Shown: piece after piece, positions 1 through 64,000 of the stretch | Position numbering within the stretch: the first letter of the stretch is position 1 | Layout: each line of letters begins with the position of its first letter | NCBI RefSeq assembly: GCF_002005165.1 | Contig: NZ_CP019699.1 | Location: 1,178,001 to 1,242,000 of the forward strand | Origin: Novibacillus thermophilus | Lineage (GTDB): Bacteria > Bacillota > Bacilli > Thermoactinomycetales > Novibacillaceae | Direction: 5' to 3' | DNA length: 64,000 nucleotides | Program-made: the position numbers and the translations under genes | The notes under the pieces: model-generated | Database searches by the model: none | Seen by the model: the letters and a program-made list of their open reading frames with translations, nothing else | What the model was told of the DNA's origin: nothing

Positions 1-163
1 CTCATACATTTACGATACGACACAAAGTTACACGACGACTTTTACTATTTTTAACGTTTTGCTCGTCATCGCTTTAGTCACATCTTTGGCCATGCGCTTG
101 AATATTAAGAAAATAAGGGAGAAGCAGGGAGTGTCCGATGTACAGAAGCCGTTAACGACATAA
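1..163 (+). CDS. C-terminal end of a membrane transporter (partial)
   Basis: Reading frame 2 is open from the window edge to a TAA at 161-163. It encodes about 53 residues with one hydrophobic segment (TIFNVLLVIALVTSLAMRL) followed by a basic, polar tail. This looks like the last membrane helix and cytoplasmic tail of a multi-helix transporter, and major facilitator family C-termini often look like this. A transporter of the oxalate/formate type would fit the formate dehydrogenase genes immediately downstream, but that is a guess from context. The stop lies 17 bases before fdhD, so the two are probably co-transcribed. Confidence 0.5.
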   Translation, partial: SYIYDTTQSYTTTFTIFNVLLVIALVTSLAMRLNIKKIREKQGVSDVQKPLTT

Positions 164-180
164 GTACGGAGTGATGGTCA

Positions 181-1026
181 ATGGGTCGAAAGCAAACGGC
201 CTCAAGGCACATTGTCAAATACAGGATGATGAAGGGGGCGGAAGCAGAAGATGACGTCGCGGTCGAATATCCGCTGACCATTGTGTTGAACGGGGAAGAA
301 TGGGCGACGGTCGTTTGCACGCCGTCGGATTTGGAGGACATGGTGTTAGGATTTCTCGCGGCAGAAGGTATCGTTCGCTTTCCCGCTCAGATTCAGTCTC
401 TCACCATCGATGAGCCGGGCGGTTTCGCCTACGTGGAAACAGAGCAGAGACAGTCGGTACCCAAAGGGGATGTGATGAAGCGATTGATCGGATCTTGCTG
501 CGGCAAGAGCCGGCACATTTACTTTCTGAACGATGCCAAAACAGCGAAAACGGTGGCGACTTCGCTGCACATACCGGCAGAAGACTGTTTTCGGTTCATG
601 AATCGGCTGCACGAGATGTCAGCGTCTTTCCGACAGACGGGCGGTGTCCACAATGCCGCCCTGTTTAGCCCAACGGATGTGGTGGTCGCGCGGACAGATA
701 TCGGCCGGCACAACGCCCTCGACAAAATTTACGGCTATTGCTTGAAGCACCGCATCCCGGTCGACGACAAACTGATTGTGTTCAGCGGACGCGTGTCGTC
801 GGAAGTGCTGTTAAAAATTTCGAAGATCGGGGTGGGGATTTTGTTGTCAAAGTCAGCTCCGACAGATTTAGCCATCGACTTGGCCGATGAGTTAAATGTG
901 ACGGTTGTCGGGTTCATCCGCGGCAACAGCTTTAACGTGTACACACACCCGCACCGCATTAAAGGATTAAATTTCAAAGGAGGCAGATCCCAACATGGGC
1001 ACAGACACGATATCGCTCACAGTTGA
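181..1026 (+). CDS. fdhD: FdhD, sulfurtransferase for formate dehydrogenase maturation
   Basis: 281 residues, the usual length for FdhD. FdhD moves sulfur from a cysteine desulfurase to the molybdenum cofactor so that formate dehydrogenase becomes active. Family marks are the paired cysteines at 106-107 in GSCCGKSR, the segment [13 protein letters not shown] (about 150-162) and [13 protein letters not shown]. The ATG has GGAGTG at 168-173. The gene overlaps the formate dehydrogenase gene by 32 bases, so translation is likely coupled and the target enzyme is almost certainly the next gene. Confidence 0.95.
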
Positions 1027-3955
1027 CGGGGTTGAACTGCATGCGCGTGAAGGGCAAAATTTATTGGAGCTGATGCGTGAACGCAACATCGAGGTTCCCC
1101 ACGTCTGTTACCACCCGAGTCTAGGCCCGATCGAAACGTGCGACACGTGCATCGTCCAAGTAGACGGCGAGTTAGTCCGGGCTTGCGGGACAGAGGTCCG
1201 AGCGGGGATGACCGTGGAAACGACGTTGCACGAAGTGAAAGCAGCACAAAGAGAAGCGATGGACACGATATTGACGAACCACCAACTGTACTGCACTGTT
1301 TGCGACCACAACAACGGGACGTGTGATATCCATAACACCGTGAAGGCGCTCGGCATTGAACACCAGAGCGAACCGTTCAAGCCCAAACCTTACGCCGTCG
1401 ACGCGACCAACCCTTTTTACCGTTACGACCCCGACCAGTGCATCTTGTGCGGCCGCTGTGTCGAAGTGTGTCAGGACGTGCAAGTGAACGAAACCCTTTC
1501 TATCGACTGGTCCCTTGAGCAACCGCGGGTCATATGGGATGACGGGGTTTCGATCAATGAATCGTCGTGTGTGTCTTGCGGCCAGTGTGTCACCGTTTGC
1601 CCGTGCAACGCCTTAATGGAGAAGTCGATGCTCGGGGAAGCAGGCCATTTGACAGGTATCGAACCAGAGACCATCAGGGGTATGATCGAGCTGACGAAAA
1701 AGGTGGAGACGGGGTACGGATCGCTCATGTCCGTATCAGACGCGGAAGCGGCCATGCGCGAACACCGCATCAAAAAGACGAAGACAGTGTGCACCTACTG
1801 TGGTGTCGGGTGCAGCTTCCACGTGTGGACGAAAGGTCGGAAAGTCTTGAAAGTCGAGCCGCATCCCGAATCGCCTGCCAATGGCATCTCTACGTGTGTA
1901 AAGGGCAAGTTCGGCTGGGATTTCGTGAACAGCGAGGAAAGGCTGACAAAACCGTTAATTCGGGAAGGTGATCACTTTCGCGAAGCAGAATGGGAGGAAG
2001 CGCTCCAACTCATTGCTGATCGACTGACGGAAATAAAAGAAACGGACGGGCCAGACGCCACTGCGTTCATTTCCTCGTCCAAGTGCACCAATGAAGAATC
2101 GTATTTAATGCAGAAGTTTGCCCGGGCCGTCATCGGTACGAACAACATTGACAACTGTTCGCGTTACTGCCAGTCCCCGGCGACACAGGGGCTGTTTCGA
2201 ACGGTCGGATACGGCGGGGATTCTGGCTCCATCCGTGACATTGCCACTGCGGACCTCGTCATCGTCATCGGTTCCAATACGGCTGAGTCCCATCCTGTGT
2301 TGGCCACACGGGTGAAACGGGCGCAGAAGCTGAACGGGCAGAAGCTCATCGTCGCCGATCTGCGCCGCCACGAAATGGCGGAGCGGGCAGACATTTTCTT
2401 GCATCCGCGGGCAGGTTCCGATCTCGTCTGGCTTTCCGCCGTGACGAAGTACATCATCGACAAAGGGTGGCATGACACTCGCTTTCTGGAAGAACGGGTG
2501 AACGGTTTTGAGGAATACGTCGCTTCACTCGAACCGTTTACTTTGGAGTACGCCGAAGAAGTGACGGGAATTCCGAGGGCGACCCTCATCCGCGTGGCCG
2601 AAGCGATTCGCGATGCGGACACAACGTGTGTGCTGTGGGCGATGGGCGTCACGCAACAGCAGGGCGGAAGCAACACGAGTACGGCCATTTCCAACTTGCT
2701 GCTCGTGACGGGGAATTACGGCCGCCCGGGAACGGGAGCGTATCCCTTGCGGGGGCACAACAACGTTCAAGGTGCGAGCGACTTTGGCAGCATGCCGAAC
2801 AACTTTCCAGGTTACGAGTCGGTCACAGACGACGCCGTCCGGGCCCGCTACGAACAGGCGTGGGGCGTTGAGCTGCCGAAAGAGCCGGGAATGAACAACC
2901 ACAACATGGTCAACGCCATTCACGACGGAAAGTTAAAGGCGCTGTACATTATCGGGGAAGACATGGGCATTGTCGATTCCAACATCAACTACGTCCAGGC
3001 CGCGTTTGAAAAGCTGGACTTCTTTGTCGTACAGGATATTTTCCTGACGAAGACCGCTGAGTATGCCGACGTCGTGTTGCCGGGAAGCCCCAGCCTGGAA
3101 AAAGAAGGGACATTTACCAACACGGAAAGGCGCATCCAGCGTTTGTATCGAGCTCTTGAACCTTTAGGGGATTCGAAGCCGGATTGGATGATATTGCGCG
3201 ATCTGGCGAATGTCATGGGGGCCAACTGGCACTATGAGCACCCCAGCGAGATCATGGACGAAGCAGCAAAACTCGCCCCGCTTTTTGCCGGCGTCACCTA
3301 CGAACGCCTGGAGGGGTACAACAGCTTGCAATGGCCGGTGACAGAAGACGGGAAAGATTCCCCGCTGCTGTACACGGAGCGCTTCAACTTCCCGGACGGA
3401 AAAGCCCGGCTTTATCCGCTGGAGTGGATTGAACCGGACGGCACCGATGACGAGTACGACTTACACGTGAACAACGGCCGACTGTTAGAGCACTTCCACG
3501 AAGGAAACATGACGTACAAGGTGGAAGGCATCCGCGCCAAAACGCCACAGGCGTTTGTGGAAGTCTCACCGGAGCTGGCAAAGGAACGCGGCTTGAAAGA
3601 CGGGACGCTCGTGCGCCTTCAGTCTCGGTACGGAGCAGTGAAGGTTCGCGCCTTCATTACGGATCGCGTCAAAGGACATGAGCTGTACCTCCCGATGAAC
3701 GATGCCGGGGAGGCCGCCGTCAACCGCCTGACTGGCAGCAAGACGGATGTAGAGACGAATACACCGGCCTACAAAGACGTTGCCGTGAAGATGGACGTGT
3801 TAGAAACAGAAGGAGAGTCGCCGCTGCCTCGCGTCAACCACCGCTTTGGCAACCGTCAGCCGCAAATCGGTGTACAAGTGGAGAAAAAGTGGGAGCGCAC
3901 CGATTACCGTTTTCCCGGCGGTTCTGTTAAAAAGGATGTGACGTACAGTGGCTAG
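995..3955 (+). CDS. fdhF: NAD-type formate dehydrogenase, catalytic subunit (YrhE-like)
   Basis: 986 residues. The N-terminus carries a 2Fe-2S ferredoxin domain (C38, C49, C52, C64). A NuoG-like His-Cys cluster follows (H96, C100, C103, C110), then two 4Fe-4S motifs (C149-C159 and C192-C202). The molybdopterin domain opens with CTYCGVGC (C266, C269, C273, C301). The residue that is selenocysteine in E. coli FdhF is Cys392 here, in [10 protein letters not shown], so this is a selenium-independent enzyme. The C-terminal cofactor-binding domain starts near residue 825. The protein has no signal peptide and should oxidise formate to CO2 in the cytoplasm. AAAGGAGG at 976-983 marks the start. It matches B. 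subtilis YrhE in architecture and in its DUF1641 neighbour. Confidence 0.95.
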
Positions 3956-4451
3956 ACCGATCAACCGCATCAAACGGCTTCCAGAATCTGAAGACGTGCG
4001 CAAACAGCGTGATCTAGAGGACATTGTGCAGGCGCTGTCCCGCCACAAAACGGCGGTACTGGAGACGATTGAACTCGTGCAAGGATTGTACGATCGGGGG
4101 ATTTTGCCGCTTTTAAACAGTTTAGTGGCAGAAGGGGACAAAGTGTTGGCCATTGCGGTGAAAGAACTGAACAGGCCGCAAAACGCACGCATTCTGGAAA
4201 ATTTTGTTCAGCTTGCCCTGCTGGTAGGCTCTTTGGATCTTGAGCGGTTAAAGCCGATGTTGGACAGTGTGAATGCCGGTTTGCAGGAGGCGGCGACAGG
4301 AAAAGCGTCGGAAAACCGGGAGAGCCTCATATCCCTGTTTAAAGCACTGCGCGACCCGGACGTGCAGCGCGCCCTCTCTGTCCTCATCAGCTTTTTAAAA
4401 GGGATGGGGAGTGAGGGAGACAGGACGTCGTCTGGATGGGACGGGCTTTAA
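3948..4451 (+). CDS. DUF1641 protein, formate dehydrogenase partner (YrhD-like)
   Basis: 167 residues starting at a GTG that overlaps the dehydrogenase stop by 8 bases. The overlap implies coupled translation and a stoichiometric partner. It is helical, with a DUF1641-like middle and C-terminal segment (repeated LxxLxxxL patterns, [16 protein letters not shown] near the end). B. subtilis has the same pair, yrhE followed by yrhD. In the family, DUF1641 proteins accompany NAD-dependent formate dehydrogenases, but their exact role (assembly or electron transfer interface) is not settled. Nothing visible suggests cofactor ligands here. Confidence 0.8.
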
Positions 4452-4482
4452 TGCGACAAATTTTATGGAGGAGTGATGAATA

Positions 4483-5325
4483 GTGGGACAATCCATTCCT
4501 GAGATCGCACTTCACGACGGGCTAACCTTGCCTGTGATCGGTCTCGGCACGTACAACCTTAGAGGGAACGAAGGAGTCAACGCCATCACGAGTGCTATAG
4601 ACTCAGGTTACCGGCTCATCGACACAGCGTACAACTATGAAAACGAAGGAGCGGTAGGGGAGGCTGTTCGGCGCAGTTCTGTACCGAGAGAAAAATTGCG
4701 CATTACGTCCAAGTTACCAGGTCGGTATCATGCGTATGACAAAGCCGTTCAGGCTGTTCAAGAATCTTTGTTTCGGGCAAATTTAGATTACTACGATGTG
4801 TATTTGATCCATTGGCCGAACCCTAAGCAAGATCTGTACGTGGAAGCCTGGCAAGCGTTAATTGATGCTAGAAAGTGGGGCTACGTCCGCTCGATCGGGG
4901 TTTCTAACTTCCTGCCTGAACACATCGAACGCCTGGAAAAGGAAACGGGCGTTAAACCTAGCATCAACCAAATTGAATTGCACCCGTTTTTTAATCAAGA
5001 ACCTTTAAGGACATGGCACAGGGAGCGTGACATTCAGATCGAATCTTGGAGTCCGCTAGCGCGGGCAAGGGAAATTCTACAAAATCGCACACTTCAACAC
5101 ATCGCCCGGCGCCATGACAAATCGATTTCACAAGTTATTTTACGCTGGCATTATCAACTTGGCGCCATTTCGATTCCTAAATCGTCGTCTCCCAAACGAC
5201 AGCTTGAAAACTTGTCGATATTCGATTTTTCGCTGAACGAAACAGAAATGAGGGAAATATCGGATTTAACGCGTCCGGATGGCAGAATTAACAATCAAGA
5301 TCCAGCGACGTACGAAGAGTTTTAA
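4483..5325 (+). CDS. Aldo/keto reductase, 2,5-diketogluconate reductase type
   Basis: 280 residues, GTG start behind GGAGGAG. The NADPH-dependent aldo/keto reductase tetrad is visible: Asp47, Tyr52, Lys77 and His110 (in YLIHWP). The NADPH-binding C-terminus includes SIPKSSSP. Such enzymes reduce small aldehydes and ketones such as methylglyoxal; the true substrate cannot be read from sequence. It lies 31 bases after the DUF1641 gene with no terminator between, so it may be the last gene of the formate dehydrogenase operon. A strong terminator follows at 5344-5380. Confidence 0.88.
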   Translation: MGQSIPEIALHDGLTLPVIGLGTYNLRGNEGVNAITSAIDSGYRLIDTAYNYENEGAVGEAVRRSSVPREKLRITSKLPGRYHAYDKAVQAVQESLFRANLDYYDVYLIHWPNPKQDLYVEAWQALIDARKWGYVRSIGVSNFLPEHIERLEKETGVKPSINQIELHPFFNQEPLRTWHRERDIQIESWSPLARAREILQNRTLQHIARRHDKSISQVILRWHYQLGAISIPKSSSPKRQLENLSIFDFSLNETEMREISDLTRPDGRINNQDPATYEEF

Positions 5326-5343
5326 GTCGCTTTGAGCGTGTGA

Positions 5344-5384
5344 AGAAGCGCATCGCTTCACGTACAAGCGGTGCGCTTCTTTCT
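5344..5384 (+). terminator. Rho-independent terminator, target of the group II intron
   Basis: Two 15-base arms (5344-5358 and 5366-5380) pair with a single G-U wobble around a 7-base loop. A short T-rich tail TTCT ends at 5384. The group II intron begins at the next base, which is the insertion behaviour known for group IIC introns. Confidence 0.85.
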
Positions 5385-7262
5385 GTACGCCCAGCATGGG
5401 CGTCATCTATAGGGTGAAAGTCCCGAACGGGGGCTGGCGAGCGCCTACCGTAGTCAAAGGCAAGGGTGTCCGTCGCGAGGCGGAATCTGAAGGAAGCCGG
5501 AGACAAACGCACGGGTCAAGGTACACGAACTGGATTTGAGGCAGGATTAGTTGGATGAGTTGCCAGAACACAACGAAATCCAAAGCCGCCAAGGGCTCAT
5601 CCTGTAAACTCCAGTGATCGCGGGCGGAAAGATGACGCTCTTATCTGGGGAGGCCTGCGGAACACGCGAAGTAACATCGTAACCGCAGTCGAGAGGCTGC
5701 GCTGAATCCGCAGGAGTCAGCAGAGGCCATAGTACGCAAGTACGGGGCGCCGGAAAGCGGAAGGGCCGAACCGAAAGGAGAGAGGAAACCGATGCGTTCG
5801 AGAGAAGAGCGCAGACAGCAGAATATCCCGCAAGGGAGCTGCCAACAGAGAGCAGCGGTGAAGCCGCGAGGGTATGTTGGAGCGCCGAGCTCTTCTCCGG
5901 CACAAGTCGCCCCTTCCTCTCGCGAAGACCATAACGACTTGCTGGACAGGATGCTTGAGAGAGAAAATCTCTTGCTCGCATACAAGCGAGTGGTCCGAAA
6001 CGGAGGAGCGCCCGGAGTGGACGGAGTAACGGTAGCTGAACTGCAGGCTTACCTGAACACACACTGGGCACAGGTGAAAGCAGAGCTCCTAGCGGGAACC
6101 TACAAACCCGCGCCAGTCAAACGGGTGGAAATCCCCAAACCTGGAGGCGGCGTGAGGCTTCTAGGGATCCCGAACGCGATGGACCGGCTCCTCCAGCAAG
6201 CCCTGCTGCAAGTGATGCATCCGATCTTCGATGCTCACTTCTCATGGGACAGCTACGGCTTCCGACCAGGGAAGCGAGCCCATGATGCGGTCCTTCAAGC
6301 CCAGCGCTATATCCAGAGTGGATACAGATGGGTTGTGGACTTGGACTTAGAGAAGTGCTTTGACCGAGTAAACCACGACATGCTCATGGGGAGGGTAGCA
6401 AGAAGGGAGCAGGACAAGCGAGACCTGAAACTCATCCGGGTGTACCTCAACGCCGGAGTCATGGTCAACGGAGTATGCCAACGGACAGAGGAAGGGACGC
6501 CGCAAGGCGGACCGCTGAGTCCGCTTCTGGCCAACATCTTGTTGGACGACCTGGACAAAGAACGAAAGAAACGCGGGTTGCAATTCGCACGTTATGCGGA
6601 CGATTGTAACATCTTTGTCGCTAGCAAGCGCGCAGGGGAACGCGTCATGGAATCGGTGATTCGCTTTGTAGAGGGAAAGCTGAAACTGAAAGTGAACCGA
6701 GACAAAAGTGCGGTAGACCGCCCCTGGAACCGGAAATTCCTAGGGTTCAGTTTTCTGCCGGACAAACAAGCAACGATTCGGTTAGCCCCGAAGACCGTCT
6801 CCCGATTCAAAGATAGAATACGTGAGATGACGAGTCGTTCACGGGCGATCTCCATGGAAGAGCGAATTAAACGGCTCAACCGCTACATCATCGGTTGGGT
6901 CAGGTACTTTCGACTGGCATCGATGAAGACGCACTGTGAAAGATTCGACCAATGGATTCGGCGCAGACTGAGGATGTGCCTATGGAAACAATGGAAACGG
7001 GTCAGAACCCGTCTTCGTGAACTTAGGGCCCTTGGCGTACCAGAATGGGCCTGCTTCATGATGGCCAATTCCCGCCGAGGACCATGGGAAATGTCCCGGA
7101 ACACAAACAATGCCCTTCCGACTTCCTACTGGGAAGCGAAAGGGCTGAAGAGTATGCTTTTTCGTTATATGGAACTTCGTCAACCTTTTGGAACCGCCTA
7201 GTGCGGACCCGCATGCTAGGTGGTGTGAGAGGACGGGGGCTAGCCGCCCCCTCCTACTCGAT
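5385..7262 (+). mobile_element. Group IIC intron, full length
   Basis: The 5' end reads GTACGCCCAGCATGGGCG followed by CTATAGGGTGAAAGTCCCGAA and later AAGGGTGTCCGT. These closely follow the domain I start of the crystallised Oceanobacillus iheyensis group IIC intron as I remember it. The reverse transcriptase gene fills the middle. The 3' end shows a domain V helix (about 7191-7226, starting GAACCGCCTAG and closing CTAGGTGGT) and a domain VI stem ending CCTACTCGAT with a candidate branch-point A. Element length is about 1,878 bases. It sits right behind a terminator and interrupts no gene. The exact ends are by analogy. Confidence 0.85.
5792..7201 (+). CDS. ltrA: Group II intron reverse transcriptase/maturase
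   Basis: 469 residues. The reverse transcriptase core spans roughly residues 65-320, with RLLGIPNAMDRLLQQAL, GTPQGGPLSPLLANI and the catalytic FARYADD. The maturase (X) domain follows, with RLNRYIIGWVRYFRLA. No HNH endonuclease domain is present, typical of class C introns. The protein binds its own intron RNA, aids splicing and copies it into new sites. The ORF looks intact. Oddly, its last codons and the TAG stop at 7199-7201 lie inside the 5' strand of RNA domain V rather than in domain IV. The ATG follows a purine-rich GAAAGGAGAGAGG. Confidence 0.93.
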   Translation: MRSREERRQQNIPQGSCQQRAAVKPRGYVGAPSSSPAQVAPSSREDHNDLLDRMLERENLLLAYKRVVRNGGAPGVDGVTVAELQAYLNTHWAQVKAELLAGTYKPAPVKRVEIPKPGGGVRLLGIPNAMDRLLQQALLQVMHPIFDAHFSWDSYGFRPGKRAHDAVLQAQRYIQSGYRWVVDLDLEKCFDRVNHDMLMGRVARREQDKRDLKLIRVYLNAGVMVNGVCQRTEEGTPQGGPLSPLLANILLDDLDKERKKRGLQFARYADDCNIFVASKRAGERVMESVIRFVEGKLKLKVNRDKSAVDRPWNRKFLGFSFLPDKQATIRLAPKTVSRFKDRIREMTSRSRAISMEERIKRLNRYIIGWVRYFRLASMKTHCERFDQWIRRRLRMCLWKQWKRVRTRLRELRALGVPEWACFMMANSRRGPWEMSRNTNNALPTSYWEAKGLKSMLFRYMELRQPFGTA

Positions 7263-7478
7263 TTCTCAAAGCTTTTCACTGTTCAGATGGCTGAAACTCG
7301 CGGGAAACGGACAAATGCTGTATACTTACTCTATCTTGAATATACGCGCCTAAGTAACTGAGCACCAGCCCAGAAAGACAACACCAAGTTGTTTCTACGA
7401 ATCAGCGATTGAGAGAGTGTCATTGTCGGTGGCACAAAGCTTCTTGGGACTATCTTCAAACGGTCGTGAGGTGACGTT

Positions 7479-7661
7479 ATGGTTCGCAGAGGAGTGTTTT
7501 GGATCGTTCTCATCGCCGCAATCATGCTGTTATGTTTGATCGTGCCTTTCACCGCGTTAAGCGGTGTCGATGCTTGGTACGGGAGTTTTCTGTTCTGGGT
7601 TGTCGCCACGTTGGCGGTCATTGTCATCAATGTTGTCATCACCGGGAGTTGGAGGGAGTAA
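7479..7661 (+). CDS. Small membrane protein, symporter partner (YhjC-like)
   Basis: 60 residues with two membrane segments (about 6-27 and 36-56), GAGGTGACG upstream of the ATG. It stops one base before the start of the sodium:solute symporter gene. B. subtilis has the same arrangement in yhjC-yhjB, and several symporters of this superfamily need a small two-helix partner. The function is inferred from that pairing only. Expression is probably one transcript with the next gene. Confidence 0.75.
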   Translation: MVRRGVFWIVLIAAIMLLCLIVPFTALSGVDAWYGSFLFWVVATLAVIVINVVITGSWRE

Positions 7662-7662
7662 C

Positions 7663-9126
7663 GTGAGTGCGACTTACATTTGGTGGGGAGTAACGCTTTA
7701 CACAGTCGCTGCCGGCATTGTCGCTTTATGGTCGAAGAGAGGGAAGTCACGCACGATGTCTGGCTACTTTTTGGGGAACCGCGCCATGGGCGGTTTTGTT
7801 TCGGCGTTGAGTTACAGCTCGACGACATACAGCGCCTTTATGTTAGTCGGGTTAGCAGGGCTTACGTATCAGGGCGGAGTCGGAGCGTTAGGCTTTGAGC
7901 TGCTCTACCTTTGCGGTGTGTCTTTAGTCGCCGTCTTCGGCCCGCGGTTCTGGCTGGCCGGGAAACGGTTCGGCTACATCACGCCGACGGAAATGCTGGG
8001 CGACCGGTATGACAGCAAGGCCGTATCACTCGTCACCGCTGTGTTCAGCTGTCTTTTTTTGATCCCGTACACAGCGGTTCAACTGGCCGGGGTCGGCTAT
8101 TTGTTGCAAGGGATGACGAACGACGCCATTTCTTTTACGACCGGGACCGTCCTAGCGACGGTCTTGGCCATTGTGTTTTCCCTCACGGCAGGTTTGCGCT
8201 CCGTCGCCTGGACGGATGCGCTGCAGGCCGTGTTTATGGTTGTGACGGCTACGTCCGTCGTCCTCGTGGTGATTGACAGTTTGGGAGGATTTGGTTCGCT
8301 TTTTCACGCGATTCAAACGGAACACCCTGGCATGCTCACAGTGCCTGGAAACGGGTATTTCAGCTTTAGTACTTTTTTAGGGTTGACACTGCCGTGGATT
8401 TTCTTCAGCATCTCTAACCCGCAAGTGAGTCAGCGCCTCTTTACCGTCAAGTCGATGAAAGACTTGCGGCACATGCTCCTCGGCTTTCTCTGCTTTGGAT
8501 TCATTTATACACTGGTTGCAGTGTTGTGGGGTTTTTTGGCTCTGACTCAGTTTCCAGATCTTCCGACCGCTGACTTGGCCACACCGAAACTCCTCGCCTC
8601 GAGCTTGGTGCCGACTGCATTAGGTGTGATTGTGATGATCGGCATTATGGCGGCAGCCATTTCAACGGTGGATTCCATTTTGTTGACGTTGTCTTCCGTT
8701 GTGGCGCGCGACGTGTACAGGCGATCCGACGAGGCGCAGCAGCTTTTGATCGGCAAGATTGTCATTCCCATCATCGCCGTCCTCGCTTTCTCGTTTGCCC
8801 AGCTGGAACTCAATCTGATCGCCGTGCTATCGGTTTCGGCTTCTGCCGGACTGTTGGTGATGGTGCCGGCCATCGTCGGAGCTTTCTTCTGGAAGCGCGG
8901 AACTGCGGCCGGAGTGATCGCCAGTACAACGGTCGGCGGGTTGCTCGTCATCGTTCTCGAGCTCTTTCAGCTAAAGTGGCTCGGGCAAGGGTCCGGTGTT
9001 TGGGGGTTGACCGTGTCATTAGTCCTTTATGTCGGCGTCAGTTTGCTGACACGCGCTCCAGAGGAGAAGGCGGCAGCGTTTTTGAGCTATGTCCGAAAGG
9101 CATTGCGGGAGAAGGGTGCGGTGTAA
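7663..9126 (+). CDS. Sodium:solute symporter (SSS family, YhjB-like)
   Basis: 487 residues from the GTG at 7663, which follows GGAGGG at 7651-7656. An upstream in-frame ATG at 7564 lies inside the small membrane gene and is not favoured. The protein has about 13 hydrophobic segments, with SYSSTTYSAFMLVGLAGLTY near the start and SPQVSQRLFT-like SNPQVSQRLFTVKSMK in the middle, typical of the family. It should import an organic solute with Na+ at the cytoplasmic membrane. Substrates in this family include proline, pantothenate, acetate and sugars, and the sequence does not tell which. Confidence 0.85.
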   Translation: MSATYIWWGVTLYTVAAGIVALWSKRGKSRTMSGYFLGNRAMGGFVSALSYSSTTYSAFMLVGLAGLTYQGGVGALGFELLYLCGVSLVAVFGPRFWLAGKRFGYITPTEMLGDRYDSKAVSLVTAVFSCLFLIPYTAVQLAGVGYLLQGMTNDAISFTTGTVLATVLAIVFSLTAGLRSVAWTDALQAVFMVVTATSVVLVVIDSLGGFGSLFHAIQTEHPGMLTVPGNGYFSFSTFLGLTLPWIFFSISNPQVSQRLFTVKSMKDLRHMLLGFLCFGFIYTLVAVLWGFLALTQFPDLPTADLATPKLLASSLVPTALGVIVMIGIMAAAISTVDSILLTLSSVVARDVYRRSDEAQQLLIGKIVIPIIAVLAFSFAQLELNLIAVLSVSASAGLLVMVPAIVGAFFWKRGTAAGVIASTTVGGLLVIVLELFQLKWLGQGSGVWGLTVSLVLYVGVSLLTRAPEEKAAAFLSYVRKALREKGAV

Positions 9127-9201
9127 GCGAGATGGTTGCATACACGGTGTGATGTCGGCTTACACATAGGTAGTAAGAACAAAAGGAAGAAGGGGAAAGC
9201 C

Positions 9202-9411
9202 ATGGGTCAATCGCCGATCACACCGTCGACAGACGAAGATAAACGCATTTACAAGTTGGAACAGTTGCGGGAAGCGGCACGTTTGGACGAGCGCGAAAGG
9301 CGGGAGGAACTGGAGGAAGAAAAGGAAGCTGTTAAAAACTTTTGGAAGGCCGTCCAAGCTGGAATTTTAATTGTGAGTGCGGTGGTGATAGCGTACTTCG
9401 TCTTCTTTTAA
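9202..9411 (+). CDS. Small coiled-coil protein with C-terminal membrane anchor
   Basis: 69 residues from the ATG at 9202 (purine-rich AAGAAGGGGAAA upstream). Residues about 15-45 are highly charged (RLDERERREELEEEKEAVK) and should form a coiled coil. Residues 50-69 form one hydrophobic helix that ends the protein (AGILIVSAVVIAYFVFF). This is a tail-anchored layout with the charged part in the cytoplasm. I do not recognise a family. It lies between the symporter and aroA, 75 bases after the symporter, and could belong to either transcript. Confidence 0.6.
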   Translation: MGQSPITPSTDEDKRIYKLEQLREAARLDERERREELEEEKEAVKNFWKAVQAGILIVSAVVIAYFVFF

Positions 9412-9465
9412 GACGCACTGTGGTAAAATGTAACACAGCACGAAACATGGGAGTGGACAAACGAA

Positions 9466-10760
9466 GTGGACGTACGAGTAAAACCGACAAAACGGCTGGC
9501 CGGAACGATCAACCCGTTATCATCGAAAAACTATACGACCCGCTACTTACTGGCTGCGGCCCTTGCCGACGGGACGAGCACGATCCTCCATCCGGCTGAG
9601 AGTGAGGACGGAGAGGCGATGCGTCGCTGTTTGCGCCATCTCGGGGCCGGCATAACAGAGGACGGAGAACAGATGACCGTCACCGGGTTTGGACGCCGTC
9701 CGCATCCGGTGAAAGAACTGGACCCGGGAAACGCCGGTGCCGTCGCCCGCTTTCTGATGGCTGTCGGAGCGTTTTTGCCTGAGGTGACGTTTATAAACAG
9801 TTATCCCGCTTCCCTCGGGAAGCGGCCCCACGGAGATCTGTTAAAGGCGCTGGAACAAATGAACGTGAGATCGGAGTCGCGGGACGGGAGATTGCCCGTG
9901 ACTCTGTACGGCGGAAACCCGAAAGGGGGCCACATTTCGGTATCGGGTGCAATCAGTTCGCAGTTTTTAAGTGCGCTATTGTTTTTAACGCCGCTATTGG
10001 ACGAAAATTCCACTGTAGAAGTCACAGGAGGTTTAAAGTCGAAGCCGGCTGTGCGGCAGACGCTGGACGTTTTAGACCAGGCGGGAATCGCCATTGAGGC
10101 AGACAAAGATTTGTTGCGGTATCGTGTTCCCGGCAGACAGGAGTATCAAACCAACACGTACACTGTCCCGGGGGACTATCCGGGGACGGCGGCGATCATG
10201 GCGGCGGCAGCGGTGCTCGAATCGGACGTGACGATCTTGCGCATGGACGCGCATTCGCTGCAAGGGGAACGGGCGATCGTGGACGTGCTGCGAAACATGG
10301 GCGTGCCGCTCAAACACGAAAACGACACCGTCTCCATTCGTGGCAACGGCCGGTTGCGAGCGGTAGAGTTTGACGGTGACCGGGCGACGGACGCGGTGCT
10401 GGCGATGACGGCCGCCGCCGTGTTTGCCGAAGGGACATCGCGTTTTTACAACGTGGAAAACTTGCGTTACAAAGAGTGCGACCGCATCTCTGATTTCCGG
10501 AGGGAACTGGTGAAGGCGGGAGCTGTTGTCGAGGAAAAGCAAGATGAGATCATCGTCCGCGGATCACCGCAAGGGTGAAGGGCGGGGTGGAAATTCACTC
10601 CCACTACGACCACCGGGTAATCATGGCGCTAACCGTCGTCGGCTTGCGCTCAGATGAAGGGGTGCTCATCCGCGACGCACACCACGTGGCCAAGTCGTAC
10701 CCCCAGTACTTCGACCACTTGCGCGCCCTGGGAGCCGAGATCGAAAAGATTGACACGTGA
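9466..10760 (+). pseudogene. aroA: EPSP synthase gene broken by a single-base frameshift
   Basis: EPSP synthase joins shikimate 3-phosphate and PEP in aromatic amino acid synthesis. Positions 9466-10578 encode the first 370 residues, with KPTKRLAGTINPLSSKNYTT and GNAGAVARFLMAVGAF (substrate loop). A TGA follows. The remaining 61 residues, with the conserved HYDHRVIMAL, continue in the minus-one frame from 10575. Adding one G to the GGG at 10573-10575 restores a single ORF reading ...PQGVKGGVEI..., about 431 residues, the normal length. The fragments overlap in GTGA, so two-piece translation is conceivable. The cause is a real mutation, programmed shift or sequencing error. If real and the only copy, aromatic auxotrophy would follow. 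Confidence 0.85.
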
Positions 10761-10784
10761 CAGCGGGTCATGATTGCCCGACAA

Positions 10785-10840
10785 AGCAGGAGGCAGCATG
10801 GAGGTCTTTCGTGAGAATACATGCTGCCATGCTTGCTTTT
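10785..10840 (+). terminator. Terminator after aroA
   Basis: Long imperfect stem: AGCAGGAGGCAGCAT (10785-10799) pairs with ATGCTGCCATGCTTGCT (10821-10837) and is followed by TTTT. It would end the aroA transcript. Confidence 0.6.
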
Positions 10841-10873
10841 AGCATCAGAACATACTGACCGATTTGTATGAGA

Positions 10874-10899
10874 GAGGGGATGTCTTCAGACATCCCCTC
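10874..10899. terminator. Perfect 11-bp hairpin between convergent transcripts
   Basis: GAGGGGATGTC (10874-10884) and GACATCCCCTC (10889-10899) form a perfect stem with a TTCA loop. It lies between aroA (+) and alaT (-), so it can stop both strands, though the T tract is weak on either side. Confidence 0.6.
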
Positions 10900-10995
10900 C
10901 CCCATGTGCTTTTGATTCCCTTGCTGGTGAATGGCATTGTGTTTGCTCACTGCCAATGTAAACGGAATGCAGCGTTTTTTAGCTCTCCTGCCGTC

Positions 10996-12177
10996 TCATC
11001 CCCACTTCTGTGACTCGTTTTTCTTGTGGCGGACGACGAAACGTGCGATGCGCGCCATTGCCTCCCGCAAGTTATCGATGGATGTGGCGTAAGAGCAGCG
11101 AACGTGTCCTTCCCCGCTTTCTCCAAAGACGTGCCCGGGCACGACGGCAACCTTTTCCTCCATGATGAGTTTCTCGGCAAATTCGGACGACGTCATGCCG
11201 GTCGATTCAATGTTGGGGAATGCGTAAAACGCCCCCGCCGGTTCGTGACAGTCCAAACCGGCGGCCCGGAGTGCGTGTATCACAAAATTTCGCCGCTGCC
11301 GGTAACTTTCGATCATGCGCTGCATTTCGTCAAATCCGTTTTTCAACGCTTCGATCGCCGCCATTTGGGCGTTGATGGGTGCGCACAACATGGTGTACTG
11401 ATGAATTTTCGTCATCGCTTGAATGACGTCTTCCGGCCCCGTCGCGTATCCGATGCGCCAGCCCGTCATGGCGAAAGCTTTGGAAAAACCGGAAAGCAGT
11501 ACGGTGCGCTCTCTCATGCCCGGGAGGGACGCAAAACTGACCGGGTGGCCGGTGTAATTCAGTTCAGCGTAAATTTCGTCTGAGACGGCCAAGAGATCCA
11601 ATTCTCGCACGACGTTGGCAATGTCCATAAACTGTTTGCGGGTCATGACGGCTCCTGTCGGATTGTTCGGATAAGAGAAGATAATCGCTTTGGTCTTGTG
11701 CGTTACGTTTTGGCGAATGTGGTCCGGGGTCAACGTGAACCCTGTCTCTTGGGTCGTGCGGATTTTAACTGGCACGCCGCCAGCCATGCGAATGATGGGA
11801 TCGTAAGAGACGAAGCACGGCTCCACGACTAAAATTTCGTCCCCGGGATTCGTGATCGCTCGGATGACGAGATCAATGCCTTCGCTGGCGCCGACGGTGA
11901 CGAGCACTTCTCTCTCCGGGTCGACGTCCACGGCGAATCGCTCGAACAGATACCGCGAAATCTCTTTGCGCAACTCTAACAGACCACTGTTGGACGTATA
12001 ACTCGTGTAGCCCCGTTCCAGGGCGGCAATAGAGGCTTCTCTCACGTGCCACGGGGTGACAAAGTCCGGTTCCCCCACCCCTAGTGAAATGACACCTTCC
12101 AGTGTTTGGGCCAAATCAAAAAATTGACGAATACCGGACGGCGGCATATTTCGGACGTTTTCGGCAATGCGTGTCAT
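10996..12177 (-). CDS. alaT: Class I/II aminotransferase, alanine transaminase type
   Basis: 393 residues, complete PLP fold type I enzyme. Visible landmarks are the substrate/PLP motif YPNNPTG (169-175), SDEIY (Asp200, Tyr203) and the PLP-binding Lys233 in SGFSKAFAMTGWRIGY. The best match I know is B. subtilis AlaT (YugH), which makes alanine from pyruvate and glutamate. The gene overlaps the upstream Lrp-type regulator gene by 4 bases, exactly the alaR-alaT arrangement of Bacillus. Expression is therefore probably controlled by that regulator in response to alanine. Related enzymes act on aromatic amino acids, so the substrate is not certain. Confidence 0.85.
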   Translation of the reverse strand: MTRIAENVRNMPPSGIRQFFDLAQTLEGVISLGVGEPDFVTPWHVREASIAALERGYTSYTSNSGLLELRKEISRYLFERFAVDVDPEREVLVTVGASEGIDLVIRAITNPGDEILVVEPCFVSYDPIIRMAGGVPVKIRTTQETGFTLTPDHIRQNVTHKTKAIIFSYPNNPTGAVMTRKQFMDIANVVRELDLLAVSDEIYAELNYTGHPVSFASLPGMRERTVLLSGFSKAFAMTGWRIGYATGPEDVIQAMTKIHQYTMLCAPINAQMAAIEALKNGFDEMQRMIESYRQRRNFVIHALRAAGLDCHEPAGAFYAFPNIESTGMTSSEFAEKLIMEEKVAVVPGHVFGESGEGHVRCSYATSIDNLREAMARIARFVVRHKKNESQKWG

Positions 12178-12671
12178 GGTGTGACGACCATCCTTTTATC
12201 GTCGTCGCTTTCTTCAAAGACGACACCGTCGTGCTTATACTTTTTTAACAAGAAGTGGGTCGCCGTGGAGACGACTGAATCGAGAGTCGCCAGTTTCTGT
12301 GAAACGAAATAGGCGACTTCTTTCATCGTTTTCCCTTCTACAGTGACAGAGAGGTCGTACGCGCCAGACATGAGGTAAACCGATTTCACTTCTGGAAACT
12401 TGTAAATGCGCTCCGCGATTTTGTCGAACCCGACATCGCGTTTTGGAGTGACTGTCACATCGATCATCGCGGTAACCTTGCCGTTTTCGTCAAACTTCTC
12501 CCAGTTAACGAGGGTGGGGTATTTGACGATAACGTGCTGTTCTTCCAGTTCTTCCACCATTCTCTCGACTTCTTCTTTTGATAGGTCGAGCATGCCGGCC
12601 AGTGTGTCGGCATCGTACCGGCTGTTTTCTTCAATCAGCGTCAGCAGCTCTTTCGCTTTAGTCCGATCCAA
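12174..12671 (-). CDS. alaR: Lrp/AsnC-family regulator, AlaR-like
   Basis: 165 residues. The N-terminal winged helix-turn-helix (about 5-50) includes DADTLAGMLDLSKEEVERMV. The C-terminal RAM ligand domain (about 65-150) includes VTAMIDVTVTP and VKSVYLMSGAYDLSVTVEG. Lrp-family proteins bind an amino acid and activate or repress nearby genes. In B. subtilis AlaR activates alaT. The 4-base ATGA overlap with the aminotransferase gene supports the same function here. Confidence 0.85.
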   Translation of the reverse strand: MDRTKAKELLTLIEENSRYDADTLAGMLDLSKEEVERMVEELEEQHVIVKYPTLVNWEKFDENGKVTAMIDVTVTPKRDVGFDKIAERIYKFPEVKSVYLMSGAYDLSVTVEGKTMKEVAYFVSQKLATLDSVVSTATHFLLKKYKHDGVVFEESDDDKRMVVTP

Positions 12672-12790
12672 CCGACTTCACTCCTGATGATTTTTAGCGA
12701 CTAATCATGATCTTATCGCAACACGCCTCAATCGACAACCCATTTTTGACCCTTTCTCCTATCGTATGACCGTGGCGGTGAAAATGAAAA

Positions 12791-12811
12791 AGCACCTCGG
12801 AAAAAGGTGCT
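12791..12811 (-). terminator. Terminator downstream of the DUF2512 gene
   Basis: On the minus strand, AGCACC and GGTGCT (12806-12811 and 12791-12796 on the plus strand) form a 6-base stem followed by TTTTTCATTTT. It ends the transcript of the gene at 12841-13188. Confidence 0.7.
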
Positions 12812-12840
12812 GACGAAGTGGTTGGTAAGAGACTAAAATT

Positions 12841-13188
12841 TTAACCGGCGCCCTGACCCGCAGTTGTTTCCAACACTCGCCGTTCGACGTAATCGTGAAA
12901 AAACCACTCCACGATGGCGATGATGAGGGCGGAGAGAACAGACACGAGGTACGTGTACGATTGGTAGATCAAAAGTCCGGCCACCCACACGAAGGCAGCG
13001 TCTGCGATGGGAGCCACAAATTTTCCCGCGTACTTGAGGACGATGAGATCGCCGAGGACGTAGCCTATTAGCGTAAACAGCACACTCATTAAGAGTGTCT
13101 CGTAAAAAGTAACGGCAAAGTTGACGGTGATAAACAAGGCGATAAACACGGAAATGAATTTAATTCCCAGGGCTTTTAAATGGATCAA
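12841..13188 (-). CDS. DUF2512 membrane protein (YndM-like)
   Basis: 115 residues with four hydrophobic helices (about 6-28, 33-52, 60-80 and 82-100). FTLIGYVLGDLIVLKYAGK is typical of the DUF2512 family found in spore-forming Bacillales. The function of the family is unknown to me. It is transcribed alone, with a terminator right behind it. Confidence 0.75.
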   Translation of the reverse strand: MIHLKALGIKFISVFIALFITVNFAVTFYETLLMSVLFTLIGYVLGDLIVLKYAGKFVAPIADAAFVWVAGLLIYQSYTYLVSVLSALIIAIVEWFFHDYVERRVLETTAGQGAG

Positions 13189-13285
13189 GGATGTTCCCCC
13201 TTTTTGTCAGGCGACTCCCTATTAGTGTGGCATCCACAATCGCTTTTATGTACGTAGGACGCGGGAACTTCGTTAAATGCAAAAT

Positions 13286-13319
13286 CAGGTGGAGGAATGC
13301 CATTCATTTCCTCCACCTG
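13286..13319 (-). terminator. Terminator downstream of the aquaporin gene
   Basis: Perfect 12-base arms CAGGTGGAGGAA (13286-13297) and TTCCTCCACCTG (13308-13319) with a 10-base loop. On the minus strand it is followed by ATTTTGC. It could act in both directions. Confidence 0.7.
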
Positions 13320-13359
13320 TTTCGTTTGGAGCTATAGAGATATCTCCTGTCCTTTTTGG

Positions 13360-14127
13360 CTAGCTGTTCGATTGACTGCTCTCGGCTTTGAGCGGCAAGG
13401 ATGCTGGGTCGGAACGGGTGATGCCGTCGTAAGTCACAGCAGCGAGACACGCTCCCATCAGGGGACCGATCACGTAGACGGGAAACTCAGTCCAGTGGAT
13501 CGTTCCCCCGAACAGACTGGCGACGACGTAGGGACCAAAGGTGCGGGCAGGGTTGAAGGAAGCGCCCGTCGGTCCAGCTGTCATCATGATGATACCCCCG
13601 ACGGTCAACCCGATCACGAGTCCCGCAAATCCTTTTGGAGCCCGGGGATCGACGGCGACGGCCATAATGACTATCATCAGAATAAACGTTTCCAGCGCTT
13701 CTATTAGAATCCCTTGGACGTAACCGGTAGTAGGCGCGAGTACAGTCGCTCCCACATTCCCGACAGTTGCGCCGCTTTGGCCGAGCACGAGCAAAATCCC
13801 GAGCGCCCCTGCGACTCCTCCTGCTAACTGAGCGGTGACGTACGCGGGCACGTCATGCCACGGAAAACGTTTGACAGTGGCAAGTCCGACAGTTACGGCA
13901 GGATTGATGTGGCATCCGGATATTCCCCCGAAAGTGTAAACCATCGCCGCCACGATAATCGCAAAGGCCAAACCGATCACGCCGATGTCCGCCAACGTCG
14001 CAGCTCCACCGGCTTCGGCCGTTAGGATGCCGTTAAAGGCTGCGGTTCCCGGGCCGATGAGAACGAGGAGTGCCGTTCCGATAAACTCGGCTGCACATCG
14101 CTTAAACAATGAGGGTGGATGATCCAT
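13360..14127 (-). CDS. MIP-family channel (aquaporin/glycerol facilitator)
   Basis: 255 residues from the ATG at 14127, preceded by GAGAGGTGG; a GTG three codons upstream is possible. Both half-helix motifs are present, as CHINPAVT and SFNPART. Six membrane helices and the two re-entrant loops fit a complete channel. Channels of this family pass water, glycerol or small neutral solutes across the cell membrane. The arginine after the second NPA is the usual selectivity residue. The gene follows the formaldehyde dehydrogenase gene by about 20 bases on the same strand, so it may share the sigma-54 promoter. That would suggest passage of a small neutral C1 or diol compound, which is inference. 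Confidence 0.85.
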   Translation of the reverse strand: MDHPPSLFKRCAAEFIGTALLVLIGPGTAAFNGILTAEAGGAATLADIGVIGLAFAIIVAAMVYTFGGISGCHINPAVTVGLATVKRFPWHDVPAYVTAQLAGGVAGALGILLVLGQSGATVGNVGATVLAPTTGYVQGILIEALETFILMIVIMAVAVDPRAPKGFAGLVIGLTVGGIIMMTAGPTGASFNPARTFGPYVVASLFGGTIHWTEFPVYVIGPLMGACLAAVTYDGITRSDPASLPLKAESSQSNS

Positions 14128-14147
14128 CGTGACCACCTCTCACGGTT

Positions 14148-15362
14148 TTAACTGACCATGCCGTGGGGGTCGATGACGAACTTCTTGGCAGCGCCTTTGT
14201 CGAAGTCGCGGTACCCCTTCGGTGCGTCATCGAGGGAGATGACGGTGGCGTTCACTGCCTTGGCGATCTGCGCCTTGTCGTGAAGGATGGCCATCATCAA
14301 ATCGCGGTGATACCGCATGACCGGTGTTTGACCGGTGACGAAATGGTGCGCTTTAGCCCATCCAAGCCCGATGCGGATCCTCAATGTTCCGACTTGGGCA
14401 TCTTCGTCGATCCCTCCCGGGTCGCCGGTGACGTACAGACCTGGAATCCCCAGTTTTCCTCCGGCCCGAGTGACATCCATAATCGTATTTAACACAGTAG
14501 CAGGTGCTTCCTCGTGGTCTGTTTTATGGCCGTATGCCTCAAAACCGACGGCGTCGATGGCGCAGTCGACTTCCGGCACGCCGAGTATTTGCTCAATCTG
14601 TTCGCCAACGTCGTCGTGTTGACTCAAATCAATCGTCTCACAGCCGAAACTTCTTGCCTGGGCCAGCCTTTCCGGCTTCAGGTCGCCCACGATGACGACT
14701 GCGGCACCTAGCAGTTGTGCCGAATGGGCTGCCGCGAGTCCTACGGGGCCAGCACCTGCCACATACACTGTGGAACCGGTTTTCACACCGGCACTGACGG
14801 CGCCGTGATACCCGGTGGGGAAGATGTCAGAGAGCATCGTCAAGTCGAGTATTTTCTCCATCGCTTGATCTTTGTCCGGAAACTTGAGCAACTGGAAATC
14901 TGCATACGGGACCATGACGTACTCTGCCTGACCGCCGACCCAGCCGCCCATGTCGACATAGCCGTAAGCGGAGCCGGGACGATCTGGGTTGACATTCAAG
15001 CAGATGTGGGTGTTGCCCTCTTTGCACATGCGACAGCGGCCGCAGGCGATATTAAACGGAACAGACACGAGGTCACCTTTTTTAATAAATTCAACATCGC
15101 GCCCAACTTCGATGACTTCACCAGTAATTTCGTGTCCCAGCACGAGTCCCACCGGTGCTGTCGTGCGGCCCCTGACCATATGTTGGTCACTGCCGCAAAT
15201 GTTTGTCGTTACGACTTTCAAGATGACACCGTGTTCGCACTTGCGTCCGACGTTCAACGGATTGACTCCCGGACCGTCCTTCAGCACGAGCTCTGGGAAA
15301 TCGATGTTCTGCACCTCGACCTTTCCGGGTCCGGTGTAAACGACAGCCCTGTTACCCGCCAT
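14148..15362 (-). CDS. fdhA: Glutathione-independent formaldehyde dehydrogenase-like enzyme
   Basis: 404 residues from the ATG at 15362, which has GGGAGGAATG before it. Zinc-dependent medium-chain dehydrogenase. Catalytic zinc ligands lie in NICGSDQH and GHEITGE. The structural zinc site is CGRCRMCKEGNTHIC, and the NAD-binding segment is VYVAGAGPVGLAAA. Length and the long insert loop match Pseudomonas putida formaldehyde dehydrogenase, which oxidises formaldehyde to formate without glutathione by an NAD-recycling dismutase cycle. The product would feed the formate dehydrogenase at the start of this window. The gene lies behind a sigma-54 promoter and divergent from a sigma-54 activator. Another alcohol or aldehyde substrate is possible. 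Confidence 0.85.
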   Translation of the reverse strand: MAGNRAVVYTGPGKVEVQNIDFPELVLKDGPGVNPLNVGRKCEHGVILKVVTTNICGSDQHMVRGRTTAPVGLVLGHEITGEVIEVGRDVEFIKKGDLVSVPFNIACGRCRMCKEGNTHICLNVNPDRPGSAYGYVDMGGWVGGQAEYVMVPYADFQLLKFPDKDQAMEKILDLTMLSDIFPTGYHGAVSAGVKTGSTVYVAGAGPVGLAAAHSAQLLGAAVVIVGDLKPERLAQARSFGCETIDLSQHDDVGEQIEQILGVPEVDCAIDAVGFEAYGHKTDHEEAPATVLNTIMDVTRAGGKLGIPGLYVTGDPGGIDEDAQVGTLRIRIGLGWAKAHHFVTGQTPVMRYHRDLMMAILHDKAQIAKAVNATVISLDDAPKGYRDFDKGAAKKFVIDPHGMVS

Positions 15363-15413
15363 TCCGCATTCCTCCCTTGATAAAGTAATCATTTTGTGCT
15401 CGCCAAATTAGGA

Positions 15414-15429
15414 AGCAAAAACCGTGCCA
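15414..15429 (-). promoter_or_regulatory. Sigma-54 (-24/-12) promoter of the formaldehyde dehydrogenase gene
   Basis: The minus strand reads TGGCACGGTTTTTGCT, a full match to the sigma-54 consensus TGGCAC-N5-TTGCW with the required GG-N10-GC spacing. The start site would fall near 15403, giving a leader of about 40 bases before the ATG at 15362. The divergent gene encodes a sigma-54 activator. Confidence 0.9.
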
Positions 15430-15443
15430 TGTAAGTAAATCGC

Positions 15444-15521
15444 TGTCCCCGGACATGTTTACAGAACACGCCAGGATAGATGTTCCACTTTTTAACGATT
15501 CAGTTGTTCCGTTTTGGAACA
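15444..15521. promoter_or_regulatory. Three inverted repeats, candidate activator sites
   Basis: Between the two divergent genes lie TGTCC-CC-GGACA (15444-15455), TGTT-TACAG-AACA (15456-15468) and TGTTCC-GTTTT-GGAACA (15505-15521). A further half site TGTTCC is at 15481. All share TGTY...RACA ends. The outer perfect repeat lies about 80 bases upstream of the -24 element, the usual distance for a bacterial enhancer site. Assignment to the activator at 15599 is inference. Confidence 0.6.
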
Positions 15522-15598
15522 TATATGAAAATTGTTATAATTAGGGCGGAAAGTGTGATATAATGATCGCGAATCCAACTGTTCGGGAGGTGGTCGCG

Positions 15599-17353
15599 TT
15601 GTCATCCCTGAATACGTGGAGTGATACCGAAATCGTTCAAAAGTCTTGGAAGCGCTGTCAAAAATACGGCCTAAGGCCGACAGATGCAGTTTACGATTCA
15701 GTCATGACCGGTAGACGTTTGAACGAAATCATAAAAGAAAACGAAACATTTATTCAACACACTGTTCGCATCTTGGAAAAACTTGCGCCGTACATCCGTC
15801 AATCGGGGCATATTGCGACGCTGGTGAGCAAAGATGGGACCATCGTTCACACTGCAGGCGACCCCAGTTTTGAAGAACAGGCCAGAACAGTCCACCTGCA
15901 AGTCGGAACCAATTGGCAGGAGCGCCGAAAGGGGACGAACGCGATGGGCGTCGCCTTAGTTGAACAAAAGCCTGTCCGCGTTCACGGGGCCCAGCATTTT
16001 TATGTAAAAAATCGCTTTCTGACGTGTGCGGCCAGCCCGGTGTTCACGCCGAGAGGTGAGTTGGCGGGGGTGATCAACATGAGCGGAAGAAAGGAAAGGT
16101 TTAACCCGCTCACGTTGTCACTCGTGAGCATGGTGGCCGAAACTTTGCAAAGTCGCCTGTTACTCGAGGAGGCGCAGCATGAACACGTTTTGACCGTAAG
16201 GGAGCTTGAGCGCACAGTCGACTTTACCCCCTTTCCGCTTGTATCGTTAGATCACGAGCGCCGAATCATTCGGGCGAATCAGGCTGCGCGGCGACTTCTA
16301 GGACAAGATTGCATCGGCAAAGAATTTAAGGAAAAAAAGGGGTTTGTCGTTGAAACGATTTCCGACAAAACTCGTAAAACGTGGCGGTCTGTAGCCGTTT
16401 ACAAAAGAGAGAGACAAAAGAAAGAACGGCTGTACACCTTTCAAGATATCGCCGGAGCTTGTCCGCGTATCCAACATGTGAAACGCCTTGCTGCTAAAGC
16501 GGCCATGACGGATTACCCTATTCTCCTTTTAGGGGAGAGCGGAACAGGAAAAGAACTGCTGGCCCAGTCTATCCACACGGCCAGTCCGCGCGCTGATCGC
16601 CCCTTTATTGCCGTAAACTGTGGCGCGTTACCGGACAGCCTCTTGGAAAGTGAATGGTTTGGCTATGAGAGGGGAGCTTTTACAGGCGCCAGGCGGGAAG
16701 GCGGTATCGGCAAATTTGAGGCCGCTCATTTAGGCACGATTTTTCTCGATGAAGTGGGTGATTTGTCGCCGCGGGCTCAAGTGGCTTTGCTTCGTGTTCT
16801 ACAAGAAAAAGTCATCACCCGTGTCGGCGGCGTCAAAAGTCGACAGGTGGATGTACGCGTTGTTGCAGCGACGAACAAAGATCTGTTGCGGGAGGTGAAA
16901 AAAGGGACGTTTCGCACTGATTTGTACTACCGGTTGAAGGGTATCCAACTATCCCTTCCCCCGCTTCGCGAACGGAGTGACATTATTCAGTTAGCTGAAA
17001 CTTTTTTAGAAGAGATGGATTACCCTTCCGCTCGCTTGTCAAAAGAAGCTCAAGAAAAACTTGTCTCTCACAGTTGGCCGGGCAATGTCCGTGAACTGAA
17101 AAGCGCTCTCGTTCAAGCCGCTTTTTTGGCCGAAGGGGGCGACATCCGGCCTGAACATTTGCAGTTTGAATGGGATCACGGCGATGATGACCGCACTGAC
17201 AGTGTTCCCACTTTAAGAGAGGTGGAAATAGCCGCTATTCAAAGATCGTTGAAAGCAACGGGATGGAATGTCAGCCGAGCGGCTGAACTGTTACAAATCG
17301 GACGAAATACACTGTATCGCAAGATGAAAGGGTATCAGATCGAAAAATTGTGA
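15599..17353 (+). CDS. Sigma-54-dependent activator (AcoR-like: GAF, AAA+, Fis HTH)
   Basis: 584 residues from the TTG at 15599, chosen because GGGAGGTGG precedes it. The ATG at 15563 overlaps a TATAAT box at 15559-15564, so it is unlikely. Order of domains: sensor region with a GAF-like part (about 55-190); AAA+ domain with Walker A GESGTGKE (312-319), sigma-54 contact loop GAFTGA (359-364) and FLDEVGDL; C-terminal Fis-type helix-turn-helix ending [17 protein letters not shown]. It resembles AcoR-type activators that sense small metabolites such as acetoin or alcohols. It should activate the divergent sigma-54 promoter. The inducer is unknown, with formaldehyde or its source the obvious candidate. 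Confidence 0.9.
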
Positions 17354-17488
17354 AACTGAAGACGTCAATTGCCCGCGTGTCGAAAGGGCGTACAGTGTGC
17401 GAGACGATCGCTCTCCAAGTCGTACTTTGCCCAAAGTGCTCAGGCGGGGAGCCGGCAAGGGACGGCAGAAGTGACTGAAAAAGCAGGT

Positions 17489-19279
17489 TTAAACATTGTG
17501 TTCCGCCGCTTCTGCCGCTCCTTGCTGCAGCAAGTACATTTTGTGATACAGCCCTTTTTTCGCCAGCAGTTCCCGGTGGGTGCCCCGTTCCACGATTTCT
17601 CCTTGGTGCAGCACTAAAATTTGATCGGCGTCTTGAATTGTGGAAAGGCGGTGGGCAATGGCAATCGTCGTACGGCCTTTGCGCATGTTGTGTAACGCCA
17701 GTTGAATCGCCTCTTCCGTTTCCGTGTCGACACTTGCCGTCGCCTCGTCGAGGACGAGAATTTTCGGATTTAAAGCCATCGTGCGGGCGAAAGAGATAAG
17801 TTGCCGCTGTCCGCTGGACAGCGTAGTCCCCCGTTCCCCGATCGGTTCGTCGTACTGTTGCGGCAGGCGTTGGATAAACGCATCTGCTTGAACGAATTGG
17901 GCGGCTTGTCGAATGTCCTCGTCACTAATGTCTGCGTGACTTAAGCGAATGTTGCTCTTCACATCTCCGACGAACAAAAACGAGTCTTGCAACACGAGCC
18001 CCATTTTACGTCGCAACTCCTCGTTGTCGAACGTCTCAAGCGGTGCGCCGTCAATGGTGATCTGCCCCCGGTCGAGGGGGTAGAAACGCATCAACAAATT
18101 GGCAACGGTACTTTTCCCGCTTCCGGTGTGGCCGACGAGGGCCACTGTTTCCCCGGGTCGGGCCGTAAATGTAATGTTTTTTAACACGTCGGTCTTCCCG
18201 TCGTAAGAGAAAGAGACATTGTGAAATTCGATGTGCCCCCTTTCGATACGCGGTGTCTCGTCTCCTTCTTTCTCGGGGGCGGTTCGCTTGTCGTCCAGCA
18301 GGCCGAAGACACGTTCGGACGACACGATCGCTTGTTGAAATTGATTCAGCCACACCATCATGTCATTGACCGGTTCAAAAAAGCGGCCCAAGTAGTTGAC
18401 AAAGGCGTACAACACCCCAATTTCCACTGTATGTGAGAGCGATTGAAACCCGAAGAACATCAGCACGACGACAACAGCCGCTGCGTAAAGGAACTCGACG
18501 GCCGGTCGGAGCAACAAACTGTTCAATTGAATGTTTTTCATTAAAGCGCGGTAATGGTGCTCGTTGATGTGGGCGAATTCGCGCCGCATCCGTTTTTCTT
18601 GCCGCATTGCCTGGATGACGTTCATTCCTGAAATCGATTCGTTCAGTTTCGTGTTGAGCTGGCTCAGTTTGAACCTGGCAACGCGGTAAACTTTGGCGCT
18701 GAAGTAGCGGTACACGAGCATGAGTCCGACGATGAGCGGCATGAACGTCAAGCACATCATGGCCAGGCGGACGTCGAGGACGAACATGCCGACCATGATG
18801 CCCACCAGGAATACGCCGTTTTTCACAAACGTTGACAACACGTGGACGAACAAATCTTTGATCGCTTCAGTGTCGTTTGTGATCCGGGAGACGAGACTCC
18901 CGCCAGGCGTTTGGTCGAAAAATGTGAGACCGAGGTCCTGCACTTTGTTAAACACATCGATGCGCAGCTGTTGAATAATTTTGAGCGCCACCTTTTGAAA
19001 GAGAAGGAGCTGGTAGTAGTTCAGCCCGACAGCGGCTACGTGCAGTGCGCCGTAAGTGACACACAAGATGGTGATCGGCCGCCAGTCAAAAATGCGCGGT
19101 GTCAAATAGTCGTCAATAAAGACTTTCGCCAGAATCGGCCCCACGACATCTGCCGCTGTGCCGCACATGAGCAGCAAAAAAGCGAAGGAGAGCGTCTTTT
19201 TGTAAGGTTTTGCATAACCGAGCAAGCGGCGAAAGGCCCGATGTGGCGAAAGGGATTCGGTTGTGTGCCATTCGTTCAA
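17489..19279 (-). CDS. bmrD: ABC multidrug exporter half, BmrD/YheH-like
   Basis: 596 residues from a TTG at 19279 that overlaps the stop of the preceding gene (TTGA), with AAAGGAGG upstream. The N-terminal membrane domain has six helices (about 25-320). The nucleotide-binding domain has Walker A VGHTGSGKST, signature LSSGQRQL (where LSGGQ is usual) and Walker B ILVLDEATASVDTETE. In B. subtilis, BmrC and BmrD form a heterodimer exporting drugs. Heterodimers of this type have one degenerate and one working ATP site. Here Glu follows the Walker B Asp (LDEA), so this half supplies the catalytic glutamate. Confidence 0.88.
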   Translation of the reverse strand: MNEWHTTESLSPHRAFRRLLGYAKPYKKTLSFAFLLLMCGTAADVVGPILAKVFIDDYLTPRIFDWRPITILCVTYGALHVAAVGLNYYQLLLFQKVALKIIQQLRIDVFNKVQDLGLTFFDQTPGGSLVSRITNDTEAIKDLFVHVLSTFVKNGVFLVGIMVGMFVLDVRLAMMCLTFMPLIVGLMLVYRYFSAKVYRVARFKLSQLNTKLNESISGMNVIQAMRQEKRMRREFAHINEHHYRALMKNIQLNSLLLRPAVEFLYAAAVVVVLMFFGFQSLSHTVEIGVLYAFVNYLGRFFEPVNDMMVWLNQFQQAIVSSERVFGLLDDKRTAPEKEGDETPRIERGHIEFHNVSFSYDGKTDVLKNITFTARPGETVALVGHTGSGKSTVANLLMRFYPLDRGQITIDGAPLETFDNEELRRKMGLVLQDSFLFVGDVKSNIRLSHADISDEDIRQAAQFVQADAFIQRLPQQYDEPIGERGTTLSSGQRQLISFARTMALNPKILVLDEATASVDTETEEAIQLALHNMRKGRTTIAIAHRLSTIQDADQILVLHQGEIVERGTHRELLAKKGLYHKMYLLQQGAAEAAEHNV

Positions 19280-21030
19280 GACGTCATGCCTCCTTTGGCG
19301 ACGAGTGCTTCCAACTGTTGGCTGCGGTAGACGGAAGCATACCATCCTTCGTTGTTCATCAAGTGATCATGTGTGCCGCGTTCGACGATGCGCCCTTGAT
19401 CCAGCACGAGAATGAGGTTCGCGTGTTGAACGGCGCTCAAGCGGTGCGCGGCAATGATGGTCGTTTTGTTTTGCCGGGTCTGTTTGAGAGAGCGGAGAAT
19501 CGCCTCCTCGGTTTTGGCGTCAACCGCTGACAGCGAATCGTCGAGAATGAGGATGTCCGGATCGGCGAGCAGTGCCCGGGCAATGGAAATACGCTGTTTT
19601 TGTCCCCCTGACAGCGTGACGCCCCGTTCGCCGACGATGGTGTCGTATCCGTCCTGAAAGCCGAGAATGTCCTCGTGAATGTGGGCGAGACGCGCCACGC
19701 GTTCAATTTCCCCTTGTGATGCATCGGGGTTGGCGAACGCAATATTTTCCGCAATTGTGGCCGAGAAGAGGAAGTGGTCCTGTGGCACGTAGCCGATCGA
19801 ACGGCGCAAGGCGTCAAGCGTGTAATTGTAAATCGACCGTCCGCCAATGGCGATATCCCCGTTTTCACAGTCGAACTCTCTCAGCAACAGTTTCAGAACG
19901 GTCGTTTTGCCGCTCCCGGTTTTGCCGACGAGCCCGACGGTTTCGCCAGGTTGGAGCGAGAAGTGAACATTTTGTAACGCAGGTGTCTCCTGCCCGGGGT
20001 AAGCAAAAGTTTGAATGTGGAACGCGATCTCCCCTTGCGGCCTTTCGTCGACGGCTCCTTCCCGGTTGACGATGTCCGGTTTGATCTTCAGCAGCCGGCT
20101 AATGCGGTCGTACGATGCGCGGCCCCGTTCCACAATGTTGAACAGAAAACCGAGGGCCAGCATCGGCCAGATCAGAAGACCTAAGTAAATGGTGAAACTC
20201 GTCAATTCCCCAAGGGTCATGGTATTGCGTACGACGAACACGGCTCCGAAGAAAATGGCGAGAAAGTAGGAGATGCCGACGATGAAGGAAATCGTCGGAT
20301 CGAACAAGGCGTCGATTCGAGCGACGGCCATGTTCTTGTCCACAACGTCAGCCGACTGCTTGCGGAATTTTGCTTTTTCCGCTTCTTCTATGCCGAATGC
20401 CTTGACCACCCGCATTCCAGCGACGTTTTCCTGCACTTTGTCGTTCAATTCGGAGAACGCTGCTTGGGCTTTGTGAAACCGTTCGTGCAACAGGGTGCCG
20501 TACCGGCTCGTCGCCCAGGCCATGAGCGGCATCGGCATTAACGTAATCAAAGTCAGTTCCCAGCTGAAAAAGAACATGACGATTACCACGAGGCTGCCCA
20601 TGACAACGGAGTCGACCAAAGTGAGCACACCTTCCCCTGCTGTCCCTTCGACAGCCTGTACGTCGTTTGTCGCATGAGCCATTAAATCTCCGGTGCGCCT
20701 TTTTTGGAAAAAACCAGGGGACATGTTCGTAAAGTGTTCGTACAGCTGGTTTCTCAACTGCCGCCCGAGTTTGATTGCAGACCCGAACAGCATGGACCGC
20801 CAAATAAAGTTGGAACCGTAATGAATGACACCGGACGCGAGTATCAGTCCGACCCAAACAAGCAGGGTATTGACAGTGAGTGATTTTTGTTCTATGTGAT
20901 CGACGATGACACCGACGACGTACGGCGGCACCAACGAGAACGAACTCGCTACGATTAAAAAGATAATGCCGATGATGTAACTCTTTTTCTCTTGTACAAA
21001 AAACCACCACAAGTCGCGAAAAACACGCAT
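19276..21030 (-). CDS. bmrC: ABC multidrug exporter half, BmrC/YheI-like
   Basis: 584 residues from the ATG at 21030, which has GGTGGAGG before it; B. subtilis BmrC has nearly the same length. An in-frame upstream start at 21093 would fall inside the terminator hairpin and is unlikely. Membrane domain about 1-310, with FFQKRRTGDLMAHATNDVQAV. ATPase domain with Walker A VGKTGSGKTT, signature LSGGQKQR, and Walker B ILILDDSLSAVDAKT, where Asp replaces the catalytic Glu. This is the hallmark of the degenerate half in BmrCD-type heterodimers. Transcription reaches it through a leader ORF and terminator hairpin upstream. Confidence 0.88.
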   Translation of the reverse strand: MRVFRDLWWFFVQEKKSYIIGIIFLIVASSFSLVPPYVVGVIVDHIEQKSLTVNTLLVWVGLILASGVIHYGSNFIWRSMLFGSAIKLGRQLRNQLYEHFTNMSPGFFQKRRTGDLMAHATNDVQAVEGTAGEGVLTLVDSVVMGSLVVIVMFFFSWELTLITLMPMPLMAWATSRYGTLLHERFHKAQAAFSELNDKVQENVAGMRVVKAFGIEEAEKAKFRKQSADVVDKNMAVARIDALFDPTISFIVGISYFLAIFFGAVFVVRNTMTLGELTSFTIYLGLLIWPMLALGFLFNIVERGRASYDRISRLLKIKPDIVNREGAVDERPQGEIAFHIQTFAYPGQETPALQNVHFSLQPGETVGLVGKTGSGKTTVLKLLLREFDCENGDIAIGGRSIYNYTLDALRRSIGYVPQDHFLFSATIAENIAFANPDASQGEIERVARLAHIHEDILGFQDGYDTIVGERGVTLSGGQKQRISIARALLADPDILILDDSLSAVDAKTEEAILRSLKQTRQNKTTIIAAHRLSAVQHANLILVLDQGRIVERGTHDHLMNNEGWYASVYRSQQLEALVAKGGMTS

Positions 21031-21073
21031 TTTCTTTTCCTCCACCGACTGTATTCGCATATTTGACATAAAA

Positions 21074-21103
21074 ACACCATGGGTGGAACACAACCCATGG
21101 TGT
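21074..21103 (-). terminator. Attenuator-type terminator before bmrC
   Basis: Perfect 11-base arms ACACCATGGGT (21074-21084) and ACCCATGGTGT (21093-21103) with an 8-base loop. On the minus strand the hairpin is followed by TTTTATG. It lies between the leader ORF and bmrC, so it would stop transcription before the transporter genes unless overridden. Confidence 0.75.
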
Positions 21104-21135
21104 GATCGTTTCGATGTACATTGACCGGTTAAGTA

Positions 21136-21228
21136 CTAAAGTGTCAAACCGTCCAAACAAGAGGTTGTGTCATGAACTGTGTATGACATTGTGGACTGTG
21201 AGGAAAACAAACCGCTATTTGTACGCAT
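21136..21228 (-). CDS. Leader peptide of the bmrCD operon (BmrB-like position)
   Basis: 30 codons, starting MRTNSGLFSSQSTM and ending SCLDGLTL, with a very strong ribosome binding site (AAAAGGAGGTGTG) and a TAG at 21136-21138. It sits about 30 bases before a terminator hairpin that precedes bmrC. B. subtilis bmrCD is known to be controlled by a translated leader, bmrB: antibiotics that stall ribosomes on the leader prevent the terminator from forming. The peptide sequence here is not one I recognise. Function is inferred from its position and strong translation signal. Confidence 0.7.
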   Translation of the reverse strand: MRTNSGLFSSQSTMSYTVHDTTSCLDGLTL

Positions 21229-21271
21229 GACACACACCTCCTTTTATTATGGGAATTTTCCTACATGGGCT

Positions 21272-21300
21272 ATTATATAAAGGTTTCGATAAGAAGTAAA
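21272..21300 (-). promoter_or_regulatory. Promoter of the bmr leader
   Basis: On the minus strand, TTTACT (21300-21295) and TATAAT (21277-21272) are separated by 17 bases. The start site would lie near 21265, giving an untranslated and leader region of about 235 bases before bmrC. Confidence 0.6.
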
Positions 21301-21416
21301 GCTTTATGCTTCGCTATTTTTATGACAAGTGAAAAATTTAACCCGCGCACGGTTTGACGTTACACACCTCGAATTGTGATAAACTGGACGAAAAGAAGAG
21401 GACAGGGAGTGGTGGC

Positions 21417-22088
21417 ATGAAAAAAGCGCTGCTTTCGTGGAGCGGGGGGAAGGACTGTTTACTCGCCTTGGAACGCATACGTCAGCAAGGGACATATGAC
21501 GTGGTCAGCCTTTTGACGACGGTGACAGAGGATGTCGACCGGATCAGTATGCACGGTGTGCGGCAGTCACTCCTCGAAGCGCAAGCCCAATCGTTGCAGC
21601 TTCCGGTGACAACGGTTCGAATTCCGCCAGCGGCGAACAACGACACATATGAACAGCGAATGCGTGAAACGTTGGAGCATTTTTGCGATGACGGGGTGGA
21701 TACCGTGATTTTTGGCGACGTTTTCCTGACCGATGTGCGGGAGTACCGGGAACGACAGCTGGCTCAAATGGGAATGAGGGCGCACTTTCCCCTTTGGGGA
21801 GAGGCGACAGACCGATTGGTACAATCGTTTTTGGCGGAAGGTTACAAGGCGACGACAGTGTGTGTCGATGCGGAAGCGCTGCCGAAACGGTTCGTCGGTC
21901 GGGATCTGACCCCATCCTTTTTTAAGGAGCTCCCGGACACGTGTGACCTTTGCGGGGAAAACGGGGAATATCACACATTCGTGTACGACGGACCGGCATT
22001 TCGATCGCCGATACCGATTGTAAAGGGGGATATCGTCCTGCGCGAGAAACGGTTTTACTATTGTGATTTACTGTTAGATCGACAGTGA
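21417..22088 (+). CDS. Dph6-like ATP-binding protein (diphthine-ammonia ligase family)
   Basis: 223 residues from the ATG at 21417, with GGGAGTGG upstream. The PP-loop SWSGGKDCLLAL at the start binds ATP in the adenine nucleotide alpha-hydrolase fold. GDVFLTDVREYRERQL and GENGEYHTFVYDGP are typical of the Dph6/MJ0570 family. In eukaryotes and archaea Dph6 amidates diphthine on elongation factor 2. Bacteria lack diphthamide, so the bacterial role is unknown. It runs into the LD-carboxypeptidase gene on the same strand. Confidence 0.8.
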   Translation: MKKALLSWSGGKDCLLALERIRQQGTYDVVSLLTTVTEDVDRISMHGVRQSLLEAQAQSLQLPVTTVRIPPAANNDTYEQRMRETLEHFCDDGVDTVIFGDVFLTDVREYRERQLAQMGMRAHFPLWGEATDRLVQSFLAEGYKATTVCVDAEALPKRFVGRDLTPSFFKELPDTCDLCGENGEYHTFVYDGPAFRSPIPIVKGDIVLREKRFYYCDLLLDRQ

Positions 22089-22158
22089 GAGGCACATGTT
22101 CCCCGTTCTTCTCCATATACATGTGAGAAAGAGGAGTTTATTCGGGGGAGGAAACGTG

Positions 22159-23082
22159 ATGGCAGTACGGCCGCCTATTCTGAAACCGGGGGATACGATC
22201 GGGATCGTGACGTTAGGCAGTCCGCCGGATGCCAACGTCATTGACGCCCGCATCGCCACATTGCGAAATTTAGGGTTTAATGTCGTATTGGGGCAGTATG
22301 TGTACGCCCGGAACGGATTTCTCGCCGGGACGGATGAAGAGCGAGCATTTGACTTAATGAACATGTTCCAAAATGAACAAATAGACATGATATTGCCTTC
22401 CAGGGGCGGAGTGGGAGTGGCCGGCATTTTGCCGCATCTCGACTACGGGATCATCCGGGAAAACCCCAAAATTATCTCCGGGTACAGCGACATCACCGTA
22501 TTGTTAAATGCTTTGTACGAGTATGCCGATCTCATTACGTTCCACAGTTTGATGTTGATTGATTTCAACTTGGCGACTCCTGCGTACAACTACGATCAGT
22601 TTTTTGCCGCCACGTCGACATTGACAGCGCCCCGGCCGATTATGAATCCGCCGGGAATTCCGACCGTGAGCCGAGTGCCGGGGAATGTGACAGGGCCCAT
22701 TGTCGGAGGCAATCTCACGTCTTTCGTCGATACGTTGGGAACCCCCTTTGAGATTGATACGCGAGGGCGCATCCTGTTCCTGGAAGAAATCCGCGAACCG
22801 GTGAATACAGTTTACCGGTATATGAACCATCTGAAATTGGCTGGAAAATTCGAGGACTGCATCGGCATCGTGATGGGAGAGTGCACGGGGTGTCAGGTGG
22901 CGTACGGCATGTCGTATGAAGATCTCATCAACGAATTCGTCGTTCCCCTCGGCAAACCGCTGATGACGAATCTCGCCACGGGACACGGATCATATAAGGC
23001 AGCGATTCCGATTGGAGCAAATGTCAATCTGGATACCGTCAACAACACGTTAACCGTGTTGGAGCCGGCTGTCAGCCGTTGA
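22159..23082 (+). CDS. LD-carboxypeptidase family protein (peptidase S66, MccF-like)
   Basis: 307 residues from the ATG at 22159 (a GTG lies one codon earlier), behind GGGGGAGG. Family marks are LKPGDTIGIVTLGSPPD at the start, LPSRGGVGVAGILPHLDY near the nucleophile region and IISGYSDITVLLNALYE. S66 peptidases cut the L,D bond that releases terminal D-Ala from peptidoglycan tetrapeptides, or inactivate microcin C-like antibiotics. No signal peptide is visible, so it works in the cytoplasm. It may recycle wall peptides or detoxify, and the sequence does not decide. Confidence 0.85.
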   Translation: MAVRPPILKPGDTIGIVTLGSPPDANVIDARIATLRNLGFNVVLGQYVYARNGFLAGTDEERAFDLMNMFQNEQIDMILPSRGGVGVAGILPHLDYGIIRENPKIISGYSDITVLLNALYEYADLITFHSLMLIDFNLATPAYNYDQFFAATSTLTAPRPIMNPPGIPTVSRVPGNVTGPIVGGNLTSFVDTLGTPFEIDTRGRILFLEEIREPVNTVYRYMNHLKLAGKFEDCIGIVMGECTGCQVAYGMSYEDLINEFVVPLGKPLMTNLATGHGSYKAAIPIGANVNLDTVNNTLTVLEPAVSR

Positions 23083-23318
23083 TAAGGGGTTAAGGCGGTT
23101 AACCACCCTTCATGCACTACACCCCGACTTCAGCCGGCCTTTGTCCAACTGTTGCAGGGACGCGTTCAGCCCGTCCGCTTCGATAAACAAACCATCCATT
23201 GCTTTGGGCGTAGGGCCTCACATTCTAAGCAGAGTGGAAAAGTAGAGCACTTCGTTTGCATGCCTGAAACAAATATCGCTACAACCTGACTGGTAACCTG
23301 GGTTGCCGCATTAAAAAC
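23083..23318. other. Intergenic stretch between convergent genes
   Basis: No gene seen. An imperfect hairpin, AAGGGGTTAA with TTAACCACCCTT (about 23084-23110), follows the LD-carboxypeptidase gene and may be a weak terminator. There is a sharp drop in GC content just past 23300, where the melibiose locus begins. Confidence 0.4.
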
Positions 23319-24620
23319 TTAATTATATTTTGGTAACCAGTCACCATGTGCTTCAATCAAATCGTCACACAGAGAAACAATATCATCGATCGATAATTCG
23401 GCTGATGTATGTGGATCTAACATAGCGGCTTGATAGATGTATTCTTTCTTTCTTGTCATTGCAGCTTCGATCGTGAGCAATTGAGGATTAATGTGGGTTC
23501 GGTTTAAAGCTGCTAATTGCTCAGGCAAATCCCCGACATATGTAGGTGCAACACCACTGGCATCCACCAGACAAGGAACTTCGACACATGCTTTCCTTGG
23601 GAGATTACTAATTAATCCACCAGTGTTTAACACGTTACCTCCGAACTTAAACGTTTTATTCGTTTCCATTGCTTCGATGATATAGGAGCCATACTCATGA
23701 GTACGTTCATGAGTTAAATCTCTGTTATGAACTAAGTGTTCACGCATTTTTTTCCAGTCTTTAATTTGCTTTTCGCAGCGCCTTGGATATTCATCTAACG
23801 GAATGTTGAACTTATCAATTAATTCAGGGTATTGTCTTTTGATAAAGTAAGGGTAGTATTCTGCATTGTGTTCGGAAGATTCAGTTACGTAATACCCAAA
23901 TCGCAGCATCAATTCAAAACGAACCATATCGTCATGCTTGGTTTGTTGTTTTATCAGGGCTCTTTTTTTTATTTCTGGATACAAGTCTTCTCCATTACGT
24001 TTAATTTCTAGCAACCAGGCCATGTGATTAATCCCGGCGATTTTCCATTGAATGTTATCCGTCGGCATATCTAATGATCTCAATAATTGATCTGCACACA
24101 CTTGAACACTGTGACATAATCCGACTGTTTGTATTCCTCCATATTTTATCATGGTTCCAGTGAGTACAGCCATTGGATTAGTATAGTTTAAGAACCAGGC
24201 ATCAGGACACACTTCCTGCATGTCCCTGGCAAAATCCAACATGACAGGAATCGTTCTCAAACTACGGAAAACGCCTCCAATTCCAATCGTGTCGGCTATC
24301 GTTTGACGTAAGCCGTATTTCTTTGGAATTTCGAAATCTGTTATTGTACAAGGATGATACCCTCCTACTTGAATGGCGTTAATGACGTATTTTGCGTTTC
24401 GTAAAGCTTCTTTCCGATTTGTGTAGGGAACAATCTTTACTGTTGAATTCAGGCGCTCTTTTAAATGGTTTAACATCATGTCAGAATCCCGTAACCTTTT
24501 TTGGTCAATATCGTATAGGGCGAACTCGAATCCTTGTAAAGCAGGAACTGTCATACAATCTCCAAGTAAATTTTTTGCAAAAACTGTACTGCCTGCACCG
24601 AGAAAAGTAATTTTCGACAT
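23319..24620 (-). CDS. melA: Alpha-galactosidase, glycoside hydrolase family 4 (MelA)
   Basis: 433 residues, almost the length of B. subtilis MelA. The N-terminal Rossmann motif FLGAGSTVFAKN binds NAD. The metal and catalytic segments FLNYTNPMAV, VGLCHSVQ and GINHMAW are intact. GH4 enzymes hydrolyse by an NAD- and Mn-dependent redox mechanism, here releasing galactose from melibiose or raffinose in the cytoplasm. AGGAGGTC precedes the ATG. It is divergent from the regulator and transport genes of the same locus. The codons are AT-rich compared with genes outside 23.3-30.6 kb. Confidence 0.92.
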   Translation of the reverse strand: MSKITFLGAGSTVFAKNLLGDCMTVPALQGFEFALYDIDQKRLRDSDMMLNHLKERLNSTVKIVPYTNRKEALRNAKYVINAIQVGGYHPCTITDFEIPKKYGLRQTIADTIGIGGVFRSLRTIPVMLDFARDMQEVCPDAWFLNYTNPMAVLTGTMIKYGGIQTVGLCHSVQVCADQLLRSLDMPTDNIQWKIAGINHMAWLLEIKRNGEDLYPEIKKRALIKQQTKHDDMVRFELMLRFGYYVTESSEHNAEYYPYFIKRQYPELIDKFNIPLDEYPRRCEKQIKDWKKMREHLVHNRDLTHERTHEYGSYIIEAMETNKTFKFGGNVLNTGGLISNLPRKACVEVPCLVDASGVAPTYVGDLPEQLAALNRTHINPQLLTIEAAMTRKKEYIYQAAMLDPHTSAELSIDDIVSLCDDLIEAHGDWLPKYN

Positions 24621-24662
24621 TTTTGTTTGACCTCCTGATCACGTAGAAATACGGAATTGGGT

Positions 24663-24857
24663 TATTTACTAAATTTAACTAAAAACACTCAAGAGTATTT
24701 ATCTAAATACTCTTTTTTCTAATAAAATATGATAGCATATGTTTTTTATTCAGAAAATATTGATTAATAAATTTCTATTTGATAATATTTAAAATAAAAA
24801 TTTATATAACATGTAAAAATACATTGGGATCGATTTTATATAATTTTTTAGTAAATA
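24663..24857. promoter_or_regulatory. Divergent control region with repeated TATTTACTAAA elements
   Basis: The very AT-rich region between melA and msmR holds TATTTACTAAA at 24663-24673 and its exact inverse TTTAGTAAATA at 24847-24857, one near each gene start. Repressor binding to both could control both transcripts, perhaps by looping. Assignment to the LacI-type regulator is inference; classical LacI sites have a central CG that is absent here. Confidence 0.4.
24691..24718 (+). terminator. Hairpin with T tract inside the mel control region
   Basis: AAGAGTATTT (24691-24700) pairs perfectly with AAATACTCTT (24705-24714) and runs into TTTTTT on the plus strand. It has terminator form but lies upstream of msmR between divergent genes. 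It could also be an operator palindrome. Confidence 0.45.
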
Positions 24858-24896
24858 TTTATTAAGTTAAAGCTCTTTAAAAAGAGGTTGAGTAAT

Positions 24897-25961
24897 ATGG
24901 CCACCATAAAAGACATTGCTGAGCGTGCAAAAGTGTCTGCCTCTACGGTCTCCCGTGTACTTAATAATGATGTGACCTTATCGGTATCCGAAGACACACG
25001 GCAAAGGATCGTAAGATGTGCCGAAGAAATGCAGTATAAGACAGTAAGGGAGCGAAAACGAGAAAAAGAAAAGTTATCTATTCATAACAAAAGAATAGGT
25101 ATTGTCTTGAATAAATCAGTAGAAGAAGAACAGAGTGATCCCTACTTCTTGGACATTCGACAAGGTATTGAAGATGAGTGTCGTAATAGAGGTCTCTTTT
25201 CAACTGAGTTATTTAGGCCGAACTGCTTCAGCTTCGGATATCCATTTGATGAATTGGACGGTTTGATCGTTGTGGGGAGATTAAATGTGAAAACGGTACA
25301 AGTGTACAACGAGTTAAAAGAATACAGTAAAAAGCGCGCAAACGTTGTGTACATCGATTACTCTCCGTGTGATCAAATGTTTGATTCCGTGGCGGTAGAT
25401 TTTGAAAAGGCTACAAATATGGCGTTAGATCATTTACTAAGCCTTGGCTATAAAAGTATTGGTTTTATAGGGGCTTGTCAGGTAGAAAAGTTTGGTCAAA
25501 AGAAGCAGATTATGGATGATTTGAGAAAAATTTTTTTTGAAAAAAGGATGAAGCAGGAAGGGTTGTATCGTCCTCAGGATACTTATATTGGAAATTTTAC
25601 GATGAGCGATGGTTATGAGCTCATGAAAAAAGCGATAAAAAGAAAAAATCTTCCTGAGGCTTTTTTCATAGCAAGTGATCCAATGGCGGTAGGCGCGTTA
25701 AAGGCGTTACAAGAAAATAAAATTGATGTCCCCACACAAGTTGCCATTGTAAGTTTTAACGACATTGAAATGGCTCGTTTTGCCAGCACATCATTAACCA
25801 CTATAAAAGTGCATACACAAGAGATGGGGAAGTTAGCGGTAAAACTTTTGTTAGATCGCTTGAATGGAAGGGCAATTCCAATAAAGGTAACAGTACCGAC
25901 AGAACTCGTGGTTCGTGAAAGTTGTGGGAGCCAACTGAAAAGAAAAGCGACGTACAGCTAA
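24897..25961 (+). CDS. msmR: LacI-family repressor of the melibiose locus (MsmR/MelR-like)
   Basis: 354 residues from the ATG at 24897, preceded by AAGAGG; a TTG three codons upstream is possible. The N-terminal helix-turn-helix is ATIKDIAERAKVSASTVSRV, followed by the hinge and a sugar-binding periplasmic-type domain (about 65-345) with SLGYKSIGFIGA and VAIVSFNDIEMARF. It should repress melA and the transport genes until an alpha-galactoside binds. Gene order msmR-melE-melD-melC-melA matches B. subtilis, with melA inverted here. Confidence 0.85.
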   Translation: MATIKDIAERAKVSASTVSRVLNNDVTLSVSEDTRQRIVRCAEEMQYKTVRERKREKEKLSIHNKRIGIVLNKSVEEEQSDPYFLDIRQGIEDECRNRGLFSTELFRPNCFSFGYPFDELDGLIVVGRLNVKTVQVYNELKEYSKKRANVVYIDYSPCDQMFDSVAVDFEKATNMALDHLLSLGYKSIGFIGACQVEKFGQKKQIMDDLRKIFFEKRMKQEGLYRPQDTYIGNFTMSDGYELMKKAIKRKNLPEAFFIASDPMAVGALKALQENKIDVPTQVAIVSFNDIEMARFASTSLTTIKVHTQEMGKLAVKLLLDRLNGRAIPIKVTVPTELVVRESCGSQLKRKATYS

Positions 25962-26042
25962 TACGTCCATACGAGGTGGTGGTAGATGCTGTGACGATTG
26001 TATATCTTCTTCCTTTATCCTAATAGAAACGGAGGTATCGTA

Positions 26043-26722
26043 ATGAAGAACTTTTTAAAGTTTTTTGTTTTAGTGTCCCTTCTAATCTTATTCTCAACTG
26101 GTTGTGGCAATGCGAGTGGCGATTCTACCAATGATCCATCTTCTGGAAAAGATCAAGTCACCTTAACGTTTTTTTCCACTATTACGATGGAGCCTCAAAA
26201 AGAAGTGATGGCTAGTGTAGTTGATCAATTTGAAGAAGAAAATCCTGAGATAGTTATTGATGACAACTATCCAGGAGGTGAGTACGAAAGTATGCTCCGT
26301 GTGAAGATGGCTGCTAATGACATGCCAGATTTATTCGACACACATGGATGGGCAAAAAAACGTTACGGTGAGTATGTAGTTGATCTAAGTAATATGGAGT
26401 GGGTTGACAGACTGGACCCTGCTTTAGACCAAATCTTTAAGGATAAAGACGGTAAAGTTTATGCATACCCTTTAAATCAAGCAAAAGATGGGTTGATTTA
26501 CAATAAAACGCTTTTAAATAATTATGGAATTGATCCTCCCGGCACATTCGAGGAATTTATGGCCGCATTGGAAGAGATTAAAGAAAAAAGCGATGGAGAA
26601 GTGATCCCTTTTTGGTTTGCAGGGTCGGATAAAGGTGCGTTAGCTCAATACTTTGATCAATTTGCAACCCCCCTATTAATTACACATCAAGATCATAACT
26701 ATGAAGAAGAGCTGTTGAATGG
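26043..26722 (+). pseudogene. melE: melE 5' part: sugar-binding lipoprotein, split by IS256
   Basis: The ATG at 26043 follows GGAGG. A lipoprotein signal is clear, with hydrophobic residues 5-17 and lipobox FSTGC. The family 1 solute-binding domain then runs to ...YEEELLNG, where the insertion sequence begins. In-frame reading continues into the element and stops at 26765, giving a 241-residue truncated protein. The intact protein would bind melibiose or raffinose outside the membrane for the MelDC permease. The second half is at 28124-28718. Removing the element and one copy of the target repeat restores a 424-residue ORF in frame, so the insertion looks recent. Confidence 0.88.
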
Positions 26723-28113
26723 ATCAAGTCCGAAATTGTGTGTAAAAAGCTCCTCGGTTAGATAAGCTGCCTACATGATGCGTGTCACCTTACTATGTGT
26801 TTTTGCTGAATGGCTTTTGCGCCAGGTGAAGTAATCTTCCATATCGAGGTATTTCCGACCACTGGCCCACTTCTCATCCTGTTCCATGAGTAAGGCCCCC
26901 AACAGACGAATCACCGATTGGCGGTTGGGAAAAATGCGAATCACACGTTCCCGTCTGCGGATTTCTTCGTTCAACCGCTCGACGCTGTTGGTGGTACGCA
27001 GTCGCTTACGGTACTTCTCAGGGAAAGCCAAAACGGCGGTGGCATCATCAAACCCGTTTTCCAAAATACGCATGGCTTTAGGCGCTTTCTCTTCAAAGAC
27101 TTTCAGCGTTTCGTTCAAAAGCATTCTGGCTGTTTCGATATCCGCTGCATCCAGGATGCCACGGACATGGCGATGAACTTCGTCTCTCAGCGCTTTTGGT
27201 GTGGCATCCAGAATATTACGCATCAAATGGGTTTGACAGCGTTGCCAGGTGACCCCTTGGAAATGGTGACGAATGGCACGGACTAAACCGCCATGGTCAT
27301 CAGAGGTGATCAAATCGACACCACCAAGACCACGTTGTTTTAACCAACTGAAAAATTCGCTCCAGCTGGCTTCCGATTCCGTGTCACCGGTCATGATCCC
27401 CAAGACTTCCCGGTAACCGTCTGTGTTGACACCGATTCCTATCATCACTCCTCTGGACCGTACCCGGCCATCCTCACGGACTTTGAGGTACAAGGCATCC
27501 ACCAGCACAAACGGGAACCGGCGGTCTGAAAGCGGACGATAATTCCAAGCCTCCACAATAGGATCAAGCCTTTTGCACAGGTCTGAAACGGTGGACTTGG
27601 AAAAATGAGTGCCGCAAAGCTCTTCGGTAATCTGAGTCACTTTACGTGTGGAAACCCCATTCACGACCATTTCCATCAAAGCCAACACCAAAGCTTGCTC
27701 GCTCCGTTGGTAACGGGCAAACAGTTCAGTGGAGAACTGACCGTTTCGAATCCGTGGAACACGTAACGTAATGGTCCCCACCCGAGTGGTTAATTGATGA
27801 GGATAGGATCCATTGCGATAGCCTTGACGGGAATCCGTGCGTTCATAGCGTTCAGCTGCCAGCTGTTCGGTCACCTGCGCTTGGAGAATTTGGTTTAATA
27901 CCGATTCCAGTAATTTCGCTACACCAGCGTCTTTTGAATGTCCTAAAAAAAGTTGCTGCAAAAGTTCTTGATCTACGGTAATCTGGTATTGAGCCATTTC
28001 AAAATTCTCCTCTCCAGAATGGTATTTCCGACAACTCCATTCTAACCGAGGATTTTGAAATTGGCTCCTTTATTTTTAAGGAATCCATTTTACACAATTA
28101 TAAGGACTTAACT
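26722..28113 (-). mobile_element. IS256-family insertion sequence in melE
   Basis: About 1.39 kb. The ends are imperfect inverted repeats, GATCAAGTCCGAAATTGTGT on the left and, read inward, GTTAAGTCCTTATAATTGTG on the right; both resemble the IS256 end. TGTTGAATGG occurs at 26713-26722 and again at 28114-28123, a target duplication of about 9-10 bases. One complete transposase gene lies inside, on the strand opposite to melE. Confidence 0.9.
26771..27997 (-). CDS. IS256-family transposase
   Basis: 408 residues, full length for the family. The mutator-type DDE domain is visible: first Asp in FVLVDALYLKVRED, second in DLITSDDHGGLVRA, and the Glu in TTNSVERLNEEIRRRE followed by RIFPN. The N-terminus has the usual RNGSY and RVPRIR segments. 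The protein cuts and re-joins the element ends. The ORF shows no damage, so the element may still move. GGAGAATTTTGAA precedes the ATG. Confidence 0.95.
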   Translation of the reverse strand: MAQYQITVDQELLQQLFLGHSKDAGVAKLLESVLNQILQAQVTEQLAAERYERTDSRQGYRNGSYPHQLTTRVGTITLRVPRIRNGQFSTELFARYQRSEQALVLALMEMVVNGVSTRKVTQITEELCGTHFSKSTVSDLCKRLDPIVEAWNYRPLSDRRFPFVLVDALYLKVREDGRVRSRGVMIGIGVNTDGYREVLGIMTGDTESEASWSEFFSWLKQRGLGGVDLITSDDHGGLVRAIRHHFQGVTWQRCQTHLMRNILDATPKALRDEVHRHVRGILDAADIETARMLLNETLKVFEEKAPKAMRILENGFDDATAVLAFPEKYRKRLRTTNSVERLNEEIRRRERVIRIFPNRQSVIRLLGALLMEQDEKWASGRKYLDMEDYFTWRKSHSAKTHSKVTRIM

Positions 28114-28123
28114 TGTTGAATGG

Positions 28124-28718
28124 CAACTTTGATTGGTCTAATTACACTTTTTTGGCTGAAAAACTTTTAGAGATGCAACAAAAGGGTTTCATTAACAAAG
28201 ACGTGCTGACGGCACAAAACCATGAAATGGTCAGTTTAATGGCTCAAGAAAAAATAGGCTTTGTCATGGGAGGCTTGACTGGCCATGACGTTGAAGAAAT
28301 GAATCCTAATGTTCAACTTGGAATCATACCGGTTCCTTCCATCCATGAAGGAGGAATACCGAGTTGGATCGGTGGAGAGCGCCATACTGTTGCCATTTGG
28401 AAAGACACTGATCATCCAGAAGAAGCGCGTAAGTTTGTTGAATTTCTTTCCCAACCGGATATAGTCAAAAAGATAGCAGATGGAACAAGCTTACCACCGG
28501 GACTAACGGGTGTTGAATCAGATAACTATTTTGCTACAGATTATGAAGCCTACTCACATGTAAAGGTGGAACCGTATTTTGATCGCGTTTATTTGCCGAG
28601 CGGTATGTGGGATGTGATGGGAACGACAGCTCAAGAACTCCTATCCGGTTCGCTCACTCCTGAAGAAGTATCAAACACGATGGATGAAGAGTATAATCGA
28701 CTGAAAGAACAAAAATAA
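28124..28718 (+). pseudogene. melE: melE 3' part: C-terminal half of the sugar-binding protein
   Basis: Continues the solute-binding protein after the insertion, starting NFDWSNYTFLAEKLLEM and ending EYNRLKEQK. It includes IPSWIGGERHTVAIWKD, a ligand-side segment of family 1 binding proteins. No signal peptide is available to this part, so even if it were translated from the TTG near 28113 it would stay in the cytoplasm and not function in uptake. The permease genes downstream are intact but may lack a promoter beyond the element. Confidence 0.88.
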
Positions 28719-28792
28719 CAAAATATTGTTGGAAGGGCAGAATACGGTGTTTCTGTCCTTTCACCAGCTTTTACTTAATTGGAGTTGAGAAT

Positions 28793-29716
28793 ATGAGTGA
28801 AATCAAGCTTAAATTAAGGCCCCAACTTGTAACAGTCAATTACTTTAAAAGAAAATATGTGAATTCACTATGCTGGATGTACCTTCCGGCGCTGTTAATA
28901 GTGTGTACATTTATAATTTATCCGTTTATGAATGGTCTCAAAATTTCGTTTACAGACTGGAACGGGTTTTCTCAAACATATCGTTACGTTGGATTGCAAC
29001 AATATCAAAGATTGCTTCATGATCCGGATACGTGGGTTGTTGTACGAAACACGTTGTTATATGGATTGGGGAGCACGTTTTTTCAGAATGTCATTGGTCT
29101 TCTTTATGCTTTATTACTAAACCAAAATATTCGCTTAAAAACGATTACACGCACAATTGTCTATTTACCAGTCATTATTAGCCCGTTGATCATGGGCTAT
29201 ATTTGGTATTTCTTTTTTGCATATAACGGTGGAGCCATAAATGATATACTCCAACTTATCGGTATTGAACCGATTAATGTATTGGGAAATCCGGATTTCA
29301 ACATATGGATTATTGTATTTGTGAATACGTTCCAATTTGTGGGAATCGCGATGATCATTTATTTAGCTGGATTGCAAAGTATTTCAAAAGATTATTATGA
29401 GGCAGCACAGATTGATGGCGCCTCGAGTTTTCAAAAATTTAAATCTATTACCTTTCCACTATTAATGCCCTCTATTACCATCAATATGGTTATAAATATT
29501 ATTGGGGGATTAAAACTCTTTGATGTTATCATATCTCTTACTGGCGGTGGGCCAGGTAATGCTTCGCAATCTATGTCGACTTTTATGTATGACTTATATT
29601 TTTCCAGACAAGATGCCGGATATGCGGCTACACAGGGAGTATTAATGGTTGTCATTATATTAATTCTCAGTTTAAGTGCTTTGATCGTTTTTAAGCGCAA
29701 GGAGGTCGAGGCTTAA
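28793..29716 (+). CDS. melD: ABC sugar permease, first subunit (MelD/AmyD-like)
   Basis: 307 residues, six membrane helices beginning near residue 28. The cytoplasmic EAA loop, [20 protein letters not shown], contacts the ATPase. It pairs with the next gene to form the channel of an alpha-galactoside importer. The stop overlaps the next start in TAATG. No ATPase gene is nearby, which is also the case in B. subtilis where MsmX serves several importers. Confidence 0.9.
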
Positions 29717-30546
29717 TGTACAGAACGGATCTTGTAAAAAAAAGAATACTCGTTGTCCCTTCTTTAATGATTGCATTATTTCATTTAATTCCTTTTTACA
29801 TTTTGTTTACCACCTCCTTAAAGCCAAAAGGTGACTTTAGCTCAAAGTGGATTTTATCCAGGAATATCAGTTTTCAAAATTTTGGCGAAGCGTGGGACAA
29901 GGCTAATCTTGGAAATGCCCTTGTAAATACTTCTGTCATCACTGTCTGCGCTGCAATTTTATTGATCTTCTTTGGTTCATTGGCAGCATATCCATTAGCT
30001 CGAAGGAATACGAGGTTAAATAGATTGATCTATACGTTATTTATCGCCATAATGGTCGTTCCTCCGTTAACTGTTCTCGTACCGCTGTATCAACTAGTCG
30101 TTAACATTGGTATGATGAATACGCTTGAAATCGCAATATTGAATAATGTCGCAGCATATATGCCGCTTACCATTTTTCTATATTCAGGTTTCATTCGCTC
30201 CACCATTCCAAAGGAGATTGAAGAGGTTGCTCGTGTTGATGGTGCAACCACATTGAGTATTTTTTACAGGATTGTATTTCCACTGCTAAAACCGGTCACA
30301 GCAACAATTCTTATTATTTCTTGTATATTCATTTGGAACGATTATCAGTTTGCGATTTTTTTTCTACAAGCCGAGGAAGTTAAAACTTTTACAGTCGCTT
30401 TATCAGGGTTCTTTGGTGAAAATGTGAACAATCTAAATTTGGTAGCAGCTGCGGCTATTATCTCGATGATGCCTATGGTCATCCTTTTCCTTTTCTTACA
30501 GAAATATTTTATTAAAGGATTAACTTCCGGTTCAGTAAAAGGATAA
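29716..30546 (+). CDS. melC: ABC sugar permease, second subunit (MelC/AmyC-like)
   Basis: 276 residues with six membrane helices and the EAA loop IEEVARVDGATTLSIFYRIV. AAGGAGGTC inside the end of melD serves as ribosome binding site, and the genes overlap by one base. It completes the MelDC channel. Without a working MelE the importer is probably inactive unless another binding protein substitutes. Confidence 0.9.
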   Translation: MYRTDLVKKRILVVPSLMIALFHLIPFYILFTTSLKPKGDFSSKWILSRNISFQNFGEAWDKANLGNALVNTSVITVCAAILLIFFGSLAAYPLARRNTRLNRLIYTLFIAIMVVPPLTVLVPLYQLVVNIGMMNTLEIAILNNVAAYMPLTIFLYSGFIRSTIPKEIEEVARVDGATTLSIFYRIVFPLLKPVTATILIISCIFIWNDYQFAIFFLQAEEVKTFTVALSGFFGENVNNLNLVAAAAIISMMPMVILFLFLQKYFIKGLTSGSVKG

Positions 30547-30877
30547 ACAAATGATAGTGGATGGAGGTTTCCGCTTGGAGTATCCGTAACAGGTGGAGAA
30601 TTAACAGGATGAGGTCGTTTTGTTGGATTGGAAGGGAGTTACAGGACATATAAAGTGTCTGCTCTTGTTAACCAGAATTTAAAGTTGAAACAGGTAAGGT
30701 TATTCTGTTGTTGAAGATTGACGATAACGAATATTAAAGTTTTTTCTGGCTTCAACGCGCTACGGCTGGGTAAGGACTTCCGCATGTTAACGGAAAAACG
30801 TTATGTCGAGATGTGCGTGCGTTCAATATAGGATAAAGACATAGTGACATTAAGCATATACAAAGGGAGGTTGTCGT
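30547..30877. other. Gene-free stretch between the mel and lic loci
   Basis: 331 bases without a convincing ORF in either strand. Base composition shifts here from the AT-rich mel locus to the more GC-rich lic operon. The promoter of the lic operon must lie in the second half, but I see no clear -35/-10 pair or catabolite control site. GGGAGG at about 30865-30870 is the ribosome binding site of the next gene. Confidence 0.4.
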
Positions 30878-31195
30878 ATGAAGAGGATTTTGTTGGCTTG
30901 TTCGTCAGGAATGTCCACGAGTCTGTTAGTTGAAAAAATGAAACAAGCTGCTCTTCAAAAGGGGGTTGATGTCGAAATTTGGGCAGTTGCCCAGGATAAA
31001 GCGAGCACGGAAATGGATAAAGCAGACGTTTTGCTGATCGGACCGCAAATGCGCTTTTTGAAGCAAAAACTGGAAGAAAAAGCAGATGAAATCAATATAC
31101 CGGTAGATGTCATTGAACCCGTCGCTTACGGACGGGCTGACGGGGAAGCAGTGTTGAACAGGGCGCTTGAGCTGATCAGGGAAAGGGGACATTGA
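30878..31195 (+). CDS. licB: PTS cellobiose/lichenan-specific EIIB
   Basis: 105 residues. The phosphorylated cysteine is Cys8 in LLACSSGMSTSLLV, typical of lactose/cellobiose-family IIB. It passes phosphate from EIIA to sugar entering through EIIC. First gene of the operon licB-licC-licA-GH1-licR. Confidence 0.93.
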   Translation: MKRILLACSSGMSTSLLVEKMKQAALQKGVDVEIWAVAQDKASTEMDKADVLLIGPQMRFLKQKLEEKADEINIPVDVIEPVAYGRADGEAVLNRALELIRERGH

Positions 31196-31198
31196 ACG

Positions 31199-32482
31199 GT
31201 GAATAAATTCATGGAAGTGCTTGAAAACGTTTTACTCCCGCTAGCAGACAAACTCAATAATAACCGGTATTTAACCGCATTGCGGGACGGCTTTATGGTG
31301 GCCCTGCCGGTGATCATCTTTGGTTCGATCTTCGTTGTGATTGCGAATTTCCCTTTTTTGGACAAACTTTTGAGCCAGAGCGCTTATGAGGCCTACCAAT
31401 CCGCTTTAGGTCCGGCCTCAGCAGCCACGCTAAGCATTATGGGGTTATTTGTCATTGTCGGTATTGGTTACAAGCTATTGCAGCACTACGGCGGTGAAGC
31501 GATTTACGGAGGGGTTGTGGCCATCGCGTCGTTTCTTATCCTCACACCGCAGGTAGTTGAAAGTGTCACCGGTGTTATTCCAACTGCCAGTCTCGGGGCA
31601 CAAGGGATGTTTTTAGGGATTTTGACCGCTTTCGTTTCCGTTGAACTGTATCGTTTCTTTGTGAACAGGGATTGGACGATCAAAATGCCTGCCGGTGTTC
31701 CGGATGCGGTCTCCCGGTCTTTCAGCTCTCTCATCCCGATTACACTCACTTTGACCGTTTTTTTAATCGTCCGGATCGCCTTTAGTTTGACACCGTTTGT
31801 GACCGTGCAAGATTTTATTTACACCGTTGTGCAGGAACCGTTAACCGCCTTGGGCAGCGGATTGGCGGCGACGATCGTCGCAGTCGTGCTGATTCAGCTG
31901 TTCTGGTTTTTCGGCCTTCACGGGCAAATTATTGTGAACTCCGTGTTCGACCCGATTTGGTTCACGTTGAACAATCAGAACCTGGAAGCCTTCCAGGCAG
32001 GAGAACCCCTGCCCCACATTATTACAAAGCAATTTATCGATTCTTTCCTCGTGGGCATGGGCGGATCAGGGATGACGCTGGCTGTGGTGATTTTGATTTT
32101 GATTATCGGGCGCAGCCGACAGCAAAAAGAGCTGGGGAAATTAGGGGGGCCTCCCGGCATTTTCAATGTCAATGAGCCGATCATTTTCGGACTCCCGATC
32201 ATTATGAATCCCCTCGTCTTCATACCGTGGATTCTTGCGCCAGTCGTGGTCACTATCGTCACGTATTTTGCGATGGCAACAGGGTTGGTTCCGCCGCCGG
32301 CTGGCATTATTGTGCCGTGGACGACCCCGATCATTCTGAACGGTTTTCTGGCGACGGGTAACGCTTGGCAAGGCGGTGCGCTGCAACTGGTGAACTTGCT
32401 CATCGTCATGGCCATCTGGTGGCCCTTCCTTAAAATACTGGACAAAAATTATTACGAGAACGAGAAGAGTCGCGAGAAGTAG
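31199..32482 (+). CDS. licC: PTS cellobiose/lichenan-specific EIIC permease
   Basis: 427 residues with about ten membrane segments. Typical EIIC-lac/cel features are NRYLTALRDGFMVALPVIIFG near the start, FFGLHGQIIVNSVFDP in the middle and FNVNEPIIFGLPIIMNP. It transports and phosphorylates a beta-glucoside such as cellobiose. GTG start three bases after licB. Confidence 0.92.
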   Translation: MNKFMEVLENVLLPLADKLNNNRYLTALRDGFMVALPVIIFGSIFVVIANFPFLDKLLSQSAYEAYQSALGPASAATLSIMGLFVIVGIGYKLLQHYGGEAIYGGVVAIASFLILTPQVVESVTGVIPTASLGAQGMFLGILTAFVSVELYRFFVNRDWTIKMPAGVPDAVSRSFSSLIPITLTLTVFLIVRIAFSLTPFVTVQDFIYTVVQEPLTALGSGLAATIVAVVLIQLFWFFGLHGQIIVNSVFDPIWFTLNNQNLEAFQAGEPLPHIITKQFIDSFLVGMGGSGMTLAVVILILIIGRSRQQKELGKLGGPPGIFNVNEPIIFGLPIIMNPLVFIPWILAPVVVTIVTYFAMATGLVPPPAGIIVPWTTPIILNGFLATGNAWQGGALQLVNLLIVMAIWWPFLKILDKNYYENEKSREK

Positions 32483-32496
32483 TCGATAACTTTTGA

Positions 32497-32519
32497 AGCC
32501 CTGTCATCGACGCAGGGCT
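32497..32519 (+). other. Small hairpin between licC and licA
   Basis: AGCCCTG (32497-32503) and CAGGGCT (32513-32519) form a 7-base stem in the 69-base gap. No T tract follows. It may protect or partly attenuate the operon mRNA. Confidence 0.35.
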
Positions 32520-32551
32520 CCATTGATTTTACATCAAAGGTGGTAGACGTC

Positions 32552-32860
32552 GTGGAAAATAACGCAACAGAAGTGGCATTCCAAATCATTCTTTACGCTG
32601 GAAACGGAAGGTCCAATGCGATGGAAGCGATCCAGGAGGCGAAGAAAGGCGAGTTTGAAAAGGCGGACCAGTTAATGAAAGAAGCGAGTGAAGAACTGAG
32701 CAAGGCTCACGAGTACCAAACGAAACTGCTTCACGAGGAAGCGAGTGGAAACAATCCGTCCGTCAACGTCATGCTCATCCACGCGCAAGATCATTTAATG
32801 ACTGCGATGACGGTAAAGGATTTAGCTTCGGAATTCATCGAACTGTATCGAAATCGATAA
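32552..32860 (+). CDS. licA: PTS cellobiose/lichenan-specific EIIA
   Basis: 102 residues from the GTG at 32552, with AAAGGTGG upstream; a GTG four codons earlier is also in frame. Helical protein with the IIA-lac active region [13 protein letters not shown], which carries the phosphorylated histidine. [15 protein letters not shown] is also typical. It receives phosphate from HPr and passes it to EIIB. Confidence 0.92.
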
Positions 32861-32874
32861 CGGAGGGATTTTTC

Positions 32875-34263
32875 ATGTCCGTCACATACACATTTCCGAA
32901 AGGTTTTTGGTGGGGCAGTGCCACATCTGCAGCACAAATCGAAGGGGCTTCCAATGTAGGGGGGAAAGGGAAAAGTATATGGGATCACTGGTACGAGCAG
33001 GAACCTTATCGCTTTTACGGAAATGTCGGGCCGACGACGGCGTCGGATTTTTACCACCGGTACAAAGAAGACATTCGCCTCATGAAAGCAGTCGGGCACA
33101 ATTCCTTTCGGATGTCGCTCGCTTGGTCGCGCCTCATTCCTGAAGGACGGGGAAAGGTCAATCGGGAAGCAGTTGATTTTTACGACAGGGTGATCGATGA
33201 ACTGCTGTCGCATGACATCGAACCGTTCATCACCCTGTTTCACTTTGACCTGCCGATGGCTATGCAGTATGAAGGCGGGTGGGAAAGCCGTCGAGTGGTC
33301 GACGCTTACGTTGAATACGCCAACGTGTGCTTTAAACTGTTTGGCGACCGAGTCAAAAAGTGGTTCACGTTCAACGAACCGATCGTTCCCGTCGAGGGCG
33401 GATACCTTTACGATTTTCATTATCCGAATGTCGTCGACGGCAGAAGAGCGATACAGGTGGCGTACCACACCATCATCGCCCACGCCAGAGCGGTTGAGGT
33501 CTTTCGCTCTTTGGCCATCGAAGACGGTAAAATCGGGATCATCTTAAATTTGACCCCTTCTTACCCGAGAAGCCAACATCCCGCCGATGTGAAGGCATCC
33601 AAAATCGCTGACTTATTTTTCAACCGCAGCTTTTTAGATCCGGCAGTGTTAGGCGAATTTCCTCCCGAACTAATTGACCTTTTGAACGAACACGGACACG
33701 TACCGGTGACGCAAAAAGGGGATGCTGAGACCGTTCAAAAAAACAAGGTGGATATTCTCGGAGTGAACTACTATCAACCGCGGCGTGTCAAAGCGAAAGA
33801 GCACGTGCCCCATCCGGACAGCCCCTTCATGCCGGAATGGTTTTTTGATCACTACGAAATGCCGGGCAGAAAGATGAACCCTTATCGCGGTTGGGAAATA
33901 TACGAAAAAGGCCTTTATGACATTATGCTCAATTTGCGTGACAACTACGGAAACGTCGAGTCGTTTGTCTCTGAAAACGGCATGGGGGTTCAAAATGAAG
34001 AGCGCTATCTCAAAGACGGCCAAATTCAGGACGATTACCGCATCGAGTTTTTCCGCGAACACCTAAAGTGGTTGCACAAGGCCATTCAAGAAGGTTGTAA
34101 CGTAAAAGGTTATCACGTATGGACGTTTATGGACAACTGGTCTTGGATGAACGCTTACAAAAACCGGTACGGCCTCGTTTATGTTGACCTGGAAACACAA
34201 AAGCGCACCCCGAAGAAAAGCGCTGAGTGGATGAGAGCCGTATCAGAGCAAAATGGCTTTTAA
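32875..34263 (+). CDS. 6-phospho-beta-glucosidase, glycoside hydrolase family 1
   Basis: 462 residues, full-length GH1. The acid/base is Glu168 in TFNEP and the nucleophile Glu367 in SENGM. The start KGFWWGSATSAAQIEGA is classic. It should split phosphorylated cellobiose delivered by the PTS. B. subtilis uses a GH4 enzyme (LicH) at this place, so the operon has a different hydrolase family. A phosphate-binding Ser/Lys/Tyr set near WSWMNAYKNRYGLVYVD supports 6-phospho-sugar specificity. Confidence 0.9.
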   Translation: MSVTYTFPKGFWWGSATSAAQIEGASNVGGKGKSIWDHWYEQEPYRFYGNVGPTTASDFYHRYKEDIRLMKAVGHNSFRMSLAWSRLIPEGRGKVNREAVDFYDRVIDELLSHDIEPFITLFHFDLPMAMQYEGGWESRRVVDAYVEYANVCFKLFGDRVKKWFTFNEPIVPVEGGYLYDFHYPNVVDGRRAIQVAYHTIIAHARAVEVFRSLAIEDGKIGIILNLTPSYPRSQHPADVKASKIADLFFNRSFLDPAVLGEFPPELIDLLNEHGHVPVTQKGDAETVQKNKVDILGVNYYQPRRVKAKEHVPHPDSPFMPEWFFDHYEMPGRKMNPYRGWEIYEKGLYDIMLNLRDNYGNVESFVSENGMGVQNEERYLKDGQIQDDYRIEFFREHLKWLHKAIQEGCNVKGYHVWTFMDNWSWMNAYKNRYGLVYVDLETQKRTPKKSAEWMRAVSEQNGF

Positions 34264-34311
34264 TTCGCTCAATGTTTGTTTTTGTTTCGGTTTGTGTGGA
34301 AGGTGATGTGA

Positions 34312-36245
34312 ATGAACTCCCGCTTACACGTGATACTGCGTGAACTGCTGGCTGCGTCATCTGCACTGACCAGTTCGTATTTGGCGAGCGTGTTACAAGT
34401 GAGTTCCCGCACTGTACGGGGTGATATGAAGCGACTTGATCAGTGGCTGAGGGAGCGCGGGGCATCTATTCAGGGGGAAGCGGGAAAAGGGTATCGACTG
34501 ATCGTTAACGATGATAAAACGTTTCGAGCATCCTTAGAAGAGCTGTCAAGGGGCGATTCTGACCGAGATTCGGTTCCGGTCCTCCCTGAAGAACGAACGG
34601 TGTATCTGCTAAAACGACTGTTGTTGAGCGGGGACTTTATAAAAATAGAGCAACTGGCGGACGAACTTTACGTGAGTAAGTCAACGGTGCAAAATGATTT
34701 AAAAGCTGTCAAAAACGTTTTGGAAACGTACGACATCGTACTGAAAGCAAGGCCGAACTACGGGTTGAAGGCAGAAGGCCGAGAAGTAGACATTCGTTTT
34801 TGCATTTCCGAGTACGTGTTCAACCGGCCAAAAGGGGTTTCGACGGTAAACGGGAGGACCTCCCATCTGCTCTCACCGGAAGAGATGGATCAACTGTGGA
34901 GCATTCTGCTTGATGAAATATATAAAAGTCCCCTCAAGATTGCGGACATTGCGATGAACAACCTGTATATTCATATCGCCATTGCGATTCAGCGTATCAG
35001 AAACGGATACGAGATCTCTTTAGTTCCGAAAGAAATTCAAGACATCGCACAACAACAGGAATTTCAGATCGCGAAGCGCCTGGTCACCAACATAGAGAGA
35101 CAGTTCGGCGTGGCGTTTCCCAAAATGGAAGTGGCTTACATCACCTTGCACTTGCTGGGGCCAAAAGGGCGGCGGAAAATGTGGCCGACGATGAGACGGT
35201 GAAACATTTATTGGACGACGACATCTACCAGCTTGTCAATACGGCATTGGATACCGTTGAAGAGCACTTGAATGTGGGGCTAAAGAGAGACCGGGAACTC
35301 ATGATGGGTCTAGGTCTTCACTTAAAGCCGGCCATCAATCGACACAAATATCGCATGAATGTGAGGAATCCACTTCTCGAAGACACCAAGCGAAATTACC
35401 CTTTGGCATTTGAAGCGGCCCTCTTTTTTGCCAAAGGCGTGGAGGAACAGATCGGAATTCGGTTTCAAGAGGATGAATGCGGATATTTTGCCCTCCACAT
35501 TGGCGCAGCAATCGAGAGGCAAAAGGCAGAACAAGACGCGAAAACGTGTTTGATCGTATGTGCATCCGGATTCGGCAGTTCACAGTTGATTTACTATCGG
35601 CTGAAAGCCTACTTTGGCGACCAGTTACGCATTTTGGAAACGATCGACTACTATAAACTGCCGAAGACAAATCTGGATGGCGTCCATTTTATTGTCAGTA
35701 CTGTTCCGATAGAGGAGCGACTGTCCGTTCCAGTCATTCACGTCAATGCCATTTTAACGGATGAGGATGTAGCGAAGGTCGACCGGTATGCCTCCGATGA
35801 GGAGTCTATCCTCCGTTTTTTCAAGAGGGATTTACTGTTCCTGCAGCGCGATTTGGCCACCCGCGAGGACGTTTTTAAGTTCTTCCAGGAAACCTTGCAG
35901 GAGAAAGGGTTGGTTGGCGATTCCTTTTTGCAGGCACTGTTTGACAGGGAAGAGGTTGCTCCCACTGCTTACGGAAATCTTGTAGCCGTCCCCCATCCCA
36001 TCACCCCGCAATCGGATGAGACGTTTGTTGCGGTTTGCACACTGAAAAAGCCGATCCAGTGGGCGGAACAGTCCGTCCAGTTTGTCTGCTTGTTAAGTGT
36101 TAAAAGGGACAGTCAGGAAGATTTGCAATCACTTTACGAACTGCTGGTGAAAGTGACGAATAACCCGACAACGGTCCAAGCGTTAATCAAATGTGAAAAC
36201 TACGACGAATTTGTAAAGATCGTGCTCGATGAGCGGCACGCGTAA
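34312..36245 (+). pseudogene. licR: LicR-type PTS-controlled activator, frameshifted
   Basis: Positions 34312-35202 encode two N-terminal helix-turn-helix domains and the first PTS regulation domain. Frame 0 then ends after LLGPKGRRKM. The second domain, an EIIB-like part (VCASGFGSSQL) and an EIIA-like C-terminus (LVAVPHPI) continue in the minus-one frame to 36245, open from at least 35181. Inserting one G in the run at 35157-35160 gives LLGAKRAAENVADDE and one ORF of about 644 residues, the LicR length. The whole protein would activate the lic operon when cellobiose is present and carbon supply is poor. If the lesion is real, the operon may have lost induction. Sequencing error at a G run is a serious alternative. 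Confidence 0.85.
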
Positions 36246-36283
36246 GGCAGCTTCGTCAATGAATCCGACTTCTTGCGAAAGGT

Positions 36284-36320
36284 GATCGCCAACGTGAGTG
36301 TCAGTGTTGGCGATCTTTGA
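36284..36320 (+). terminator. Terminator of the lic operon
   Basis: GATCGCCAAC (36284-36293) pairs perfectly with GTTGGCGATC (36306-36315), followed by TTTGA. Confidence 0.65.
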
Positions 36321-36431
36321 CAGAATGCGCATCTTGTCGCCAGTCGCTCATATGCGAGAATGATGTATAATAGGAGAAGAGGACATGGTAGTGATGTTTG
36401 TGGCAGAGCGCTGCGAAAGGTGATGCCATTC

Positions 36432-37520
36432 ATGCACTTGAGCGACAAAACAGTCAAGGCGGTAAGAGAACAATCTCGACAGATGGAGCAAATAGGCAAT
36501 GTGACGCCACGTATTCTTAAGATCATGTATGACTACAATCTTTTTAAACTGTTTGTCCCGCGAGAACTGGGCGGAGAAATGTTGCCGCTTCCCGACGCTT
36601 TAAGGGTATTTGAACAGGCCTCCTGGATTGACGGCAGTTTCGGCTGGTTAACCGACATCGGTTCAGGCGGGGGATATTTCGTATCGTCCATTTTACCGTC
36701 CGTGTGCCAAGAGACCTTTTCCGACAAAAAGGCGGTCGTCGCCGGAAGCGGCGCCCCTTCGGGAACGGCGAAAAGAGTGGACGGCGGTTATTTGGTCAGC
36801 GGACGGTGGAAGTACTGCAGCGGTTCACCTTATGCGACGGTCTTTACGGTAAACTGTCAAATTGAGGGCGATGCACGAGATTCAAACCCGGAAGTGCGTT
36901 CGTTTATCTTGCCTCCGGATCGGGTGAAGGTCATCGAAGACTGGAACGCCTTCGGCTTGAAAGCGACCGCCAGTCATTCCATCGCTGTCGACGACGTATT
37001 CGTGCCGGATGAGCGGACATTTAACGTATTTGACGATTGCGTCTACTGGCATGACCCGCTTTACCGATATCCGTTTCTCCAGTTTTCCCAGACATCCTTT
37101 GCTGCCGTGTGCATCGGGATTTGTCGGCATTTTCTCGACGAAGCTAAACTTATTTTGAAGCAGAACAAAGGGGTGTGGGAAACGTCGTCTCCTAACCGAT
37201 ACCCGTATGTCCAGCGTAAAGTAGAAGGAGCGGAACGGACTCTGCAGCAAGCGACTGAAAACTTTTACCGGGCAGTCGATGAATCGTGGGATACCCTCGT
37301 AAGGCACTCAGACCTTTCCGAACAGGTACAAGAACAGGTTAGTTATGTGTGTCATGCGACGAGCAGGGCAGCCCTTTCCTGTGCGCAGTCTGTCTTTCCT
37401 TATTTGGGGATCAGCGCCATTATGGAAGACGCTCCGGTCAATCGGGCGTACAGGGATTTGCACACGGCTTGCCAGCATACGATGATAGTTCCTTTTTATG
37501 AAATCGAGGTCAAAAGCTAA
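36432..37520 (+). CDS. Acyl-CoA dehydrogenase-fold flavoprotein, possibly a monooxygenase
   Basis: 362 residues from the ATG at 36432, with AAAGGTG nine bases before. The fold shows as NLFKLFVPRELGGEMLPLPDA at the N-terminus, a middle beta domain with GGYLVSGRWKYCSGSPYA, and a helical C-terminus. The pattern SGxWxYxSG resembles HsaA/HpaB-type flavin-dependent monooxygenases more than true acyl-CoA dehydrogenases, and the usual catalytic glutamate region is not evident. It may hydroxylate an aromatic or small organic compound using reduced flavin. It overlaps the region before lhgO, hinting at one transcript. Confidence 0.65.
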   Translation: MHLSDKTVKAVREQSRQMEQIGNVTPRILKIMYDYNLFKLFVPRELGGEMLPLPDALRVFEQASWIDGSFGWLTDIGSGGGYFVSSILPSVCQETFSDKKAVVAGSGAPSGTAKRVDGGYLVSGRWKYCSGSPYATVFTVNCQIEGDARDSNPEVRSFILPPDRVKVIEDWNAFGLKATASHSIAVDDVFVPDERTFNVFDDCVYWHDPLYRYPFLQFSQTSFAAVCIGICRHFLDEAKLILKQNKGVWETSSPNRYPYVQRKVEGAERTLQQATENFYRAVDESWDTLVRHSDLSEQVQEQVSYVCHATSRAALSCAQSVFPYLGISAIMEDAPVNRAYRDLHTACQHTMIVPFYEIEVKS

Positions 37521-37533
37521 GGGGAGAAGCCGG

Positions 37534-38757
37534 TTGTACGACTTTACGGTCATCGGCGGGGGGATTGTCGGTCTTGCGACAGCGTACCATTTAGTTCACG
37601 CGTACCCGCAAGCAGCCGTCCTCGTCTTGGAGAAAGAACAGTCCCTCGGTTTGCATCAGACGGGAAACAACAGCGGTGTCATCCACTCTGGCATATACTA
37701 CAAACCGGGGAGTTTAAAAGCGCGGTTTGCAACGGAAGGCAACCGGAGGATAGTTGAGTTTTGCCAAAAATACCGCATCCCGTACGAACAGTGCGGCAAA
37801 GTGATTGTCGCGACGGCAGAAGCCGAACGCCCCCTTTTACACACTCTGTACGAGCGGGGAATCGCCAACGGACTGACGTTACGCAAACTGACCCCGAACG
37901 AATTGCAGGAGAGGGAACCGCATGTACACGGGCTGGAAGCGATATTCGTGCCGAGTACCGGCATCGTTGACTATGTGCAAGTGTTGAATACGTTAGCGCG
38001 CGTCGTGGAAGAAAAAGGCGGAGAGATTCGGGTGGGGACCCGAGTTGAAGGCATGGAAGAGGAGGCTGAGTTTATAGACATAGGGACGAATGCCGGAACA
38101 GTGCAGACGCGTTTTGCCATCAACTGTGCCGGCCTGTTCAGCGACCGTGTCGCCCGTATGACCGGCCTTTCCCTTGGAATGAAGATCGTTCCTTTCCGCG
38201 GCGAGTACTACGAGTTGAAGCCCGAGAAACGACATCTGGTGAAGCATTTGGTCTACCCCGTGCCGAATCCGGCGTTTCCGTTCCTTGGCGTTCACTTTAC
38301 GCGAATGGTGGATGGCTCCGTCCACGTCGGTCCGAATGCGGTGCTCAGTTTGAAACGGGAGGGGTACCGCAAAGGGGACGTGAACCTGCGGGACAGTTGG
38401 GATGTGTTGACGTACCCCGCTTTTTGGAAAATTGCGTTTAGGTACATGTCAGTCGGCTTGAGCGAAATGGTGCGGTCTTATAGTCAACGAGCGTTTGTGC
38501 GGAGCATCCAACGGTTTATTCCGGAAATAACCGCCGACGATCTCGTCCCGGCACCGGCAGGAGTGCGGGCGCAGGCGTTGACCCGGGACGGACGGCTCGT
38601 CGATGACTTCATCATCGTGAGGTCTAAGAGGGCGGTACACGTGTGCAATGCGCCTTCTCCGGCGGCTACTGCTTCCCTCGTCATCGGCGAGCACATCGTC
38701 AGTCTCATGGCTGAGTCGTACACTTCCCATAAAAAACGTGTCACAAAATCTGTCTGA
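37534..38757 (+). CDS. lhgO: L-2-hydroxyglutarate oxidase family FAD enzyme (LhgO)
   Basis: 407 residues from the TTG at 37534, chosen for AAGGGGAGAAG upstream; an in-frame ATG at 37498 lies inside the preceding gene. FAD-binding motif VIGGGIVGLATAYHL, then GLHQTGNNSGVIHSGIYY, both typical of LhgO. PFRGEYYEL and the C-terminal PAPAGVRAQAL are also family marks. It oxidises L-2-hydroxyglutarate to 2-oxoglutarate, passing electrons to quinone in E. coli. Proteins of this family sometimes act on other 2-hydroxy acids. Confidence 0.87.
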   Translation: MYDFTVIGGGIVGLATAYHLVHAYPQAAVLVLEKEQSLGLHQTGNNSGVIHSGIYYKPGSLKARFATEGNRRIVEFCQKYRIPYEQCGKVIVATAEAERPLLHTLYERGIANGLTLRKLTPNELQEREPHVHGLEAIFVPSTGIVDYVQVLNTLARVVEEKGGEIRVGTRVEGMEEEAEFIDIGTNAGTVQTRFAINCAGLFSDRVARMTGLSLGMKIVPFRGEYYELKPEKRHLVKHLVYPVPNPAFPFLGVHFTRMVDGSVHVGPNAVLSLKREGYRKGDVNLRDSWDVLTYPAFWKIAFRYMSVGLSEMVRSYSQRAFVRSIQRFIPEITADDLVPAPAGVRAQALTRDGRLVDDFIIVRSKRAVHVCNAPSPAATASLVIGEHIVSLMAESYTSHKKRVTKSV

Positions 38758-38893
38758 TTCCCCTTGCGTCTTTTTATGAACTGTTACAATAACGGTAGGA
38801 TAACGGACAGCGAGGGGAGTAAGGTGAGCAGACGGAAGATTGCAAGGCTCGAGGTCTGAGAAAATTGTTTCCACACGAAAGGTGGGAAGAACG

Positions 38894-39718
38894 TTGTCGA
38901 AACTCCAAGCGCACATTCAGCAGGAGCTTCACGTCAAACCTTCCGTAGCACCAGAAGAAGAAGTCAGAAATCGGATCGATTTTATCAAGCGCTACGTGAC
39001 GCAAACCTCGGCCAAAGGGTTGGTCCTGGGGATATCGGGCGGACAGGATTCTTCGTTGTGCGGCCGCCTCTGCCAACTGGCAGTCGAGGAACTGCGGGAG
39101 GAAACAGATAGAGACTACGTATTCATCGCGATGCGTTTACCTTACGGCCGGCAGCAGGACGACGCTGACGCAGAACGGGCCCTTGCCTTTATACAGCCCG
39201 ACAGGTGTATCACCTTGAACATAAAAGAACCGGTCGATGCGTCCGTCCGAGCGTTTGAGGCCGCAACGGGGGAGAAAATCACCGACTATCTCAAAGGGAA
39301 CATTAAAGCCCGCGAGCGCATGAAGGCCCAATATGACGTGGCAGGGTTTTATCAACTGCTCGTAGCGGGGACCGATCATGCGGCGGAGGCTGTGACGGGT
39401 TTCTTCACGAAATTTGGCGACGGCGGATGCGACCTTGTTCCCCTCTTCGGGCTGACGAAGAGACAAGGACAGGCATTGTTAAAATATTTAGGGGCAGATG
39501 ATGCCATCTATACTAAAAAACCGACGGCCGATTTACTGGACGACAACCCTGGACGTCCGGATGAAGACGAATTGGGGCTTCGTTACACTGACATCGACGA
39601 CTATTTGGAAGGCAAAGAGGTGGAGGGTCACATCGCCCGAAAAATTGAATCCAAGTATTTAGCGACACGGCACAAGCGACGACTCCCGGTCACGCCGTTT
39701 GACACGTGGTGGACTTAA
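38894..39718 (+). CDS. nadE: NH3-dependent NAD synthetase
   Basis: 274 residues from the TTG at 38894 (AAAGGTGGGAAG upstream), the length of B. subtilis and E. coli NadE. The ATP pyrophosphatase loop SGGQDS is at 48-53. [27 protein letters not shown], and the C-terminal [10 protein letters not shown] are conserved. No glutaminase domain is present, so ammonia is the nitrogen donor. It makes NAD from nicotinate adenine dinucleotide. Confidence 0.95.
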
Positions 39719-39757
39719 GTTTCACATCGCTCGATTTAACATATGCTTGAATGGTCA

Positions 39758-40534
39758 CTAGAAAATGTCCGGGTACAAAAGTTGGGCGAGCTTCTCAATC
39801 CCGGTCAAGAGGCGCGGTGATGGACGGCAGTACAACCCTTCTTCCAGAATGTGAACCCGGTCCCGTTTGGCGAAACGCTGTCCTCGCCACGCGGGACGGC
39901 TGACGATCTTCTCCACCTTTACCTTTTCCTTCGGGACACCTGTCCACACGACAAGGGCGTAATCCGGGGCCGCTTGAACGACTCCCTCCCAATCTGTCTG
40001 CTTCTTTTCATCCGGATGGTCAGCAAAGACGTTTACCGCAGAGACGGCCTCACTCACATCGGTCAGCCAATTGTTCCCGCCAGGGGAAAACACCGGTTTG
40101 GGCCACCATTCCCAGTACAGTCGGGGAGTGTCACCCTGCGACGAACACCTGTCTGCCACTTCCTCTATCCGCTCTTTCATTTGATGCACGAGTTGAGACG
40201 CTTGAGCGGTGCGGTTCGTCGCCGCTCCTACGTCTAAAATGTCGTCGTAAATGTCTTCCAACCGTTTTGGATTGAGGACGAGGTAAGGAATGCCGAGATC
40301 TTGCAGTTGTTCGACATTTCGCTCCATGCCCGGGACACTCAGGGAGGCGACAATGAGACTCGGTTGCAGTGCAGCCACTCTGTCCATGTCGATGGCGAGA
40401 TCGGGTCCGAGATCCGGCAGGGAGCGGACGGCGGGAGGCCAGTCAGAGTAGCGGTCGACGCCGACAATGTGATCGGACAAACCGAGACAGGCCAATATTT
40501 CGGTGTTGCTTGGACATAACGAGACGATGCGCAC
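39758..40534 (-). CDS. Cobalamin-binding protein, BtuF-like, no signal peptide
   Basis: 258 residues with a GTG start after GGAAAGGAGAG. The fold of periplasmic vitamin B12/iron binding proteins is clear from VSLCPSNTEILACLGL, VGVDRYSDWP and YWEWWPKPVFSPGGNNWL. No lipoprotein or secretion signal is present, so it is cytoplasmic, as in a known subgroup often called cobalamin-binding protein. No BtuC or BtuD gene is nearby. Role unclear. Confidence 0.75.
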   Translation of the reverse strand: MRIVSLCPSNTEILACLGLSDHIVGVDRYSDWPPAVRSLPDLGPDLAIDMDRVAALQPSLIVASLSVPGMERNVEQLQDLGIPYLVLNPKRLEDIYDDILDVGAATNRTAQASQLVHQMKERIEEVADRCSSQGDTPRLYWEWWPKPVFSPGGNNWLTDVSEAVSAVNVFADHPDEKKQTDWEGVVQAAPDYALVVWTGVPKEKVKVEKIVSRPAWRGQRFAKRDRVHILEEGLYCRPSPRLLTGIEKLAQLLYPDIF

Positions 40535-40552
40535 GCTCCTCTCTCCTTTCCG

Positions 40553-41275
40553 TCACGTATCTTCATTCTGTTCGGCCAGCTGGGACAACACGTCTCTTCG
40601 CACGTCTTGGATATGGTGGCGCATGGCTTCGTGGGCCTTGTCCGGCTGTTGCGCTTCAATCGCATGTACGATTTTTTCGTGATCCTTTACCGATTGGGCG
40701 AAACGTCCCGGGATGCTAAGGGCGTGCTGACGCCCCACTTTCATCAGATCGAGCAAGCTGTTCATGATCCGCAAAATGACAGAGTTGTGCGAAGCTTGGG
40801 CGATGGCGTAGTGAAAAGCGTGGTCGTTGCGCGTGGCAAAATCGGGATCCGGAAGGTCGCGCATGTCCTTATTCGCTGCCGCTACGATGGCGTGGAGATT
40901 TTTCAATTCGTCGTCGGTGCGCCGGGCAGCCGCCCATTTGGCTGCTTGCGCCTCGAGGACGAGTCGCACGTCAAACAGGTCCATGAGGGTATGTCGTTTC
41001 AGTGAGACAGCATTAGCCAGCTGGGAAATGACGGCTTCATCCGGGTCTGCGACGAACAGACCGTGACCGTGCCGGATGTGAATATACCCCATGGCGGAGA
41101 GAATTTTCAACGCCTCCCGCATCGGAGTGCGGCTCACATTGAGCATGTTGGCCAACTCCCGTTCTGGGGGCAGCTTTTCTCCGGGTTTCAGCTCACCGTT
41201 ATAAATTAACTGCTTCATGTAGTCGACGATTCGGTCGGTAATATTCGTACGCTGGTCTACCAACGGTTTAAACAC
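40553..41275 (-). CDS. GntR regulator, FadR subfamily
   Basis: 240 residues. N-terminal winged helix (about 10-75) with LKPGEKLPPERELANMLNVS and RTPMREALKIL. The C-terminal all-helical FCD ligand domain (about 85-225) has the metal-binding pattern of Asp/His residues (DVRLVLE..., DHAFHYAIAQAS, DHEKIVHAI). Such regulators often sense organic acids, including lactate and related 2-hydroxy acids. It is the nearest local candidate to bind the palindrome at the suyA start site, 2.2 kb away. Confidence 0.85.
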   Translation of the reverse strand: MFKPLVDQRTNITDRIVDYMKQLIYNGELKPGEKLPPERELANMLNVSRTPMREALKILSAMGYIHIRHGHGLFVADPDEAVISQLANAVSLKRHTLMDLFDVRLVLEAQAAKWAAARRTDDELKNLHAIVAAANKDMRDLPDPDFATRNDHAFHYAIAQASHNSVILRIMNSLLDLMKVGRQHALSIPGRFAQSVKDHEKIVHAIEAQQPDKAHEAMRHHIQDVRRDVLSQLAEQNEDT

Positions 41276-41362
41276 ATAGTGTCACCCTTCCTTCCTCATT
41301 CCATTGGATTTCATTATAGCAAATCGAAAGCCGCATCACCTCCATACCCGAGGCAGACGGGA

Positions 41363-42265
41363 TCAAGGCATGATCTCGTGGATGAACACGTCAACTGGCC
41401 GAGGGAGGACATGTCCCTTCAATGTGACCGTGTAAAAGTGTCGATTCAGGCTGAGACCACTTAAAGAGTAAGCTCGCAAAATGTTGAGTTGTAACTCTTT
41501 TTCAATAGCGGCCGCCGAAAGAACGGATACGCCCAAGTTTTCTACTACAGCCCCTTTGACTGCTTCAGTGCTTCCCAGTTCGAGAAAAACCGTCAACTCC
41601 GACGGAATGACGCCTTGCGACTGCAGGCGCTGTTCCAACACCTGGCGGGTGCCCGAGCCTTTTTCCCTTAAAATGAGGGGAGCTTCCAGCAGAATGTTGG
41701 GGTGGGCTGTTCTCGTTTGTCGGCAGAGGGCGGGGTGGTCGAATACGGGGGAGGCGATCAAGACGAGTTCGTCTTCCTGGAACGGTTGCAGTTCCAGGGC
41801 AGGGTCGTCCACAACCCCTTCCACGAGGCCGATGTCCAACACGCGGGCACGTATCTTTTCCACAATGTGCTCCGTGTTCATGATATGCATCGATAACTGG
41901 ATGTGCGGATACTTCTGTTTGATTTTCCCCAACATTTTTGGCAACACGTATTCGCCGATCGTCAGGCTAGCGGCGATTTCCAGTTTGCCGCTGACCGTAT
42001 GTTGTAAAGATTCAATTTCTTTCTTTGCCGCATCGAAAGAGTTCACGATCTCTTTGCCGTAGCGGTACAAGATCCGTCCCGCTTCTGTCAATTCGACGCG
42101 TTTTGTCGTGCGGTGGAACAGTTGGGTGTCTAACTCGTTTTCCAGTGACTTAACCTGCGAGGTGACCGTCGGTTGCGCCATGTGCAGCGTTTTGGCCGAT
42201 TCGGAAAAACTTCTCTTTTCAGCGACGGTCATAAAAACTTTAAGCTGGTGTTCGTTCATCCTCAT
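41363..42265 (-). CDS. LysR-family regulator linked to the exporter gene
   Basis: 300 residues; a second in-frame ATG two codons later is equally plausible. N-terminal helix-turn-helix with FSESAKTLHMAQPTVTSQVK, C-terminal effector domain (about 90-295). It resembles YeiE/CysL-type LysR proteins, which in several bacteria sit beside YeiH-type exporters and react to sulfur compounds. It follows the exporter gene by 10 bases on the same strand, so both are one operon. Confidence 0.85.
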   Translation of the reverse strand: MRMNEHQLKVFMTVAEKRSFSESAKTLHMAQPTVTSQVKSLENELDTQLFHRTTKRVELTEAGRILYRYGKEIVNSFDAAKKEIESLQHTVSGKLEIAASLTIGEYVLPKMLGKIKQKYPHIQLSMHIMNTEHIVEKIRARVLDIGLVEGVVDDPALELQPFQEDELVLIASPVFDHPALCRQTRTAHPNILLEAPLILREKGSGTRQVLEQRLQSQGVIPSELTVFLELGSTEAVKGAVVENLGVSVLSAAAIEKELQLNILRAYSLSGLSLNRHFYTVTLKGHVLPRPVDVFIHEIMP

Positions 42266-42275
42266 CCTCTTCCTT

Positions 42276-43337
42276 CTAGTAGAACCATTGTACTAGGAGG
42301 ACGCCGAACAAGACAAGGGCACTGCTGCCGATGGCGCACGTCATCATCCCTTTTCGGCCGTTGTCACGAAACGCTTGGAACGAGACTCCGAGCCCGACGC
42401 CGACCATCGCCATCGCGAGTAACAAACCGCTGAGTGAAAGCAGACCGTTCACGGCGTATTCCGGCAACCAGTCTAGTGTGTTCAAGGCGCTCATGGCGAG
42501 AAATCCGACAATGAACCACGGAACCGGGAGGTTTGCGAGCCGTGAGGCGGATTGGCTTTGTACCCTTTCCCAGCGGTGTCTCTTGTTGTAAAGCGTCCCG
42601 ATGGCAAGGGCGACAGGGATGAGTAAGGCGACCCGACCAAGTTTAACTAACACGGCCATTTCACTGCTTGAAGTTCCCCCTGCCGCTCCGGCGGCAATGA
42701 CGTGTCCCAGCTCGTGTAGCGTGGCTCCGGTCAAGACGCCGTAAACTGCCGGGTCGTAGGGGAGAAGCGGGTACAGAAACGAGTAAGCGAGAGCGCCGAC
42801 CGTTCCCGTCAACGCAATAAACGATACGGCGAGCGCTGTCACATCTTCTTTAGCGCGGATGAGGGGGGCGACGGCAAGAATGGCAGACGCGCCGCAAACT
42901 GCTGTCCCGACAGCCGTTAGTAACGTCAACTGTTCCGGCAACTTCATGCGCTGTCCAATGGCATGCATGACGATAAGCGTAAACACAATCACGAACGCGT
43001 CGATGGCGATCACGTTTATCCCGCTGGCCCATATATCATGCAAATTGAGACGCAAACCCATGAGAATGATGCCGGCTTTCAACAACCTTTTTGTCGTAAA
43101 CGTAATACCTGCCTGTGCGCCAGCTGGTAAGCCCAGAGACGCGCGCCAGCTCATGCCGAGCAAGATGGCGAGGACGAGTGCTCCGACAATGGACAAGTAA
43201 GGCAAGCGCGCCAACTGAAGGGAGGCCAAGGCCAACACAAACGTCAAAAAGATGCCGCGGCTGTATGTCAGAACAGTGTGTTGATATGGAGCAGAGTTCT
43301 GGGAGGCGGCGGATAGGTTGTTTCCGTGTACAGACAT
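42276..43337 (-). CDS. YeiH/PSE-family putative sulfate or sulfite exporter (SuyZ-like)
   Basis: 353 residues from the ATG at 43337 (AAGGAAAGG upstream; ATG at 43343 also possible). About ten membrane helices with YLSIVGALVLAILLGMSW, LLKAGIILMGLRL and the conserved GASAILAVAPLIRAKE and TLHELGHVIAAGAAGG. The UPF0324/PSE family was named from SuyZ, a presumed sulfite/sulfate exporter beside suyAB in Paracoccus. Here too it is next to, and divergent from, suyA and suyB, so removal of toxic sulfite is the likely job. Transport has not been shown for most members. Confidence 0.78.
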   Translation of the reverse strand: MSVHGNNLSAASQNSAPYQHTVLTYSRGIFLTFVLALASLQLARLPYLSIVGALVLAILLGMSWRASLGLPAGAQAGITFTTKRLLKAGIILMGLRLNLHDIWASGINVIAIDAFVIVFTLIVMHAIGQRMKLPEQLTLLTAVGTAVCGASAILAVAPLIRAKEDVTALAVSFIALTGTVGALAYSFLYPLLPYDPAVYGVLTGATLHELGHVIAAGAAGGTSSSEMAVLVKLGRVALLIPVALAIGTLYNKRHRWERVQSQSASRLANLPVPWFIVGFLAMSALNTLDWLPEYAVNGLLSLSGLLLAMAMVGVGLGVSFQAFRDNGRKGMMTCAIGSSALVLFGVLLVQWFY

Positions 43338-43472
43338 AAGCATCCTTTCCTTGTACAGTAGGTTATTACTACATAACTGTAGCACGAATTTCTGCACGGA
43401 TTATTCATAACTCGTAATCGCGTTTATTACATTTTTCAATGAGTAACACGTGTAAAAAACGTCACAACACGA

Positions 43473-43501
43473 TTGACGCATACGCTAAGTGTTGGTAAAT
43501 T
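43473..43501 (+). promoter_or_regulatory. Sigma-A promoter of suyAB
   Basis: TTGACG (43473-43478) and TAAATT (43496-43501) are separated by 17 bases. The start site would be near 43508, about 48 bases before the suyA ATG. Confidence 0.6.
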
Positions 43502-43507
43502 GTTTGT

Positions 43508-43522
43508 ATAGGTATTACCTAT
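43508..43522. promoter_or_regulatory. Perfect palindrome at the suyA start site, candidate operator
   Basis: ATAGGTA-T-TACCTAT is a perfect 15-base palindrome placed at about +1 to +15 of the predicted suyAB transcript. That is a classical repressor site. Likely binder is the GntR protein at 40553-41275, or the LysR protein, by proximity only. Confidence 0.6.
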
Positions 43523-43555
43523 TATGTATGAAGATTAAGGGGAGGTGGGATCGGG

Positions 43556-43900
43556 ATGAGCGACAGTACTCAGAGTAGTGTTGCGGCCCGCGATGTTGAG
43601 AGACAAGATCAGAAGGTGAAGGTTCATCAATTTCTCATTCATCACAAAGGGGATCATGTCGGTGTGGCCGTCACGGATATCCGTGCAGGGGAGAAAGCTG
43701 TTGGTGTCTACATGGACGACGATTCGACAATCGAGGTTGAGGTGAAACACGATGTGCCACTCGGGCATAAAATCGCGTTAGCCTCTCTTAAAGAAAACGA
43801 ACCTGTCCTGAAGTACGGCATTCCCATCGGCGTGACGACTTGCAAATGGGAAGTGGGCGATTACGTGCACACACACAACATAAAAACGGCGAGGTGGTAA
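43556..43900 (+). CDS. suyA: (R)-sulfolactate sulfo-lyase small subunit (SuyA-like, SAF domain)
   Basis: 114 residues behind GGGGAGGTGGG. The SAF domain (about 25-114) has [30 protein letters not shown] and ends [14 protein letters not shown], as in SuyA and in the N-terminal part of altronate dehydratase UxaA. The stop overlaps the next start (TAATG), so both subunits are made together. SuyAB splits (R)-3-sulfolactate into pyruvate and sulfite. Altronate dehydratase is the main alternative, but the neighbours favour sulfolactate. Confidence 0.75.
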
Positions 43901-45063
43901 TGAAAGTGGAACGTCAACTGTACGGGTATCGCAGGGAAAATGGAAGAGTCGGCATACGCAATCACGTCGTCATTTTACCAGTAGACGACATATCCAACGC
44001 TGCGTGTGAAGCGGTTGCGAACCATGTGAAAGGTACGCTAGCTTTGCCCCACTCGTACGGCAGACTGCAGTACGGGGAGGACTTAGAACTGCATTTTAGA
44101 ACGATGATCGGCACCGGTTCTAACCCAAATGTGGCGGCTTGTGTCGTCATTGGCATTGAAGAGAACTGGGCGAAGAAAATCGCTGACGGCATTGCGCAAA
44201 CGGGGAAACCAGTCTCATACTTTTCGATTGAAGGTCACGGGGATTTTGAAACAGTGCGGCGCGCGTCGTGGAAAGCGAAGGAATACGTCCAATGGGCTTC
44301 CGAACTGCGACGAGAACCAGTGGAACTTAAGGATCTGACCGTCAGCATCAAATGCGGCGAATCCGATACGACGACGGGACTGGGATCCTGCCCGACGGTT
44401 GCCCAGGCTGTCGACCGCTTGGTCGATGCCGGAGCCACCGTCATCTTCGGTGAAACGTCGGAGTTGACTGGCGGAGAACACCTTATCGCTGAAAGAATGG
44501 CCACAGAAGAGTTAAAGCAGAAGTTTATGCGGGTGTACAAAGACTATGTCGGGGAGATCGAGTCAAAAGGTGTGGACTTACTAGGGTCACAACCGACACA
44601 AGGCAATATTGCCGGAGGCTTGTCGACAATTGAGGAAAAAGCGTTGGGCAATATCGCCAAAACCGGGACGAAGGAAATTATCGGCGTATTAGCGCCGGCC
44701 GAAGCGCCGAACAACGGAAACGGTCTATACTTCATGGACACCTCGTCGGCAGCCGCCGAGTGCATCACGCTCATGGCGGCCGGAGGAGCTGTCGTCCACT
44801 TTTTCCCGACCGGCCAGGGGAACATCATTGGAAATCCCATCGAACCGGTGATCAAAATTACCGCGAACCCGAAGACGGCAGAAACGATGCGCGAACACAT
44901 TGATGTGGACGTGCAAGGCTTACTGGCGCGCACGATCACGCTTCCGGAAGCAGGCGACATGCTGATGGATTACTTGTACCGCACAGTCAACGGCCGTTTG
45001 ACGAGTGCCGAAGCGCTTGGACACCGTGAATTCGTCATGACGAAACTGTACCGCAGTGCGTAG
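43900..45063 (+). CDS. suyB: (R)-sulfolactate sulfo-lyase large subunit (SuyB-like)
   Basis: 387 residues, about the size of Paracoccus SuyB. It belongs to the UxaA catalytic family. Segments such as [78 protein letters not shown] and the end [11 protein letters not shown] match what I remember of SuyB rather than sugar-acid dehydratases. Cysteines in KCGESD and SCPT are candidate iron ligands. With SuyA it yields pyruvate and sulfite in the cytoplasm. Naming rests on family memory plus context. Confidence 0.75.
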
Positions 45064-45128
45064 AGACAAGGGGATGCGAGTGCTATGAACAACATGCTGG
45101 ATCATTTCACGGGAGCAGGCAATGAAAG

Positions 45129-46076
45129 ATGGAGGTGCTGATCACAGAGTTTATCGATGAAAGCGCGCTGTCGCTGTTCGATGAAGCCGGTGTCACCTAC
45201 GCTTACAAACCGGAAGCGTGGCAAGGATTTTCGTTTGATGAGAAAGCATTGGCCAGTTTGAAGGCGATCATCGTTCGCAATAAAACGCGGGTGGGGGCAG
45301 ACCTTCTAAATCAGTGCCCGCAGTTACAAGTCATCGGGCGTCTCGGTGTCGGCCTTGACAACATCGATGTGGCGGCGGCGAAAAAAAGGGGCGTTTCTGT
45401 GGTCAGCGCGCGCAATGCTAACGCCATATCAGTTGCAGAATACGTCATCGCCGCCATGTTAGCAGTCGTCCGCCGGCTGAGAGAAGCGGATGAACACGTG
45501 ACGGAAGGCGGATGGGATCGCCATACGTTCACCGGACTGGAATTGTACGGGAAGACGTTAGGCTTAATCGGATGCGGGGAAATCGCACAGCGCCTGGCCT
45601 TGAGGGCGAAGTCTCTCGGGATGAACGTCATCGGACACGATCCGTACGTCGCGCCGTACGACTTTGCTCCTTCCGAGCTCAAGATGCAGTTGCGTTCCCT
45701 GGACGAAGTGTTGGAACGGGCCGATTTCGTCAGTTTGCACGTGCCCCTGACGGAGGGGACACGACATTTGATCGACTACAAGAGACTGAAGCAGATGAAG
45801 CCGTCAGCGTATCTCATCAATACGTCCCGCGGTGGGGTGATCCAGGAAGAACACTTAAGGCAAGCTTTGCAAGAAGGTCGCTTGGCCGGTGCGGTACTGG
45901 ATGTCTTGGAAGAGGAACCCCCGCACCGGGATCACCCGTTACTCGGTTTAAAGGGCGTGTTGGTCACGCCGCACATTGCCGGTCTGACAGTTGAATCTCA
46001 GGCCCGTGTTGCCCGGCTCGTCATCGGTGAAGTGCTCCACGAACTGCAAGGTGATCCGTCCATATGCCGTGTGTAG
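45129..46076 (+). CDS. slcC: D-2-hydroxyacid dehydrogenase, likely (S)-sulfolactate dehydrogenase
   Basis: 315 residues. The NAD domain has GLIGCGEIAQRLALRA (145-160). The catalytic trio is Arg234 (NTSRGGV), Glu263 (EEEPP) and His282 (TPHIAGLT). The family includes phosphoglycerate dehydrogenases and SlcC of Chromohalobacter salexigens, which oxidises (S)-sulfolactate to sulfopyruvate. Context (SuyAB before, ComC-like after) supports SlcC. The start ATG lies after GGGAGC; an 18-codon ORF at 45085-45141 overlaps it in another frame. The next gene starts 17 bases after the stop, in the same operon. Confidence 0.72.
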   Translation: MEVLITEFIDESALSLFDEAGVTYAYKPEAWQGFSFDEKALASLKAIIVRNKTRVGADLLNQCPQLQVIGRLGVGLDNIDVAAAKKRGVSVVSARNANAISVAEYVIAAMLAVVRRLREADEHVTEGGWDRHTFTGLELYGKTLGLIGCGEIAQRLALRAKSLGMNVIGHDPYVAPYDFAPSELKMQLRSLDEVLERADFVSLHVPLTEGTRHLIDYKRLKQMKPSAYLINTSRGGVIQEEHLRQALQEGRLAGAVLDVLEEEPPHRDHPLLGLKGVLVTPHIAGLTVESQARVARLVIGEVLHELQGDPSICRV

Positions 46077-46093
46077 AAAGAGGTGTGCCAAAG

Positions 46094-47125
46094 ATGGCCA
46101 GACAAACCCGCACAGTTAGTGCTGAAGAGCTGACGGCTCTCGCGGTGGAGATATTGACACAAGCGGGCATGAACGAAGCGGATGCTGTGACGAGTGCGAA
46201 GGCCCTTGTCCAGGCGAACTTGGAAGGAGCTGACAGCCACGGCATCTCCCGGCTTCCCGTATACGTCAAATGCTTGAAGAGCGGCAGAATCAACCCGACG
46301 CCTGACATTCGAATTTCCCACACAGGAGCGGTCATCACCGTCGACGGAGACAACGGGCTCGGTATGGTTACCTCTATGCGGGCATTGGAAGCGGCGGTGC
46401 CGGTGGCTAAGGAACTGGGCATAGCCGCTATCGCGATTAAACACAGCAACCATTTCGGCGCCGCTTCATACTACTGCCGGCAGATGTGTGAGCACGGCCT
46501 TGCCACTGTCGCTTTTACGAATTCCCCGAAAGGGATTCCCCCCTGGGGAGGGCGTCAGGCATACTTCGGCACCAATCCCATCGCCTTCGGCTTTCCTTAC
46601 AAGGATGAACCGATCCTAGTCGATTTGTCTTCCAGTGTCGTCGCCCGGGGGAAAATCATCCTCGCGGCGAAAAGCGGTGAACCCATTCCCGAAGGATGGG
46701 CGATTGACAAAGACGGACGCGCGACGACGAGTGCCGAAGCTGCACTGAAAGGCGCCGTCCTCCCAATGGCGGGCCCGAAGGGCTACGCCGTTGCCCTTGC
46801 CGTGGAGATGATGGCCGGCATTTTAACCGGAGCTGCTTTCGGACCACACGTCGGCTGGATTTACGATGACGAGACAGAGCCCGCGAATGTGGGACACTTT
46901 TTCATCTTGGTAGATATACAGAAATTTATGGACATGAAACAGTACGAACAGCGAGTGGAGAAGATGAAGGAAGAGGTTAAAGGCGTTCCGCTGGCAGAGG
47001 GATTCGATGAAATCCTGATTCCGGGCGAACGCAAACGGCGCAGCGAAACTGTGCGGCGCCGCGAAGGCATTCCGCTTTCTGAAGAAGTGTGGAAGGAACT
47101 GAATAAATTATTAAAGGGTAAATGA
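46094..47125 (+). CDS. comC: Ldh_2-type dehydrogenase, likely (R)-sulfolactate dehydrogenase
   Basis: 343 residues from the ATG at 46094 with AAAGAGGTG upstream. It belongs to the malate/L-lactate/ureidoglycolate dehydrogenase family, with DSHGISRLPVY (47-57), the catalytic histidine in KHSNHFGAASYY (His120) and GPKGYAVALAVEMMAG. ComC reduces sulfopyruvate to (R)-sulfolactate in methanogens and in Chromohalobacter. With SlcC it would turn the S isomer into the R isomer, the substrate of SuyAB. An alternative substrate among 2-oxo acids is possible. Confidence 0.75.
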   Translation: MARQTRTVSAEELTALAVEILTQAGMNEADAVTSAKALVQANLEGADSHGISRLPVYVKCLKSGRINPTPDIRISHTGAVITVDGDNGLGMVTSMRALEAAVPVAKELGIAAIAIKHSNHFGAASYYCRQMCEHGLATVAFTNSPKGIPPWGGRQAYFGTNPIAFGFPYKDEPILVDLSSSVVARGKIILAAKSGEPIPEGWAIDKDGRATTSAEAALKGAVLPMAGPKGYAVALAVEMMAGILTGAAFGPHVGWIYDDETEPANVGHFFILVDIQKFMDMKQYEQRVEKMKEEVKGVPLAEGFDEILIPGERKRRSETVRRREGIPLSEEVWKELNKLLKGK

Positions 47126-47155
47126 TCTAGCTAGTGTTATGTAATTAATTATTAG

Positions 47156-47178
47156 TATAATGTTTGTAAGCGATTACT
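47156..47178 (+). promoter_or_regulatory. Transporter promoter with a perfect cre (CcpA) box
   Basis: A TATAAT -10 element is at 47156-47161. TTGTAAGCGATTACT at 47164-47178 matches the full cre consensus WTGNAANCGNWNNCW. The box covers the predicted start site near 47168, so CcpA would repress the transporter when a preferred sugar is present. Confidence 0.75.
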
Positions 47179-47201
47179 ATTATAAAAAGGAGGGAATAAC
47201 G

Positions 47202-48197
47202 TTGAAAAAAACAGTAAATTGGTTTCTATTTTTATTAATAGCAGGTATTGTTACGGTGTTCGTCGCGTGCGGCAGTGAAACTTCAGAAGGAGAACGCAAT
47301 GCGGGTGACGACTACCCGTCGAAGCCAATTACGTACATGATTCCGTTTGACGCAGGTGGGCAATCGGATTTAGAGGCGAGGAGACAACAGCCGTTCTTGA
47401 AAGAAGAACTTGGGCAATCGATCAACATTACGTATAAACCGGGGGGAGGCGGTTCCGTCGGATGGGCGGAACTCGTGCAGCAAGAGCCAGACGGACACTA
47501 CATGGCCGGGATTAACATCCCCCACATCATCTTACAACCCCTTTCCCAAGAAGATACTGGTTACGAAACGGAACAGATTGAGCCAGTGGCCGTATTTCAA
47601 GCGACCCCCATCGGCCTCGCCGTGATGAAAGACAGTGATATTGAGACGATGGAAGACTTTGTGGCGGCCGCGAAAGAAAATCCGGGTCAAATAACGGTCG
47701 CCGGTACGGGAACGTACTCTGGACATCACTTGGCGTTTCAACAGCTGCAAAATCTGGCAGACATCGATATCCAATATGTGTCCTTTACCGGCGCTGCGTC
47801 CCAAGTCCAGGGTTTTCTCGGTGGCAACACGACAGCCATCCTCGCCAACTCCAACGATTTGGTCAGTTACAAGGATGAACTGACGATTTTAGCCATCGGG
47901 TCTGAGGAGCGATTCGAACCGTTGCCCGACGTACCGACATTTAAAGAATTGGGATACGACATGACAGCGAGCATCGACCGGGGGGTGGCAGTGCCGCCGG
48001 GGACACCAGCAGACATTGTTCAAAAGCTGGAAGACGCGTTTTTAAAGATTGCGAATGACTCGACCGTGCAGCAGCAGATGACGGAAGAAGGGTTTGAACC
48101 GAAGGCGTTGGGGGCAGAGGAAACGAAAGCCTATATCGAGGAAAAGACAGCAGAATACAAGCCGCTGTTAGAGGAACTGCAATCTTCTGAAAACTAG
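47202..48197 (+). CDS. slcH: TTT transporter substrate-binding lipoprotein (TctC type, SlcH-like)
   Basis: 331 residues from the TTG at 47202 behind AAAAGGAGGG. Lipoprotein signal with hydrophobic stretch 6-20 and lipobox VFVAC. The mature part has the TctC fold: DYPSKPITYMIPFDAGGQSD, then GGSVGWAEL and TFKELGYDMTASIDRG. It captures a carboxylate outside the membrane. Adjacent to sulfolactate genes, so sulfolactate is the expected ligand, as for SlcHFG of Chromohalobacter. The Asp in FDAGGQSDLE contacts the carboxylate in related proteins. Confidence 0.85.
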   Translation: MKKTVNWFLFLLIAGIVTVFVACGSETSEGERNAGDDYPSKPITYMIPFDAGGQSDLEARRQQPFLKEELGQSINITYKPGGGGSVGWAELVQQEPDGHYMAGINIPHIILQPLSQEDTGYETEQIEPVAVFQATPIGLAVMKDSDIETMEDFVAAAKENPGQITVAGTGTYSGHHLAFQQLQNLADIDIQYVSFTGAASQVQGFLGGNTTAILANSNDLVSYKDELTILAIGSEERFEPLPDVPTFKELGYDMTASIDRGVAVPPGTPADIVQKLEDAFLKIANDSTVQQQMTEEGFEPKALGAEETKAYIEEKTAEYKPLLEELQSSEN

Positions 48198-48218
48198 ATG
48201 TGAAGGCAGGTGAAAGAG

Positions 48219-49754
48219 ATGTTAGACGTTCTGCCGGAAATCGTTATTTCCCTCACACAACCGACTAACATTCTGTTGATGATCGCCGGTGTTGCCGGTG
48301 GGATCGTCATCGGCGCACTGCCCGGTTTAACGGCCACCATGGCCTTAGCTCTGATGTTGCCCTTTACGTTTACGATGGAAGCAGACGCCGCACTGATCAC
48401 GCTGGGCGGCATTTACATCGGCGCCATATATGGTGGGTGTATTGCAGCGATTTTGATCAATACTCCCGGGACTCCGTCATCGATTGCCACGACGTTTGAC
48501 GGATACCCCTTGACGTTGAAGGGTAAGGCGGAACACGCTCTCGTCACGGCTGCCTTCAGTTCCAGTTTGGGGGGAGTGCTAGGTGGCCTTGCCCTTCTTT
48601 TCATTACACCTCTGTTAGCGAGTCTCGCTCTAAAGTTCGGCCCGCCGGAATACTTTTGGGTTTCCGTTTTCGGATTAACGATTATTGCCACACTGTCGTC
48701 TGGTTCACTGTTAAAGGGATTGCTCGGCGGAACGTTAGGATTGTTGCTCAGTACGATCGGCATCGCGCCCATCGGCGGAGAATCCCGTTTCACCTTCGGC
48801 TTTCCGCCGCTACAGGCGGGTATTGATCTCATTGTCGTCTTAATCGGTCTGTTTTGTATCCCAGAAGTCATCGGCATGATCGAACAAAAAGGAGGAGCGA
48901 GGGACAGAGCATCTTACACGCCGAAAAAAGGGGTGGCCTTCGCTGTCATAAAAGAATTGATTCGCAAACCGATCTTGTACTTGCGATCGTCCGTCATCGG
49001 CATCGCCGTCGGGATCATTCCCGGCGCGGGCGGCAATATTGCAAGCTTGCTCTCGTACGACATGGCCGTCCGCTTTTCCAAAGACAAACAGTCATTCGGA
49101 AAAGGAAACATCGAAGGTGTCGCTGCTTCAGAATCGGGGAACAACGCGGAAGTCGGAGGTTCTCTCGTCCCCCTGCTTTCCCTCGGGATCCCCGGCGCGG
49201 CCCCGGCAGCAGTGCTGTTGGGGGCGCTCATGATGCAAGGCATACGGCCCGGGCCTGACTTGTTCACGACGTCGCCGGGACTGGTGTACACGTTTTGCTG
49301 GGCGTTTATCGTTGCGAACATCGTGATGTTCGTCCTCGGTTTTTACGGTTCTCGATACGTCGCTCAGGTCATTAACATGGCAACTTTTTACTTAGCTCCT
49401 CTGATCGTCTTTCTGACGGCTATCGGCTCTTACGCCATTCGCAACAACATGCTCGACGTGGCGATGATGATCGGATTCGGTATTTTAGGCTATATCTTAA
49501 AGAAAGCCGGTTTTGAACCGGGGCCGATTGTGTTGGGTCTCATACTTGGTCCCATTGCCGAGACAGGACTTTCTCAATCGATGCTGATGGGGCAGGCACA
49601 AGGTAGCATCTGGTCGCTTTTCTTCAGCCGCCCCATTTCCGTCACGCTCATACTGTTGTGTCTCTTTTCCCTCATGTGGCCTCTTTTGTCTAGAACGTTG
49701 TTGGGCAAATCTTTGGAACACAAGAGGTCAGAAAGGAGCGGGAATCAGCCGTGA
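48219..49754 (+). CDS. slcG: TTT transporter large membrane subunit (TctA type, SlcG-like)
   Basis: 511 residues from the ATG at 48219 (AAGGCAGGTG upstream; GTG at 48210 possible), with about 12 membrane helices. The two TctA signature motifs are present: GALPGLTATMALALMLPFT near the start and GIIPGAGGNIASLLSYDMA in the middle. GIPGAAPAAVLLGALMMQG is also conserved. It forms the ion-coupled channel that takes substrate from the binding protein. The stop overlaps the next start by 4 bases (GTGA). Confidence 0.9.
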   Translation: MLDVLPEIVISLTQPTNILLMIAGVAGGIVIGALPGLTATMALALMLPFTFTMEADAALITLGGIYIGAIYGGCIAAILINTPGTPSSIATTFDGYPLTLKGKAEHALVTAAFSSSLGGVLGGLALLFITPLLASLALKFGPPEYFWVSVFGLTIIATLSSGSLLKGLLGGTLGLLLSTIGIAPIGGESRFTFGFPPLQAGIDLIVVLIGLFCIPEVIGMIEQKGGARDRASYTPKKGVAFAVIKELIRKPILYLRSSVIGIAVGIIPGAGGNIASLLSYDMAVRFSKDKQSFGKGNIEGVAASESGNNAEVGGSLVPLLSLGIPGAAPAAVLLGALMMQGIRPGPDLFTTSPGLVYTFCWAFIVANIVMFVLGFYGSRYVAQVINMATFYLAPLIVFLTAIGSYAIRNNMLDVAMMIGFGILGYILKKAGFEPGPIVLGLILGPIAETGLSQSMLMGQAQGSIWSLFFSRPISVTLILLCLFSLMWPLLSRTLLGKSLEHKRSERSGNQP

Positions 49755-50206
49755 AAAGAATCAATCACGATACTTACGCCGCTGTCGCATTTTTGGCCAT
49801 CGCGTGTTTTGCGCTGTGGGAGACGCGGGGTTTGAACGACATGAGTGCCATGTTTCCGAGGACGATTGGGTTCATCTTGTCAGGTTTGAGTGCAATCTAT
49901 CTCGCGGCGAGTGTGTTCAACCCCGAGAGGGACAAGTTATTCGCATCGGTAGACAAACGGCGTGCCGTTTCCATGGGGTTGGGAATGATCGCTTACGTGG
50001 TGTTCATGTGGTTCGCTGGATTTTTGTTAGCCAGCTTGTGTTTTATCGCTTTTTTTGTATGGTTATTGCAAGGTAAAACGGAGAGGCGGTTACGACGAGT
50101 GATGCGAGCAAGCTTCTTTTCACTGTTAGTCGGGGGAGGGTTTTACCTCCTGTTTCGCTTCGTCTTTTTGGTGCCCCTGCCGGAAGGGGTGTTGTTCGGA
50201 GGGTAA
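49751..50206 (+). CDS. slcF: TTT transporter small membrane subunit (TctB type, SlcF-like)
   Basis: 151 residues with four membrane helices and the TctB start DTYAAVAFLAIACFALWETRG. TctB proteins are the poorly conserved small partner of TctA. It ends the operon 28 bases before an IS1380-family element, so any terminator beyond it has been displaced by the insertion. Confidence 0.85.
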   Translation: MKRINHDTYAAVAFLAIACFALWETRGLNDMSAMFPRTIGFILSGLSAIYLAASVFNPERDKLFASVDKRRAVSMGLGMIAYVVFMWFAGFLLASLCFIAFFVWLLQGKTERRLRRVMRASFFSLLVGGGFYLLFRFVFLVPLPEGVLFGG

Positions 50207-50234
50207 TCACCATGCCGCGGCAATAGAATATGAT

Positions 50235-51945
50235 CCTGAATTATTCATATAGCTGAACTTAAAATATCAAAAAGCGCGTCATACCAGGCCATTAAAAGCA
50301 TTCCACCTTTTCACCCAATGGGTGAAAAATAGAAATGGAGCCCAACCTTTGGTATTGTAAAAGTGACCAAAACCAATACAAACCAAGGAGGCTCCCTTAT
50401 GCATAGTGTAAACGAGCAGACCATGCATTTCAACAAAAGTGTGAAAGTCAATTTTGAAGGTGGAAACCTGACCTCAGATGCCGGTTGGTTACTGTATAAA
50501 GAATTTGATGAAAAAATCGGGCTCAGTCAAGCGATCACGGATCACCTCAATGTGAATGATCCAAACCGTCATCACATCCATTTTAACGATGACGTCATCA
50601 TCCAAAAGATCTATCAGCACATTGCCGGGTATCATGCGGATGATCATGCCGATGAATTACGTCATGAACCTGTGTTGACCACCATTTTGGGTAAAGAAGT
50701 CCTGGCTTCTCAACCGACCATTTCCCGGCTAAATCAGAAATTGGATAAGGAAACGATGAAGCAGTTGCAATCGGTCAATTCACTGATGCAAAAACGAGTC
50801 GATATCATCCAACCCAAGGAAAACATCATGATGGATCTGGACTCGACCAACTTGGCCACCTATGGTGAACAGCATGGATCCGCCTTTAACACGCATTATC
50901 AAGCCCAGGGTTACCATCCCCTGATGATGTTTGATGGACTGACTGGAGATTGTCTCAAAGCAGAACTGCGCGCTGGTCATGTGTACACATCCCGGCAAGT
51001 CGTCCGCTTTGTCGGCCCTGAAATCAAGCGATATCGGAAGCAAAGTCCATGGGCAACGCTATGCATACGCGGGGACAGCGGTTTTGCCATCCCGGCTCTC
51101 TATCAATTGGCGGAAACACATGATGTCCACTATGTGATCCGCTTAAAAGCAAACAACGTGTTGAAACAAAAAGCACAGCCATTTGAAGATGAACTCTGGA
51201 AACAGTTTGATCTGAACACGACAGAAGCCAAGGTGTTTTACACATCATTTGACTACCAGGCACGTGCTTGGGATAAGCCGCGTCGTGTGGTGGTCAAGAT
51301 GGAGAAACCGGAAGGTGAGCTTTTCTTCACCTACACCTTCATCGTGACCAACATGGGGCTCTCACCCAAAAACATCGTCAAGCTTTATGCGAACCGTGGC
51401 ACGATGGAAAACTTTATCAAAGAAGCCAAGAACGGCTTTGCTTTCGATCAGATGAGCAGTCCATCGTTTTACAGCAACGCCACAAAGCTGCAACTCATGG
51501 TGCTCGCCTATAACTTCAACAACTGGTTTCGTCGACTGTGTCTACCCAGAACGATGAACAAAAATCGTATCGACAACATCCGTTTGAAGTTGCTTAAGAT
51601 CGCGGGAAAGCTGGTTCGTTCAGGCAGATATCTGACATTTAAACTGTGCAGCAGTTGTCTGTATCAAAAGGCTTATTGGCAGACTTTACGAACCATCCAT
51701 CACCTCCCACGGTTTGGTTGAATGAGATGATATTAGAAAAGTCAATCTCATAGCATTCACATTGACCACAGGATCAGTGTGCCCTTTTACAGCCGATTAT
51801 GAAAGCTAGCGTATGACTTCCTGCTGTTTTTCCAGTAGATTAGGTAATATATTTGAGAAAACATCTAGGGAAACCAAAAACTTACAAAAATCAGGCTTGA
51901 AACTGGTTTTTAAAACATTTGAGACGCGGTTATGAATAATTCAGG
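50235..51945 (+). mobile_element. IS1380-family insertion sequence, intact
   Basis: 1,711 bases. Terminal inverted repeats are CCTGAATTATTCATA at 50235-50249 and its inverse TATGAATAATTCAGG at 51931-51945, one mismatch apart. TATGAT flanks both sides (50229-50234 and 51946-51951), so a target duplication of four to six bases is present. The element carries one transposase gene and lies just after slcF. Confidence 0.88.
50399..51721 (+). CDS. IS1380-family transposase
   Basis: 440 residues from the ATG at 50399 behind AAGGAGG. DDE-type transposase (DDE_Tnp_1_4): first Asp in IMMDLDSTNLATYGEQ, second in LCIRGDSGFA, Glu in RGTMENFIKEAKNGF. Typical N-terminus VNFEGGNLTSDAGWLL. The ORF has no breaks, so the element may be active. 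Confidence 0.93.
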   Translation: MHSVNEQTMHFNKSVKVNFEGGNLTSDAGWLLYKEFDEKIGLSQAITDHLNVNDPNRHHIHFNDDVIIQKIYQHIAGYHADDHADELRHEPVLTTILGKEVLASQPTISRLNQKLDKETMKQLQSVNSLMQKRVDIIQPKENIMMDLDSTNLATYGEQHGSAFNTHYQAQGYHPLMMFDGLTGDCLKAELRAGHVYTSRQVVRFVGPEIKRYRKQSPWATLCIRGDSGFAIPALYQLAETHDVHYVIRLKANNVLKQKAQPFEDELWKQFDLNTTEAKVFYTSFDYQARAWDKPRRVVVKMEKPEGELFFTYTFIVTNMGLSPKNIVKLYANRGTMENFIKEAKNGFAFDQMSSPSFYSNATKLQLMVLAYNFNNWFRRLCLPRTMNKNRIDNIRLKLLKIAGKLVRSGRYLTFKLCSSCLYQKAYWQTLRTIHHLPRFG

Positions 51946-52096
51946 TATGATTTGTGATCCATTGTTCTGGAACAGGAATATGATTGATTTTATCCGGATT
52001 TGAGATTATAAAGATGCTCTGGATATTTTTTAAGGAGATCACTCTGATGGGATGCCCCTCTTTAACTTGCAAGATTCCTTTTTGACCGTTGACCAT
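51941..52096 (-). CDS. Small ORF cut by the IS1380 element
   Basis: 51 codons from an ATG at 52096 with AAAAAAGGAGC upstream, starting MVNGQKGILQVKEGHP and containing VISLKNIQSIFIISNPDKI. The stop TGA lies in the terminal repeat of the insertion sequence, so the original C-terminus has probably been lost. I do not recognise the protein. The good ribosome binding site argues it was once translated. It is equally possible that the ORF is accidental. Confidence 0.35.
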   Translation of the reverse strand: MVNGQKGILQVKEGHPIRVISLKNIQSIFIISNPDKINHIPVPEQWITNHT

Positions 52097-52289
52097 CACC
52101 GGAAGTGCTCCTTTTTTGGAAATTCCTTTGAGAAACAGAATATAACGGAAAAAAAGAAACAGAAAATCGATGGAAAAAATTTGTCTTGCGCAGGATTCCC
52201 TCCTGTTTTAGAGCGGCTCTTTTTGAGATAATGTAAAGAGATACAGCTGAGATGAAGACGTGAATCTTAGGCAAAGGGAGGCCACGTGT
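52097..52289. other. Intergenic region before dhaK
   Basis: No gene besides the possible small ORF. A palindrome-like CAGGATTCCCTCCTG lies near 52191-52205. AAAGGGAGG at about 52273-52281 is the dhaK ribosome binding site. No clear -35/-10 pair is visible. Confidence 0.35.
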
Positions 52290-53288
52290 GTGAAAAAATT
52301 GATTAACCGCCCGGACCGAGTCGTCAGCGATATGCTGGCAGGAATGGCACTGTCGTACCCCGATCGACTGCGTCACCTGGAAGGGACAGGTGTCATCGTC
52401 AGGCGCGATGCCCCGGTGACGGGCAAGGTCGGTTTGGTGAGCGGCGGCGGCAGCGGACACGAGCCGGCACACGCCGGGTTTGTCGGCACAGGCATGCTGG
52501 ATGCGGCTGTTGCCGGGGAAGTGTTCACTTCTCCCACGCCGGATCAGATTCTTGAAGCGATTAAAGCGGTGGACAGTGGCCAAGGCGTGCTCTGTATCGT
52601 GAAAAATTACACCGGGGACGTATTGAATTTTGAAATGGCTGCCGAAATGGCGGCGGCAGAAGGGATCGACGTGGATCACGTCGTCGTCAACGACGATGTT
52701 GCCGTGGAAGACAGCACGCATACGACCGGTCGGCGCGGCATAGCTGGGACCGTGTTCGTCCACAAAGTGGCCGGCGCCCGGGCACAAGCAGGCGGAACGC
52801 TGCACGAAGTTAAACAGGCGGCTCAAACAGTGATTCAAAATGTGCGCAGTATGGGGGTCGCTTTAACGCCCTGCACGCTTCCCGAAGCTGGAAAACCCGG
52901 CTTCACTTTGGGCGAGAATGAAATTGAGATCGGCATCGGTATTCACGGTGAACCGGGTGTGGAACGGACAAAGGTGCGAACGGCTGCCGACGTCACGACA
53001 GTGCTGGCAGACAAAGTGTTGTCGGACTTACCGTTTCAACCGGGAGACCGGGTGGCAGTTATGGTGAACGGGATGGGAGCTACACCGTTGATGGAACTGA
53101 ACGTTGTCGGCAAGGAACTGCACGCCATTTTAAAGGAAAAGCGGATCGAGGTCGTGGATACGTGGATCGGCGAATTCATGACATCTCTCGATATGGCCGG
53201 TTGCTCGATTACGCTGTTAAAAATGACAGACGACACGGAAAAATGGCTGTCAGCGCCGGCAGACACGGTGGCAGTCAGGAGGTATTGA
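52290..53288 (+). CDS. dhaK: Dihydroxyacetone kinase subunit DhaK
   Basis: 332 residues from the GTG at 52290. The substrate is held covalently by His219 in GIGIHGEPG, and [16 protein letters not shown] is the family signature. DhaK binds dihydroxyacetone, DhaL carries ADP/ATP, and DhaM brings phosphate from the PTS. One base separates it from dhaL. Confidence 0.95.
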
Positions 53289-53289
53289 G

Positions 53290-53913
53290 ATGGATGTCAA
53301 ACAAATGGTTGCCTGGTTTCGACACTATGCTGACGTCCTGGACGATCAGAAAGCGTTATTGACCGAGTTGGATGCCGCGATCGGTGACGGTGACCACGGC
53401 GCGAACATGGCACGCGGCTGGCGGGCCGTCAAGGAAGGGCTGCACGAGTTCAGCGGCAACGTCGGGGACAGCTTCATGCTCGTCAGTAAGACGCTGATTT
53501 CAAAAGTGGGCGGAGCGTCCGGCCCGTTGTACGGGACGGCCTTCTTGCGAATGGGGATGGCCGTGAAAGGTAAAGACGCCATTGAGTTGTCGGATTGGCC
53601 CAAACTGCTTCAAGCCGCTTCTGATGGCATCGCGCAGAGGGGCAAAGTGTCCGGCGGCGAAAAAACGATGTACGACGTGTGGAAACCGTTATCCGATGGA
53701 CTGATGCTGCGGGACGATTTCGAAGGTGAACAGTCTTTGGTCAGATGGTTGGCACAAACGGCCGCAGCGAAAGCAGAAGAAACGAAGGAGCTCAGAGCGA
53801 CGAAGGGACGCGCTGCCTACCTGGGAGAACGAAGTGTCGGTCATCCCGATCCGGGAGCTGTTTCGACGAGTCTGCTGTTTAAAAGTTTGCAGTCGACATT
53901 GGCTCCAGACTGA
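53290..53913 (+). CDS. dhaL: Dihydroxyacetone kinase ADP-binding subunit DhaL
   Basis: 207 residues. The Mg-ADP site is DAAIGDGDHGANMARG, with the three aspartates conserved. SKVGGASGPLYGTAFL and GHPDPGAVS complete the fold. It hands the phosphoryl group to dihydroxyacetone on DhaK. The third subunit, DhaM, is 1.6 kb away after hemZ. Confidence 0.95.
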   Translation: MDVKQMVAWFRHYADVLDDQKALLTELDAAIGDGDHGANMARGWRAVKEGLHEFSGNVGDSFMLVSKTLISKVGGASGPLYGTAFLRMGMAVKGKDAIELSDWPKLLQAASDGIAQRGKVSGGEKTMYDVWKPLSDGLMLRDDFEGEQSLVRWLAQTAAAKAEETKELRATKGRAAYLGERSVGHPDPGAVSTSLLFKSLQSTLAPD

Positions 53914-53997
53914 AGGAACAAAGTGTTTTAAAATCAGCCGCGTCTTGTCGTTTAGAATAGTGGCAGCAGAAGAAAAGGTTCAGAAAGGGTATCGGAT

Positions 53998-55491
53998 ATG
54001 CTCGTTCACATTGTAGGACTCGACCGCACTTACGAGAATACGGTTGTCAACTTGTTGCGCCTCTACTTCGATGACGCTGACGTGACGTACGAAGGGGATA
54101 AGGACGCAGACATGACGCTGGCGTTCACAGTACGAGAATCCCATCGCGGGAGTCAAAACGTAGACGTCAAAGTGATTGGCCGCGAACAGGAAATAGGCGC
54201 CCGCGCCGAGCGGAACGTTCCAACCCGTTCATTAGACGAGCGGCGGAAGCAGATGAAAAGAACGGTGAGTCAGGCTTTGCTTAAAGCGCTTGGCTCTTTA
54301 ACTGGTATTCGGCAGCCGTGGGGCATCTTGACCGGCGTGCGGCCGACCAAATTGTGGCATCAGGCAGTGCAGCGGGGATTCGACGATGCAGACATTAGGC
54401 GGCACATCGCGGCAGAAACGATGGTGGCACCGGAAAAGCTGGATTTGATGCAGACGATCGTGAAGCGGCAGCGCGAAACGATCCCCGATCTATACGAACT
54501 GAAGCAGGCCGTGAGCATTTACGTCGGAATTCCGTTTTGCCCGACAAAATGCGCCTACTGTACGTTTCCCGCTTACTCCATTCGCGGACAGCAAGGTTCT
54601 GTCGATTCGTTTTTATGTGGGTTGCACTATGAAATGCGCGAAATCGGAAACTGGCTCAAGGAAAGGGGGATCGCGATTACGACGGTTTACTTCGGCGGCG
54701 GCACGCCGACGTCGATAACGGCGGAGGAGATGGACCGCCTGTATGCGGAAATGTACCGCGCTTTCCCCCACATGGACCGTGTGCGGGAAGTTACGGTGGA
54801 AGCAGGTCGGCCGGATACGATCACGCGGGAAAAACTGAACGTGCTCAAAAAGTGGAATATCGATCGCATCAGCATCAATCCTCAATCCTACATTCAAAAG
54901 ACGCTCGATGCCATCGGTCGGCACCACACAGTGGAGGAGACTGTGGAAAAGTTTCACCTCGCGAGGGACATGGGGATGCGCAATATCAATATGGACTTAA
55001 TCATCGGGCTGCCCGGAGAAAACGTCGAACATTTTGAACACACGTTGCGCGAGACGGAAAAACTGATGCCGGAATCCCTCACGGTTCACACCCTTTCGTT
55101 CAAGCGGGCTTCTGAAATGACGCGGAACAAGTGGAAGTACCAGGTGGCAGACCGGGAAGAAGTCGTCGACATGATGAACCGGGCGCGAGAGTGGACGGCA
55201 GAGAAGGGCTACACCCCGTACTATCTGTATCGCCAAAAAAACATTTTGGGTAATCTGGAGAACATCGGTTACGCTTTTCCCGGTAAGGAGAGCCTGTACA
55301 ACATCATCATCATGGAAGAACAGCAGACGATCATCGGCCTTGGTTGCGGCGCATCCAGCAAACTGGTGCACCCTGAGACAGGAAAGATCTCGCGCTATGC
55401 TAATCCGAAATCGCCGCGTGTGTACAATGAAAACTTTCAAAAATATACCGCGGACAAACTCGCGTTGCTTGAACAATTGTTTGCCGTGTGA
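53998..55491 (+). CDS. hemZ: HemZ, coproporphyrinogen III oxidase-like radical SAM protein
   Basis: 497 residues. The radical SAM cluster site is Cys181, Cys185, Cys188 in PFCPTKCAYC, followed by YFGGGTPTSITAEEM. The long N-terminal domain (about 1-165) is specific to HemZ of Bacillales. HemZ relates to oxygen-independent coproporphyrinogen oxidases; its role in haem synthesis without oxygen is supported by genetics in B. subtilis, but the exact reaction is less certain. It interrupts the dha genes, and 22 bases separate it from dhaM. Confidence 0.9.
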   Translation: MLVHIVGLDRTYENTVVNLLRLYFDDADVTYEGDKDADMTLAFTVRESHRGSQNVDVKVIGREQEIGARAERNVPTRSLDERRKQMKRTVSQALLKALGSLTGIRQPWGILTGVRPTKLWHQAVQRGFDDADIRRHIAAETMVAPEKLDLMQTIVKRQRETIPDLYELKQAVSIYVGIPFCPTKCAYCTFPAYSIRGQQGSVDSFLCGLHYEMREIGNWLKERGIAITTVYFGGGTPTSITAEEMDRLYAEMYRAFPHMDRVREVTVEAGRPDTITREKLNVLKKWNIDRISINPQSYIQKTLDAIGRHHTVEETVEKFHLARDMGMRNINMDLIIGLPGENVEHFEHTLRETEKLMPESLTVHTLSFKRASEMTRNKWKYQVADREEVVDMMNRAREWTAEKGYTPYYLYRQKNILGNLENIGYAFPGKESLYNIIIMEEQQTIIGLGCGASSKLVHPETGKISRYANPKSPRVYNENFQKYTADKLALLEQLFAV

Positions 55492-55513
55492 CGGCTTGAT
55501 CAGGAGGTTGACG

Positions 55514-55921
55514 ATGACGACAACGTCAGATGCGGCCATCGTTCTCGTGTCGCACAGTTCAAAACTTGCATCGGGATTGCAAGAACTCATTCAGTCTATG
55601 GCCCGGGACGTGACGGTACGGACGGCAGCCGGAGACGGAGAAGGGGGCCTCGGCACTCAGTCAGACGCCATCACGGAAGCGATTCGGACAGCCGGCGCCC
55701 GGCGTGTGCTGCTCTTTTTCGACTTGGGGAGTGCCATGATGAACGCAGAACTGGCTGTGGAGGTCATGAGGATGGAGGACAGGAGTGTAGACGTCATCCT
55801 GGTCGACGCTCCCCTTGTGGAAGGCGCGTTCGCTGCAGCGATGGCTTTGCAGACAGGGAAGGACATTGAGGATGCCGTACAGGCCGCCGAAAGAACGCGG
55901 ACAGAGGGGAAGAAGCGGTAG
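55514..55921 (+). CDS. dhaM: PTS-dependent dihydroxyacetone kinase subunit DhaM (EIIA domain only)
   Basis: 135 residues, ATG behind AGGAGG. The EIIA-mannose-like domain has the phosphorylated His14 in LVSHSSKLA and GLGTQSDAITEAI. It lacks the extra HPr and EI-like domains of E. coli DhaM, as is usual in Gram-positives. HPr phosphorylates it and it recharges ADP on DhaL. Confidence 0.92.
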   Translation: MTTTSDAAIVLVSHSSKLASGLQELIQSMARDVTVRTAAGDGEGGLGTQSDAITEAIRTAGARRVLLFFDLGSAMMNAELAVEVMRMEDRSVDVILVDAPLVEGAFAAAMALQTGKDIEDAVQAAERTRTEGKKR

Positions 55922-55928
55922 ACGTCGG

Positions 55929-56054
55929 CGCGTTGAACGTTGTGGGAAGAGTCTTGTTCGTGATAAGATGAAAGAAAAGGCTTTCGAAGAGATGCCAGGT
56001 GGGATAAAAAAAGAGCTGTCCCACTTCTGTCGTTTGAAAAGATAGTTCAACGCG
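55929..56054. repeat. Spaced perfect inverted repeat between dhaM and the response regulator
   Basis: CGCGTTGAAC (55929-55938) and GTTCAACGCG (56045-56054) are exact inverses 106 bases apart, both followed or preceded by GTTGTGG-like sequence. A smaller hairpin GTGGGA...TCCCAC lies inside, near 56000-56022. No gene is evident in 55922-56191. It could be a structured RNA or the ends of a small decayed element. Confidence 0.4.
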
Positions 56055-56191
56055 TTGTGGATATCTTCTCAAATGAGAGGTTTAATTGCTACCGTTAGCA
56101 CCGACTAGGTACTGCGTTGAAGTATGATCGATTGCATTCGCATCTTTCGAATGGAGACGGTCGAAAGTTTGGCCACGTCCGAGGTGGTGTG

Positions 56192-56968
56192 ATGACGATT
56201 CGCGCGATGATTGCAGAAGACGAGCGTTTAGTGCGGGAGGAATTAGCCTATTTATTGCAACTGGAAGACGATGTCGTCTTGTGCCCGAGTGCGGAAACGA
56301 GTGAACAGTTGCTCGCTCTAGAGCAACAGTACAAACCGGATGTCATCTTCCTCGATATCCAGATGCCTGGGCTGTCAGGTGTGGAAGTAGCTAAACAGAT
56401 GAAGGGGGCGAGCAGCGGGTCCCCGACTTCTCCGCTGTTTGTCTTTACGACCGCTTATGACGATTACGCTGTCGAGGCGTTTGAACTGGAGGCAGTGGAC
56501 TACCTGTTGAAACCGTACGATGAAAAGCGGTTTAAAATTGCGATGGAACGGGTGCGCCGACGGTTATCACAGCCGTCAGCGGGTGAAAGAGGTGGACGTG
56601 ACACGCCAGTTTCAGTGCAAACGCAGCTTGGGACGGCCAAAATTATGATCCATGACGGTGAACGGTCGGTGATCCTCTCCCCGGAGTCCATCTGTTATGC
56701 GGTAAGAGTGCGGCGCGTACTGGAAATTCACACGGAAGAACAAGTGCTGCGGACCAAAATGACGCTGCAAGAGCTGGAAAGGAAGTTGCGAGGCTTCCCT
56801 TTCTTTCGCTCGCACAGGGGGTATTTGGTTAATTTGGACTACGTTCATGAGATTACACCGTGGTTTAATGGAACGTACAACTTGATTTTACGGGACGGAC
56901 ATGCAAGTAAAGTGCCGGTCAGCCGGGCCGCGGCGAAGCGTTTGTTTCGCCTGTTAGAGAATCACTGA
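56192..56968 (+). CDS. Orphan LytTR-family response regulator
   Basis: 258 residues from the ATG at 56192 behind GAGGTGG. Receiver domain (1-125) with acidic residues near 9-11, phospho-acceptor Asp55 in VIFLDIQMPG and Lys107 in YLLKPYD. The LytTR DNA-binding domain (about 155-256) has FFRSHRGYLVNLDYV. This is the LytT/AlgR type. No histidine kinase lies next to it in the window, so its sensor is unknown. Confidence 0.9.
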   Translation: MTIRAMIAEDERLVREELAYLLQLEDDVVLCPSAETSEQLLALEQQYKPDVIFLDIQMPGLSGVEVAKQMKGASSGSPTSPLFVFTTAYDDYAVEAFELEAVDYLLKPYDEKRFKIAMERVRRRLSQPSAGERGGRDTPVSVQTQLGTAKIMIHDGERSVILSPESICYAVRVRRVLEIHTEEQVLRTKMTLQELERKLRGFPFFRSHRGYLVNLDYVHEITPWFNGTYNLILRDGHASKVPVSRAAAKRLFRLLENH

Positions 56969-57016
56969 CGCGTGCCGTTCTCTTAAACAGCCATTAAAAG
57001 ATACGGAGTGAGTAGT

Positions 57017-57349
57017 TTGTCTGGTCGACCGCCTTACGAATTGCGTTACGATCCGAGATTAAAAATTGAGCGGCCGTCCCTTAACGTCGATTACGAAGCC
57101 CTGTCCAAAACAGAGCGGGAGGAATTCGAAGTGATCTGCCAGAAAGTGTGCTCGCGCATTTCATTGCAAATTCGATCGTTTGAGAAAGCGTATTTGGAGC
57201 GCTTCGAGGCACTGGAACGGACCGAAGACGACGAGGCCTTTTACGTGCTGTTAGACGAGATGAATGAAATCTCGAGCTGCATCAGTGACTTGAATGTGCT
57301 CTTTTTACATATTGAAGGAAGGTTTTTGGCGAGTCGTGAGCACGCGTGA
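57017..57349 (+). CDS. Uncharacterised helical protein
   Basis: 110 residues from the TTG at 57017 with CGGAG upstream; GTG at 57008 is possible. Predicted mostly helical and acidic, with LSKTEREEFEVICQKVCSRI and YLERFEALERTEDDEAFYVLL. No family recognised. It overlaps the next small gene by 14 bases, so the two are probably co-translated and may act together. Confidence 0.6.
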   Translation: MSGRPPYELRYDPRLKIERPSLNVDYEALSKTEREEFEVICQKVCSRISLQIRSFEKAYLERFEALERTEDDEAFYVLLDEMNEISSCISDLNVLFLHIEGRFLASREHA

Positions 57350-57524
57350 CATTCGTTCAAAGTACCACTGTTGCGCCTCCTGCCGCCACTTTGCTTCTGG
57401 ACGCGAAGACGGCCGCGTGTACAACCGCTGTGAGCGCCTCGGTTACCGCACTCACCCCAAGTATCAGTTTAACTGCTGGGATCCGAAGGATCGCGTAAAG
57501 AAGCGCATGATGGAGGAACGGTGA
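57336..57524 (+). CDS. Small cysteine-rich, possible zinc-binding protein
   Basis: 62 residues from the GTG at 57336 (GAAGGAAGG upstream). Four or five cysteines occur as CCASCRHF, RCERLG and NCWDP, a spacing that could bind one zinc ion. The C-terminus is basic. I do not recognise a named family. The overlap with the previous ORF argues it is real. Confidence 0.6.
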   Translation: MSTRDIRSKYHCCASCRHFASGREDGRVYNRCERLGYRTHPKYQFNCWDPKDRVKKRMMEER

Positions 57525-57571
57525 GGGCTTTATGTGGCTAACCATGACGAGACGAAGATGGAGGGAACGAG

Positions 57572-58441
57572 ATGAAGGTATTAGTGTTGGGCGGCACGCG
57601 CTTTTTTGGTAAGCGATTGGTGACACGTGCGGTGGAATCCGGTTGGGATGTCGTCGTCGCGACGAGGGGGCATTCTTTCGCTCAACTGCCGCAAGGAGTC
57701 CATCACGTCCTGGTTGACCGGCATGACATTCAGTCGATGGGGCAGGCGTTTCGCGATCAAACATTTGACGTCGTGTTCGATCAGGTCGGGTATTCGCCTG
57801 ACGACGCCCGCTTATCGTGCCAGCTCTTCCGCGGAAACGTCGGCCGTTACGTGTTTACCTCTTCCGCTTCTGTTTACGAGCCGCAGATGATCCCGTTGAA
57901 AGAGGAGCATTTCGATCCACGGACCTTGGCGATTCGCTACGGAGGTCAAAGCGAGTTGACCTATCCAGAGGGGAAGCGACTTGCCGAAGCGGTCTTCTTT
58001 CAACAGGCGACTTTTCCCGTTGTGGCTGTTCGCTTCCCCATTGTCATCGGGGAAGACGATTACACCGGCCGTTTTCGCTTTCACGTGGAACGGATACAGC
58101 AAGGTAAACCGATCGGCATTCCAGGGAAAGCGGCCAAAATGTCGTTTATTTCGGCAGATGAAGCTGGGGCATTTCTACACTGGTTGGCGACGTCAGACTT
58201 GCGTGGACCGGTGAATGCCGCATCGCATATTCCCTTGTCGGCGACAGAGGTGATGGACATCATCGCCGAGGAAGTCGGTCAACCCCCTGTCATATCCACA
58301 AGCACTCGAGAAGGGGAAAGGTCCCCGTACTTTATATCGGAAAACTGGACGCTAAACTTGACGAAAGCCGTCGAGCACGGATACCGCTTTACGAACAGTA
58401 AAGAATGGCTGCCGGAAGTGACGCGAAAGTGCATGACGTGA
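57572..58441 (+). CDS. NAD-dependent epimerase/dehydratase family protein
   Basis: 289 residues, extended short-chain dehydrogenase. NAD-binding GGTRFFGKRLV at the N-terminus, VFTSSASVYEP as the active-site serine region, and YPEGKRLAEAVF with the Tyr-x3-Lys pair. The substrate is probably a nucleotide sugar or other small alcohol and cannot be told. Resembles uncharacterised Bacillales reductases. Confidence 0.8.
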   Translation: MKVLVLGGTRFFGKRLVTRAVESGWDVVVATRGHSFAQLPQGVHHVLVDRHDIQSMGQAFRDQTFDVVFDQVGYSPDDARLSCQLFRGNVGRYVFTSSASVYEPQMIPLKEEHFDPRTLAIRYGGQSELTYPEGKRLAEAVFFQQATFPVVAVRFPIVIGEDDYTGRFRFHVERIQQGKPIGIPGKAAKMSFISADEAGAFLHWLATSDLRGPVNAASHIPLSATEVMDIIAEEVGQPPVISTSTREGERSPYFISENWTLNLTKAVEHGYRFTNSKEWLPEVTRKCMT

Positions 58442-58549
58442 ATGGGCAATTGTGGGGCCGTGCCAGTGATGGGCAGTTCAACCAGACCGTGTGATGATTG
58501 ACCTAGCAATGACAATGTAAGGTTAAGTGAGAAAGAAAGGGGCAGTGCA

Positions 58550-59041
58550 TTGGCTAAAGAAAGTTCGTTTGACATCGTCTCCCGGGTCGATGTCAGTGAA
58601 GTGGGGAACGCCGTCAATATGGCGAACAAAGAGATCAAAAACCGTTACGACTTTAAGCGGAGTATCAGCAACATTGAGCTGCAAAACGACGAAGTTGTCA
58701 TCACTGCCGACGATGACTACAAGCTGGAACAAGTAAAAGACATTTTAAGTGACAAGTTGGTGAAGCGAGGTGTGTCGCTGAAGAGCGTCCGGTACGAAAA
58801 ACAGGAAGCGGCCAGCGGCGGAAACGTCAGGCAGCGCGCTCAATTGACGCAAGGAATTGACCAAGAACATGCAAAGAAAATCAGCAAAGCCATCCGCGAC
58901 AGTAAACTAAAAGTGAAGAGCCAAATTCAGGGTGACCAGCTCCGGGTGACTGGGAAGAGCAAAGACGATCTGCAAAAAGTGATTGCCCTTGTGAAGGAGA
59001 TGGACCTCCCCATCGCCGTGCAGTTCGTCAATATGCGTTAA
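58550..59041 (+). CDS. YajQ-family nucleotide-binding protein (UPF0234)
   Basis: 163 residues, TTG start behind GAAAGGGG. Complete YajQ: starts [20 protein letters not shown], with KNRYDFK and [13 protein letters not shown]. Two ferredoxin-like halves. Some homologues in Xanthomonas bind cyclic di-GMP and others bind RNA; the role in Bacillales is unknown. Confidence 0.92.
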
Positions 59042-59083
59042 CGTTGTTTACGCTAAATTTACAATTGAGTGGAGTGGCTGCAG

Positions 59084-59713
59084 ATGAATCGCGAAGAGTA
59101 CGTGAGACAATTACTAGGTGAAGACGATCCAGTGTTACTCAACATACGTCGACGCATTGCCGCTGCAAAGATGCCAGAAATTTCCGTTGAGCCGGAATGG
59201 GGCCGGTGGTTGACGATGTTAGTCCGCATGGTGGGAGCTGAGAGCGTGTTGGAAATCGGCGCACTGGGTGGGTACAGCGGGGTCTGTCTCGCGCGGGGAT
59301 TGGGGGCGTCCGGAAGATTGATTTCGTTGGAGATCGATGCCCGGTTTGCTGAGTTTGCGCGGGAAAGCATGAAGCTCGCTGGCCTCGACCACTTGGTAGA
59401 ATACCGGGTAGGGGACGCCATGGACACCCTCCCCCAGCTCGCCAGAGAAGGTCAACAGTTCGATGTCGTGTTTATCGATGCCGACAAGGGACATTACCCG
59501 GACTATCTCGAATGGGCTATTGAGCTGTCCCACGCTGGCAGTGTCATCGTTGCCGACAACGCAATGTTGCGGGACCGCGTCTTGAACCCAGACGATCAGC
59601 GCCGTTCTACCGTCGCGATGCGAAAGTTTAACGAAATGATGATGCGCGACCCCCGGCTAGAAGGACTCGTCATTCCGTTTCACGACGGTTTCGCCGTCGC
59701 CTGCGTCAAATAG
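59084..59713 (+). CDS. Class I SAM-dependent O-methyltransferase (YrrM-like)
   Basis: 209 residues from the ATG at 59084. S-adenosylmethionine site VLEIGALGGYSGVCLARGL and the metal/cofactor segment FDVVFIDADKGHY, with VIVADNAMLRDRV. Belongs to the cation-dependent O-methyltransferase family related to catechol and caffeoyl-CoA methyltransferases. In Bacillus the relative YrrM modifies 5-hydroxyuridine in tRNA (TrmR). Here the substrate is uncertain. Confidence 0.85.
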   Translation: MNREEYVRQLLGEDDPVLLNIRRRIAAAKMPEISVEPEWGRWLTMLVRMVGAESVLEIGALGGYSGVCLARGLGASGRLISLEIDARFAEFARESMKLAGLDHLVEYRVGDAMDTLPQLAREGQQFDVVFIDADKGHYPDYLEWAIELSHAGSVIVADNAMLRDRVLNPDDQRRSTVAMRKFNEMMMRDPRLEGLVIPFHDGFAVACVK

Positions 59714-59801
59714 AAGGCCACCTGCGTTCGCTGCATGGGCACCTTTCACGCTCTCTCTGTATATATTGTGGGCGTAGAGTGCTCAGAAGGGAGAGAAAAT
59801 A

Positions 59802-60488
59802 TTGAATAGCTGGAAAGTGGTGGCCCAACACTTGTCAAACGCCAACTTGACGCAAATATTGGAGTGGGCGATACGCAAATTCGGCGAGAAACTGACATTG
59901 GCCTGCAGTTTTGGCGCAGAAGATGTAGTGTTAGTCGATGCGTTACAACGCATTCCCGGTGGAAAGAAAGTCGATATTTTTTACCTGGACACGGACCTGC
60001 ATTTTCCGGAAACGTACGAAACACGCGACCGTTTGGAAGAAAGATACGGGATTCGGTTTAAGCGAGTGACACCCGACTTGACTCTGGATGAACAGCAGGC
60101 CTCTTACGGTCCTGCTTTGTGGCGTCAAGATCCGAACCGATGCTGCTATCTTCGGAAGGTTCAGCCGTTGGAGAAAACGCTGTCGGAATACGATGCCTGG
60201 ATGACGGGGATACGCCGCGAACAGTCGCCGACACGGCGCAAGGCTCAGATTGTGGAAGTCGACCAACGCTTTCTCCTGACGAAAGTGAATCCGCTCGTAC
60301 ACTGGACGAGTGAAGACGTGTGGGCGTACATTCGCGAAAGGGATGTTCCGTACAATCCGCTTCACGATGAACGATATCCGAGTATCGGATGCGCACCCTG
60401 CACGCGGCCCGTTCATGAGGGAGAGGATCTGCGGTCTGGCAGATGGAGCGGCTTTCAAAAAACGGAGTGCGGGCTGCATCAAACATGA
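59802..60488 (+). CDS. cysH: Phosphoadenylyl-/adenylyl-sulfate reductase
   Basis: 228 residues from a TTG behind AAGGGAGAG. ATP-pyrophosphatase-like fold with SFGAEDVVLVDAL and DTDLHFPETY. The 4Fe-4S ligands Cys114-Cys115 and Cys197, Cys200 are present, as is the catalytic Cys223 in TECGLH. The cluster marks the type that can reduce adenylyl-sulfate as well as PAPS to sulfite. No other sulfate-assimilation gene is adjacent. Confidence 0.92.
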   Translation: MNSWKVVAQHLSNANLTQILEWAIRKFGEKLTLACSFGAEDVVLVDALQRIPGGKKVDIFYLDTDLHFPETYETRDRLEERYGIRFKRVTPDLTLDEQQASYGPALWRQDPNRCCYLRKVQPLEKTLSEYDAWMTGIRREQSPTRRKAQIVEVDQRFLLTKVNPLVHWTSEDVWAYIRERDVPYNPLHDERYPSIGCAPCTRPVHEGEDLRSGRWSGFQKTECGLHQT

Positions 60489-60542
60489 GATGAAACGAAA
60501 AAAGACTTGTGTTATCTTCTACGATTCGATAGAATGGAATCA

Positions 60543-60633
60543 AAAGGGGAGTAGCTTTTACAACAAAGTCGTCATGACAGAGAGTCTACCTCTCTCGGCT
60601 TTGTTGGCAACGACGAGTTGTTAGCAAGACCTT
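60543..60633 (+). ncRNA. yybP-ykoY (Mn2+) riboswitch
   Basis: The aptamer opens with AAAGGGGAGTAGC (60543-60555) and closes with GCAAGACCTTT (60624-60634), with TTGGCAACGACGA between; these are the conserved ends of the yybP-ykoY class. It lies directly before a TerC gene, its standard partner in Bacillus. Mn2+ binding should prevent the overlapping terminator from forming. Confidence 0.88.
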
Positions 60634-60666
60634 TTACCTAAAGCAGGTAAAAGGTCTTTCTTTTTT
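60626..60666 (+). terminator. Riboswitch expression-platform terminator
   Basis: AAGACCTTTTACC (60626-60638) pairs perfectly with GGTAAAAGGTCTT (60646-60658), then a T-rich tail TTTCTTTTTT. Its 5' arm shares bases with the aptamer's closing strand, so ligand binding and termination exclude each other. Confidence 0.9.
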
Positions 60667-60677
60667 GGGGATACTTC

Positions 60678-61373
60678 GTGATGGGGGTACACGTGATGGT
60701 ATTGGACTTAGATTTTTTTACGGCACTCTTCAGCATCATTGTCATCGACATCGTTCTGGGCGGAGACAACGCGATCGTCATTGCGATGGCGAGTCGTAAC
60801 CTTCCCGACAAACAGCGCAATCGAGCGATCGTCTTCGGGACGGGGGCCGCAATCGCTGTGCGTGCCGCTTTAACTTTTGTCGCCGTATACTTATTAAGCG
60901 TACCGTTCTTGCGCTTGATGGGAGGGTTACTCCTCGTCTGGATCGCATTCAACTTGTTGACGAGTCGCAAGGAACACGCTGACGTTCAAGCCGGTGCGAA
61001 TTTGGGGCAAGCGATTCGGACGATTGTCATCGCCGATGTCGTCATGGGACTGGACAACGTGTTAGCTATTGCCGGGGCCGCAGATACTGCCCACAACAGC
61101 TACTTCCTCGTCATTCTCGGATTGTTAATCAGCGTTCCGATTATCATTTGGGGAAGCAAAATTATTTTGACATTCATGGACAGGTTTCCGATCGTCATTT
61201 ACGTTGGCGCCGGTGTGTTGGCGTGGACGGCAGGTAAGATGATTACAGACGACCACATCGTCCACGCTTGGCTTGCCAGTATTCCGCATGCCGCGGTCTG
61301 GTTACCGCTGTTGCTTATTGTTGCCGTATTAGCATTTGGCAAACTGAAAAACAGAAAGGCTGCACAAAACTAG
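60678..61373 (+). CDS. TerC-family membrane protein, probable Mn2+ exporter
   Basis: 231 residues from a GTG; ATG at 60696 is an equally good start. About seven membrane helices with the paired acidic motifs DIVLGGDNAIVIAMA and ADVVMGLDNVLAIAG that line the metal path. B. subtilis relatives YkoY and YceF/MeeF-Y move manganese, partly to supply exported enzymes. Control by the Mn riboswitch just upstream supports manganese as the substrate. Confidence 0.9.
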   Translation: MMGVHVMVLDLDFFTALFSIIVIDIVLGGDNAIVIAMASRNLPDKQRNRAIVFGTGAAIAVRAALTFVAVYLLSVPFLRLMGGLLLVWIAFNLLTSRKEHADVQAGANLGQAIRTIVIADVVMGLDNVLAIAGAADTAHNSYFLVILGLLISVPIIIWGSKIILTFMDRFPIVIYVGAGVLAWTAGKMITDDHIVHAWLASIPHAAVWLPLLLIVAVLAFGKLKNRKAAQN

Positions 61374-61454
61374 AAAAACAAAAATTTACTCTTTCTCATA
61401 AAAAAGTTAAACTAGAAACAGAGAAAAATAAGGGAGAAGGGGGCCGATCATCGG

Positions 61455-62606
61455 TTGCGGCAAAAACCGAGCATACTCATTTTGTCTGCCGGTTACGGGG
61501 AAGGTCACCGTCAAGCGGCGACGGCGTTGTCCCGCGCATTTCAGGAGCGGTCAGAGCCGATCCGCGTCCATGTCGTCGACTACATGGAGATGGTTCATCC
61601 GGTTTTAAACTCCATCACTCGGCATTTGTATCAAAGCTGCGTCAAATACGCTCCGAATGTGTACGGCGCATTTTACAGGCTGACAGATAAAATTCCGCCG
61701 ACGTCCGTCGTGCAAAAACTTGTACGCCAATTAGGCGCCCGCAAATTGCTCACATATATCCGCTCGACTGGGCCGGATGTAGTCATCAACACGTTTCCCC
61801 TTTCTTCAGGGGCGATGGCGTGGTTGAAAGGGCAGGCATTAACCGACGTCATGTCAGCGACAGTGATCACCGATTACACGGTGCACTCCCAGTGGGTACA
61901 CGACCAGACTGACCGGTACTTTGTCGGGTCCCAGCATGTGAAGGAAACGCTGCTCGAGAAAGGAGTCCCAGCCGGAAAAATTGAAGTGACCGGCATTCCG
62001 GTCCGGCCTTGTTTTCACGAGCGGCATGACCGTTCCCACTTAAAGCAGACGTTGGGGCTTGACGAGCGCCCGACACTGTTAGTTATGGGAGGTTGGCACG
62101 GAGTTTTTAATGCCTCGACATGTGAGCGACTGGCAGAAGTGGGCACAACGGTACAGCTCCTGTTTGTTTGTGGCGGGGACCGACAACTGTTTCACCGCAT
62201 ATTGCCCTTGCAGATGAAGTATCCCGATCGGGTTCGCGTCTTTGGGTACGTGTCGAACATTCAGGAACTGATGGCCGTTTCAGATTGCATCTTGACCAAA
62301 GCAGGAGGGCTGACAACGTCAGAGGCGTTAGCGATGGGAGTGCCGATGTTGTTGTACCGTCCCATCCCCGGTCAGGAGGAGGCCAATGCCCGTTTTTTGA
62401 TCGAACGAGGCGTTGCGTGTTTGGCCCGCCATCCGCACCAGCTCATCGAACAGTTCACACACTTGTGTCGCAACAGCGAACAACTTGCATTAATGAAGGA
62501 GCGGGCCAACAGCGCAAAACCGGGGAATGCCTCTGAAAAAATTGTGGACTGTGTGCTCACACACACTGAAGGGCGGAAGGTTGTATTCGCCGCTGTCAAG
62601 TCTTAA
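61455..62606 (+). CDS. Diacylglycerol glucosyltransferase-like enzyme (GT28, UgtP family)
   Basis: 383 residues, TTG start. N-terminal acceptor domain with LILSAGYGEGHRQAA and MGDG-synthase-type ITDYTVHSQWVH. C-terminal UDP-sugar domain with TKAGGLTTSEALAMGVP and YRPIPGQEEANARFL. UgtP-type enzymes add glucose from UDP-glucose to diacylglycerol for glycolipids and lipoteichoic acid anchors. MurG-like acceptors are less likely. It follows the TerC gene by 81 bases. Confidence 0.82.
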   Translation: MRQKPSILILSAGYGEGHRQAATALSRAFQERSEPIRVHVVDYMEMVHPVLNSITRHLYQSCVKYAPNVYGAFYRLTDKIPPTSVVQKLVRQLGARKLLTYIRSTGPDVVINTFPLSSGAMAWLKGQALTDVMSATVITDYTVHSQWVHDQTDRYFVGSQHVKETLLEKGVPAGKIEVTGIPVRPCFHERHDRSHLKQTLGLDERPTLLVMGGWHGVFNASTCERLAEVGTTVQLLFVCGGDRQLFHRILPLQMKYPDRVRVFGYVSNIQELMAVSDCILTKAGGLTTSEALAMGVPMLLYRPIPGQEEANARFLIERGVACLARHPHQLIEQFTHLCRNSEQLALMKERANSAKPGNASEKIVDCVLTHTEGRKVVFAAVKS

Positions 62607-62685
62607 GTTGGGTGAAGGAAAATAGGTCTAACCCGTTTTCGCCCCCATAAGATGTCCATAGGGACAAGATCAGGGGGGATTTGTT

Positions 62686-63735
62686 TTGAGCCACAGTTTG
62701 AAAATGACATGTAAAATCGGTTTTACGTACATCGGCACTGTCGTGGGGGCCGGGTTTGCGTCAGGACAAGAAATTTTGCAATTTTTTACGAATAAAGGCC
62801 CTTTTGGATTTATCGCCATCCTCTTGGCGTCTTTGGGGTTCGTCTGGCTGGGAAACCGGATGATGTTGCTAGGAGCCAGGTTGAAAGCTGCTTCGTACGA
62901 AGAGTTTAACAACTATCTGTTCGGCCCAACAGTCGGGAAGGTCATGAACGGTTTTGTTACGCTCATTTTATTCGGAGTCACGACGGCCATGATTTCGGGA
63001 ACAGGGGCGTTGGCCGAAGAACAAATCGGCCTGTCCTTTCACGTTGGCGTGTTGTTTACCCTGTGTCTCGCATACTTTGTCATGTTGCGGGGGCTGGACG
63101 GGATTCTGTCAGTCAATTCCCTCGTCGTGCCGATGATGTTGTTTTTTTGTGCACTGATTGGTGTCAACGGATTGGCACAGTTAGTGGATGTATCATCAGA
63201 TCTTGTGGCAGTGGAGACGTCAACGACGCGTTCGTGGGTGATGGCGGCCGTCACGTACGTGTCGTTTAACTTGGCGATGGCTCAAGCGGTGCTCGTTCCG
63301 ATGGGAGGTGAAATCAGGGACGAGCGATTGATTAAGAACGGAGGACGTCTGGGAGGTATAGGTCTCGGAGCCATGCTCCTGGCGACCAATCTGGCCCTCG
63401 CGTTAGAAGGAACGTCCATTTGGCATCTGGAGATTCCGCTGGCGCCGATTATTGCCGACTTGGGAACTATTGTGAAAGTGCTGTTCCTGACAGTGATGTG
63501 GGCCGAAATCTTTACGACACTCATTGGCAATGTGTACGGACTGTTAGCGAATTTGGAAACAGTGTTCCCCTTCAGTCAGAAAAAATGGCTCATGCTGCTG
63601 TTTGCTGCTAGTTACATGTTGTCCCTCGTCGGCTTTTCCAATCTGGTCGGTTACGCCTATCCGCTGTTCGGTTATTGCGGTATGGTGACAATGGTCTTGC
63701 TGGCGTCGCGCAAAATGCCCCCAGCGCGAATCTAG
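62686..63735 (+). CDS. YkvI-family membrane protein
   Basis: 349 residues, TTG start after GGGGGG. About ten membrane helices. The start IGFTYIGTVVGAGFASGQEI is characteristic of YkvI proteins, which have the LeuT/APC-like fold, suggesting a transporter. Substrate unknown. The last 18 codons and stop lie in the first copy of a 74-base tandem duplication. Confidence 0.82.
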   Translation: MSHSLKMTCKIGFTYIGTVVGAGFASGQEILQFFTNKGPFGFIAILLASLGFVWLGNRMMLLGARLKAASYEEFNNYLFGPTVGKVMNGFVTLILFGVTTAMISGTGALAEEQIGLSFHVGVLFTLCLAYFVMLRGLDGILSVNSLVVPMMLFFCALIGVNGLAQLVDVSSDLVAVETSTTRSWVMAAVTYVSFNLAMAQAVLVPMGGEIRDERLIKNGGRLGGIGLGAMLLATNLALALEGTSIWHLEIPLAPIIADLGTIVKVLFLTVMWAEIFTTLIGNVYGLLANLETVFPFSQKKWLMLLFAASYMLSLVGFSNLVGYAYPLFGYCGMVTMVLLASRKMPPARI

Positions 63736-63832
63736 CGGAAACCGCTATGAGCGGTATGGTGACAATGGTCTTGCTGGCGTCGCGCAAAATGCCCCCAGCG
63801 CGAATCTAGCGGAAACCGCTATGAGCGGTATG
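63677..63832 (+). repeat. Two-copy 74-bp tandem duplication at the ykvI 3' end
   Basis: The unit runs 63677-63750 and is repeated exactly at 63751-63824, followed by eight bases of a third start (GCGGTATG, 63825-63832). Each unit contains the last codons of the YkvI ORF, its TAG, and a small AGCGG-AAA-CCGCT hairpin. The second copy is non-coding. Confidence 0.95.
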
Positions 63833-63841
63833 TGTTATAAT
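63833..63841 (+). promoter_or_regulatory. Extended -10 promoter of the DUF624 gene
   Basis: TGTTATAAT carries the TG extension one base before a perfect TATAAT. A -35 box is not obvious because the region upstream is the tandem repeat. Confidence 0.55.
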
Positions 63842-63881
63842 ATTCTACGAACGGATTACGAACGAAGTTTGGGGGATGTCA

Positions 63882-64000
63882 ATGCCTGAGTCTGGCGTAT
63901 TCGGCTTCATATACCGTGTCACAGATGTCATTTACAAGTTAGCCTGGAGCAATATTCTCTGGTTTTTTACATCGGGGTTTCCCCTCGTTCTGTTCATCTT
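63882..64000 (+). CDS. DUF624 (YesL-like) membrane protein, 5' part
   Basis: ATG at 63882 behind GGGGGATG; the ORF runs off the window after 39 codons. The start GVFGFIYRVTDVIYKLAWSN followed by a hydrophobic helix (ILWFFTSGFPLVLFI) resembles the first helix of DUF624/YesL proteins, which often accompany sugar transport genes. Only the first membrane segment is visible. Confidence 0.6.
   Translation, partial: MPESGVFGFIYRVTDVIYKLAWSNILWFFTSGFPLVLFI

Follow-up and report, generated by a model that had tools for sequence, protein, structure and literature searches.

The window, a stretch of 64,000 nucleotides from Novibacillus thermophilus (contig NZ_CP019699.1, positions 1,178,001 to 1,242,000), carries on its minus strand, in this order, a promoter-like site, a Shine-Dalgarno (SD) sequence, a 30-codon leader ORF, a terminator hairpin, a gene for an ABC half-transporter and the gene for its partner (Table 1). 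A preliminary description of the locus had listed promoter, strong SD, ORF, terminator and transporter in the same order and had proposed that ribosomes control attenuation of bmrCD; all of these parts are indeed present, including the perfect 11-base stem of the terminator. Two hallmarks of leader-ORF attenuators are found here: promoter and structural gene are separated by a short ORF that has an SD of its own, and an intrinsic terminator stands ahead of the gene.

Table 1. Features of the exporter locus and its leader, in window coordinates.
Feature	Positions	Strand	Basis or measure
Promoter-like site TTTACT-N17-TATAAT	21300-21272	minus	10/12 consensus letters
Leader SD, AAGGAGG	21243-21237	minus	direct reading of the sequence
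Leader ORF, 30 codons + TAG, peptide MRTNSGLFSSQSTMSYTVHDTTSCLDGLTL	ATG 21228 to TAG end 21136	minus	
P1 5' arm (anti-antiterminator), SD + start codon	21242-21226	minus	MFE and centroid fold, duplex table
P1 3' arm, leader codons 19-24	21174-21159	minus	fold, duplex table, p = 0.004
Predicted antiterminator, 5' side GACACAACCU	21171-21162	minus	duplex -14.4 kcal/mol; statistical support weaker
Predicted antiterminator, 3' side GGGUUGUGUU	21096-21087	minus	within terminator 5' arm + loop
Intrinsic terminator, 11-bp perfect stem, 8-base loop, U5	21103-21070	minus	-18.2 kcal/mol
Terminator stem arms	21103-21093 / 21084-21074	minus	U5 at 21074-21070
SmdA/BmrC-like ABC half-transporter, 584 aa	ATG 21030 to 19276	minus	
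Partner SmdB/BmrD-like half-transporter	19345-17489	minus	longest frame; start codon unsettled

Counted by pattern, these signals are not above chance: the promoter-like pattern was found once (1.4 expected from shuffles) and the terminator-like pattern three times (1.9 expected). When the leader region was dinucleotide-shuffled, however, a stem of at least 11 bp followed by U's arose in only 2 of 1000 cases. The fold of the whole leader is moderately better than that of shuffles (z -1.9; 7 of 200 shuffles as good). The terminator stem starts 33 bases past the stop codon of the leader (21136 versus 21103). The shortness of its U-tract (U5) weighs against the attenuator reading. None of the Rfam 15 covariance models matched within 21020-21320, either up to E = 5 or at gathering scores. 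Elsewhere in the window, at 5469-5766 on the plus strand, two Rfam matches correspond to parts of group II introns (RF02001 and RF01998).

Both exporter proteins have B. subtilis YheI and YheH (BmrC and BmrD) as their best solved-structure matches, and the NCBIfam families SmdA and SmdB score best for them, below the curated cut-offs. In a tree of 84 proteins, built by a quick method with SH-aLRT supports only and a midpoint root, YheI/BmrC and seven further proteins form one group (support 99); the window half-transporter and 70 others form the sister group of the YheI group (support 98). Given this placement and its 47% identity to B. subtilis YheI/BmrC, we rejected the assignment of the gene as bmrC proper. 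What stands of the proposed attenuation of bmrCD is attenuation as the best explanation, with an antiterminator that can be drawn (see below), but not the identity of the gene. In several rows of the window's group that bear no attenuator label (see below), the gene ahead of the transporter encodes a small protein, about 70 residues long, which we take to be YneF.

The start-hiding hairpin P1 and its relatives

The SD and start codon of the leader are paired with later codons of the same ORF in a long-range hairpin, P1 (-22.4 kcal/mol in the folding calculation). A complementarity between the leader start and the inside of the ORF had been pointed out before; it is real and longer than noted. 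The SD-start window binds the downstream ORF with -23.1 kcal/mol (p = 0.004, 1000 shuffles), a stronger pairing than any of the window's 47 SD-bearing long ORFs shows (mean -13.0, sd 3.0, lowest -17.7). Inspection of six further ABC genes of this genome (L002-L005, L007, L008) revealed no convincing leader of the P1 design within 500 bases, the best candidate being an 8-codon frame at L008 (-18.6). With the comparisons among relatives that follow, P1 is well supported, and the antiterminator described below moderately at best. The motif TTNTTT, which PMC9226507 names as a NusG pause motif for vmlR, is present twice on the minus strand, at 21210 (leader codons 7-8) and at 21160, just past the 3' arm of P1.

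A search with the exporter protein gave matches in all 61 genomes (E up to 0.001, paralogues included), and the upstream regions of 133 loci were reduced to 128 distinct ones. Under a rule that makes no use of energy, 32 of these 128 combine a small ORF with a terminator and an SD of at least 5. Four of the 32 were unscorable, among them the window, since the rule took another start there; 18 of the remaining 28 reached p <= 0.05 and seven reached p <= 0.01, some of the 28 not being credible leaders. We also chose 29 loci by eye, all having a P1-like hairpin with an SD-bearing leader and varied pairs; percentages from this set lean upward, and the close relatives within it are not independent. 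The set takes in Scopulibacillus, Tepidibacillus, three Sporolactobacillus, Vulcanibacillus and three Tumebacillus, and many kinds of pair occur between SD and start. Compared with shuffles, P1 in this set had p <= 0.05 in 24 of 29 loci and p <= 0.01 in 13.

Exchanging arms between loci weakened the pairing, from a mean of -20.5 for own arms to -14.3 for swapped ones (91 of 748 swaps as good); the own arm was the best of all in 12 of the 29 loci, and at the window 1 of 20 swaps was as good. The nine spacer bases alone gave a weaker effect (-9.4 versus -6.9; 162 of 742 as good; own best in 6 of 29). An alignment of 28 of the 29 loci (A3, L126 omitted) yielded no pair count, because arms of unequal length were misaligned, and was discarded. 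The pattern GGAGGTGTGTGYCATG occurs in 8 of 398 genomes, ahead of related transporter genes in four of them, the window included, and not in the other four; for its reversed control, no genome was among the matches listed.

Leaders of the P1 design occur in both groups of the tree, those of L130, L133 and L135 belonging to the YheI group. In the window's group, 24 of the 71 rows bear the attenuator label, an unlabelled row being no proof of absence. The labels (27 rows, leaving out L018 and L036, which are not in the tree, and two Listeria loci) require 11 changes on the tree, compared with 23.1 when shuffled, indicating that the design is clustered but has been gained or lost more than once.

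In four loci (L017, L022, L025 and L031) we noticed, by eye, an extra hairpin between the leader and the last terminator that is complementary to the 3' arm of P1 and, in L017 and L031, also to the 5' arm of the terminator. This suggests a longer relay of alternative helices at these loci.

The leader of bmrCD in Bacillus subtilis

Translation of bmrB, annotated in B. subtilis as a 53-codon ORF with a GTG start, is needed for induction of bmrCD by 50S inhibitors (Reilman et al. 2014, PMC4191407). In the published model, the anti-antiterminator, the antiterminator and the terminator are all placed within the annotated ORF, at nucleotides 60-162. Of 80 genomes belonging to one family, 78 gave a match to a YheI fragment, and the 30 best matches were taken as loci; one of these (L149), with 100% identity, was taken to be B. 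subtilis. From about position 1195 of this locus, a 23-codon ATG ORF (MPRNLRVYQTVSYWRGKPFVLFS) overlaps the annotated bmrB out of frame. It starts 16 bases upstream of the annotated gene behind the strong SD AAGGAGGG, and its SD and start pair with GGCAAACCTTTTG inside the same ORF.

Each of the 30 loci has, at the corresponding place, an open leader frame that starts with ATG and runs for 23-32 codons. The start was chosen with the help of pairing energy: the chosen ATG is the best-pairing candidate in 25 of the 30, and another start pairs better in L152, L153, L166, L167 and L168. The annotated start, as a GTG opening a frame of at least 50 codons, is found in only 6 of 30 loci, one of which (L163) has unlike residues. 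Because the 53-codon frame is not conserved and a counterpart of the 23-codon ATG ORF is open in every locus, the annotation of bmrB is probably wrong and the 23-codon ORF probably the leader. The analogy with bmrB that the preliminary description had drawn fails to this extent: it leaned on the 53-codon GTG ORF, and the conserved ORF is the shorter one.

P1 covaries in these relatives. In a MAFFT alignment of the 30 Bacillus loci, 78% of its cells are paired and its score is 0.393 versus 0.227 shuffled (0/500), with slid versions reaching at most 0.212; the pairing register is the best one found, and the alignment is poor over the outer half of the helix. Two of five covariation measures, pairs changed on both sides and pair types, were not above shuffles (358/500 and 446/500). 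Locus by locus, P1 had p <= 0.05 against shuffles in 27 of the 30 and p <= 0.01 in 19. Folding the B. subtilis leader with the ribosome at different positions gave no clean gating; a relative, L174, looked gated.

The published experiments bear on both ORFs. The start-knockout of bmrB also took out alternative starts and ribosome-binding sites in the 5' UTR (PMC4191407), so it fits either ORF. An in-frame fusion to the GTG frame gave no fluorescence in single copy and was fluorescent on a plasmid, as far as the accessible text of the same paper goes, which suggests that this frame can be translated to some extent and is evidence against a pure misannotation. Our literature searches, which covered open-licence papers in PubMed Central, turned up no mention of this reannotation of bmrB.

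A covariance model (R1) built from the 30 Bacillus leaders did not match the window when run over 73 of the loci (E up to 1), so that by this model the window and the Bacillus leaders show no sequence homology, which counts against the explanation proposed below. In the same run it matched L050 and L130, and also L133, though at a place outside the leader of that locus. Over 61 genomes it gave two matches, which we dismissed as hairpins with T-rich tails and no adjoining transporter in sight.

Predicted gating by the ribosome and alternative explanations

Ten bases of the P1 3' arm are also complementary to the 5' arm and loop of the terminator. Since the same segment serves P1 and the pairing into the 5' half of the terminator, P1, antiterminator and terminator exclude one another in the folding calculations, in the classical order of an attenuator. 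The search for an anti-terminator by RNA folding, which the preliminary description had recommended, thus yields a predicted one (Table 1).

We then scanned ribosome positions along the leader, with the RNA covered to 15 bases past the point where the P-site codon begins and its 3' end growing from 21090 to 21078; the scan is computational and assumes both the ribosome footprint and the transcription start. With no ribosome, P1 kept about 14 pairs, the antiterminator had at most 0.7 and the terminator formed. The antiterminator gained 4.5-6.3 pairs with the P-site at codons 1-5, 8.8-10.1 at codons 6-15, the best range, and 5.8 at codon 16; from codon 17 onwards it had at most 0.1, and the terminator was left. 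At each ribosome position folded, the equilibrium favours the full terminator over the less stable antiterminator, so that, once completed, the terminator wins and the ON state must be kinetic.

Across loci the support for the antiterminator is modest. In 20 of the 29 loci (15.5 expected with shuffled arms) the sequence that pairs best with the 3' arm of P1 overlaps the 5' arm and loop of the first terminator, and its energy has p <= 0.05 against shuffled arms in 12 of 29, with the window at 0.05. In arm swaps over all loci, 215 of 790 swapped partners were as good as the own one; at the window 13 of 27 were, its own partner thus being no better than others, which lends the antiterminator no support.

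On the best explanation, which we consider likely, a heterodimeric multidrug ABC exporter is controlled by a transcription attenuator that is gated by translation. In the absence of a ribosome, P1 would close over the SD and start of the leader and lock the antiterminator segment, the terminator would form and transcription would stop. Under normal translation the ribosome would cover codons 19-24 and so block the antiterminator, leaving the switch OFF. A ribosome held by an inhibitor within about the first 16 codons would keep P1 open and the antiterminator segment free; this segment could then pair with the 5' arm and loop of the terminator before the terminator's 3' arm exists, and RNA polymerase would read into the exporter genes. 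We infer that the leader is translated and that the antiterminator forms in cells, the signal presumably being ribosome-targeting antibiotics.

Attenuation could also proceed without an antiterminator, with a held or trailing ribosome directly blocking the terminator and P1 only tuning translation of the leader. The modest antiterminator statistics are in keeping with this, and so is tlrB of B. subtilis, which has, in the available text of PMC6851288, no overlapping antiterminator, the stalled ribosome itself blocking the terminator. In the window, however, the P1 3' arm can pair with the terminator 5' half, and a ribosome stalled early could not reach the terminator because the leader stop lies 33 bases ahead of the stem; we regard this route as unlikely. 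We think it still less probable that the leader senses an amino acid or acts through a specific arrest peptide, despite its high content of Ser and Thr, which by count make up 12 of its 30 residues. Comparison of leader peptides, another earlier proposal, gave a mixed outcome in this respect: a segment is common to three close relatives (L037, L119 and L120), but on inspection the peptides of distant loci look unlike, and the structural gene is a drug exporter rather than a biosynthetic gene. The dissimilar look of the peptides from distant loci would favour general sensing of slowed ribosomes rather than arrest by one specific peptide.

A chance arrangement, in which a terminator and a spurious ORF happen to sit in an otherwise ordinary 5' UTR, would fit the promoter- and terminator-like counts and the modest z of the whole leader. 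This seems very improbable in view of the rarity of such a stem with U's among shuffles, the significance of P1 and the same anatomy ahead of related genes in many genera.

Likeness to known attenuators

By analogy, the translation-gated attenuator proposed for the window would work like those of bmrB, vmlR and Rli53 (lmo0919) / Rli59. As in bmrB, a leader ORF and a terminator stand ahead of a BmrC-like exporter gene and three alternative structures are predicted to compete, and the true bmrB leader, on our reading, has the same start-hiding hairpin: in the window, too, the SD and start of an ATG leader are hidden by later codons, at the same position. The two differ in that the window exporter belongs to the sister group (47% identity) and is not a bmrC orthologue, and in that the bmrB terminator lies inside the published leader ORF whereas that of the window lies beyond the leader stop. 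The anti-antiterminator of the window is formed by SD and start, unlike the published one of bmrB, which is located downstream in the annotated ORF. In vmlR, a ribosome that stalls on an upstream ORF switches between anti-antiterminator, antiterminator and terminator (PMC9226507), the same three-structure logic. However, as described in the accessible part of that paper, the vmlR ORF has three codons and a single-stranded SD before the anti-antiterminator, whereas the window leader has 30 codons with SD and start inside P1; the window is therefore not of the vmlR / Rli53 type.

In a self-gating attenuator of this kind, the anti-antiterminator would consist of the sensor ORF's own ribosome-binding site and start codon, a departure from published models. 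On balance we lean towards a class of such attenuators across Bacilli, with bmrB as an unrecognised member that has a 23-codon leader and with a model of bmrCD that needs redrawing. If this is true, bmrB, a leader gene of a model organism, is misannotated. The moving parts of the drug-pump switch are now named well enough for mutation, and the prediction is that induction needs a ribosome held at leader codons 1-16, best 6-15. This offers a possible answer to why bmrCD is induced by the 50S drugs chloramphenicol, erythromycin and lincomycin and not by kanamycin and gentamicin, the reason for which is left open by the authors in the available text of PMC4191407.

Rli59 (lmo1652) of Listeria monocytogenes, a small ORF and terminator ahead of an ABC transporter gene, shows read-through with lincomycin, erythromycin and chloramphenicol; its mechanism is not worked out in the review text available (PMC8079631, citing Dar et al. 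2016). In Listeria riparia and L. newyorkensis (L102 and L114) we observed a 32-codon leader with a strong SD (MKKIIGFD...), a terminator-like stretch and then a transporter gene of the window's group. Because these loci carry such a leader before such a gene, Rli59 may be the nearest relative seen in experiments. Their leader, in which no clear P1 was seen, is possibly the counterpart of Rli59, and their gene may correspond to lmo1652. In Tepidibacillus, Vulcanibacillus and UBA6259 (L044, L059 and L077), the interval from leader to transporter holds two successive terminator-like hairpins, both with CCATGG.
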